Shown piece by piece: positions 1 through 33,206 of a DNA stretch of 33,206 bases (position 1 is the stretch's first letter; each line of letters begins with the position of its first letter). The position numbers and the translations under genes are program-made. The notes under the pieces are model-generated. The model had not been told where the DNA came from, made no database searches, and saw only the letters and a list, made by a program, of their open reading frames with translations. Source of the stretch: a virus; IMG/VR virus record IMGVR_UViG_3300032284_001371, positions 1 to 33,206 of that record. One strand, given 5' to 3'.

Positions 1-36
1 TAATATCCCCGCCGTTTTTCACAGAAAGGAAAAACA

Positions 37-180
37 ATGATGACTCCTGAGGAGTTAGATGAATCGCTTATTAACTTACTTCAAAAAGGGTTAATCAGCA
101 TTGAGTATAATGAAAAGCTAGAGGCTGTATTTAGCATTACTTCTCTAGGCAAAAAAGCGCTTGAGAGTAGCAATGGCTAG
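37..180 (+). CDS. Small winged-helix-like protein (47 aa)
   Basis: Short reading frame with two tandem ATG codons (37 and 40) and an AGAAAGGA ribosome binding site at 23-30. The protein starts MMTPEELDES and continues with a pattern of helix (residues 6-18), short strand (IEY) and a final SLGKKALE helix. This resembles the last helix and wing of winged-helix DNA-binding domains, where such a 'LTxxGxxAL' ending is common. It would be a minimal domain of about half the usual size, so DNA binding is inference. Its stop overlaps the start of the next gene by 8 bases, suggesting coupled translation. Function unknown. Confidence 0.6.
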   Translation: MMTPEELDESLINLLQKGLISIEYNEKLEAVFSITSLGKKALESSNG

Positions 181-388
181 CGCCTCTGTTATTTGTTCCA
201 AATGTGAGTGTAAAGCCTCATTTGCTGACCCCACATTAAGAGCCTTGCGTATAGCAGGCTCTACCTTTATTTGTCCCTCTTGTTCCTCTCTTATGTTTAT
301 TGAAAGGGACTTGACTACCTTTCCTATATCCAATTATATGGTTAGGCAGATAAACCCTACCTTCTCTATCCCTACTAACTCTCAATGA
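173..388 (+). CDS. Small zinc-ribbon protein (71 aa)
   Basis: The protein has two CxxC knuckles (CSKC near residues 9-12, CPSC near 35-38) separated by about 23 residues, a typical zinc-ribbon spacing. I chose the ATG at 173 over an upstream TTG at 161 because ATG is the commoner start and gives a short overlap with the preceding stop. There is no strong ribosome binding site, so translation probably depends on coupling to the upstream gene. The C-terminal third has no recognisable motif. Small zinc ribbons in phages often act in transcription or protein contact, but nothing here decides the role. Confidence 0.6.
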   Translation: MASASVICSKCECKASFADPTLRALRIAGSTFICPSCSSLMFIERDLTTFPISNYMVRQINPTFSIPTNSQ

Positions 389-448
389 TTAGAAAGTAAT
401 TGAGCCTGTAAGTTTCCCGCAATTTTTTACTAGAAAAGGATAACCCTT

Positions 449-694
449 ATGTCTCTACCATTTGATGGCTCACAATCGTGTGCTGAAGTTGATCCAGAGT
501 TATTCTTCCCCGATAATACAAGAGACAGAAAAGCAGTTGCCAAAGCCAAGCAAGTCTGTATGGCTTGCCCGCTTTTTACTGCTTGTTTGGAGTATGCCAA
601 GAGCACCCCTGGTCTTGTAGGCATTTGGGGTGGCAAGTTGTTTGATGGAGCAGGTTATGTATCTCCAGTAGTAATTAACAGGAGTGCCGCTTAA
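449..694 (+). CDS. WhiB-family iron-sulfur transcription regulator (81 aa)
   Basis: Shows the full WhiB layout: a first cysteine in SCAEVDPELFFP (about residue 11), then CMACPLFTAC (C37, C40, C46), then the GIWGG turn at about residues 58-62. In the family these four cysteines hold a [4Fe-4S] cluster and the G-[IV]-W-G-G turn contacts the primary sigma factor. A short C-terminal tail without an obvious AT-hook suggests it acts through sigma contact. Mycobacteriophage TM4 encodes a WhiB protein (WhiBTM4) that represses host whiB2 and blocks superinfection, so host reprogramming is a reasonable inference. Ribosome binding site AGAAAAGGA precedes the ATG. A terminator at 738-772 closes the unit. 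Confidence 0.93.
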   Translation: MSLPFDGSQSCAEVDPELFFPDNTRDRKAVAKAKQVCMACPLFTACLEYAKSTPGLVGIWGGKLFDGAGYVSPVVINRSAA

Positions 695-737
695 GTATTC
701 TATCTCAAGGCGTAGATAGATACCTAGAAAGGGAGAG

Positions 738-772
738 TACGGGGTGACTATAAAGTTGCCCCGTATTTTTTT
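738..772 (+). terminator. Rho-independent terminator after WhiB gene
   Basis: A 7-bp stem TACGGGG (738-744) / CCCCGTA (759-765) encloses a 14-nt loop and runs directly into seven T residues (766-772). This ends the transcript carrying the first three genes. Confidence 0.85.
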
Positions 773-794
773 ATGCCTACTTTTTTACTGAGCA

Positions 795-847
795 GCCTAC
801 CTGAGTGTAGGCAGGGCGGGCAAGCGCACGAGGGAACGTTTGCCCGC
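795..847 (+). promoter_or_regulatory. Two adjacent hairpins in a leader (attenuator-like)
   Basis: Hairpin 1 is GCCTAC (795-800) / GTAGGC (807-812) with a 6-nt loop. Hairpin 2 is GCGGGCAA (816-823) / TTGCCCGC (840-847), extended by three inner pairs including one G-T, giving about 11 bp. It is followed by a T-rich stretch beginning TTTCATTTT. The pair sits only about 35 bp upstream of the next gene's ATG (881) and just downstream of the terminator at 738-772. Hairpin 2 could be a second terminator or an attenuator. No competing antiterminator is obvious. Confidence 0.6.
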
Positions 848-880
848 TTTCATTTTCCCTCCCGAAAGAAAGGAACGACC

Positions 881-1114
881 ATGCAGACCCTTATGGTCAA
901 AGCGACTATAAAGAAAGAGTCAATAACACTACACGATAGGCATTTGCTTTGTATAGCCCTCATCAAGTATGTTATGTCAATACCAACACAGGAGGTAGTA
1001 AGTGTTCAAAGCATACCCCAACAAGGACAGGGTCAAGAAAGTCCAGCAATTGAGGCGCAGTTCGGCATCCTCACCAATACCCAACAAAAAGAGATGGTCA
1101 CGCAAAGTGCGTAG
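881..1114 (+). CDS. Hypothetical protein (77 aa)
   Basis: The ATG at 881 follows a GAAAGAAAGGA site at the spacing used by neighbouring genes; a longer in-frame version from 773 would run through the leader hairpins and is rejected. The N-terminal half reads like a folded domain (MVKATIKKES, ALIKYVMSIP). The C-terminal half is Gln/Ser/Thr-rich and overlaps a second reading frame (1002-1142) with its own AGGAGG site. Either both frames are used or this gene is really shorter. No family recognised. Confidence 0.55.
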   Translation: MQTLMVKATIKKESITLHDRHLLCIALIKYVMSIPTQEVVSVQSIPQQGQGQESPAIEAQFGILTNTQQKEMVTQSA

Positions 1115-1142
1115 GCTATGGAAAAAGGAGATAGAGCAGTGA
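1002..1142 (+). CDS. Small basic protein in an overlapping frame (46 aa)
   Basis: GTG start at 1002 with a strong AGGAGG site at about 990-995. The protein is very basic, with a C-terminal run rich in Lys, Arg and Trp (KKRWSRKVRRLWKKE). Its stop overlaps the GTG of the next gene as GTGA (1139-1142), the type of junction used elsewhere here. The whole 5' part overlaps the 881-1114 gene in another frame by 113 bases, so one of the two may be spurious. Composition suggests nucleic acid or membrane contact; no family recognised. Confidence 0.45.
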   Translation: MFKAYPNKDRVKKVQQLRRSSASSPIPNKKRWSRKVRRLWKKEIEQ

Positions 1143-1318
1143 TTACATTAGCAGATTATGAAAGAGTCAATGAGTTGGCTATGAAATACCCAACCTTTGA
1201 AGAAACAAAGAAAGCAATTGAAACAGAATTCCCCGGCAACATCGTTGTTCGCACACCCACAGGCATTTCTATCCTTGATAAGGAGGAGTTTGATGAACGA
1301 GAGCGTCGTAACAATTAA
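1139..1318 (+). CDS. Hypothetical protein (59 aa)
   Basis: I chose the GTG at 1139 over an in-frame ATG at 1118 because an AAAAAGGAG site (about 1121-1129) lies at the right distance from 1139 and the ATG at 1118 has no site. The product is a mixed helix/strand mini-protein (ITLADYERVNELAMKYPT, then a strand-like NIVVRTPTGISIL) ending in a charged DERERRNN tail. Its 3' end overlaps the next gene by 26 bases in another frame. Function unknown. Confidence 0.6.
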   Translation: MITLADYERVNELAMKYPTFEETKKAIETEFPGNIVVRTPTGISILDKEEFDERERRNN

Positions 1319-1547
1319 ACCTGGAGTTTATTTACAAGGAGATGGCGGGGTATCTACTGGTGCTCTTATACTTGCCCATAAGCAAGCCGATGAATACACA
1401 GATGTAATCCTTTGCTATGCCGAGAAGAGTAAATATGACCCATTTGTTGTGTGGTCTTATGAGCATGATTCAGGTATATGCCGTCGTGGTGATTACTTTA
1501 GAACATTAGAAGAAGCAATGAATATCTACAGAAAGAGGGAGTGGTAA
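1293..1547 (+). CDS. Hypothetical protein (84 aa)
   Basis: ATG at 1293 with an AAGGAGG site lying inside the end of the preceding gene. The sequence alternates strands (VVTIKPGVYLQ, DVILCYAEKS, PFVVWSYEH) and ends in a helix (LEEAMNIYRKREW), so it is probably a small alpha/beta fold. Two cysteines are present but no metal motif. The stop overlaps the next start as TAATG. No family recognised. Confidence 0.65.
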   Translation: MNESVVTIKPGVYLQGDGGVSTGALILAHKQADEYTDVILCYAEKSKYDPFVVWSYEHDSGICRRGDYFRTLEEAMNIYRKREW

Positions 1548-1771
1548 TGAAAGAAGAAGAAAGACTACGTGCTGCTGGCTTTATGACTAAGTCTGAGTTT
1601 ATAGAGAAGATTACCTCAGGTATATCTGCTTATTTAGATAACACATGGCCTACAAAGCCAGATGATTTACATCACCCCGAGGATTTGCTAGCCAATACCT
1701 CTTGCTACATTGAATCTGCCTGTACAACTATTCAAATCTTTGGTTCAGGCAATACAAATCCTAAAAACTAA
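1547..1771 (+). CDS. Hypothetical protein (74 aa)
   Basis: ATG at 1547 shares bases with the preceding stop (TAATG); AGAGGGAG lies just upstream. Predicted helical at the N-terminus (EERLRAAGFMTKSEFIEKI), followed by a Pro/Asp/His stretch (TKPDDLHHPEDLL). It is the last gene before the long structured non-coding stretch from 1772. No family recognised. Confidence 0.6.
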   Translation: MKEEERLRAAGFMTKSEFIEKITSGISAYLDNTWPTKPDDLHHPEDLLANTSCYIESACTTIQIFGSGNTNPKN

Positions 1772-1783
1772 TTTCCCCAAGTT

Positions 1784-2060
1784 TATACAGTCAGGACACA
1801 TACTAAACAGGCTCACAATTACTATAGAGCGGCGAATATACGCAGGGGTGGACTAATCAATGCGTATGGAAACCTAAAAAGTATTCCGAAAACAATATGT
1901 AGTGCTGAGATACCCGCAGGGTTATTAGTTCCTATTACATATGTGAAGATATGGCTATTGAATTGCTAACAATAGTTGTTGGACTTTATGCGAGAGAGCC
2001 TCGGTGATATGAAGTTCGCAGTAATTCTGTGAGTAGTTTAGTGTGTGTCCTGGTTGTATA
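1784..2060 (+). ncRNA. Large structured RNA domain with 25-bp closing helix and pseudoknot
   Basis: The ends 1784-1808 and 2036-2060 pair over 25 consecutive positions, all Watson-Crick except three G-T wobbles. The helix then continues inward: CTCAC 1812-1816 / GTGAG 2029-2033, a 2-nt bulge, and AATTAC 1817-1822 / GTAATT 2021-2026. Inside are hairpins 1838-1844/1861-1867, 1912-1915/1919-1922, 1938-1942/1949-1953, 1955-1960/1970-1975 and 1989-1993/2016-2020. The loop of the first (1850-1857) can pair with 1924-1932 (one bulged T), which would be a pseudoknot. There is no long reading frame on either strand between 1772 and 2260. The large ornate RNA class GOLLD, known from lake metagenomes and phages, is one candidate identity, but I could not match its consensus from memory. 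Confidence 0.75.
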
Positions 2061-2061
2061 G

Positions 2062-2240
2062 ACAACCAATGAAAGGATCATCGAGTTGTGTGTTGAGTTC
2101 GTTAGGAAAGGCATGTGCTAAGGCATTGAAAGCCATACTCAGCAATGAGTTCGCTCAAGTAATGTATCCGACCCCATGGTTCTGACCCTTTTCGATTCCT
2201 ATAGGCTTCGTGGACTATAGATTGAACTGGCGTGCCAAGC
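2062..2240 (+). ncRNA. Possible second part of the structured RNA
   Basis: No gene is visible here. Local pairings include ACAAC 2062-2066 / GTTGT 2085-2089, a hairpin with a GCAA tetraloop (ACTCA 2137-2141 / TGAGT 2146-2150) that competes with TGAG 2146-2149 / CTCA 2154-2157, and CTATAG 2200s / 2215-2220. It may be the 3' domain of the RNA at 1784-2060 or a separate leader. The pairings are short, so the evidence is weaker than for the upstream domain. Confidence 0.35.
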
Positions 2241-2262
2241 CCTCTTTAATCCTGGATAAATG

Positions 2263-2302
2263 ATAGATATTCCCCCGGCTATTGTAGTCGGGGGATATCT
2301 AT
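2263..2302 (+). terminator. 17-bp hairpin matching the convergent terminator stem
   Basis: Stem ATAGATAT 2263-2270 / ATATCTAT 2295-2302, one bulged T, then CCCCCG 2272-2277 / CGGGGG 2289-2294 extended by G-T, C-G and T-A pairs around a 5-nt loop. The core CCCCCGGCT ... AGTCGGGGG is the same as in the terminator at 10873-10902, which is why I call it a terminator. However, no T run follows, so it may instead be an RNA-stabilising or processing hairpin. Confidence 0.5.
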
Positions 2303-2311
2303 GTATAGGAT

Positions 2312-2329
2312 TCCCTACGAATGTAGGGA
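2312..2329 (+). promoter_or_regulatory. Hairpin upstream of the 2356 gene
   Basis: A perfect 7-bp stem TCCCTAC 2312-2318 / GTAGGGA 2323-2329 with a GAAT loop. A downstream CCTAC (2333-2337) could pair with the same GTAGG arm instead, moving structure closer to the ribosome binding site at about 2341-2350. This resembles a translational control element; the effect is inference. Confidence 0.45.
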
Positions 2330-2355
2330 TGTACCTACTAAGAAAGAAGGTACCG

Positions 2356-2556
2356 ATGGCAGAGAAGATGATCTATCGCTGTGGTAACTGCGGTAGGCGT
2401 ATCATGCCACACCAATCCAAGTTAGATATCCATGTCAAGCGTGGCATGGAACACTATCACGAAACTTGGGAGGGTTGCTACGAGTCTACTCGTGAGAAGA
2501 CTGTAGCAATGACAGAGCAAGAGCGTAATTTACAAATGCTCTCTGTTTGGCTCTAG
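2356..2556 (+). CDS. Small zinc-knuckle protein (66 aa)
   Basis: Start ATG at 2356 follows AGAAAGAAGG; the longer in-frame version from 2260 would translate the two hairpins and is rejected. The N-terminus carries a CGNCGRR knuckle (about residues 9-15), followed by His-rich residues (MPHQ, HVKRGMEHYHE) and a lone Cys at about 43 that could complete a metal site. The order C-x2-C ... H ... C suggests a small zinc-binding domain. Function unknown. Confidence 0.65.
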   Translation: MAEKMIYRCGNCGRRIMPHQSKLDIHVKRGMEHYHETWEGCYESTREKTVAMTEQERNLQMLSVWL

Positions 2557-2562
2557 TCATTT

Positions 2563-2595
2563 GGTCCTGAGCATGACCTAAGGTAAAACTGCTCA
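2563..2595 (+). ncRNA. H-type RNA pseudoknot, copy 1
   Basis: Stem 1 is GGTC 2563-2566 / GACC 2575-2578. The loop hexamer TGAGCA (2568-2573) is complementary to TGCTCA (2590-2595) downstream, forming stem 2. Only one nucleotide separates the stems on each side, and the last loop is A-rich. This is textbook H-type geometry. The motif is repeated at 2661-2690. Confidence 0.72.
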
Positions 2596-2660
2596 CCATA
2601 ATTGGTATGGCACGATAGTGATAGCTCTTAGGAGTAAAAAGTATCCTCGCCTACGCCAAA

Positions 2661-2690
2661 CGTCCTGAGCATGACGATTAAAACTGCTCA
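2661..2690 (+). ncRNA. H-type RNA pseudoknot, copy 2, at the ribosome binding site
   Basis: Stem 1 is CGTC 2661-2664 / GACG 2673-2676. The loop TGAGCA (2666-2671) pairs with TGCTCA (2685-2690) across an A-rich loop. Compared with copy 1 the outer pair of stem 1 is swapped from G-C to C-G, so pairing is kept while sequence changes. The element ends about 7 nt before the AGAAAGGA site of the next gene (ATG 2710), a position suited to control of translation. Confidence 0.75.
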
Positions 2691-2709
2691 TTTAACAGAA
2701 AGGATAACT

Positions 2710-2961
2710 ATGAATAGTTTCGTAGATATGAATTCTACACCTATACATAAAACCAATATCTTGCCACTCAGGTGGTTTGCTAATTGGTGTAACCATCTCT
2801 CTGCAAAGCCATTGTGGAATGCTATATTCCACGAAGACTGTGCTAAATATACTGGAGCAAAGTTATCTATACGAGGACGTATGTGGTGGAAGATTTACAG
2901 GATTGTAGATACCCCATATCGCAAGTGGGGAACCACTTATTTAGTAGATTGGCATAGATAA
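2710..2961 (+). CDS. Hypothetical protein behind tandem pseudoknots (83 aa)
   Basis: ATG at 2710 follows AGAAAGGA at 2697-2704; the longer version from 2671 would start inside the second pseudoknot and is rejected. The protein is rich in Trp, Arg and Lys with several aromatic clusters (LRWFANWCNHL, GRMWWKIYRI), giving a basic, aromatic small protein. It may bind RNA or DNA, which would fit self-regulation through the pseudoknots, but this is speculation. Stop overlaps the next start as TAATG. Confidence 0.65.
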   Translation: MNSFVDMNSTPIHKTNILPLRWFANWCNHLSAKPLWNAIFHEDCAKYTGAKLSIRGRMWWKIYRIVDTPYRKWGTTYLVDWHR

Positions 2962-3110
2962 TGATTTCAACAAAAACATCTCATGCCACCACCGACAAAC
3001 TCTTATTTATCATAGAAGCGCAGTTGTTTCACGGCTGCACACGCAAAGAAGCATTGATGCTATGGAACGATGGCATCACTACTCTATACGGACGTGTAGA
3101 GTCTAACTAA
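2961..3110 (+). CDS. Small helical protein (49 aa)
   Basis: Starts at the ATG fused to the preceding stop (TAATG). The protein begins MISTKTSHATTDKL and continues as a likely helix-turn-helix-like pair of short helices (LLFIIEAQLFHG, TRKEALMLWNDG). Size is too small for a complete classical DNA-binding domain. Translation is probably coupled to the upstream gene. No family recognised. Confidence 0.55.
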   Translation: MISTKTSHATTDKLLFIIEAQLFHGCTRKEALMLWNDGITTLYGRVESN

Positions 3111-3131
3111 CCCACCGAAAGGGGCCACACA

Positions 3132-3404
3132 ATGGCAAAAGGTAAAGGCGGTAAACCTGTAGTTCAAGTAAATACAGCAGGTGACCGCAAGAATGGCAAG
3201 GCACGTAAAAAGAATCCAGGCCCAGCGCAGATGGAGAAAACAAACTTCACTCATGTTAATGGGCGCACACTCAAGAGCCATGAAAAGCGTGAAGCTTGGA
3301 AGGCTGCTGGTGGTCGCTGGGATCACAAAACAATCCCTCATTGGAAGACAGGCAAGGTATATAACCCACAGTCTGTTTCAATAGTTGGTAAGTCATTGGT
3401 ATGA
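3132..3404 (+). CDS. Basic protein of unknown function (90 aa)
   Basis: ATG at 3132 with CGAAAGGGG upstream. The N-terminal 40 residues are Gly/Lys/Arg/Asn-rich (MAKGKGGKPVV, RKNGKARKKNPGP) and probably disordered. The C-terminal half contains Trp and His residues (HEKREAWKAAGGRWDHKT, PHWKTGKVY). The strong positive charge suggests nucleic acid binding. The stop overlaps the next gene by 4 bases (ATGA). Confidence 0.65.
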   Translation: MAKGKGGKPVVQVNTAGDRKNGKARKKNPGPAQMEKTNFTHVNGRTLKSHEKREAWKAAGGRWDHKTIPHWKTGKVYNPQSVSIVGKSLV

Positions 3405-3706
3405 GTGAGACATTCAAAGTCTATTCACTTGACTACCTAAAAGAAAAACAGTATTCCGACAATACGACCGAAGATGCCACTCGTTTAGAGTGTGCTGGTC
3501 TTGCTGTCGGTATGATTGATCGCTTAGCAAAAACCAGGCTCTTGCACCTTACCGAAGATGAGCTTCAAAGTTTGAAGAGCGCATTGGTTTATGCAGTGAT
3601 CGGTCAAACGCCCGTTGGTGATGCTTACATCAACGAAACACTTTTGGTTATTGATAGCCAAGAGAATGAATACGTTGCCGGAATACCTGCAACACCGCCT
3701 AGCTAA
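3401..3706 (+). CDS. Hypothetical helical protein (101 aa)
   Basis: ATG at 3401 overlaps the preceding stop by 4 bases. The middle (residues about 25-75) is predicted to be helical with regular hydrophobic spacing (LAVGMIDRLAKTRLLHL, ELQSLKSALVYAVIG), while the ends are polar. No transmembrane segment or metal site. A weak hairpin at 3723-3748 follows the stop. Function unknown. Confidence 0.62.
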   Translation: MSETFKVYSLDYLKEKQYSDNTTEDATRLECAGLAVGMIDRLAKTRLLHLTEDELQSLKSALVYAVIGQTPVGDAYINETLLVIDSQENEYVAGIPATPPS

Positions 3707-3722
3707 CCAACACAAACAAACG

Positions 3723-3748
3723 CCCCCGTCAGCAATGGCGAGGGTTTC
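3723..3748 (+). terminator. Weak terminator-like hairpin
   Basis: CCC 3723-3725 / GGG 3742-3744, one C-A mismatch, then CGTC 3727-3730 / GGCG 3737-3740 (one T-G pair), loop AGCAAT, followed by TTTCTC. The T tract is short, so partial termination at most. Confidence 0.4.
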
Positions 3749-3768
3749 TCACATAAGGAGGTGCCAGT

Positions 3769-4080
3769 ATGCGAAAGTTACTGGTAAAACGTAAGAAACT
3801 GATTAACCAAATTAATCAGATAATGTGGGAAGAACATCAAGATAACCAGTTTGAAGAGAGCCAAGTCATGCGTTCTTATAGTTCTGGTTTAATTGATGGC
3901 TTGGGTATTGTTCTTGGCTTATTGTCAAATCAACCCGCCCAAGAAGCCCCAATCTTTCCAATCAGTTTGTCTTTCTATGAGGAAGATGAGCCTGCTCGTG
4001 CTGTTGAGGCCATGCGTGAGCGTGTCTTTGACTTACAGCACAATAACAAGTTATCCTTATTTTATGAGGAGGTTGATTAA
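3769..4080 (+). CDS. Hypothetical protein (103 aa)
   Basis: ATG at 3769 follows a strong AAGGAGG site. The first 30 residues form a basic amphipathic helix (KLLVKRKKLINQINQI), followed by a short hydrophobic stretch (GLIDGLGIVLGLLS, about residues 40-53) that is too short for a confident membrane span, then an acidic C-terminus. Its stop is joined to the next start as TAATG, so it is co-translated with the Cys-rich protein downstream. No family recognised. Confidence 0.62.
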   Translation: MRKLLVKRKKLINQINQIMWEEHQDNQFEESQVMRSYSSGLIDGLGIVLGLLSNQPAQEAPIFPISLSFYEEDEPARAVEAMRERVFDLQHNNKLSLFYEEVD

Positions 4081-4802
4081 TGGCTGACTGGCTATGGGCT
4101 GACGCTTTTCTCAAAGGCGGTCGTAAAAAATATGAACGGCCATTATACGATCGTAGTCTTCGCATTTGGAAAGAAAACAAATGGGATGCTGACAGCCCTA
4201 TTAGTATAGGTTGGAAATATGGTGGAAGCACCAATTCGTTCGTAACCTATTACAAAGATGGAACTACTACTATCAACGGTGAACAAACTACTACTCATTG
4301 GGGTGGTGTATGGAGCCCATTGCGTAGCCATTCTGTTCGCCTTACCATTCATCGTTATGCTGGCATTCAAGTAGTGCAGCGTAACTTTAAATTCTATCTA
4401 CAAGAAGATGGAGCATCACTTACTTCTCCTAAGATTCAGGGTTGTCGTACCTGTAAACAAACTGGCTTAGTTGATTTATGGTGTTACTCCCAAACTTGTT
4501 ATAAGGTAGAACGAGATGGTGAAAAAGTATCATGCCCAGAGCATCCAGATATGGATATAACTAGAGCTTGGGGTATGTGGCACACAGCCCCATGTGAGCA
4601 TGGATTAGTTAATCCCCACAATGTTCCACGTGCACAAACGTGCCATTCTTGTAATGGAACAAAGAAACGTGACTACGGCAGTAAACCAAAGCGTACGTTG
4701 TGGGATGGTTCTCCACTACGTTTACGTGATGGACAAATAATCAATGCAATACCAACCGCACTAGAAAGGATGATAGCTGACTATGTTCAACCTATCAGTT
4801 AA
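4080..4802 (+). CDS. Cysteine-rich protein with DnaJ-like zinc knuckles (240 aa)
   Basis: The N-terminal half (1-115) is Trp/Tyr-rich with many strands and no recognised fold. The C-terminal half carries C122-x2-C125 (CRTCKQTG), C135, C140, C152 (CPEH), C172-x-H174 and C188-x2-C191 (CHSCNGT). The first and last knuckles have the CxxCxxx(G) look of DnaJ-type zinc fingers and may together build one or two zinc sites. Starts at the TAATG junction with the preceding gene. Its end overlaps the next gene by 20 bases. Role unknown. Confidence 0.7.
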   Translation: MADWLWADAFLKGGRKKYERPLYDRSLRIWKENKWDADSPISIGWKYGGSTNSFVTYYKDGTTTINGEQTTTHWGGVWSPLRSHSVRLTIHRYAGIQVVQRNFKFYLQEDGASLTSPKIQGCRTCKQTGLVDLWCYSQTCYKVERDGEKVSCPEHPDMDITRAWGMWHTAPCEHGLVNPHNVPRAQTCHSCNGTKKRDYGSKPKRTLWDGSPLRLRDGQIINAIPTALERMIADYVQPIS

Positions 4803-5274
4803 TTATGACCCGGCTCAAACAACCCCTGAGTTTAGCTCAGTGGACAACACAGCAGAGTTAGCCGTATTGAAACTGTATGATCATAAGATCCCAGTTACTT
4901 TACAAACTGTTGCTCCAGTTCAAAAACACTTTAGAGATGCGATTATTGCACACACTCTAATCCAGTCATCTCCTACAGGTCTTGAAAGTGTTCTTAAGAC
5001 CTTGACAGCAAAATTACGTTCAACTCCTGATAATTCTTCAGAAGAATTAGTAACTTGTTGTGAGATAACAGCAACTATTGCTTACTCTGCCGGTGATTTA
5101 AGGTTGGCAAAAGAAACATTACTGCGTGTTAACCCACAAAAAGTAACTTCCTTACTTAAGAACATCTATGAAGGATTACAACGTCAAATCCCTGCAGAAA
5201 TCTTTAAGGATATGATTGTAAGAAGTGGAACTATTGCTATTCAAGAGTGGCATTCAATCCAAGACTCAATCTAG
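4783..5274 (+). CDS. DUF4192-like protein (163 aa)
   Basis: ATG at 4783, about 10 nt after AGAAAGGA. The C-terminal half (ITATIAYSAGDLRLAKETLL, then NPQKVTSLLKNIYEGL) resembles the end of DUF4192 proteins, in which a short helix-Gly-helix pattern is followed by a dP-x-sLA-x-LL stretch. DUF4192 is common in Actinobacteria and their phages and has no known function. The N-terminal part is only weakly similar, so the family call is tentative. The gene ends 4 nt before a structured leader region (5279-5459). Confidence 0.45.
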   Translation: MFNLSVNYDPAQTTPEFSSVDNTAELAVLKLYDHKIPVTLQTVAPVQKHFRDAIIAHTLIQSSPTGLESVLKTLTAKLRSTPDNSSEELVTCCEITATIAYSAGDLRLAKETLLRVNPQKVTSLLKNIYEGLQRQIPAEIFKDMIVRSGTIAIQEWHSIQDSI

Positions 5275-5278
5275 TTTT

Positions 5279-5459
5279 GGTAGTTCATATGACTATCAAA
5301 TAGTGGGGCTGGCTAAGCCCACCTCGAACACACTGCAACAGCCCTAGACCCGAGTACCCAATTAGACCAGCATGTAGAGGAACAGTTCTGTATGACGTAG
5401 GTTGAGGCAAAAGTGCGGGCACGTTCCCAGCCTCTGTAAGCAACGGAGGTAAGCCAGCC
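5279..5459 (+). ncRNA. Structured leader RNA with competing pairings
   Basis: This 211-nt gap holds no gene. Hairpin GGTAGT 5279-5284 / ACTATC 5292-5297 comes first. Then GGCTGGCT (5307-5314) is exactly complementary to AGCCAGCC (5452-5459), closing a domain of about 150 nt, but the same arm can form a local hairpin with AGCCC near 5316-5320. Inside, GAGGC 5404-5408 can pair with GCCTC 5430-5434 or with CCTC/AAC 5322-5329, while CCTCTG 5431-5436 can pair with CGGAGG 5444-5449. Such mutually exclusive helices are typical of switches. It lies directly upstream of the ribosome binding site for the 5486 gene and the MoxR/vWA pair. Confidence 0.55.
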
Positions 5460-5485
5460 GTACTAATAAAAGAAAGGAAGTAATC

Positions 5486-5755
5486 ATGTGCCACGAATGT
5501 GGAGATGAATATCCCGATGACGAAAGTATTCAATTCAATGCAGATTGGATTGATGAATTAAAATCAATGCCTCCTGACGTGCAGGAGGAAACGATTAACG
5601 ATATGCAATCATGTATGTCGTATGTTATGGAGAAGGCAGAGCAACACGGCTTTTTGTTTGAGATGATTACATCTTGGCCAAGAGTCAAAATTGCTATGTA
5701 TGAAGCAGCATCTATCATGGAGAAGAACATTCTCAATGATGGTCACAACCACTAG
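5486..5755 (+). CDS. Hypothetical protein (89 aa)
   Basis: ATG at 5486 after AAAGAAAGGA. The N-terminus has a single CHEC knuckle (residues 2-5) and an acidic stretch; the rest is helical (PPDVQEETINDMQSCMSYV) and ends in His/Asn. It is the first gene of the transcript that continues into the MoxR-like ATPase, starting 11 bases downstream. A role with that ATPase is possible from position only. Confidence 0.6.
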   Translation: MCHECGDEYPDDESIQFNADWIDELKSMPPDVQEETINDMQSCMSYVMEKAEQHGFLFEMITSWPRVKIAMYEAASIMEKNILNDGHNH

Positions 5756-5766
5756 AAAGGAAATAC

Positions 5767-7170
5767 ATGGAAATAGCAGTATTCACCGAGTCTTATGAGC
5801 CAAGCATGGGAGCCAAGAGACGTCAAGTTCTTATGGCACCATATGAAGGTGGCATCAAGATCTGGTCACGTGTTACTGACGGCACTAAGGGTCCCCACAA
5901 TAAGTGGGAAGACATAACGTTGGGAGAGGTTACCGATTTAATCGGTGAACGTGAACAACTTACCCGTATGCCAACTGGTGTTTATGTGACAGCAGCAGAT
6001 GAGCGTGCAATAGCCTCTAAAGGTTATTCACCTGTCTTGGGTACCAAGGCATGTAACTCACATGCTAATGCTGCACTTAACCCAGATGACACACCGCTTG
6101 CAGAAAAGCTCTGCGAGTTACATGATCAAATACTGATTGGAGATGATGTATTGGAAAGCTATGTAATTGACAATCGCCGTCAAGCTGGTTCTACTGTTCC
6201 ATTGGTAGTCCCAGTACAAGCAGCACCAACACAAACAATCGAGCCACAAACCAAGCCCCAAGGCAAAACGTTTCAAGTAAGTCTTGCATCTGTACCACGC
6301 AAGGAACTTGCTACACGTTATGTGCATCGCAAGATCTGGGGTAAGGAAGACTTCGAAGTCTTCGATCAAGCACGTGCTGAACACATCAATGTTCTTATCT
6401 ATGGTCCAACTGGTCCTGGTAAGACTACGTCTGTTGAAGCATGGTGTGCGGAGCGTGGTCTTCGTATGGCAACAATCTCAGGCAATGCATCTATGGAGCC
6501 AAGCCAAATGACCGGTAAGTTCGTGTCTGATGGTGAAGGTGGCTTTGCTTGGATTGATGGTCCAGTTACTGACGTAGTCCGTAACGGTGGTGTTCTTCTG
6601 CTTGATGAGGTCAACTTCATCAATCCTAAGATCTATACCAACCTGTATTCATTGACCGATGGTCGTAGAACTATTACGTTGCTTGACCATCATGGCGAGA
6701 CGATTGAGGCCCATGAGGACCTCACCATCTTTGCTACCATGAATCCAGATTACATTGGTACTGTGCCACTCAACTTTGCATTCCGCAATCGCTTCGACAT
6801 TCAAATCCCTTGGGATTATGACGATGCTGTGGAAGCTAAGCTTGTCTCATCTAAGGCTCTTCTGGTTCTTGCTAAGCAACTTCGTACTGAAGCTGCTAAG
6901 GGTCAGTATGAAACCCCGATCTCTACCAACATGTTGATGGAGTTTGGTCGCTTTGTAGAGACTCTAGGATATGAGTTCGCATCCGAAAACTTTATCGCTC
7001 ACTTCAGCAATGATGAGCAACCAAGTGTTCGCATGGTCTTTCAGACTCATGAACACAACATCAAAGTAGACTTCGGTATTGAAGATGAAGTTCAAACCGA
7101 ACAAAAAGCTGACATCAACATTGATGACCAGCTCAAGCTATGGGCAACACAAATCCCATCTAACGTGTAA
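5767..7170 (+). CDS. MoxR/CobS-like AAA+ ATPase (467 aa)
   Basis: AAA+ module at about residues 195-400: Walker A GPTGPGKT (213-220), Walker B VLLLDE (276-281), sensor-1 Asn in ATMNPDY (about 326) and an arginine-finger region FRNRFD (339-344). The order and the 'MNP' motif are those of the MoxR/CobS/BchI branch, whose members remodel or insert metal into partner proteins together with a vWA-domain protein. Exactly such a partner follows 9 bases downstream. The N-terminal 190 residues are an unassigned, phage-specific part. Ribosome binding site AGAAAGGAAATAC precedes ATG 5767. Probably hexameric and cytoplasmic. Target unknown. Confidence 0.92.
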   Translation: MEIAVFTESYEPSMGAKRRQVLMAPYEGGIKIWSRVTDGTKGPHNKWEDITLGEVTDLIGEREQLTRMPTGVYVTAADERAIASKGYSPVLGTKACNSHANAALNPDDTPLAEKLCELHDQILIGDDVLESYVIDNRRQAGSTVPLVVPVQAAPTQTIEPQTKPQGKTFQVSLASVPRKELATRYVHRKIWGKEDFEVFDQARAEHINVLIYGPTGPGKTTSVEAWCAERGLRMATISGNASMEPSQMTGKFVSDGEGGFAWIDGPVTDVVRNGGVLLLDEVNFINPKIYTNLYSLTDGRRTITLLDHHGETIEAHEDLTIFATMNPDYIGTVPLNFAFRNRFDIQIPWDYDDAVEAKLVSSKALLVLAKQLRTEAAKGQYETPISTNMLMEFGRFVETLGYEFASENFIAHFSNDEQPSVRMVFQTHEHNIKVDFGIEDEVQTEQKADINIDDQLKLWATQIPSNV

Positions 7171-7179
7171 GGAGGATAA

Positions 7180-9081
7180 ATGCTCGTAGACGATCTAGAT
7201 AACAACTGGTATGGTAAAGAACGCACAGAAGAGGAACAAGAACGTTCTCTCAGACTAGGTGCTCTTTGCCGTGTCTATGAACAAGCTGATCGTGTTCTAA
7301 CTGGTGATCCTCTTATAGTCAATGTAATGCCAGATGGACCTGCACCAGCATGGTCTGATGGTGCCGCAATCTATATCAATCAGAATGAGATTGAAGATAT
7401 GGATTTGGAGACATTGACTCAGGTCACAGGCCTGAACTATCATGAGCTAGCCCATCACTTCTATACTCCTCGCAAGGGTACAGATTTGATCAAGTGGGTA
7501 ATTGAGAATCAATACATGGAGTCAACCAATATTCTGGAAGATCAGCGTATTGAGACTTTACTTGTAGCTCGTTATCCAAGCGTTGCGCCATATCTAACAG
7601 CCACAGTAGCTAGGTGGTTATCTGGTAGTCCTGAAGAGGCTGCTGGTAACTATGTTCTAGTTCGTGGTCGTAGATATTTACCGGTAGAGATTAGGCAAGC
7701 ATTCAGAGATGAGTTTGCTTTCCCTGATCTAATACCAACAATCATTGAGATCGTTGATGAGTATCGTGTTCTAGCATTTCCCCGTGATTATGCTAGAGCT
7801 CGTGTGCTTATTGAGCGATTCAATGATGAGGTTCTTAAACCATTACAACTAGATGGCCATGATCTATCCGGTGGTCCTAATGGATGTGGTAAGCGTGATC
7901 CTATTTCTAAGGGTCGTCCAGAGCCAGGTAAAGCTCAGGAACGTGACGCAGCTCGTGCCAAAGGTATGGGTAAGGCTGAATCTCCATATATACCAAAGCC
8001 TAAGCAAAACAAGGCTGATGGTGGTTCAACCAACACAAACAATCCCGACCATAATGACAATGAGCAACAATCCACAATGCCAGTTCCACAATCAGCAGCT
8101 GACGCACTAAAACTACGTGAGCTGACGCAGCAACAAAATACTCCACCAAGTATCGATGCTGGTTCAGGCCATCATGAAAGCAAAGGTGGTGTTCCAAACA
8201 ACATCAATGACATGCTCAACAATGCAATTGATGATGTACTGGCTCGTAAAGATGTTCAAGCCGATATCAAAGCTAAGCAACGTGTAATCGTTGGCGGTGA
8301 TGGTAAGTATGACGATGCAGCTAAGACTGGTAAGTTTGACCTTACTGATGTGCCACAAGAGACGACTATGGCGTATCGCATCTTTGCTAGAGAGTTGGAA
8401 CGTTTACGTGATGAGTGTGAACCAACTTGGGTCAAAGAGACTCCAAGCGGTAGACTCAATGTTCAGCGTATCATCAATGGATGTGAAATTGATGCTGCGT
8501 TTGACCGTTGGGAGGAAGGTACAGATGGTGCAGATGTAGAAGCTGTAATCCTTGTAGACCGATCAGGTTCTATGAGTAGCGGAAACAATGACCGTAATGC
8601 ATCTTTAGCCTGCTGGACTATCAAGCGTGCTTTGGAGAATATTGATTCTCCAGTCACAGTTTATGCGTTTGACGACCAAAACGAAGTAGCGTATAAGCGT
8701 AGTGAACAAGCACATAAGACCAAGTTCAAGTTCATCTATGGCAATGGTGGTACTAATCCGTACTCAGCGTTGCTTGCTGCAGAACAACTTCTTATGTCTT
8801 CTCGTAAGAAGAACAAGATGTTGTTCATAGTAACCGACGGTGTGTTTGATAACGACAAAAATGATGAAGTAATCAGACGCATTAGTAGCAGAGGAATTCT
8901 AACTGCTATGACTCTCATAATGAACGATAGAGATTATGAGTACTATCAAAATAACTATGGACAAAACGATACAAAGTTTCGGCACGATGCTGAAATCTAT
9001 GGCCGTATATCAACAGCAAGAGATCTAGTGCCGTTTGCTAAGGCAGTAGTTCTAGGAGCAATAAGAAAAAGGAGAAGATAA
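7180..9081 (+). CDS. HExxH + von Willebrand A protein, partner of the AAA ATPase (633 aa)
   Basis: The N-terminal region contains HELAH (residues 88-92), the zinc-metallopeptidase HExxH signature. A low-complexity Pro/Lys/Asn/Gln region (about 230-335) links to a C-terminal vWA domain with the MIDAS motif D460-R-S-G-S464, a GGTNPYSALL segment and a later TDGVFD. The layout follows CobT-like and similar phage partners of MoxR ATPases. In known pairs the vWA protein recruits a substrate and the ATPase does work on it. The HExxH could be a protease or a structural zinc site; a third zinc ligand is not obvious. AAGGAGG site before ATG 7180. The stop overlaps the next start (TAATG). Confidence 0.88.
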   Translation: MLVDDLDNNWYGKERTEEEQERSLRLGALCRVYEQADRVLTGDPLIVNVMPDGPAPAWSDGAAIYINQNEIEDMDLETLTQVTGLNYHELAHHFYTPRKGTDLIKWVIENQYMESTNILEDQRIETLLVARYPSVAPYLTATVARWLSGSPEEAAGNYVLVRGRRYLPVEIRQAFRDEFAFPDLIPTIIEIVDEYRVLAFPRDYARARVLIERFNDEVLKPLQLDGHDLSGGPNGCGKRDPISKGRPEPGKAQERDAARAKGMGKAESPYIPKPKQNKADGGSTNTNNPDHNDNEQQSTMPVPQSAADALKLRELTQQQNTPPSIDAGSGHHESKGGVPNNINDMLNNAIDDVLARKDVQADIKAKQRVIVGGDGKYDDAAKTGKFDLTDVPQETTMAYRIFARELERLRDECEPTWVKETPSGRLNVQRIINGCEIDAAFDRWEEGTDGADVEAVILVDRSGSMSSGNNDRNASLACWTIKRALENIDSPVTVYAFDDQNEVAYKRSEQAHKTKFKFIYGNGGTNPYSALLAAEQLLMSSRKKNKMLFIVTDGVFDNDKNDEVIRRISSRGILTAMTLIMNDRDYEYYQNNYGQNDTKFRHDAEIYGRISTARDLVPFAKAVVLGAIRKRRR

Positions 9082-9272
9082 TGTACGTTATATTCGATAG
9101 CATCACAGAGACGCTGATCGGTCCATTCAACGACTACGAAAGTGCAGAGATGTTCTTGCTGCACGTATCGGATGAGGTTCAAGATGGTGGAGCTAATCTA
9201 ACCATCGAAGCCATATCTGAACCAGAGGAATGGGCTATGGATAACTCATTACAACTGTCTGCGTTAGTTTAA
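9081..9272 (+). CDS. Hypothetical protein (63 aa)
   Basis: Begins at the TAATG junction with the vWA gene, so it is probably translated by coupling. AAAAAGGAG lies upstream. The protein starts with two strand-like segments (MYVIFDSITETLIGPF) and then a helix (DYESAEMFLLHVSDEV), ending acidic. It has the size and pattern of a small alpha/beta adaptor. Function unknown. Confidence 0.6.
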   Translation: MYVIFDSITETLIGPFNDYESAEMFLLHVSDEVQDGGANLTIEAISEPEEWAMDNSLQLSALV

Positions 9273-9370
9273 TGGGTGATTTAATCAAACTACAACCTCG
9301 AGTGGGCAAAGAACTCTGGGAAATGACAGACGATGAGCTCATCGAGTTTCTATTGGAGGACAATGGTTAA
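9272..9370 (+). CDS. Very small acidic protein (32 aa)
   Basis: ATG at 9272 is fused to the preceding stop (TAATG). It starts MGDLIKLQPRVG and ends with an acidic helix (TDDELIEFLLEDNG). The next gene's AUG (9363) lies inside its last codons, and the TTGGAGG ribosome binding site of that gene is within this frame. Chained overlaps on both sides support it being real, though so short a frame could be fortuitous. Confidence 0.5.
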   Translation: MGDLIKLQPRVGKELWEMTDDELIEFLLEDNG

Positions 9371-9809
9371 TACATTTTTACCGTACGCAGACTTCGTGCA
9401 AGTAGCGCAATCCTTAGACGATAGGAGACTTGGTAAGCAACGTGTAGAAGCGCTGCAAATACTAAGGGCCAACCTGGGTCTAACAAAGGGATGGCGTAAT
9501 CATCCAGCCGCTGTAATGTGGCGTGGCAATGAGGGTATGTTGGCATCCTACGCAATCACAATATGTGATGAGTGGGTCAAGCGTGGGTATGTAGATAACA
9601 CAAAGCAACAAGTAATTGAACTCATGAAACAGTTCAAACTTAAACCGCTTAGAAAGCCTTGGTGGTTAGGTGAAAAACAATTTCATGAAAGTCATCAGTC
9701 TAACTTAAAGCGTAAGCTTCCAGAGCATTATGACTTTGATGTAGATGATGACTTGCCGTACAAATGGCCCATGCCCGATGGGACATTTAGAACAGTAGAA
9801 AGGAAATAA
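9363..9809 (+). CDS. MSMEG_6728-like / pyrimidine-dimer DNA glycosylase homologue (148 aa)
   Basis: The N-terminus MVNTFLPYADF, then DDRRLGKQRVEALQIL, and GWRNHPAAVMWRGNEGML match the MSMEG_6728 family, related to the T4 endonuclease V (DenV) type pyrimidine-dimer glycosylase. DenV removes UV-induced thymine dimers using its N-terminal amine and a Glu in a helix. The conserved RLGKQR, the 'HPA-x-MW' motif and ICDEWVKRGY are present. ATG at 9363 is chosen because TTGGAGG lies just upstream and the family usually starts right before 'TFLPY'; an upstream in-frame start at 9333 adds residues unlike the family. UV repair fits a phage of sunlit water, which is inference. Confidence 0.78.
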   Translation: MVNTFLPYADFVQVAQSLDDRRLGKQRVEALQILRANLGLTKGWRNHPAAVMWRGNEGMLASYAITICDEWVKRGYVDNTKQQVIELMKQFKLKPLRKPWWLGEKQFHESHQSNLKRKLPEHYDFDVDDDLPYKWPMPDGTFRTVERK

Positions 9810-10019
9810 ATGACACAAGATATAAAAACATACCGTGTAACAATCCATGAGCACAAAATCTATGACAGTTTCATACCAGCAACAAGCTGGCGTGAGGCTG
9901 AAGAGATCGCAGAAAATCAAATCATAGAAGAAGACTCAGGCAAATGGCGTGAGGACTTCGATGCCGGCTGGACAGAAGTTGGCGATATCTATAATGAAAG
10001 TGATGAGCAGGTAAATTAA
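9810..10019 (+). CDS. Hypothetical protein (69 aa)
   Basis: ATG at 9810 follows AGAAAGGAAATA and starts immediately after the previous stop. Pattern: strand (KTYRVTIHEHKIYDSFI), then helix (SWREAEEIAENQIIEEDSG), then an acidic tail. The arrangement of one strand pair plus a helix with conserved-looking Trp residues resembles small phage proteins with an 'A-EA-x-IA' helix. No named family. Confidence 0.6.
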   Translation: MTQDIKTYRVTIHEHKIYDSFIPATSWREAEEIAENQIIEEDSGKWREDFDAGWTEVGDIYNESDEQVN

Positions 10020-10053
10020 TGCCAACACAAACATTCTCATAGGAGGGAGATAA

Positions 10054-10263
10054 ATGCCTAGAGAGAATATGCACTACCGACTAAAAATAGTCTATGACGT
10101 AAAGATAGCAAAGTGGCGTATTGACGATCAAAACATAGTAGAGAATCGTGAGTGGTCTTTACGTGTATTTGATCGCAATAAAGAACTATGGCTACCTGTA
10201 CGTGACCTTAATAGGCCTGGTGAGTATGCCAAGCTAATGAGTATAGAAGTACTAGAAGAGTAA
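10054..10263 (+). CDS. Hypothetical protein (69 aa)
   Basis: ATG at 10054 follows an AGGAGGGAG site. Predicted mostly beta (HYRLKIVYDVKIAKWRI, EWSLRVFDRNKELWLPV) with regular Trp residues. It may be a small barrel or sheet protein. Two hairpins directly follow its stop. No family recognised. Confidence 0.6.
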   Translation: MPRENMHYRLKIVYDVKIAKWRIDDQNIVENREWSLRVFDRNKELWLPVRDLNRPGEYAKLMSIEVLEE

Positions 10264-10330
10264 CCCCCGGGCGCAATCCGGAGGTACTCAGGGCATGGTG
10301 TAGACTCCGTCGTACTTGGAGCTTACACCA
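10264..10330 (+). promoter_or_regulatory. Two adjacent hairpins between genes
   Basis: Hairpin 1: CC 10264-10265 and CCGG 10267-10270 pair with CCGG 10278-10281 and GG 10283-10284, with one C-A mismatch and a 7-nt loop. Hairpin 2: TGGTGTA 10296-10302 / TACACCA 10324-10330, an internal G-T and A-C, then CTCC 10305-10308 / GGAG 10318-10321. No T run follows either. They form a leader ending about 40 bp before the next ATG (10372). Confidence 0.55.
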
Positions 10331-10371
10331 AAAGTATACAGTAAAGAAATACCTACATAGAAAGAGGAAAT

Positions 10372-10665
10372 ATGGCTAAGAAAATAAATCAAACATTAAA
10401 GGCAAATCTACGTAAAAACACCCTTGTGGAGAAGGGTGGGGCGTGGTTACTTAATATCTGCGTCCTAACAGAAGGCTCATCTAACTGTGAGCTAGATACC
10501 TATACCGCTTGGTCTAATCCGTCAGCTGCCAAGCGTTACCTAAAGCAAGTAATTCTAGACAATACGCCTCGCAAATCTATCAAGATGGCCATATCCGTCA
10601 AAGATGTTAATACGGATAAGCCAATCGCATTAGATGGCGAGATTACATATAAGGTGGATGCATGA
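10372..10665 (+). CDS. Hypothetical protein (97 aa)
   Basis: ATG at 10372 after AGAAAGAGGAAAT. The protein begins with a basic helix (KKINQTLKANLRKNTL), continues with strands (AWLLNICVLTEG) and ends in IALDGEITYKVDA. A mixed alpha/beta small domain is likely. It overlaps the next gene by 4 bases. No family recognised. Confidence 0.62.
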   Translation: MAKKINQTLKANLRKNTLVEKGGAWLLNICVLTEGSSNCELDTYTAWSNPSAAKRYLKQVILDNTPRKSIKMAISVKDVNTDKPIALDGEITYKVDA

Positions 10666-10859
10666 CAGATATGGAAACAATAGAACCACGCACTTGTAAA
10701 ACCTGCAAAGGTGCGGGCTATCTATATTTTGGTGATGAAGAAAACTGGGACGTACAGCCTTGTGAGGACTGCGATGATGAGGCTGGAGCTAACTATCTCC
10801 TTGCTGCTGATGCTCAAGACGAGCTAGATATGTTAATGGAGGAAGAAATAGACCAGTAG
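10662..10859 (+). CDS. DnaJ-type zinc-finger mini-protein (65 aa)
   Basis: Carries CKTCKGAG (about residues 13-20) and CEDCDD (about 33-38), the CxxCxGxG-like pair seen in DnaJ zinc fingers, here enough for one zinc site. The C-terminus is strongly acidic (ELDMLMEEEIDQ). ATG at 10662 overlaps the preceding gene by 4 bases. It is the last plus-strand gene before the convergent terminator. Such mini-proteins are frequent in phages and may contact unfolded protein or nucleic acid. Confidence 0.68.
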   Translation: MTDMETIEPRTCKTCKGAGYLYFGDEENWDVQPCEDCDDEAGANYLLAADAQDELDMLMEEEIDQ

Positions 10860-10872
10860 GATAACAAGCAAA

Positions 10873-10902
10873 TGCCCCCGGCTCTTAATTGAGTCGGGGG
10901 CA
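10873..10902. terminator. Bidirectional terminator at the convergence of the two arms
   Basis: TGCCCCCG 10873-10880 / CGGGGGCA 10895-10902, one G-T pair, then CTC 10882-10884 / GAG 10891-10893 around TTAATT. A/T-rich flanks on both sides suit both directions. It separates the plus-strand arm from the minus-strand arm. Confidence 0.9.
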
Positions 10903-10921
10903 AATGTTTGTGTTGGTCGTT

Positions 10922-11062
10922 TTATGCAGTAGGCTCGTCATCTGCTAGAAGCTCATCTAGGTCATCTAGATCTTCTTCATCGAAATCAAAGTCTTCAAAG
11001 CCATCTTCAAAATCTTCTTCGAAGTCTTCGTCAAATAGGTCTGGGTTGAGTTCGTCTGACAT
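10922..11062 (-). CDS. Small acidic protein downstream of ribonucleotide reductase (46 aa)
   Basis: ATG at 11062 with AAGGAG overlapping the end of the reductase gene. The protein starts MSDELNPDLFDEDFEED and is mostly Asp, Glu and Phe, ending LLADDEPTA. Almost no positive charge. Such acidic, Phe-spaced peptides can mimic DNA or bind basic surfaces; ribonucleotide reductase or a single-strand DNA-binding protein (whose tails look similar) would be plausible partners, but this rests on composition and position. It is the final gene of the minus-strand arm. Confidence 0.65.
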   Translation of the reverse strand: MSDELNPDLFDEDFEEDFEDGFEDFDFDEEDLDDLDELLADDEPTA

Positions 11063-11070
11063 GTTTCTCC

Positions 11071-13083
11071 TTAGTTGTTATCTCTGATCAGTTTTACTTC
11101 GCACGCATCTGTGGTGCAGTATGATTCCCCTACTGCATCAAACGCCATTCCTTCATAGACACCTTTTAGGTCAATTGGGAACAAGGTCATTCTACCTGTT
11201 TCATACTCATCTGCATTGCTTTGAGTATAAGGCATTTGTGTATATACGCCATCATCCATTGCAAGAAATGAAACGGTTTTTAATTGGCCGTCGTACATAT
11301 GTAACGCTGTACCTATTGCATCTGATTCTGTTTTAGGATCAAAAGATACGGTTACCGATACTGAGTTATCTGACCAGTATCGCTGTGCTGTTGCAGCAAG
11401 CGCCATCTTTTCATAAATAGCTACCTCTTTTTCAGAACGTACTGCTTCTGATTTAATTGGAAAATAAACAACTGAGGTGTTATTAGGATCGGAGTCTGCT
11501 GGCTCTACACGGTAATTAGCCATCTTAAATAGAGGAAGCATTGGATCACTATTAGAAAAGCGTATAGTACGGAGGAAGTATTTACCTCCAGGTGTCCAGT
11601 GAACTCCTGGTGATTCTCCAGCTAAAATAGATACAGTTCCGGATGGTTTGATAGTTGTTGTCTTGATTGACTCACGAATACCTAGCCATTCTGAATAACT
11701 CTTATCATAGGACTGTACGGTCTTGTATCCCTCATCCATCCAATTACGTAGGACAGGAAGGCCCTTGGTATCAGCAAAGTTAGCTACGCCTGAGATTGAT
11801 GTGCCAATACGGCGGTTGCGTTGCATGATGGCATTGGTATCCTCCCAGTGAGTTGGAAGTAGAGTTACGGTCTTAGCGTAAAGATAAGCAAACTTAAGAG
11901 TGCGTTTGAAATCATCTAGAGTATCGTGTCGCCCAATATATGTTTCAACAAGGGTGCAGCATTCCATAGATTCTAAGGATTGCTCAGCACATGGGTTATA
12001 CCCAGCTGCACGCCAGTCTTTGTTATTTACTGGATCTGATAGTCGCCCGTATTGACGTGATACGTCCATCCAAATAACTCCTGGCTCACCATTACGGGCA
12101 ATACCATTAATAATTGGGTCAAGGTTTTGACCTACAGATACCTCTACAGAGTTGTTAGACATCCAACCGTAAGCCATACGTTCTGGGTACTTCTCATAAT
12201 TCTTAAGATTAAGAAATACCTCATCGTCAATCTTACCCATAAGCAGCTCAGCTGATCGTCGCACGTTACCTGAGACCACGCATACACCAATAAGATTACC
12301 TAAATCGGCAATATCAATAGTGGTTACTTTGTCTCCTGCTCGTCCTTTAAAGATCCTACAAATGTGGTCATGAAGTTTGATAAGAGGCTCTGCTCCTGCA
12401 GCCGTTCCTCCAAATGTCTTGATTGGAGTTCCTGCTGGGCGGATCTGGCTGTAATCAAACGATGGAGCCTTCTGATCTGGCTTGAGGAAGGCATTGATGA
12501 GCGATGTGGTGCTCTCGACCCATCCTTCTCTTGTGTCAGGGATAACATAGGCGGTACTGTCTTCTTGTGGTTCATATATTGTGAAGTCCTTTTCTGCACC
12601 CTTAGTATCAAAGCCAACGCCCACTCCGAGCATTGAGGCTTCCATTAAGAATGCGAATGGTTTGGCGGGATTGTTTTTATTCATTTCATTGGTAGATACA
12701 AATGAACAGTTCTGCAACGCTGCCGAGTTCTTTTGTACATTTACTAGGGGAGTACCCATCATCCATAGACCACGTCCAGGTGGGGTCCACTTAAAATCAA
12801 ACATGCGGTCAAAGGCTTCCTTGGCTGATGCTTGAGCTTTAATATCTGACCAAGGTAAGCGGTTCTGCTTGGCGTGGTCTTTTTGAATAGAGTACATACC
12901 ATTGATGACTCGCTCACAAGTGTCTGCCCAAGTCTCCTTGGTTCCATCTTCTTTAAGTCGGGAGTAGGTTCTTATAAAAGTAATTTCACCTACGGAGTTA
13001 CCCGCAGCGTCCGTATACCCCCAGTCAACCTTCTTGGTACGGTAGGAATTTACAAAGTCTTCGGCAAGTTTAAACGAAAACAA
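11071..13083 (-). CDS. nrdJ: Class II (adenosylcobalamin-dependent) ribonucleoside-triphosphate reductase (670 aa)
   Basis: Converts ribonucleoside triphosphates to deoxy forms using adenosylcobalamin to make a thiyl radical. Seen: C126 in NCSFVST and C376 (ECCTLVE), the likely redox pair; C365-x-E367 in NPCAEQSLE, the radical cysteine and catalytic glutamate; and C656/C661 in YCTTDAC at the C-terminus, the reductant-shuttling pair. Length 670 aa and single-chain layout match the monomeric Lactobacillus leichmannii type. The start is a TTG (13083) because an in-frame TGA lies just upstream and the next ATG is about 60 codons in. Class II needs no oxygen and no small subunit, so one gene suffices, provided the host supplies cobalamin. 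Confidence 0.93.
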   Translation of the reverse strand: MFSFKLAEDFVNSYRTKKVDWGYTDAAGNSVGEITFIRTYSRLKEDGTKETWADTCERVINGMYSIQKDHAKQNRLPWSDIKAQASAKEAFDRMFDFKWTPPGRGLWMMGTPLVNVQKNSAALQNCSFVSTNEMNKNNPAKPFAFLMEASMLGVGVGFDTKGAEKDFTIYEPQEDSTAYVIPDTREGWVESTTSLINAFLKPDQKAPSFDYSQIRPAGTPIKTFGGTAAGAEPLIKLHDHICRIFKGRAGDKVTTIDIADLGNLIGVCVVSGNVRRSAELLMGKIDDEVFLNLKNYEKYPERMAYGWMSNNSVEVSVGQNLDPIINGIARNGEPGVIWMDVSRQYGRLSDPVNNKDWRAAGYNPCAEQSLESMECCTLVETYIGRHDTLDDFKRTLKFAYLYAKTVTLLPTHWEDTNAIMQRNRRIGTSISGVANFADTKGLPVLRNWMDEGYKTVQSYDKSYSEWLGIRESIKTTTIKPSGTVSILAGESPGVHWTPGGKYFLRTIRFSNSDPMLPLFKMANYRVEPADSDPNNTSVVYFPIKSEAVRSEKEVAIYEKMALAATAQRYWSDNSVSVTVSFDPKTESDAIGTALHMYDGQLKTVSFLAMDDGVYTQMPYTQSNADEYETGRMTLFPIDLKGVYEGMAFDAVGESYCTTDACEVKLIRDNN

Positions 13084-13125
13084 ATTAGTGACTCATTTCT
13101 GCTAGTTGGTGACTGTTATCAGGGT

Positions 13126-14604
13126 CTAAGAATCTAACCCTCTATCTAATATTCTACTAGATTGACCCTCACTCAAGCCACCGTTTGGGAGCTCATGAAG
13201 GGTGTTAGCTTTGTCACCAAATAGGGCCGCAAGTACACCACCAGAAGTCTGACGCTCAGCTGTGATCCGGATAAACTCTTTATTCTCTTCCAATTCCTTC
13301 ATTTGATTTACCAACTTAAATAGTCGGTCAATCTCTTGCCCGGTGTTTGGATCCGGGTATCCGCCGTTTAATTCTTCAGCAAAACGTGCAAAAGCTACTC
13401 TAGAACCCTGCATTTCGATAATTGCGTTCAACAAAGATTTTAGTTGGTCCTTGGTTTTTACTTCTACTGGAAGATTAAAAGCACAGGGACTTGATGGCTT
13501 AAAGGCAGGACAGTTGGCTGCTACAAAGCAAGTATCGCATTGGCGTAGAGATATAGGGGCGCTATTAACAACAGGAACATCCCTGATAACATCCCTTCCC
13601 ATCTCATCTTTTTCAACAATTTTCTTTGCTGAGATGCCAAAAACAGGTAGAGTACGGAGCTCATTTGGGTCTCTAGCTAGCAAATCTTTCCGCACCTCAG
13701 GAGTCCTCTTATCAATACCAGACCCCCCTGTTTCCGCAGAACCTGGATCATCTTTATACTCACTCTTATCAGATAGCTTCTTAGGCGAACGTTTTTCCAA
13801 GGACTTCTCCAGCTGCATGTAGGACCAAATAGCGAGGCGGGTTACCTCGTTACTATCATCATTAAGAATCTTATTGTAGTCCAAGCCAGCTCTCTCAATG
13901 ATCGCTTTATAGCGAGGACGAGCTTGATCTTTTTGTTTCTTCTGATAACGAACCAAACGGGTTCCGTCCCAGACAATTGTTTCTCCACGCATCATTGGAG
14001 ATAACCAAGATAGTGAGCTTGCCGTAGACAAAGCAACTTGGCGTAGGTTGTCAGGCTTGGCGCAAGCTACCCCATGAAATTGAAGGTCAGGGAACTGCGA
14101 CAGAAGCGCCCTAGAACGGGCTGCAAGGCTGGTGTCGTCCTCTATAGTCTCACCTAGTAGGGCAATGTTTAAGAAGCGCTCTGCTAGGCCGTAGAGGGCT
14201 GTATGACCGGATTCTGGGTGCCATACAACCCAAAGCTTTTCATCACCTATGTTATCCAGCATCACGCTGCGGTGGTGATTTGTCCAGGCAGCTCCTAGAG
14301 CTACAGCATCTAATTCAGTAGCCCCCGAAATTCTATCGGCATTAATAGCTACCCATTCTTGGTAGCTCTCGGCGTATTCCTGAAGCTCACGTTCACTCAT
14401 ATTAAGATCATTAATTTGGTGCCCACCACCATCTACATAGACTTTCATGTCATCCGGGAATCTTCCCTGGATTAGGTAGTCTTTTGTTTTAGGTAAGCCA
14501 CGTTTAGCTAAACGATAATAGTTAATGCTAACGTGCTTTGCTCCAGCGTTGGCAAGTAAGATGCGATGGGACGGGACTTCAGCCCCCATGAAAACTAGGT
14601 TCAT
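13126..14604 (-). CDS. TGT/DpdA-like TIM barrel fused to a cysteine-rich C-terminal domain (492 aa)
   Basis: N-terminal domain (about 1-265): VYVDGGGHQ (D58) resembles the DSGGFQ motif of tRNA-guanine transglycosylases, and FHGVACAKPDNLRQV followed by ASSLSWLSP recalls the HG-x-G ... S-x-D-S-x-SW region of DpdA, which inserts 7-deazaguanines into DNA. The expected second aspartate (nucleophile) is not evident near 193-200. Linker 266-350 is charged. C-terminal domain: C356, C359, C365, C374 (likely zinc site), then a helical region with MQGSRVAFARFAEE and GGYPDP. ATGA overlap with the HAD-like gene upstream. No deazaguanine synthesis gene is visible in this window. The C-terminal part resembles DNA-binding domains of phage proteins. 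Confidence 0.5.
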   Translation of the reverse strand: MNLVFMGAEVPSHRILLANAGAKHVSINYYRLAKRGLPKTKDYLIQGRFPDDMKVYVDGGGHQINDLNMSERELQEYAESYQEWVAINADRISGATELDAVALGAAWTNHHRSVMLDNIGDEKLWVVWHPESGHTALYGLAERFLNIALLGETIEDDTSLAARSRALLSQFPDLQFHGVACAKPDNLRQVALSTASSLSWLSPMMRGETIVWDGTRLVRYQKKQKDQARPRYKAIIERAGLDYNKILNDDSNEVTRLAIWSYMQLEKSLEKRSPKKLSDKSEYKDDPGSAETGGSGIDKRTPEVRKDLLARDPNELRTLPVFGISAKKIVEKDEMGRDVIRDVPVVNSAPISLRQCDTCFVAANCPAFKPSSPCAFNLPVEVKTKDQLKSLLNAIIEMQGSRVAFARFAEELNGGYPDPNTGQEIDRLFKLVNQMKELEENKEFIRITAERQTSGGVLAALFGDKANTLHELPNGGLSEGQSSRILDRGLDS

Positions 14605-15062
14605 TCGTACCGCTTAATTCTGCTGCCCAAATGGGCGTTAACTAGGGCATCCTTTTGTCGGTCAACTTCATTTTTTAAGTCTTCCCAAGGCCTTACCTTA
14701 CGGGTAGTTCTTACAAATCTTGGGGAGGCAAACATCACAGCAGGTATGCCCATAGATAGGGCTTCCGCACAGTAGTCAGCATCAGCATCAATAAACAGCT
14801 CGACTTTACCTTTGGACTTAGCGACAGCAATATGGCGGGAACGTAAGTCTTGGCCTTCAAAAAACAAAGAACTATCATAGACCTCACCGTATCCCAAAAT
14901 TAGGTGGGAGCGTAACCAGTGATCTGTTTGTTCAAACGTCATATCTGAACTAATAATGATTCTATAGCTCTCAGCGAGCACACGAAAAAATTTAATGCCT
15001 TCAGGGATTGGATCCCCTACCTCATTCTTCAGTACGCCCTCTAATGCAATTATTGCCGCCAT
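14601..15062 (-). CDS. HAD-like protein lacking the nucleophile aspartate (153 aa)
   Basis: Layout of a small HAD phosphatase: motif I position IIALEGVL (residues 4-11), motif II IIISSDMT, motif IV FIDADADYCAEA, then MGIPAVMF. In active HAD enzymes motif I is DxDGx; here the first Asp is Ala and the second Glu, so catalysis by the usual route should be lost. Phage HAD proteins often act on nucleotides or nucleic acid ends; this one may bind rather than cleave. It overlaps both neighbours (TAATG upstream, ATGA downstream), so it is translated with the DpdA-like gene. Confidence 0.72.
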   Translation of the reverse strand: MAAIIALEGVLKNEVGDPIPEGIKFFRVLAESYRIIISSDMTFEQTDHWLRSHLILGYGEVYDSSLFFEGQDLRSRHIAVAKSKGKVELFIDADADYCAEALSMGIPAVMFASPRFVRTTRKVRPWEDLKNEVDRQKDALVNAHLGSRIKRYE

Positions 15063-15163
15063 TATTCCTCTTCATCGTTGTCCAAATGTTTCGTCTCACA
15101 CTCTCGTGCAAGAGAAGGTACCACATAAATTTTCATACAAATTTGGCATTGGTATCTGTCCAC
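15062..15163 (-). CDS. Mini zinc-finger protein (33 aa)
   Basis: GTG start at 15163; no ATG is available in frame and the frame is open back to a TAA just upstream. The protein has C6-x2-C9 (QCQIC) and C22-x3-H26 (CETKH), which form a CCCH or C2H2-like zinc knuckle, and an acidic tail DNDEEE. Its stop TAA joins the start of the HAD-like gene (TAATG). The ribosome binding site is weak. The good finger spacing and junction support a real gene. Confidence 0.55.
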   Translation of the reverse strand: MDRYQCQICMKIYVVPSLARECETKHLDNDEEE

Positions 15164-15177
15164 ATGCCCAGTGTACT

Positions 15178-15483
15178 CTACTTCTTTTTAGCTTTATTCC
15201 TTTTTGAGATAGCTGCGGCTTTCTTCTTAGCATCCGCCTTAGAACTAGCCCCCCATGCCTGCAATGATAATAGAAGGCGTGTTGGCTCACCATTTGGCTT
15301 GTGTTCTGGGCCTTTAGCACTTCCCATACGAGCTAGGAATGATGCACGACGTGGATTATCTCCAGATTTAACTGGTGCTTTTAGATTATGACCTTCTGCC
15401 TTAGCAGATGCACGACCCTTAGCGTTAAGTCCACCTTTAGGGTTCTTACCTTCTTTGCGTTGCCATGCTGGTGAGTGAGCCAT
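15178..15483 (-). CDS. DUF6321-like basic protein (101 aa)
   Basis: WQRKEGKNPKGGLNAKGR near the N-terminus and NPRRASFLARMG in the middle match the conserved pattern of DUF6321 proteins found in many aquatic phages. The C-terminus is a Lys/Ala-rich tail (KRNKAKKK). Function unknown; the charge suggests nucleic acid binding or a virion-packaged protein. It follows a tight cluster of two other Lys-rich mini-proteins with near-zero spacing. Confidence 0.75.
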   Translation of the reverse strand: MAHSPAWQRKEGKNPKGGLNAKGRASAKAEGHNLKAPVKSGDNPRRASFLARMGSAKGPEHKPNGEPTRLLLSLQAWGASSKADAKKKAAAISKRNKAKKK

Positions 15484-15621
15484 TTACTTCTTCTTTCCCG
15501 TTTTCTTAGAACTTTTGCTTGCACGAAGAACTTTAAAGTCTTCTGCGTCAATCTTGTTTTTATCTCCTGCTACAGAAGCAATCTTCTTTTGCTTTGATGA
15601 TAGTTCTTTCTTAGTTGCCAT
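15484..15621 (-). CDS. Lys-rich mini-protein (45 aa)
   Basis: Begins MATKKELSSKQKKIAS and contains DAEDFKVLRAS before a Lys-rich end. Very similar short proteins (K-K-x-L-S-x-KQKKIA ... DFK-x-LR-x-KK) occur in many phages, usually beside DUF6321-type genes. ATG at 15621 overlaps the preceding stop (TAATG) and the stop adjoins the next ATG. Function unknown. Confidence 0.7.
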   Translation of the reverse strand: MATKKELSSKQKKIASVAGDKNKIDAEDFKVLRASKSSKKTGKKK

Positions 15622-15794
15622 TATTTGCTCTTTTTCTTTGATCGAGCTGCAGCAATATTATCTACAGCATTTGGGTATGGACGTCCCGCAGCTTTAGCAC
15701 GGGCTTTAGCAGAAGCCTTTTTACTCTTACTTAATTTTGAATGTTTACCGCCATCAGGATCTTTTTTATCCCAAATTGGTTTTTCTTTAGCCAC
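15621..15794 (-). CDS. Lys-rich mini-protein with AAGRPYPN motif (57 aa)
   Basis: GTG start at 15794 with AAGGAGA at good spacing, overlapping the previous gene by 8 bases. It contains IWDKKDPDGG, a Lys/Ala/Ser-rich middle and the motif AAGRPYPNAVDNIAAAR near the C-terminus. This motif recurs in small phage proteins encoded near DUF6321 genes. Highly basic. Function unknown. Confidence 0.7.
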   Translation of the reverse strand: MAKEKPIWDKKDPDGGKHSKLSKSKKASAKARAKAAGRPYPNAVDNIAAARSKKKSK

Positions 15795-16710
15795 GAAGTG
15801 TTCTCCTTATCAGGGTAGATGCATCTGGAAGCTCTACACCGTAGAGCTCTTTCTGTGTCTGCAAGTCCATTTCATCTTTAATATCTTTAATAGATCTAAG
15901 AGCCTGGATAGCTCCAGACTTCTTACCGGCTTGCCAACGATAGTTATGATAGTCAGAATACCCAGAACCTGTTTGGCTAAAGGCTTCCTTACGTCCCTTA
16001 TGAATCTCTTCATAAATAGCTACAGCCTGCTCTTGTGCCAGCTTGAGTTTACGTTCAGCATTAATGCGATAAGCAGGGTTTGTAGCAGATCTAAGTTCTT
16101 TAAGAGCGTTTGAGTAACGAGTCAATACTTCCTGAGCTGCATCTCTATCTCTCATAGCTTTTTGTTCCCAGTCACGGCTGTATGGTGGCTGTGGATTTAG
16201 GTCAGGCTTTACTGTCCATAAATCCGCAATTAAATCATAGGCTGCATATGGATTAATTTCGGTAATATCTGTTGCAGGATTCACATAAAATGTAAGCTCA
16301 TAGCCTTCCCAGTTTCTGGTTGATGGCATTATGTCAGCATTGAATCTTTCATTGAACATGGCTGCGATCTCATTATTAGAATATCCAACATATTCATCAT
16401 TAAGCTGACGGAATCGTACATATTCTATTCCAACTAAACAATCCAGATCACCTGGTTCACGTTGAGCTGCCCATTGATATGAAACACCCGACCCTGCTAA
16501 CCAAGCACGTGTCCACTTATGGGGTTCATTAAAGTTCTGACCTAGATAATGAAAGAGAATAGTTAATATTCCTTCACGTACCCAACCTTTAATAGCTGTG
16601 CCATTGAATAAAGTAGGGTCTAACTCTGTAGAGGGCGCACTAAAATAAGAAGTAGACCCCGGTGTGATTACCGGAGTCTGTGCCTCAAAATCGTAGTTTC
16701 CCATACCCAT
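15787..16710 (-). CDS. Nucleotidyltransferase-fold protein (307 aa)
   Basis: WLAGSGVSYQW followed by PGDLDCLVGIE places G73-S74 and D88-x-D90 as in the nucleotidyltransferase superfamily signature hG[GS]...Dh[DE]h; a later strand GYELTFYV (about 135-142) could give the third acidic residue. Residues 190-260 form a charged helical region (NAERKLKLAQEQAVAIY). The superfamily moves nucleotides onto RNA, proteins or small molecules; the target here is unknown. The family is seen in actinophages. Tandem ATGs at 16710 and 16704 leave the exact start open. Confidence 0.7.
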   Translation of the reverse strand: MGMGNYDFEAQTPVITPGSTSYFSAPSTELDPTLFNGTAIKGWVREGILTILFHYLGQNFNEPHKWTRAWLAGSGVSYQWAAQREPGDLDCLVGIEYVRFRQLNDEYVGYSNNEIAAMFNERFNADIMPSTRNWEGYELTFYVNPATDITEINPYAAYDLIADLWTVKPDLNPQPPYSRDWEQKAMRDRDAAQEVLTRYSNALKELRSATNPAYRINAERKLKLAQEQAVAIYEEIHKGRKEAFSQTGSGYSDYHNYRWQAGKKSGAIQALRSIKDIKDEMDLQTQKELYGVELPDASTLIRRTLRG

Positions 16711-16759
16711 ATTCTTTCATCCCAGTCGTCGTTACGTCTCGGCTTGAAGACTATGAATA

Positions 16760-17044
16760 TTAAGAGTCTTTAGCTGTCTTTGCCTCTTCTGCAAGAGTTG
16801 CGATGCGGATCGCAGAATACTCAGCAGCTGCTTGAGCTTGAAGATCCATAAGAATCTCTGAAGCATAGCGACGAACTTCTATCAAAGAAGCCTCACGCTC
16901 TACTTGAATACTAAATACTGATGGGTTTTTTTCAATAAATACATTTCCAGATTCATCAACTAACACTGCAAAACCGTATGCAATTTTAGGTGCTTCTGGA
17001 GAGTTAGGGGTAGCTGTATCTGGAGTAGTTGTTTCGTCTGTCAT
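16760..17044 (-). CDS. Hypothetical protein (94 aa)
   Basis: The N-terminal 18 residues are Thr/Pro-rich and probably disordered (TDETTTPDTATPNSPEAP). A beta hairpin follows (YGFAVLVDESGNVFIEK), then an Ala-rich helix to the end (LIEVRRYASEILMDLQAQAAAEY). GAGGAAAC lies before the ATG. No family recognised; similar size and layout occur among actinophage accessory proteins. Confidence 0.62.
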   Translation of the reverse strand: MTDETTTPDTATPNSPEAPKIAYGFAVLVDESGNVFIEKNPSVFSIQVEREASLIEVRRYASEILMDLQAQAAAEYSAIRIATLAEEAKTAKDS

Positions 17045-17051
17045 GTTTCCT

Positions 17052-17633
17052 CTATTCGTATAGGCCGGCTTTTTTACGGTTTTGCTCTACTACATAGGTC
17101 TTGGCAGGGCAGAAGTCGCAAAGGTAAACCTTTGTGCTAGCAGACTTAGCTGCACTTTCCAAACCTAATTCTTTACGTGCTTCAGCTGTGCTCTTAGGCA
17201 CTAAGCGCTTACTTTCAATCTTCCAATCATAACAACCTTCAACAGGACGCAAATGAAGATTAAAGCACTTCATCGCATCATCATAGAATGTTGCTTTGGT
17301 TGTGTAATAGTCTGGATCAATATCAGCTAATCCTCCACCAACACGGTTACGCAAATTCTCAATGATCTGTTTACGTACTTCTGGGCGTGAATATAGCTTT
17401 ACACCGATCTTAGATAGAAAACCAGTGTGCTTGATACCAGCAGATTCATGACGATCAATCAACACCTGAAGTGTTACATCGTCGTCTGGGTGACCTTCAA
17501 AATCTGGAAGCTCTTCAATAGTCTTACAGTTATAGCAATATAGCAAACGAATCTTAGGACCATCGTCTTTGATCTCTGTGTATGTTCCCTCATCGGCATT
17601 ACCGCCTTGACCTAAAATTGGAACGCCCATCAT
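17052..17633 (-). CDS. Zinc-ribbon protein (193 aa)
   Basis: Two CxxC knuckles at opposite ends: CYNC (about residues 33-36) and CDFC (about 172-175), which may join into one ribbon in the fold. Between them lies an alpha/beta region (TGFLSKIGVKLYSRPEVR). AGGAGG lies one base from the first ATG and four bases from a second in-frame ATG (17630), so the second is perhaps the true start. A small inverted repeat (17645-17667) sits just upstream. Function unknown. Confidence 0.65.
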   Translation of the reverse strand: MMGVPILGQGGNADEGTYTEIKDDGPKIRLLYCYNCKTIEELPDFEGHPDDDVTLQVLIDRHESAGIKHTGFLSKIGVKLYSRPEVRKQIIENLRNRVGGGLADIDPDYYTTKATFYDDAMKCFNLHLRPVEGCYDWKIESKRLVPKSTAEARKELGLESAAKSASTKVYLCDFCPAKTYVVEQNRKKAGLYE

Positions 17634-17644
17634 GCCTCCTATTA

Positions 17645-17667
17645 GTACCCTATATACAATATAGTAC
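17645..17667 (-). promoter_or_regulatory. AT-rich inverted repeat upstream of the zinc-ribbon gene
   Basis: CTATAT 17650-17655 / ATATAG 17659-17664, with GTA 17645-17647 / TAC 17665-17667 outside a 2-nt bulge. It lies in one of the few gaps between minus-strand genes, and on the minus strand it contains TATATT, which could be a -10 element. Operator or promoter role is inference. Confidence 0.35.
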
Positions 17668-17678
17668 TACATATTTTG

Positions 17679-18992
17679 TTATTTGCCGGTTCCCTTATCA
17701 AGCTCACCACGTAGACCTGGTCGGCCTTTACGTAAAGCCTGCTTACGAGCTTCAATATTACGTAAACGCTCTGCTGTAGCATCCTGTCGTGCAGCCAGGT
17801 CTGATTCTGTGTCTTGGGTCTCTAGTTGGCGTGAAGTAAAGGATTCAATAGGTGTTAATGGAATATTTTCTCCCGCTGTTACGTCATACTCAGCCCTATC
17901 AGAAGGCAATTGGGCCGCAACCTGAGCACGAGTACCTATATCAACAGTTTCACGTGAACGTTGTGGACGAGTTCCTTGTTTGATAACCCCGGCCTCATCT
18001 ACAGTAAATGGTTGTGTATGAGTTTGTAAGGTAGATTCAACTTCACTATGCACACCGAGACGATGGGCTTCCATACGCCACATAGCCTCAGGAACACCGG
18101 ATTTACGTAGACCAAAAATATGTGCAACCTTTTGTTTAGTTCCACGTTCTTCTATAGGAAGTTCTCCGCCAAATTCTGCTGGGGCAATCTTCTTTGATCT
18201 TGTAGGAAACCTATATTTAAACGGATTAGATCCTGATTTTGCTGGTTCAAAACCTTCTGGAGTGGGTGAACGACCTGCACCGTCATCCTCAAAAGAACGA
18301 GACAATACAATGTCTAAACCTGATTTAAGATCATTTGGATTTAAAGCAATTACTTTACCGGAATGTTTTCCACTTTTAATACGATATAGCTTTGCATTAC
18401 CTCGTCGCTGTTGTGCAGCTTCTAAAGCTGGATTAGAGGAAGGAATTTTCCCTCTATCATAAAAGTCTGGGGTACTGCGCCCCCATAAAGCCTCTGGTGT
18501 ACCAGGTTTAACACCGGCATTTTGTAGGCCCGCTTCTAAACTTAAAGTGATATCTTTCTTAATTTTATCTTTAGCTGCACGATGCTCTGCAACCATTCTC
18601 TGATTTTTAATAGGACGAAATTGTGGTGCAGTTTCTGGATCCATGGTTGCAGCTTTTTCACGAAGTTTAACCTCATGATGTGCACACGCTGCACGTGGAA
18701 CTTCTAGTGGATCTTCTGATGGTCCACCGTTTAAATATACAAGGTGGGTTGCAGCCCCATTATCTGAGTGTGCGCCATTTGGATTGCCAAATTCACATGG
18801 TAGATAAGGCTTACGATTGTAGGCATTCTTAATGCCCTCAGTTCCCTCAATTTTTGTAAAAGTACTGTAGCGATCTGGATCCAAAGGTAAGCTGCCTTGA
18901 ACACCGGCATCTGTTTTAGTAAATGTAGCCTGAACACCAGGCTCTTTACCTGCACGTTCTACACGTTCAAAACCTTCTGGAATACCCGCCAT
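17679..18992 (-). CDS. Large hydrophilic protein of unknown function (437 aa)
   Basis: The N-terminus carries PYLPCEFGNPNGAHSDNGA and then RAACAHHEVKLREKA, where C-x-F ... H and C-x-HH could bind metal. The rest is polar with repeated Pro/Gly/Arg segments and a Lys/Arg/Gln-rich C-terminus (NIEARKQALRKGRPGLRG). No enzyme motif found. Position in a run of proteins that share 'R-x-P-x-R' type basic segments suggests a virion-associated or DNA-binding set, but this is only context. Its start overlaps the next upstream gene's stop by one base. Confidence 0.65.
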   Translation of the reverse strand: MAGIPEGFERVERAGKEPGVQATFTKTDAGVQGSLPLDPDRYSTFTKIEGTEGIKNAYNRKPYLPCEFGNPNGAHSDNGAATHLVYLNGGPSEDPLEVPRAACAHHEVKLREKAATMDPETAPQFRPIKNQRMVAEHRAAKDKIKKDITLSLEAGLQNAGVKPGTPEALWGRSTPDFYDRGKIPSSNPALEAAQQRRGNAKLYRIKSGKHSGKVIALNPNDLKSGLDIVLSRSFEDDGAGRSPTPEGFEPAKSGSNPFKYRFPTRSKKIAPAEFGGELPIEERGTKQKVAHIFGLRKSGVPEAMWRMEAHRLGVHSEVESTLQTHTQPFTVDEAGVIKQGTRPQRSRETVDIGTRAQVAAQLPSDRAEYDVTAGENIPLTPIESFTSRQLETQDTESDLAARQDATAERLRNIEARKQALRKGRPGLRGELDKGTGK

Positions 18993-19204
18993 TATTCATC
19001 ACCGACACGCTTACCAGAAGCACGGTGCTCCTTAAGCCACTTATCGTTACGAATGCCCATAGCTGGACCAGATTCACCCTCTGCTGCGTCATCAGGCACA
19101 CCACTAGCTTTAATATTAGCCAGAATCTCTTCGGAAGAGATTACTCCACCACGACGTGCAAAAGCTGGGCGGTTACTATCTCTACGTGGTACTGGATTAG
19201 CCAT
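18992..19204 (-). CDS. Hypothetical protein (70 aa)
   Basis: Starts MANPVPRRDSNRPAFARRGG, a basic Pro/Arg segment, followed by a short helix (SSEEILANIKASGVPDD) and a charged tail (DKWLKEHRASGKRVGDE). Largely disordered by composition. Its stop shares a base with the start of the 437-aa gene, indicating joint translation. No family recognised. Confidence 0.62.
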   Translation of the reverse strand: MANPVPRRDSNRPAFARRGGVISSEEILANIKASGVPDDAAEGESGPAMGIRNDKWLKEHRASGKRVGDE

Positions 19205-19206
19205 TG

Positions 19207-19587
19207 TTAGTCCTTTGTTGGGTCTTCCATATTAATAATTTTCATTACGCTTTCATCCCCGGCTCGCATATTGCGCTTAATCTGCTGATCCCTTAAGGAA
19301 TGAATTGTTGCTTCTTGCTGTCCTGTTTCAAAATGTTCAGATCTAGGAAGTATATCTTGATATTCTTTAGTGCTTTGTGCGGCTCTAATGTGATCATCAA
19401 GAGCACCTTCAATACGTTCTTTTGGTTCGTACTCTACTTGCTCAGGTTCAAACAAAGCATCTTTGATTCTATTTATTTTATGACGAATACGTGTGCGACG
19501 ACTTTGAGGAAGAGACACTATGTTGCTGGGGGTTTTTAACCCCCTATGGGCAGGGTGGTTTGGACCCGGTGTACCCATATCATCCAT
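19207..19587 (-). CDS. Hypothetical basic protein (126 aa)
   Basis: The N-terminal third is Pro/His/Arg-rich (NHPAHRGLKTPSNIV, then QSRRTRIRHKINRIKDAL); the remainder is charged and helical (EGALDDHIRAAQSTKEYQDI). The ribosome binding site is weak, so translation may depend on the preceding gene. No domain recognised. The RRTRIRHK stretch could contact nucleic acid. Confidence 0.62.
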   Translation of the reverse strand: MDDMGTPGPNHPAHRGLKTPSNIVSLPQSRRTRIRHKINRIKDALFEPEQVEYEPKERIEGALDDHIRAAQSTKEYQDILPRSEHFETGQQEATIHSLRDQQIKRNMRAGDESVMKIINMEDPTKD

Positions 19588-19591
19588 GATA

Positions 19592-19873
19592 TTAGTATGT
19601 ACCTAGCATCTGATCATTAGAGATATGTGCTACAGGCATAGCTGGACGTGGCTTTGATGACACATCTGTCTTACCTGGCTCAACCTTTGAAGGTTTCTCT
19701 TGATCAATAAAATCATAGTTCCAGTAAGGATGTAGGTCACGGCGGTTAGCCTCGACAATCTCATCTCCTGTACCAGCAGCTACTGTTGTGTTAGGACGAA
19801 CTTTACGGTACTTACCGTCTGTTGATCCTTCTGAAAGGCTCTGGTTTAGAGAGCGTGATTCGTTAGTTGCCAT
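19592..19873 (-). CDS. Hypothetical protein (93 aa)
   Basis: Polar, Ser/Asn/Pro-rich protein starting MATNESRSLNQSLSEGS; an aromatic patch HPYWNYDFIDQEKP lies at about 48-61. Probably disordered overall. The ATG at 19873 overlaps the preceding stop by one base (TAATG). No family recognised. Confidence 0.6.
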   Translation of the reverse strand: MATNESRSLNQSLSEGSTDGKYRKVRPNTTVAAGTGDEIVEANRRDLHPYWNYDFIDQEKPSKVEPGKTDVSSKPRPAMPVAHISNDQMLGTY

Positions 19874-20094
19874 TATTTTCCTTTCGGTTCAATTGATTGA
19901 ACGCCATGTACCATGCCATGTGATGTTTCCATTGGCTGTCCTGTTGAATTATCATAAGAGGCGATTGATGAATCAATGCTTCCTTTAGCGTTACCACCTA
20001 AAGCAGTAATCATTGCATGGTGTGCTTTAATGCCCGCACGGTCAGCACGAACTTCTTTACGCTTACGTACGTAAGCTGATAGGTTATCTAGCAT
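19873..20094 (-). CDS. Hypothetical protein (73 aa)
   Basis: N-terminal basic helix (LSAYVRKRKEVRADRAGI) followed by HHAMITALGGNAKG and a polar tail. ATG at 20094 forms TAATG with the preceding stop; the 3' end is joined to the next gene in the same way, placing it in an unbroken chain of four coupled genes. No family recognised. Confidence 0.6.
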   Translation of the reverse strand: MLDNLSAYVRKRKEVRADRAGIKAHHAMITALGGNAKGSIDSSIASYDNSTGQPMETSHGMVHGVQSIEPKGK

Positions 20095-20267
20095 TATTTC
20101 GCCTTCTTAGTAGAGATCTTCTTGGCCACTGGTTTAGCAGCAGCCTTGGCCTTGAGTTCTTCCCGAATCTTATCCTCAGTAGTCTTACGCTTTAGCTTTT
20201 CGACTTTATAGTCCATGTCTGAACCATCTGGGGTCTTAATTTTAGGTCTTTTCTTCTTAATTGCCAT
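20094..20267 (-). CDS. Lys-rich mini-protein (57 aa)
   Basis: Starts MAIKKKRPKIKTPDGSDMD and ends in a Lys/Ala tail (KKISTKKAK) with a charged helix between (EDKIREELKAKAAAK). Resembles in style the small basic proteins at 15484-15794. The stop overlaps the next ATG (TAATG). Function unknown; likely nucleic acid-binding from charge. Confidence 0.6.
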   Translation of the reverse strand: MAIKKKRPKIKTPDGSDMDYKVEKLKRKTTEDKIREELKAKAAAKPVAKKISTKKAK

Positions 20268-20282
20268 GGTGTAAGTATCCTA

Positions 20283-20567
20283 TTAATCTACGTCTGTGTC
20301 AGGGTGACGTTGCTTGCGAACACGTGGTCGAATAACTTTTTTACCTCTTGCCCTAAATTTTTTACTGTGGCGAAGACGTGAAACAGCCTTGGGGTCTCCT
20401 GGATTTATGCCCATAGATTGTCCGGCTACCCATCCTCCAGCAGCTTTACGGTCCCAGCTCTTTACTGAGTCAAATTGTCTAGATGTTTCACCGGTCTTTT
20501 TAAGAGCACGAGTAGCAGGTTTAGAGGCAGAGGTTTTACGACGAGGAGGCTTACTAGCATCAGCCAT
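20283..20567 (-). CDS. Basic protein of unknown function (94 aa)
   Basis: Highly basic: KPPRRKTSASKP at the N-terminus and KKFRARGKKVIRPRVRK near the C-terminus, with a central SWDRKAAGGWVAGQSMG segment. Mostly disordered by composition. The ATG lies 8 bases inside the end of the preceding zinc-ribbon gene. Could be a DNA-condensing or virion-packaged protein; no family recognised. Confidence 0.62.
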   Translation of the reverse strand: MADASKPPRRKTSASKPATRALKKTGETSRQFDSVKSWDRKAAGGWVAGQSMGINPGDPKAVSRLRHSKKFRARGKKVIRPRVRKQRHPDTDVD

Positions 20568-20733
20568 TTTCTACCATCCTATCTTTAGCATGTTTTTCAT
20601 ATTTAGCATTTCGGCAGTAAGGACAAAGCCCGTCATCGCTATAAAATGCCTCAAGTGGTGTCATAGGATACCCACATTTTCTACACATAACCGTACCATC
20701 ATAGATAGTTACAGTTGAAATATCATCATTCAT
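20560..20733 (-). CDS. Small zinc-ribbon protein (57 aa)
   Basis: C17-x2-C20 (CRKCGYP) and C37-x2-C40 (CPYCRN) with 16 residues between, a compact zinc ribbon. The protein starts MNDDISTVTIYDG and the C-terminus is a charged helix (KYEKHAKDRMVENG). ATG at 20733 is fused to the preceding stop (TAATG). Such ribbons are typical phage accessory proteins. Function unknown. Confidence 0.68.
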   Translation of the reverse strand: MNDDISTVTIYDGTVMCRKCGYPMTPLEAFYSDDGLCPYCRNAKYEKHAKDRMVENG

Positions 20734-21095
20734 TACCACACCGATTCAGAGACGTTACGAGCCGTGCCCTGGTATCCACCAGGTTCACGAGTAAAGTCTA
20801 CACGAGTTGGCTGGAACTCCTCGTTCACATCCATAATGTCTAGTATACCTAGCTCACGAGTTCTATAACCAAAGCGTGGAGGGAATAATTGAACCTGTGG
20901 GAGTGGTGGACGAATCAAATCTGGTAAAAGGGCTGCAGGCATTGTAGCTGCTTTGAGTGCACGTGCCATAAATGCTTCTTGAGCATTGGCAAATGGACCC
21001 ATAAAATCATACCGGAGAAGAGAAGGTGTTGGATCCTCGCTAACAATGGGACGACCCTTACTATGATCATAGACCCCATCTGTTTGTTGTGTCAT
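20733..21095 (-). CDS. Hypothetical protein (120 aa)
   Basis: Contains YDFMGPFANAQEAFMARAL and a Pro-rich centre (RPPLPQVQLFPPRFGY), then a polar end (TREPGGYQGTARNVSES). No known domain. The overlap of 4 bases with the HTH/zinc-finger gene upstream and TAATG at its end link it to both neighbours. It could be a structural adaptor, judged only from composition. Confidence 0.6.
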   Translation of the reverse strand: MTQQTDGVYDHSKGRPIVSEDPTPSLLRYDFMGPFANAQEAFMARALKAATMPAALLPDLIRPPLPQVQLFPPRFGYRTRELGILDIMDVNEEFQPTRVDFTREPGGYQGTARNVSESVW

Positions 21096-21589
21096 TCGGG
21101 GTGCTCCTCTGATTTGTGCTGCATTGCTGCGTTCTTACCTTGTACTTGGGTACCGCAAGTTTTGCACTTGTAGGACGCATGGAAGTTTTCATGATGTTCT
21201 GCACCAGCATCTGCACCACTTAATGCCATGTTGCATTTAGGACAACGGAAGTTTTTTACCTGGCGTCCTGATTGAAAGCTTTCTGTACGGCCCACACGGC
21301 TTTTATGGCTATCTAAAAGATCATAAATCTGTTGACGTGGGAAATGAATAACAGGAACGCCCTCGCCTTCTCTGCCAATACCTTTAAAAGTTCTACGATA
21401 CGGAATCTTGGACATGTCGTTAGCAAGGTGCTCTTCATCAGATACTATTGGAAGATTTGGGTTAGGCTTCTGACGACGCATCCACGAATAAACTGTGCGG
21501 GGTTGAACTCCAAACAATGACGCCACCTCATGGTGGGTAATCCAGTCTGTTTCTTCTGGCTCACGGCGATTAATAATCTTCTTAGCCAT
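21092..21589 (-). CDS. Helix-turn-helix and double zinc-finger DNA-binding protein (165 aa)
   Basis: N-terminal HTH of the MerR/excisionase type (THHEVASLFGVQPRTVYSWM, about residues 18-37). C-terminal half: CPKC ... H/H (FRCPKCNMALSG, then HHENFH) and CKTC ... H/H (CKTCGTQVQG, then HKSEEH), two C2H2-like fingers about 21 residues apart. The ATG at 21589 is preferred over GTG 21598 since AGGTGG sits at suitable spacing and it forms TAATG with the upstream stop. Combining a bacterial HTH with paired C2H2-like fingers is unusual for a phage. Probably a transcription regulator or DNA-targeting adaptor. Confidence 0.75.
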   Translation of the reverse strand: MAKKIINRREPEETDWITHHEVASLFGVQPRTVYSWMRRQKPNPNLPIVSDEEHLANDMSKIPYRRTFKGIGREGEGVPVIHFPRQQIYDLLDSHKSRVGRTESFQSGRQVKNFRCPKCNMALSGADAGAEHHENFHASYKCKTCGTQVQGKNAAMQHKSEEHPE

Positions 21590-22134
21590 TAAATCCACCT
21601 AGGTTTCAAGTGAGTAAAGTTTTGTGCAATGCGGGGATTAAATTCTGCAGGAACGTTAGATGAAATGTTTGCTTTACCATCATTAACAAGATGTGGGGCA
21701 GGAGCAAGTGCCATCTTAGGTGCGTTTCGTGTGCCCATAAATACTACAGCGCCTTCTACTTCAGCAAGCTTATAGTTTCCCTCTTTAACTCTACGATTAG
21801 GCTCTAAATTCTTTGGCCACATATACTGAGCAGGATCAATACGCTCACCTCTATGTATACCACGTTGATATGCACGTTGGTTCTGACGATTTTTAAGAGA
21901 ATCTAAAACTGTATCTGAAACTGCATAAGGCTTGCCTTTATCATCACGACGTGAACGAATAGAACCTAGGTAACCATCAGGATACTCTGCTTGTGGGGCA
22001 CGACCAACACCAAGACGCAAGAAGTCCATCGCACTACGAGGAACCATAGGAGTACCTCCACCACCTGTAGTGGTGTACGCTCCTATATAACCGCTAGCAC
22101 CTAGGTACTGCCAGTTTTGATGCGACTGTGCCAT
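21589..22134 (-). CDS. Hypothetical protein (181 aa)
   Basis: N-terminus with a Gly/Thr-rich stretch (YIGAYTTTGGGGTPMV), then RSAMDFLRLGVGRAPQAEYPDG and a basic Arg/Asn/Gln region (NRQNQRAYQRGIHRGER). No recognised domain. AAGGAGTATTA precedes the ATG. It is the first gene after the terminator at 22177-22200 and so may begin a transcript of its own. Function unknown. Confidence 0.62.
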   Translation of the reverse strand: MAQSHQNWQYLGASGYIGAYTTTGGGGTPMVPRSAMDFLRLGVGRAPQAEYPDGYLGSIRSRRDDKGKPYAVSDTVLDSLKNRQNQRAYQRGIHRGERIDPAQYMWPKNLEPNRRVKEGNYKLAEVEGAVVFMGTRNAPKMALAPAPHLVNDGKANISSNVPAEFNPRIAQNFTHLKPRWI

Positions 22135-22176
22135 TAATACTCCTTAGACAGGTAAATAATACCCTTAAATGATAAA

Positions 22177-22200
22177 AGGCGTGGGTGTAATCCCACGCCT
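22177..22200 (-). terminator. Terminator at the end of the lysis module
   Basis: A perfect 9-bp stem AGGCGTGGG 22177-22185 / CCCACGCCT 22192-22200 with a 6-nt loop. On the minus strand it is followed by TTTTATCATTT. It lies just after the holin candidate (22216-22401). Confidence 0.88.
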
Positions 22201-22215
22201 ATTATCCTCAAATAC

Positions 22216-22401
22216 TTACTTTGCTGCTGGCTTTAGCTTATCAACAGCGGACTTTAGAACTGGCCCAATGACACCAATTAGAGCAGCCCAAGCTACTTTC
22301 TTAATGTCGTGGTTACCAGTCTGATAAATAGCTACCCCAGATGCCACTACTGCATATAGGTAGTGCTCAACAAGTGCCTTTTGTTTTGATGATACTGTCA
22401 T
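22216..22401 (-). CDS. Holin candidate, two hydrophobic segments (61 aa)
   Basis: Two membrane-type segments (HYLYAVVASGVAIYQ at about 13-27 and VAWAALIGVIGPVLKS at about 36-51) separated by a polar turn, with basic ends (KLKPAAK). Small size, two segments and charged tail fit class II holins, which form the membrane lesion that releases or activates endolysin. The gene closes the lysis module containing the CHAP endolysin and lies immediately before a terminator. No sequence family is certain. Confidence 0.62.
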   Translation of the reverse strand: MTVSSKQKALVEHYLYAVVASGVAIYQTGNHDIKKVAWAALIGVIGPVLKSAVDKLKPAAK

Positions 22402-22411
22402 TTTGTATTCC

Positions 22412-22642
22412 TTATTCTGTAGGTGTTACATTGTTTACGTAAGGTGTAACAATATGTGAATCAGCCTGGACATTAGGAGAAGAAGATGAATAATGCGGGC
22501 TAGCTGATCCTGCCAAAGCAGCGGAGACAGCCAGGCTTATATGTTTAATATCTGTAGAAAAGCCAGAGTTAGCCCAGGCTGTAAACCCGGCCGTACTAGC
22601 TATACCCATAGAAACTGGGCTCTTGAAATTAAACTTTATCAT
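22412..22642 (-). CDS. Small protein with weak hydrophobic segment (76 aa)
   Basis: A mildly hydrophobic part (SMGIASTAGFTAWANSGF, then ISLAVSAALAGSAS) in the first 50 residues, then a Ser/Asn/Pro-rich tail. It may insert in or attach to the membrane. It overlaps the DUF1003 gene by 14 bases and precedes the holin candidate by 10, so it belongs to the lysis module by position. Function unknown. Confidence 0.58.
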   Translation of the reverse strand: MIKFNFKSPVSMGIASTAGFTAWANSGFSTDIKHISLAVSAALAGSASPHYSSSSPNVQADSHIVTPYVNNVTPTE

Positions 22643-22958
22643 TTTCTTCCTCTAGGATCTCCATGATTCTGTTCACATGTCGGCGGAGCTCTTCAATGTG
22701 ATTGTGAGTTGCTTGATCTAGTTTTAGATCCTTTGTAATAATCTTGCGATCCATATCACCCGAACGATTTGTAGCGTTCAGAATAAGTCCAGATAACAAG
22801 ATTGATTCCAAAGAAACAATCAAGGTCAGTAACCCATATGGAAAGGCTTCAAGGTGAAATCCAATCCATATACCCCACAATAAACAGTGTACCACTTGGA
22901 ACCAAACTGATGCAAACGATTCAGATGCCCAGTCAGCTACACGTTGAAACTGCTTCAT
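22629..22958 (-). CDS. DUF1003-like membrane protein (109 aa)
   Basis: Matches the DUF1003 pattern: an N-terminal amphipathic RVADWASESFASVWF, a first membrane segment (VVHCLLWGIWIGFHL), then PYGLLTLIVSLESILLSGLI and the conserved NRSGDMDR after it, followed by a coiled helix (NHIEELRRHVNRIMEIL). DUF1003 proteins are small bacterial membrane proteins of unknown function. In this location, between endolysin and holin candidate, it could be a holin, antiholin or other lysis membrane component; that is inference. Overlaps the endolysin gene by 4 bases. Confidence 0.82.
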   Translation of the reverse strand: MKQFQRVADWASESFASVWFQVVHCLLWGIWIGFHLEAFPYGLLTLIVSLESILLSGLILNATNRSGDMDRKIITKDLKLDQATHNHIEELRRHVNRIMEILEEENDKV

Positions 22959-23824
22959 GATCCTGCCTTTGCCACCATAGATGCGTATGTCATAGCCCCT
23001 AAAATCTTCTGTTTCTTTTCAGCAGTCAATCCAGGGTATTTAGACTGATATACGGGAATTAAGGCAATCTCAGCATCATTTAAAACATTAGAGACTAAGT
23101 TTGCTGGGAGCAATCCCGCATTCGCTAAAGCTCGTGCAACTATAAGTTCTGCAGTTCCTTTAGCCCCTACTTTAAATACGCTAGATCCTGGAAATGGTGG
23201 GGCAACTATGACCGTAGTTTTAGCTGTAGGGGTGCTTGAAGTAGCGCTGTGTACGCCTGCAACTCCTGCGCCGCCTATAGCTGTTGCTCCCGCTACACCA
23301 GTGGCCAAGGCCCTGTTACTTAAACCGTTATTTTTAGCAGGGGCAACCGGATTAGGATACTTAGGGCGTGCAATTCCCATTACTCCTAGATATGGACGAT
23401 GACGAAGAAATACTCCTATGCCATTAGCTTGTGATCCTATAGCGTGATCGGGGCTAGTATTTCCTTCAACAGTTGTGATCCCGTCAGTGCTAGCACCTAC
23501 AATAATACCCACATGCTCAGCAGTACCATTTCCGCTAAAATTAAAAAAAACAATATCTCCTGGTTGTCCAGCGTACTTATCAACTATCTGACCATGTTTT
23601 TGAAACCACGATAATCCTGAGGGACAATATGAAAATCCTTTATCAGTTTCAGCTGCTACAAGAGCGGATAACTTTGCTTGATCAAAGATCCAAGAAACAA
23701 ACATGGCGCAATAAGGTTGATTATTTACTCCATACCATGCTCCATAAGGATTTTCATTATTTGGTCCTTCAATAAACCCAACCTGTTGCTGAGCTATATT
23801 TACTATATCTAATCCACTACTCAT
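22955..23824 (-). CDS. CHAP-domain endolysin (289 aa)
   Basis: The N-terminal CHAP domain (about 1-155) has the catalytic Cys in QPYCAMFVSWIF (C39), the His in AEHVGIIVG (H104) and the polar residues in VEGNTS (E120/N122). CHAP enzymes cut peptidoglycan as amidases or endopeptidases. A Gly/Ala/Thr/Ser linker (about 170-205) leads to a C-terminal helical domain of about 75 residues (LIVARALANAGLLPANLV) that may bind cell wall. No signal peptide, so it needs a holin. Neighbours are a DUF1003 protein, an HNH protein and a holin candidate. Confidence 0.9.
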   Translation of the reverse strand: MSSGLDIVNIAQQQVGFIEGPNNENPYGAWYGVNNQPYCAMFVSWIFDQAKLSALVAAETDKGFSYCPSGLSWFQKHGQIVDKYAGQPGDIVFFNFSGNGTAEHVGIIVGASTDGITTVEGNTSPDHAIGSQANGIGVFLRHRPYLGVMGIARPKYPNPVAPAKNNGLSNRALATGVAGATAIGGAGVAGVHSATSSTPTAKTTVIVAPPFPGSSVFKVGAKGTAELIVARALANAGLLPANLVSNVLNDAEIALIPVYQSKYPGLTAEKKQKILGAMTYASMVAKAGS

Positions 23825-24251
23825 TTTTTAATACCTCCGCTGCGGGAGCTGTTCCTGTCTTACGGTACCTAAATGTTTCCCACAATGGGGACGGAATTTC
23901 ATGAATACCAAAGCGTGTGCGATGGTGGGTTTCACATAAGACCTCTAAATTTCCAGGGCTTTCAATCCACTTTTGAAACTCTTCATCATCTTCAAAGTGA
24001 ATACCAAAAGCCTGCTCAACCTTAGCTGGATCCATATTATTGATCTGGCTAAATTCTATGTGGCTATGATGCAGCTCTGGCTGTCCTGAGCATAAATCAT
24101 CATTAATAATACATTTCCATAGCCCGACCTTCTTAATGCGGCTTTTAGCTTGGTTAAACAAATGATAGTGAGGGTCTGATTCACGTGGCTCATGGGAAGG
24201 TACTGATACAGCCAAATGTAAGTTCATGTTTTGCTTATGTGCATCTGTCAC
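23817..24251 (-). CDS. HNH-type endonuclease (144 aa)
   Basis: Seen: C47 and C54 (WKCIINDDLC), HH61-62 with H64 (ELHHSHIEF), N101 in PGNLEVLC, C106 and ETHH (109-110). This is the ββα-metal fold order of HNH nucleases with a structural zinc from cysteines. Location inside the lysis module, overlapping both neighbours, is unusual for a packaging-associated HNH and could mark an inserted homing-type gene or a general nuclease. Length is within the normal range for free-standing HNH proteins. Confidence 0.8.
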   Translation of the reverse strand: MTDAHKQNMNLHLAVSVPSHEPRESDPHYHLFNQAKSRIKKVGLWKCIINDDLCSGQPELHHSHIEFSQINNMDPAKVEQAFGIHFEDDEEFQKWIESPGNLEVLCETHHRTRFGIHEIPSPLWETFRYRKTGTAPAAEVLKNE

Positions 24252-24727
24252 TGGTATATCAACCTTTCTGCCAAATCGCCTGGCGTAACAAGATTAATAG
24301 GCTTATTAATCAAAGTAAAGCCTGCTTTATAATAGGATTCTGCAACTAATTCAGAACAAATAAATCCTTGGCGCTTTGATAGCTTATTCCATAGCTTTAC
24401 TGGTGGAATGCGTAGCCCAATAATACGAAGAAAAATTGTAAAAATATCTAAGAAACCATAAGGCTTGCCTATCTGAGCTACGGCATAATCTACGATTGCT
24501 GCACGACGGTCTTCTGTAATGTTTTCGTGTTGATTCCACGCAATATGATCATAGTTACTGGCTTTACCAAAGCTAACGCCTACAGGCCTAGCTTCTACGA
24601 GTACGTCGCCTTCAATGCAAATTACAGCATGATTCCATTGGCTTAAAGTACCTAGACGAATTAACTTAGCTACTATGCCGTTGGTTTTTACCACGCCATA
24701 GTCACCAGGACGAGGCGTGTAAGGCAT
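24248..24727 (-). CDS. Permuted papain-like amidase/peptidase (159 aa)
   Basis: H33 in QWNHAVICIEGD comes before C124 in GFICSELVAESYYKAG, the reversed (permuted) order of the YiiX/LRAT-type papain fold. A hydrophobic helix (FLDIFTIFLRIIGLRI, about 92-107) lies between. Enzymes of this group cleave amide or ester bonds in cell-wall or lipid substrates. Its place right beside the CHAP endolysin suggests a second wall- or membrane-acting lysis enzyme. Overlaps both neighbouring genes by 1-4 bases. Confidence 0.82.
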   Translation of the reverse strand: MPYTPRPGDYGVVKTNGIVAKLIRLGTLSQWNHAVICIEGDVLVEARPVGVSFGKASNYDHIAWNQHENITEDRRAAIVDYAVAQIGKPYGFLDIFTIFLRIIGLRIPPVKLWNKLSKRQGFICSELVAESYYKAGFTLINKPINLVTPGDLAERLIYQ

Positions 24728-24987
24728 TATTCTACCTCGTCTACGTGCTGCTCAAAGCGACCTTCGAGCTTAGCTACCTTAATTGATATCTTAATTTGGT
24801 TATCACGTAGTTCTCTAAGTAGTGGGAGCACCTCTAAATTAATTTTATCATTAAGAGAAGTCCCATGGTTTGGCTTTAATTCTGAGAGATAGTGTTTAAC
24901 TATCCAGCGTAATCCAAAACCTGCGGCTCCCAGGATAGCTAGAGCTGCTGAAATTCCTTGTAAAAGGTTAATAGTATTTGTACTCAC
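24727..24987 (-). CDS. Membrane-anchored coiled-coil protein (86 aa)
   Basis: One membrane segment (ISAALAILGAAGFGLRWIV, about 12-30) followed by a polar, helical C-terminus with heptad-like spacing (LLRELRDNQIKISIKVAKLEG). GTG start with GGAG at good spacing, only about 20 bases after the terminator at 25009-25042. Small single-span proteins of this kind occur at the head of actinophage lysis modules; a holin, spanin-like or regulatory role is possible. Confidence 0.68.
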   Translation of the reverse strand: MSTNTINLLQGISAALAILGAAGFGLRWIVKHYLSELKPNHGTSLNDKINLEVLPLLRELRDNQIKISIKVAKLEGRFEQHVDEVE

Positions 24988-25008
24988 TCTATCTCCATAG
25001 TAAAATAA

Positions 25009-25042
25009 GCCGGCGTATGCACATATTGTGCACTACACCGGC
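25009..25042 (-). terminator. Long terminator-like hairpin before the lysis module
   Basis: GCCGG 25009-25013 / CCGGC 25038-25042, GTA 25015-25017 / TAC 25034-25036, TGCACA 25018-25023 / TGTGCA 25027-25032 with one mismatch and one bulge. On the minus strand it is followed by TTATTTTACT. It ends the metallophosphoesterase transcript; the next gene starts too close for a promoter, so read-through is probably partial. Confidence 0.82.
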
Positions 25043-25064
25043 CTATCTGTAACGCTAAATTGTA

Positions 25065-26204
25065 TTACTTAAGTGTACTTACAATCTCTTGTCCACGGTA
25101 CATTGTTTTACCTTTATGAATGTGTACTTGATCAAAATGAAAACTATCATCGTCACCATCTTTAAAAAATATAACGCTTACTCCTTGTTGCCAGTTCTCG
25201 AAATACTGTAACGCTTGCCCTTTAACATCCACGCCACCTTTAACGGATGGGACGGCCCCATCAACACGGCATAAGCAGCCGGGGCTAAACGAAACACTTT
25301 TAATTGCTTGGTCACGATCAAATACTGTCTTGGACTGCTGTTCCATGCGATGAGTATGGCCGAAAAGGGTTGAAATATTTGGATTTGAATTTGCATATTG
25401 TGCAGCAGTTGAACCACCGCTATTAGCACGATCACCATGCATAGCACGTAAACGTTTATTAATCCAATGTGCGGCAGCTGGATACCCATCTATAAATTCC
25501 ACCCCTAATTCATCACAACGTAGCAAATTTTGTAAGCTAAGAACTGGCCAAGAATCTGGCATATTTGCAACTTTAATTCCATAGGCAGCTGCGGCGTTAT
25601 TGTTAATAAACCGTGTAAGACGCTTATCGTGATTACCTTCTAAAAGGATAATACGGGCAGCCGCACCTGCATTAGCCCGTTGTTCTGCAAGGAATTTATG
25701 TCCTCGGTTAATAGCTAGTTGAGCAGTATTTGCAAAGTTTGATTCCTGCTCATATGTTCCATACATAGGAAGATCTAAAAAATCCCCAAGATTAATTACC
25801 TGATCTAAAGGATGTCCATGATCTAATCCCACAATTTGTAGGGCTACATCCATTGCATCTTCATCGTGAAATGGATCTAATGTTCCATCTTCATATTTGC
25901 GGTAACCGATCTGTGGATCTGGCAATGCTACAGCTACCTTCCAGCCACTGCTGATCAGCGCAGGGGTCGGGGTTGGTTTTGGATTAATGACTATTGGATC
26001 TGCAGGCTGTACTGGCTGCCATGCTGGTCCTTCGCTCCACTTAGGAGAAAGAATAATCTTAGTATCATCTGGGTTATTAGATAGACTGACCTTGCTAATC
26101 TTACCCACATCATCTGGGGTGAGACCGTTAGCCTTAAGTAATTTATCAATAGAGCTTAGTGCCCCATCAGCTTTAGCAGAATTGTATGCATCTTCTAGCG
26201 ACAT
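25065..26204 (-). CDS. Metallophosphoesterase (379 aa)
   Basis: Complete calcineurin-type metal-binding set in order: D96-x-Q98 (LPDPQIG), GD141 (NLGDFLD), GNHD (190-193, LEGNHDKRL), HGD (256-258) and GHTH (282-285). Residues 1-85 are an N-terminal extension with a short helical domain and a Pro-rich linker (IVINPKPTPTPALI). The enzyme class cleaves phosphomonoesters or diesters, including DNA and cyclic nucleotides. In phages, such genes lie near recombination functions, as here. Substrate cannot be assigned. Confidence 0.88.
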   Translation of the reverse strand: MSLEDAYNSAKADGALSSIDKLLKANGLTPDDVGKISKVSLSNNPDDTKIILSPKWSEGPAWQPVQPADPIVINPKPTPTPALISSGWKVAVALPDPQIGYRKYEDGTLDPFHDEDAMDVALQIVGLDHGHPLDQVINLGDFLDLPMYGTYEQESNFANTAQLAINRGHKFLAEQRANAGAAARIILLEGNHDKRLTRFINNNAAAAYGIKVANMPDSWPVLSLQNLLRCDELGVEFIDGYPAAAHWINKRLRAMHGDRANSGGSTAAQYANSNPNISTLFGHTHRMEQQSKTVFDRDQAIKSVSFSPGCLCRVDGAVPSVKGGVDVKGQALQYFENWQQGVSVIFFKDGDDDSFHFDQVHIHKGKTMYRGQEIVSTLK

Positions 26205-26431
26205 GAGCAGTTCCCGTTTCTATGTTCCTTGAGTGAAGTTAATCCAAATTGTGCACCGGCTGACTTGTAAAGAGTAAATAGACTTCTAGTAGAAAAGTCT
26301 TCATTATCTAATGAATCTAAAAAGGCGATTAAATCACCCTCAGTTAAAGTAGCGGCCCATTGACCTACAACGCACTTGCCTGCTATAAAACTGTTCTTTT
26401 CTTTTGCTTCAGCATATAAGCTTTCTAGCAC
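26195..26431 (-). CDS. Small HTH-like protein with HRxGxCxC ending (78 aa)
   Basis: Features GKCVVGQWAATLTEGDLIAF followed by TRSLFTLYKSAGAQFGLTSL and the ending HRNGNCSC. This order (one 'C-V-x-x-W' helix, a helix-turn-helix-like pair, and a final H-R-x-G-x-C-x-C) is common in phage proteins annotated as HTH DNA-binding. GTG start at 26431 after AAGGAGG. Overlaps the metallophosphoesterase gene by 10 bases. Likely a regulator or DNA-binding adaptor. Confidence 0.62.
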   Translation of the reverse strand: MLESLYAEAKEKNSFIAGKCVVGQWAATLTEGDLIAFLDSLDNEDFSTRSLFTLYKSAGAQFGLTSLKEHRNGNCSCR

Positions 26432-26494
26432 TGCGCCTCCTTGATTATTTACTAGAGGCCTTGTTACAGGCCCCTATTAAACATTATACTACTT

Positions 26495-26851
26495 TTAGTA
26501 CGAAGTTCCCATTCCTTCACCAAAGCTACCTGCCTGTGAACGCTTTGTTGAAGCTGGAATAATACGACCGTTTGCTTGAGTTGCCCCAGCAGATGGTTCG
26601 TTTTGTTTTACGATGCTTGCAATCACTGTGTGTGCAGCACCATTGCGCTCAGAAGCTGAGATAGGACGATTTACTCGTGTACCTTGGTTCTGAACTGCTG
26701 GATCTCCTGCTTGTGTGTTTCCACGAGGCATTAGCTTGCCTGAAGCTGGAGAAGAAGATGGGGATGTAAAAGAAGTAGCTGAACGACCCATTGAGGAGCG
26801 ACCTTGGGTATTTTCTGCAGCTACTGCAGTATCTAGATCTGACTTTGCCAT
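26495..26851 (-). CDS. Ser/Ala/Gly-rich disordered protein (118 aa)
   Basis: Low-complexity composition: Ser, Ala, Thr, Gln and Gly dominate (SATSFTSPSSSPASGK, GDPAVQNQGTRVNRP). Only one short region (NGAAHTVIASIVKQNEPS) looks ordered. ATG at 26851 with a weak site. No family recognised. Its neighbours are the SpoVS and HTH-like genes. Could be a scaffold-like or virion-surface protein, but composition alone does not tell. Confidence 0.58.
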   Translation of the reverse strand: MAKSDLDTAVAAENTQGRSSMGRSATSFTSPSSSPASGKLMPRGNTQAGDPAVQNQGTRVNRPISASERNGAAHTVIASIVKQNEPSAGATQANGRIIPASTKRSQAGSFGEGMGTSY

Positions 26852-26896
26852 TATTGGTACCTAACTGTTAAGAGAGCTCTTGTTGTAAAGAATATA

Positions 26897-27181
26897 TTAA
26901 CTTACAGTAATTGTAAAGACTATCGCTGATATCTGGCCATCTCTTGAATCTACCGTAGTAAATCCTGGTCGGCAAGTTAGGTTCATTCCTCGTGGAGCAA
27001 CGTACCCACTAGCAATTGCAATAGCTTTAACAGCCTGATTGACTGCTGAGGCGCCTACTGCACGGAGGCGTACCTCTGGTTTTTCATATAGGGCGTGAGC
27101 TATAGCTGACCCTACTGATTGAGCGTTTGACCCGGCGCTTACACGCAGGAACTTTTCCTCTGTATTTATAATTTCTGTCAC
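26897..27181 (-). CDS. SpoVS-family protein (94 aa)
   Basis: Matches SpoVS along its length: LRVSAGSNAQSVGSAIAHAL, then VGASAVNQAVKAIAIASGYV, APRGMNLTCRPGF and a final strand ISAIVFTITV. SpoVS is a small protein of the Alba-like fold that affects sporulation and septation in Bacillus and occurs widely in other bacteria; nucleic acid binding has been suggested from the fold. The NQAVKAIAIA helix is the family hallmark. GTG start at 27181. The frame stays open for 34 more codons upstream (to 27283) without an ATG, GTG or TTG. In the phage it sits between recombination genes. Confidence 0.88.
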   Translation of the reverse strand: MTEIINTEEKFLRVSAGSNAQSVGSAIAHALYEKPEVRLRAVGASAVNQAVKAIAIASGYVAPRGMNLTCRPGFTTVDSRDGQISAIVFTITVS

Positions 27182-27267
27182 GTTCTTGTAGTCCTTTAGG
27201 TTCGATTTATATCGCCCACCTGGTCCTACAATACCCTTTAAACGCCCGTCAGTACGCCTATAAGGCC

Positions 27268-27606
27268 CTAACTCTTCATACCCCTATTCAGGAGGTCAAC
27301 CCACACAGAAGCGGGCATAGTGGCATACCACTGGCCCACATCAGTGGTTCCCTTTTTCTTATGAATTACAACTCCAGTCCAAGCACCATCATTCTTCATT
27401 TCAGTTTCTAGTTCTTTAAGCCATTCAGATAGTTTCATAGTGGCTTGGTTCTTAATTTCAATAGTTACTCCAGGTATACCTGAAACATCTCCTTTATCAA
27501 GAGTTGCCCCAGCTAAACGCCTATCGGCATATGGATACCATTTTTTAAGCCAAGCTACTACAGCTCTTTCTGCTCCGCTACCTTTTGCTTTAGCTGGATT
27601 GCTCAC
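27268..27606 (-). CDS. Holliday-junction-resolvase-like PD-(D/E)XK nuclease (112 aa)
   Basis: KGSGAERAVVAWLKKW supplies the first Glu, LDKGDVSGIPG the Asp and VTIEIKNQATMKLSEWL the E-x-K core, the order of archaeal-type Hjc resolvases and related phage enzymes. The GTG at 27606 is chosen because GAGGAA lies at good spacing; an upstream in-frame GTG at 27621 has no site. These enzymes cut four-way DNA junctions during recombination and before packaging. Near RecA and a Cas4-like nuclease. A second candidate resolvase is at 29548-29871. Confidence 0.82.
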   Translation of the reverse strand: MSNPAKAKGSGAERAVVAWLKKWYPYADRRLAGATLDKGDVSGIPGVTIEIKNQATMKLSEWLKELETEMKNDGAWTGVVIHKKKGTTDVGQWYATMPASVWVDLLNRGMKS

Positions 27607-27715
27607 AAGTACATTCCTCACAACATTTTGTTTTAGCTAGAGGAAGCTGCGTGGTATCAATACCAAGCTCTTCATCTGTAAATAATGATAATTGTTCCCA
27701 TTTACCTTCGGTCAT
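27590..27715 (-). CDS. Mini-protein with Cys-rich end (41 aa)
   Basis: Starts MTEGKWEQLSLFTDEE, ends with KCCEECTCEQSS. Four cysteines within seven residues (CCEECTC) could bind metal or a cluster, although the spacing is unusual. The ATG at 27715 overlaps the preceding gene's end by 4 bases, and its stop lies 17 bases inside the resolvase gene, consistent with coupled translation. No family recognised. Confidence 0.6.
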   Translation of the reverse strand: MTEGKWEQLSLFTDEELGIDTTQLPLAKTKCCEECTCEQSS

Positions 27716-28194
27716 GATACAAATCTCCTTTGTCTTGATCGTAACCCTCCGCCATCTGATGTGCGGCGGGTAAGCTCACGAGAGACTACCTGACTGTCTC
27801 TCTCAACATTGAGAGTTCTAGTCTCAATGAGTTTACGAAAAGCGTACTTAGTATCCAGATCATAGTTTAGATCTTTCATTTCATCTGAAGCCTGGATAGT
27901 TGCCTTTACTAAGGTGACACGGTCACCTTTGGCCCCAGTCCAATTACTAAGCAATGCTGCAGCCTCTGCATTGTCCACAGTGCGTTGGCTTTCACGTTCA
28001 TTAACAATCGCAATAGCCATAGCCCCAGCTAGATAGTCATTCCATTGGGTGAACTGTACAAATAGATCCATAAGACCTTCATCATCCAGCTCTGTTATAT
28101 CCCGTGGAAGATCTGGGATATCAAAGTCAGGCTTGTTAGGCAAGCTGAACCCCAATTTGTTGAGAGAAGCAAGAACGTCTTTACTAATACTCAT
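27712..28194 (-). CDS. Actinophage-type hypothetical protein (160 aa)
   Basis: Acidic N-terminus (PDFDIPDLPRDITELDDEG), then long helices (LMDLFVQFTQWNDYLAGAMAI) and a basic C-terminus ending in LTRRTSDGGG and RSRQRR. The mixed acidic/basic ends and the NVERDSQVVSRELTRR region are similar to proteins found beside Cas4-like exonucleases in actinophages. A role in recombination is plausible from context, without a known domain. Overlaps both neighbours by 4 bases. Confidence 0.6.
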   Translation of the reverse strand: MSISKDVLASLNKLGFSLPNKPDFDIPDLPRDITELDDEGLMDLFVQFTQWNDYLAGAMAIAIVNERESQRTVDNAEAAALLSNWTGAKGDRVTLVKATIQASDEMKDLNYDLDTKYAFRKLIETRTLNVERDSQVVSRELTRRTSDGGGLRSRQRRFVS

Positions 28195-28352
28195 AGTTGT
28201 ACCGTATATTCACGAGACACCTTTTCAACCTTTTCATAGATCTCTGAGGTTATGTAAAGACTAAGCTCTTTGATCTCATCTCGGGTGGCATCCGGTAGTT
28301 TATCAGCCAAAGTGTTCTCAAACTCTAAAGCAATGTCAGTTAACCTTTCCAT
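28191..28352 (-). CDS. Small helical protein (53 aa)
   Basis: Start at ATG 28352 is preferred because AAGGA lies 7 nt upstream and it begins just after the exonuclease stop; a GTG at 28382 and an ATG at 28433 would overlap that gene. The product is one or two helices (RLTDIALEFENTLADKL, DEIKELSLYITSEIYEKV) with regular hydrophobic positions, likely a dimeric coiled coil or helical hairpin. Function unknown. Confidence 0.55.
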   Translation of the reverse strand: MERLTDIALEFENTLADKLPDATRDEIKELSLYITSEIYEKVEKVSREYTVQL

Positions 28353-28356
28353 ATGC

Positions 28357-29232
28357 TCATCCTTGATCTTTAAATGGTGCACAGCGTTTACATCCTTTCT
28401 CTGAGTCAATGTTGCAAAGAGGTGGGCGATCATTATCTACCGCCCAAGATACATCCAGAGCTTTTTCAAAGATTTCAGCAGTATACTCTGGGTTATATTG
28501 AACAACAAACTCTTTGTATTCTTGGTTAGCTTTAAGTTCATAGATAAAAACAATCTCATCAGGAGCTGAATTTAAAAGTCCTTCTTCTACCATTAGATGA
28601 CAAAGATGTAGATAAACCTGACCCTGTAACTGGTGAGAGCGAAGAGGTGTGCGTATGTTCTTCCACACCAAATCAATGTCATTGTCGTATTGAGCCATAA
28701 GAGCCGGCATTTCCATACGAATAGTGCCCGTACCAATGGATTTGATTTCAATTAAACAATCATCCCCGATACCCCTGATCCAACCATCGGCATGTCCTTT
28801 GATCTTGTGCTTATCGCTTCGTAAAGGTACCTCTAAATATTTAAGTTTTCTTACTCCAACTAGATTTTTAGATACATCCCAGGTAGGTTGGGCAACATCT
28901 CCAATTTGCCAAGCCCCATACATAACACCCATATCTGTGAAGTACTTCTGCCATTTGGCGTGGATGTAGTGGCCTTCATCAAAGATAGATTGAAGGCGTA
29001 GGGTTGTCTTATCACGAGTTTCTGCATAGTTACCTTTGAGAGCGTGATACTGAGCTAGTGCACACCATTCAGATTTGATTATGTCTGAGGGATGAATGTG
29101 TGTCTGATCACGCTCATCAAAAGGTTGCGCCAATATATGGCGCTCCACCTCACCAAGCAAACGTGAATCACGCTTCTTGGTATTGAGGTATGCTTTTAAA
29201 TCTTTACTCGGAACCGTCACCGGCTTTCCCAT
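28357..29232 (-). CDS. Cas4/RecB-like exonuclease with iron-sulfur cysteines (291 aa)
   Basis: PD-(D/E)XK core: H88 in EGHYIHAKW, D149 in GHADGWI, E162-x-K164 in LIEIKS, and Q in QLQGQVYL (QhXXY motif). Four cysteines C57 (SEWCALAQYH) and C273, C281, C284 (LCNIDSEKGC, then CKRCAPF) surround the core as in Cas4/AddB-type [4Fe-4S] nucleases. These enzymes resect DNA ends, giving 3' single strands for recombination. Position next to RecA and resolvase-like genes fits. Overlaps WhiB by 29 bases. Confidence 0.87.
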   Translation of the reverse strand: MGKPVTVPSKDLKAYLNTKKRDSRLLGEVERHILAQPFDERDQTHIHPSDIIKSEWCALAQYHALKGNYAETRDKTTLRLQSIFDEGHYIHAKWQKYFTDMGVMYGAWQIGDVAQPTWDVSKNLVGVRKLKYLEVPLRSDKHKIKGHADGWIRGIGDDCLIEIKSIGTGTIRMEMPALMAQYDNDIDLVWKNIRTPLRSHQLQGQVYLHLCHLMVEEGLLNSAPDEIVFIYELKANQEYKEFVVQYNPEYTAEIFEKALDVSWAVDNDRPPLCNIDSEKGCKRCAPFKDQG

Positions 29233-29548
29233 ACTTGCCCCCTTGTTCTATCCACTCATCTAAAGTTATGCCTTGCTTTTCAAACTTTCTTTGAGCCGCA
29301 TTTCTTTCTCTGTGGGATAGTCCCCCAAAGATTCCATGGAGCTCATCGTTTATGATAGCTTCTTTAAGACATTCTTTGCGTACTGGGCATGGTGGTCTTC
29401 CATCCTTGCCCCAGCAAATTGCCTTAGCCTTATCCGCAATTGGCTTGTATAGAGCCTTGTCTCTAGGGGGAAAGAATATCTCTGTATCTTCTCCCTGACA
29501 CTTGGCATCATATCTCCAAGTCCATTCCGGATCATCGTCGTAGCGCAC
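29204..29548 (-). CDS. Second WhiB-family regulator, longer form (114 aa)
   Basis: Four cluster cysteines in WhiB order: C17 (YDAKCQGED), C45 (AKAICWG), C54 (PPCPVRKEC) and C60, then the HGIFGGLSHRERNA turn and a basic/acidic C-terminal tail. The turn has Phe in place of the usual Trp (GIFGG). The C-terminal extension of about 35 residues (RNAAQRKFEKQGITLDEW) is longer than in the protein at 449-694. GTG start at 29548 joined to the previous stop (TAGTG). Placed among recombination genes, so a different regulatory target is likely. Confidence 0.92.
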   Translation of the reverse strand: MRYDDDPEWTWRYDAKCQGEDTEIFFPPRDKALYKPIADKAKAICWGKDGRPPCPVRKECLKEAIINDELHGIFGGLSHRERNAAQRKFEKQGITLDEWIEQGGKYGKAGDGSE

Positions 29549-29871
29549 TACTCACCTCTTACTGCATTACGCAGTTCAAAAAAATCCTCCTCCAGTAGTA
29601 CGACGTAGTTTTCACCATCAAGATGCAATCCAAGCACAGGCATTCTGCTGTCTAGTATTGCCTCTTTAGTTATCTTTTGAAGCACCTCTGACTTTATAGT
29701 CACAGACTTCTTTCCAGTCCATTTATGTTCTATAAGTAATTCGTCATTTCTAACGTCACCCTTGCGAGACCAAAATGCACCAGAGGCGGCATTGCGCTGA
29801 CCGCCAATCTTTTTTGCTAATCTCTTTTCATGCTTTAGAGATTCCTTTTGTCCCTCACTCTTCATCTTCAC
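29548..29871 (-). CDS. PD-(D/E)XK nuclease, resolvase-like (107 aa)
   Basis: HEKRLAKKIGGQRNAASGAF provides the first Glu, RKGDVRNDELLIEHKW gives the Asp and the E-x-K core, then VLQKITKEA. The layout resembles Holliday junction resolvase-type phage nucleases. It sits immediately after RecA (overlap 17 bases), so a role in recombination is likely. It differs from the resolvase-like protein at 27268-27606 and may act on another DNA structure. Confidence 0.75.
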   Translation of the reverse strand: MKMKSEGQKESLKHEKRLAKKIGGQRNAASGAFWSRKGDVRNDELLIEHKWTGKKSVTIKSEVLQKITKEAILDSRMPVLGLHLDGENYVVLLEEDFFELRNAVRGE

Positions 29872-30916
29872 TCAGCATAATTACTGGGGTTGATTTCAAG
29901 GTATCCATTACCGCTGCGGTAAGTGATTCCTTTAGATCAACCTCTTCACGAATAGAGTCAATAAGAGCTTGAGCTCCTTGCCATTTACGATCATTATAGT
30001 ACATCCAGCCACCACGGCGGTCTACGATGCCATTGAGGATAGAGAGCGCTACTATCTCTTTACCCGCATCATAGCTGCCTGCATCTACAACCCCGCCATT
30101 AGCAAAGTAAAAGTCTAGATAAGCGGTCTGTTGAGGTGGGTAGGTCTTGTTCTTAATGGTACGGACACGGATAGTTTGGCCTACACGGCGTTTATCCTGT
30201 CCGGTGCCTACCTCGAGCCACTCATCACGCTTTACTTCGCAACGAACGCTGTAGGCATAATCTTTGCCAAGACCTCCCGGAGTAGTACGAGGATCGCCGT
30301 GCATAACGCCGATCTTCATACGGTATTGGTTGATCATCATGCCCAATACTGGGCGTTCTGATTCAATCAAATCTCTTTTAGTTGCTGACATAACCTTACG
30401 AAAGAACTTATTAGTTATAAGGGCTCCTCGTCCCACTGTAAATTCTTCCATGTGTTTTTCGTCTTCCGCACTAGGTACCAAAGCGGGAAGGCTATCAATA
30501 ACAACCATATCAATAGCTTTACTTTCCATGAACTGAATAACCGCATCAAATGCATCCTCCATACTATTAGTTTCTACAAGCAATACTCGACTTGTATCCA
30601 CTCCGCATAGTTCTGCGTATTGTGAATCAAAGTCTTCAGCAGCAATCCATACAGCTGTAAAGTTTGGATTTACCTCTTGGTTGGCAGCAATAGTACGCAG
30701 AGCAAGCGCAGTTTTACCATGCGATGCTTCACCTACTAGTTCTACCCAGCGATTCATAGGCCAACCTCCACCTAAAACAACGTCTAATGTTAGAGAGCCT
30801 GAAGTGATTCGTGGAGGGATGTTAACGTCACTGGCCATAACCACAGTGTTGATGCCCAGCTTTTTGTTAATACCAGCGGCCACCTTCATTGCGTCTGCAT
30901 TTATTGTCATTGTCAT
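29855..30916 (-). CDS. recA: RecA-family recombinase (353 aa)
   Basis: Walker A GEASHGKT (62-69), catalytic Glu in WIAAEDFD (about 94), Walker B MVVIDSLPAL (D141) and a later MMINQYRMK plus TTPGGLGKDYAYSV, as in RecA. It lacks the long C-terminal regulatory domain typical of host RecA, ending at SEDEE. Forms filaments on single-stranded DNA and drives strand exchange. The start codon overlaps the preceding gene (TAATG). Together with the Cas4-like nuclease and two resolvase-like nucleases it forms a recombination set. Confidence 0.93.
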   Translation of the reverse strand: MTMTINADAMKVAAGINKKLGINTVVMASDVNIPPRITSGSLTLDVVLGGGWPMNRWVELVGEASHGKTALALRTIAANQEVNPNFTAVWIAAEDFDSQYAELCGVDTSRVLLVETNSMEDAFDAVIQFMESKAIDMVVIDSLPALVPSAEDEKHMEEFTVGRGALITNKFFRKVMSATKRDLIESERPVLGMMINQYRMKIGVMHGDPRTTPGGLGKDYAYSVRCEVKRDEWLEVGTGQDKRRVGQTIRVRTIKNKTYPPQQTAYLDFYFANGGVVDAGSYDAGKEIVALSILNGIVDRRGGWMYYNDRKWQGAQALIDSIREEVDLKESLTAAVMDTLKSTPVIMLSEDEE

Positions 30917-31311
30917 TAACCGATCCTATCTACGATTACATTTGGATTAAATCCACCAGTTTGTCCTACTTGTTTTGCACGTTGTACATTTCCCCCACCA
31001 GAACCTGAAGGCATAGCTGCACCAGAACCTGATTGGGTTACCGGATAACCGCAGTCATAGCAACGCATGCGTTGAGTACCTACTGGAGCAAAATAGTTTC
31101 CAGAGCTACACTCAGGACAACGATCATCTCTTTTAGCGCTTTGAGCTTTAGTAGTTAACTGATCCGCATTTGCATCATAGTTAACCTGTACGTTAGGTTG
31201 TTGTGCTGGTGGTACATATGGAACTTGTGGGTTAGGAGCTACAGGAGCATTAGCCTGGCGGGGCTTATTGTTATTGCCTAGCTGCTTAGACCACCAATCT
31301 GCATTACTCAT
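30916..31311 (-). CDS. Zinc-ribbon protein with Pro/Asn-rich linker (131 aa)
   Basis: N-terminal NADWWSKQLGN, then a Pro/Asn/Val/Gln-rich linker, then a zinc ribbon RCPECSSGNYF ... MRCYDCGYPV (two CxxC about 16 residues apart), then a Gly/Ser-rich tail and a final NVIVDRIG. This is a common arrangement in actinophage replication regions, usually between RecA and primase/polymerase. Possibly an adaptor for replication or transcription. Function not known. Confidence 0.75.
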   Translation of the reverse strand: MSNADWWSKQLGNNNKPRQANAPVAPNPQVPYVPPAQQPNVQVNYDANADQLTTKAQSAKRDDRCPECSSGNYFAPVGTQRMRCYDCGYPVTQSGSGAAMPSGSGGGNVQRAKQVGQTGGFNPNVIVDRIG

Positions 31312-31735
31312 TATCTTCTCCTAGTTGTATAAACGTACCTTCGGAAACAGAAATCTCCATGAAGGATTCGTTACTTGTGTATATAGTAGATTTTACTACT
31401 AAAGGTGAGGCAAGCGCAACAGCGCCATTTATAAAGAGAGCATGGGTTCTCTCATGATTAATAATAACAAAATAAGAATTAGCTTTAGCAAACTTACGCT
31501 TTCTAGAAGGTATGTGGACCTCATCGTATGGAAAAACATCTCCCACCCAATTGTGCTTTACCTCTACTTCATAGAAATACTTGATACGATCTTTATTTGC
31601 TATGATGTCAATCCCATATTTATCGGGATTTATCTTAGCCTCATATCCGTTATTGTTAAGCCAACTTACAATAAGATGCTTAGCATCGTCATTTTTTTCA
31701 TAGAGAGAAGAACTAAACGGTTTAGTTGTCGTCAT
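31304..31735 (-). CDS. PD-(D/E)XK-like nuclease (143 aa)
   Basis: DKYGIDIIANKDRIKYFYEVEVKHNW has the D(x)D ... E-x-K pattern of restriction-type nucleases, with a preceding helix (AKHLIVSWLNNNGYEAK). The ATG at 31735 is preferred to the TTG at 31744 because CAAAGG lies 9 nt before it. Third member of this fold in this operon. The rest is strand-rich. DNA or repair nuclease role is inference. Confidence 0.65.
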   Translation of the reverse strand: MTTTKPFSSSLYEKNDDAKHLIVSWLNNNGYEAKINPDKYGIDIIANKDRIKYFYEVEVKHNWVGDVFPYDEVHIPSRKRKFAKANSYFVIINHERTHALFINGAVALASPLVVKSTIYTSNESFMEISVSEGTFIQLGEDNE

Positions 31736-32159
31736 GATGAACAACCTTTGAATCTAGCATTCCCAAATTAAATAGGGTTGATATACAGGAAATTGAAGCA
31801 GACAGAGCAACTAACCTAAATGTGCGAGTAAGACCTTCTAACTCTTCAGGAAGCATATCTGAAGTTAACTCACCTTCGTCATCCTCAAGAACATACGCAG
31901 AAGTAGCTATCTTAGAAGCTATGTCTGAGTGAGACTCTATAAATGGAAGCAAAGGAGCAAAATGCTCAAGACGTTCTTGACTAGCACGCTCTTCCATTTC
32001 AGACACCTCTTGAGAAATAGGTGGTAAACCCATAGCCTCTGCAATACCTTCGGCAGGTTCTAGCATGGAATCATAGATTACCTGGCGTATAAGGATAGGC
32101 AAAGGTATATGCGCTTTATGTAGGCGTATTTTTTTCTTTCTCTTGCGTCTAAAAATCAT
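31722..32159 (-). CDS. Hypothetical protein (145 aa)
   Basis: Very basic N-terminus (IFRRKRKKKIRLHKAHI) followed by a helical domain (LPPISQEVSEMEERASQERL, then IASKIATSAYVLEDDEG) and a hydrophobic helix near the C-terminus (RLVALSASISCISTLFNLG). Not a clear membrane protein. It overlaps the upstream mini-protein by 4 bases and the downstream nuclease by 14. No family recognised; a replication accessory role is suggested by context. Confidence 0.6.
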   Translation of the reverse strand: MIFRRKRKKKIRLHKAHIPLPILIRQVIYDSMLEPAEGIAEAMGLPPISQEVSEMEERASQERLEHFAPLLPFIESHSDIASKIATSAYVLEDDEGELTSDMLPEELEGLTRTFRLVALSASISCISTLFNLGMLDSKVVHHDDN

Positions 32160-32266
32160 TTAGAGTTCCACTTCTTTTCACAGCGAGTACAAAGAACAGT
32201 AAACTCATTTTGTGAATATGAAATGCTATACATCTTGTGGCCAAATACTTTACAAATAAAACTCAT
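32156..32266 (-). CDS. DUF1660-like zinc mini-protein (36 aa)
   Basis: Starts MSFICKVFGHKM and has FTVLCTRCEKKW: C5 plus H10 and C26-x2-C29 form a C-x4-H ... C-x2-C zinc knuckle as in the short prophage-associated DUF1660 proteins. ATG at 32266 overlaps the polymerase stop by 4 bases and its stop overlaps the next start by 4 (ATGA on both sides). Function unknown. Confidence 0.68.
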   Translation of the reverse strand: MSFICKVFGHKMYSISYSQNEFTVLCTRCEKKWNSK

Positions 32267-33206
32267 TTTGCATCTCCCCATCTAGTAACTACTTTGACGT
32301 CTGCTAGTAGTGGGATACTTAAGGCATTAATGCCTTCCATAGCTTCACGAATAGCGTTAGTTGATTCTTCTATTAGATCATTTGGTGTAACGGTTACCAA
32401 TTCATCATGAATGGTAAGAATCATTCCAGACCGGGTAGGAAGCATTTTATGTGCTCTAACCATAGCTAATTTAATAAGGTCTGCGGATGAACCCTGGATA
32501 ACTGTATTGAATGCTTGACGTTCTGCTCTAGCACGATCACGAATCGTACGAGAGAGTAAGTCAGGTAGATAACGACGGCGGTTTAAGTACGTAAGAGCAT
32601 AAGGTACTGGGCCACGTTTACGGCTTTCAGTTATCACTTTACGCTTATATTTTCCAACCGCTGCAAACTTAGCAGCAAACTCATCTAAAAGATCTCTAGC
32701 CTCTTGTACGCTGCAACCAATAGAGGAAGCAATCTTGTCAGGGCCTACACCATAAGCCAATGACAATACTAATTGCTTACCCGCCTTACGATCTACACCC
32801 ATTGTGTCACCAACAGTTGTGTAGATATCTTCCCCATTTACATATGCATTACACATAATTCTATCTTCGCTAAAAGAGGCAATAACTCGTGGCTCAATTT
32901 GAGAATAGTCGGCTACTATAAGTGAGTGGCCTTCTGGAGCAATAAAGAGATTACGGATAGCCTTACCATTAGAGGTATGTGGCGCAGGTACATTTTGAAG
33001 GTTTGGATTACGACTTGAGAAGCGCCCAGTTTCTGCCCCATATTGTATGAAGTCTGTATGGATACGACCTTTGAGAAGCAATGATTTTTTTTCTACGGTC
33101 TTAGCCTTACCTGCAGTTGTCCTAGTAATATCTCCACCTAAATATGGAATTACATATGTAGTAAGTAATTTGTTTAAATCAGAATAATTAAGAAGGGCAT
33201 CAACCA
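32263..33206 (-). CDS. polA: Family A DNA polymerase, C-terminal part (cut by window edge)
   Basis: The frame stays open to 33206, so only about 313 C-terminal residues are seen. Motif A VADYSQIEPRVIASF, motif B RKAGKQLVLSLAYG and motif C LTIHDELVTV carry the two catalytic aspartates and the dNTP-binding Arg/Lys/Tyr. Before them lie thumb-like NYSDLNKLLTTYV and TGRFSSRNPNLQNV. In motif B the residue aligned with E. coli Pol I Phe762 is Leu. Residues outside the window should include the rest of the polymerase and possibly an exonuclease domain. It replicates the phage genome. Confidence 0.95.
   Translation of the reverse strand, partial: VDALLNYSDLNKLLTTYVIPYLGGDITRTTAGKAKTVEKKSLLLKGRIHTDFIQYGAETGRFSSRNPNLQNVPAPHTSNGKAIRNLFIAPEGHSLIVADYSQIEPRVIASFSEDRIMCNAYVNGEDIYTTVGDTMGVDRKAGKQLVLSLAYGVGPDKIASSIGCSVQEARDLLDEFAAKFAAVGKYKRKVITESRKRGPVPYALTYLNRRRYLPDLLSRTIRDRARAERQAFNTVIQGSSADLIKLAMVRAHKMLPTRSGMILTIHDELVTVTPNDLIEESTNAIREAMEGINALSIPLLADVKVVTRWGDAK

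Follow-up and report, generated by a model that had tools for sequence, protein, structure and literature searches.

The DNA analyzed here (the window) is a virus record of 33,206 bases from a group of freshwater phages. A stretch with no credible ORF separates a 74-aa gene ending at 1771 from a 66-aa gene starting at 2356. The question raised by this locus is whether the 277-nt region at 1784-2060 within this stretch is a functional RNA and, if so, of which kind.

The WhiB-like gene at 449-691 and the AAA ATPase, whose closest named relatives are found in Gordonia and Brevibacterium phages, together indicate an actinobacterial host; the hosts of these phages appear to be freshwater actinobacteria. 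The window also contains, at 13126-14604 on the minus strand, a queuine tRNA-ribosyltransferase-like gene (PHROG 887, E 3.9e-51) that perhaps has a role in 7-deazaguanine modification of phage DNA.

The Region Is Closed by a Long Unbroken Helix

An earlier reading of the DNA from its letters alone (the sequence-only reading) had claimed a closing helix of 25 bp. The helix proved to be even longer, with 28 contiguous pairs, four of them G-U (Table 1), while the longest helix found in 60 dinucleotide shuffles of positions 1001-3000 was 20 bp. The claimed inward continuation of 11 pairs was read directly and is also present in the predicted fold (D helix 1 in Table 1). The folding energy of 1784-2060 is −100.1 kcal/mol, compared with −66.3 ± 4.7 for shuffled sequences (z = −7.26). 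Since the minus strand of the same region folds less stably (−72.0, z = −4.6), the plus strand is, by this modeling, most likely the one that is transcribed and read as RNA.

Table 1. Coordinates of the features of the locus (window positions) and the observations bearing on each.
Feature	Position	Strand	Evidence
Upstream gene, 74-aa conserved phage protein of unknown family	1547-1771	+	Adjoins C in most carriers, in both clades
Closing helix, 5′ strand: P1 of core C (1782-1791, UUUAUACAGU), then P2 (1793-1808)	1781-1808	+	Pairs with 2036-2063; P1 and P2 covary (16 sequences); equivalent D helix covaries
D interior, nested in P2 of core C	1809-2035	+	Matches stand-alone D RNAs (HMM E 5e-50, CM E 3e-19, both with the window itself in the training set)
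D helix 1, 5′ strand (partner 2021-2033, 2-nt bulge)	1812-1822	+	Fold; A9 helix 3
D helix GAG(N)/(N)YUC, 5′ strand (partner 2014-2017)	1827-1830	+	A9 helix 4, 100% paired
D2 hairpin, stem 1838-1844/1861-1867, 16-nt loop 1845-1860	1838-1867	+	6/6 modeled pairs compensatory, 17 sequences
Pseudoknot strand GGACUAAU in the D2 loop	1850-1857	+	103/104 pairs kept, 13 sequences, six strand combinations
D4 stem 1895-1903/1934-1942, inner hairpin 1913-1915/1919-1921	1895-1942	+	8/8 D4 pairs compensatory
Pseudoknot partner strand AUUAGUUCC	1924-1932	+	103/104 pairs kept over 13 sequences
Closing helix, 3′ strand: P2 2036-2051, P1 2053-2062	2036-2063	+	28-bp pairing; P1/P2 covariation
C conserved core (model R1)	2052-2230	+	E 2.9e-37, window in training set; covariation 0.645
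Motif GGUUGUAUAGACAACC: hairpin b (2052-2055/2064-2067), loop containing the P1 3′ strand	2052-2067	+	Near invariant; one compensatory G-C/A-U exchange
C helix P3 (2112-2115/2175-2178) around arm P4 (2132-2133/2153-2154; 2137-2141/2146-2150)	2112-2178	+	4/4 P3 pairs compensatory
C hairpin P5 (2199-2204/2215-2220, outer 2191-2196/2221-2226), loop RYUUCGUGRR	2191-2226	+	6/6 inner pairs compensatory; loop conserved
Long downstream hairpin	2263-2302	+	Seen directly; sequence-diverse equivalents at the same place in other clade A phages
Short stem GUACCU/AGGUAC pairing the Shine-Dalgarno sequence of the next gene	2331-2353	+	Seen directly; conserved in 8 sequences
Downstream gene, small zinc-ribbon-like protein, 66 aa	2356-2556	+	Relatives by tblastn

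The Sequence after the Helix Belongs to RNA Family C

Relatives of the AAA gene, which gave 33 phage loci, served as the starting point of the search. By BLAST, three loci (L003, L005 and L025) match the window in 2036-2266, i.e., after the helix, and differ in the interior. Additional members of the family defined by these matches, designated C, were found with a 16-nt motif, GGTTGTATAGACAACC, and further pattern scans. In an alignment of 17 members, 92.5% of cells are paired and 19 of 24 pairs have changed on both sides; the covariation score is 0.645, compared with 0.214 ± 0.021 for shuffled alignments and at most 0.104 for slid ones. Helices P1 and P2 of C add 18 further pairs, 91.7% paired across 16 sequences, with a score of 0.594 against at most 0.142 when slid. 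Model R1 detected C in 20 of 46 related records, one copy in each, and in one later locus, L347; two extra matches had E > 0.1, and the one that was inspected is coding. In a tree of the AAA protein, C carriers make up two well supported clades, all sampled members of which are positive.

The sequence-only reading had regarded 2062-2240 as a possible 3′ part of the 277-nt domain. This is half correct: the sequence is indeed a conserved RNA that has the closing stem in common with the domain, but its family is a separate one and is mostly found in the domain's absence. The sequence GRUUGUAUAGA is part of both P1 and hairpin b of C, and covariation is seen in both elements; they would form either a tight pseudoknot or two alternative, competing folds. 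A pairing between UUCG of the P5 loop and CGAA of the P4 arm was weighed but discarded, as L046 keeps the loop and has lost the arm.

Several candidates were rejected. A short-pattern scan of bacterial genomes retrieved 117 stretches, none of them a convincing member by the C HMM, and L342 (a transposase-like stretch), L340 (coding) and L344-L346 are chance pattern matches. Four clade B phages (L043, L089, L099 and L130) have extra conserved hairpins up to ~135 nt upstream of C, one with the conserved loop GUGAGGGUA; none were seen in the window.

The 277-nt Domain Is an RNA Family in Its Own Right

The possibility that the variable interior is unconserved filler was rejected, since the domain, designated D (~280 nt), is conserved and its relatives sit elsewhere in genomes. 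Covariance models and HMMs showed that D stands alone as an RNA in some 20 records of related phages. A distant relative, L031 (53% AAA identity), carries an RNA that resembles the window interior, without C, and the 3′ end of the RNA common to L031 and the window recurs in many sister phages. An HMM built from eight members revealed D in nearly all sister clades and, in L099 and L058, as a separate element downstream of C. With model R2, D was found in 22 of 46 records at E < 1e-5.

Among 14 members, 69 predicted pairs hold, 52 of them with compensatory changes, and the structure score is 0.481 compared with at most 0.135 for slid versions; as this structure was derived from the alignment used to score it, the score leans towards itself. 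When 17 members were aligned by means of the model, which fits the alignment to the model structure, 96.5% of cells are paired, 16 of 17 pairs are compensatory and the score is 0.715 (at most 0.124 when slid).

The claimed internal pseudoknot consists of eight pairs and one bulge. From the window sequence alone it could have arisen by chance (P about 0.06-0.3). In relatives it is conserved with compensatory changes: when the pairs were placed by hand over 13 members, one bulge being permitted, 103 of 104 cells were kept (Table 1). The pseudoknot occupies the same positions of the 16-nt hairpin loop in the window and in L031.

No conserved ORF overlaps C or D on either strand, and the observation that no protein can be read in the region is upheld by the lack of a reading frame conserved across relatives. 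The sequence-only reading had proposed a functional RNA of a possibly new class and had named in advance two outcomes that would speak against it. Both came out the other way, compensatory changes being abundant and no frame being conserved, and the functional-RNA reading therefore holds; the lack of an Rfam match agrees with a new class. Judged by comparison across relatives, C and D are real, conserved RNA structures on the plus strand, without conserved coding.

D Is Nested in a Stem of C

C and D are unrelated families, and D was found within P2 of C in no record other than the window. P2 is normally a short hairpin, for example in L002, L006, L046 and L048. The two strands of P1 are separated by 27-35 nt in most C members, compared with 211-262 nt in the window, L003, L005 and L025. 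In the latter three phages, the same P2 site holds other structured domains: L003 and L025 share one and L005 has a third. These inserts (L003 3609-3787, L025 3662-3839, L005 4247-4476) have folding z values of −4.7 to −5.8; no relation of the L003/L025 and L005 inserts to D or to each other was detectable, and they are possibly further RNA families.

One can ask whether D is a self-splicing or other mobile, intron-like ribozyme inserted into C. Its nesting in P2 and the unrelated domains that L003/L025 and L005 carry at this site would fit such an origin. However, no Rfam group I, group II or ribozyme family matches, D normally stands alone between genes and not inside them, and its closing helix holds the ends together rather than joining exons. 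We give this explanation hardly any credence. The records compared reveal D as a modular unit, alone in sister clades and nested in C in the window.

Among records of ~99-104 kb, C was found and D not detected in G024 and G039, and D was found without C in G007, G010-G012, G014, G015, G019, G030 and G033. Models R1 and R2 found neither RNA in some large records (G026-G029); absence from a record may reflect fragments or an incomplete record as well as model sensitivity. Since relatives of about full size mostly have one RNA and rarely both, this near-complementary distribution, drawn from records that may be incomplete, points to roles for C and D that are probably similar or interchangeable. 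The arrangements form a natural series, from D by itself and C by itself through C and D at separate places to D, or other domains, nested in C, which suggests that RNA domains are swapped into a stem as protein domains are. More tentatively, C and D may be two new, mutually replaceable classes of phage non-coding RNA that recombine by insertion of one fold into the stem of the other and are together the mark of a function in takeover or assembly, based on RNA, that is shared by a group of viruses of freshwater actinobacteria.

Gene Neighborhood and Proposed Role

No promoter-like or terminator-like sites bracket the RNA just outside its ends; the single terminator-like match, at 2014-2034, is inside D. 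Co-transcription followed by processing is therefore the most economical assumption.

The RNA could be a cis-acting leader that controls translation of the zinc-ribbon gene, perhaps by switching between P1 and the competing hairpin b. The covarying overlap of these two elements is consistent with this, as are clade A phages, in which a long hairpin and a Shine-Dalgarno-pairing stem occupy a fixed place before the gene. However, clades A and B have different genes downstream of C: in clade B, C is followed by genes other than the zinc-ribbon gene, which, where found, is ~3 kb away. Likewise, D is located between genes and precedes different genes in different phages. Neither RNA thus has the one fixed downstream gene by which a riboswitch or cis-leader would be recognized. 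This variation from clade to clade in the genes after C and D makes a purely local role in regulation less likely, and we consider a cis-acting leader improbable.

The zinc-ribbon gene has a conserved leader at 2263-2356 of the window, with the long hairpin, a UCCCAC/GUGGGA-type hairpin and the Shine-Dalgarno-pairing stem; cis-regulation is thus possible in clade A, with autoregulation through these modeled structures as one option.

An 11-12 nt motif, CCAACAYAAACA, occurs in the window at 3708, 6227, 8031 and 10023 on the plus strand and once on the minus strand. In many relatives (e.g., L003, L005, L025 and L012) it recurs every 1-2 kb, oriented with transcription, both between and inside genes, for instance within the AAA gene of most relatives, ~450 nt from its start. 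There are up to 13 copies in 17 kb, compared with ~0.05 expected from shuffles. The motif resembles the start-associated sequences of cluster K mycobacteriophages in placement only.

Action at the DNA level, e.g., in replication or packaging through a signal extruded as hairpins, would account for the conserved location of long inverted repeats, and CCAACAYAAACA, a recurrent oriented motif, often adjoins C. Against such action, G-U is frequent in conserved pairs (P1 columns 4, 7, 8, 9 and 10; closing helix columns 11 and 12), the plus strand folds far more stably than the minus strand, and the pseudoknot and internal loops are conserved. We regard a DNA-level signal as very unlikely.

The best explanation, and in our judgment a fairly probable one, is a composite structured non-coding RNA of ~450 nt (1781-2230) made of two families, processed and acting in trans. 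In this composite, core C comprises P1, hairpin b, the P3/P4 arm and hairpin P5, with D occupying the end of stem P2. The RNA would be co-transcribed with the neighboring small genes and released by processing; its long double-stranded stems would make it a suitable substrate for RNase III. Its target in trans may then be a protein or ribonucleoprotein of host or phage, for which the folded RNA would serve as a scaffold or decoy, as suspected for other large phage RNAs.

Comparison with Known RNAs

A scan against 4227 Rfam families, at gathering and relaxed thresholds, gave no match to the window or to members of C and D, and a blastn search of named phages with C and D revealed no carrier of either RNA. 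A literature search found no fitting description, which is weak evidence of novelty, most subscription papers being outside its scope. No tRNA or tmRNA was detected in the 33-kb window by ARAGORN or Rfam.

GOLLD had been suggested as a possible relative. This suggestion was not borne out: model RF02032 gave nothing at E ≤ 10 in 17 related records, and the other Rfam scans were negative. The likeness is a general one, GOLLD being a large phage non-coding RNA first reported from lake samples, with pseudoknots and a function that is still open. GOLLD has a conserved 3′ region and a less conserved 5′ region (PMC12286853); here, the C core is conserved and the part inside P2 is variable or absent, an analogy of layout only. 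Many GOLLD members exceed 800 nt, compared with ~450 nt for C and D together (1781-2230). GOLLD is encoded near tRNA genes, whereas the window has none, single tRNAs being found a few kb or less from C in some relatives. In addition, the variable part here is a domain swapped into a stem, with stand-alone relatives of its own.

ROOL is likewise a large phage or prophage RNA with pseudoknots and an open function (PMC12286853), but there is no ROOL match in the window or in relatives of C and D by Rfam. Assembly into a homo-oligomeric RNA cage is a further feature of GOLLD and ROOL. OLE and raiA-type RNAs are also large, highly structured and of poorly known function; they differ in being known from bacteria (PMC12286853) and have no Rfam match here.

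The first phage isolates of freshwater actinobacteria now exist (PMC10202952), which would allow the RNA to be studied in infected cells. Few classes of large phage non-coding RNA are known, the functions of GOLLD and ROOL among them being still open; C and D add two, which come with covariance models, dozens of homologues and a conserved pseudoknot.
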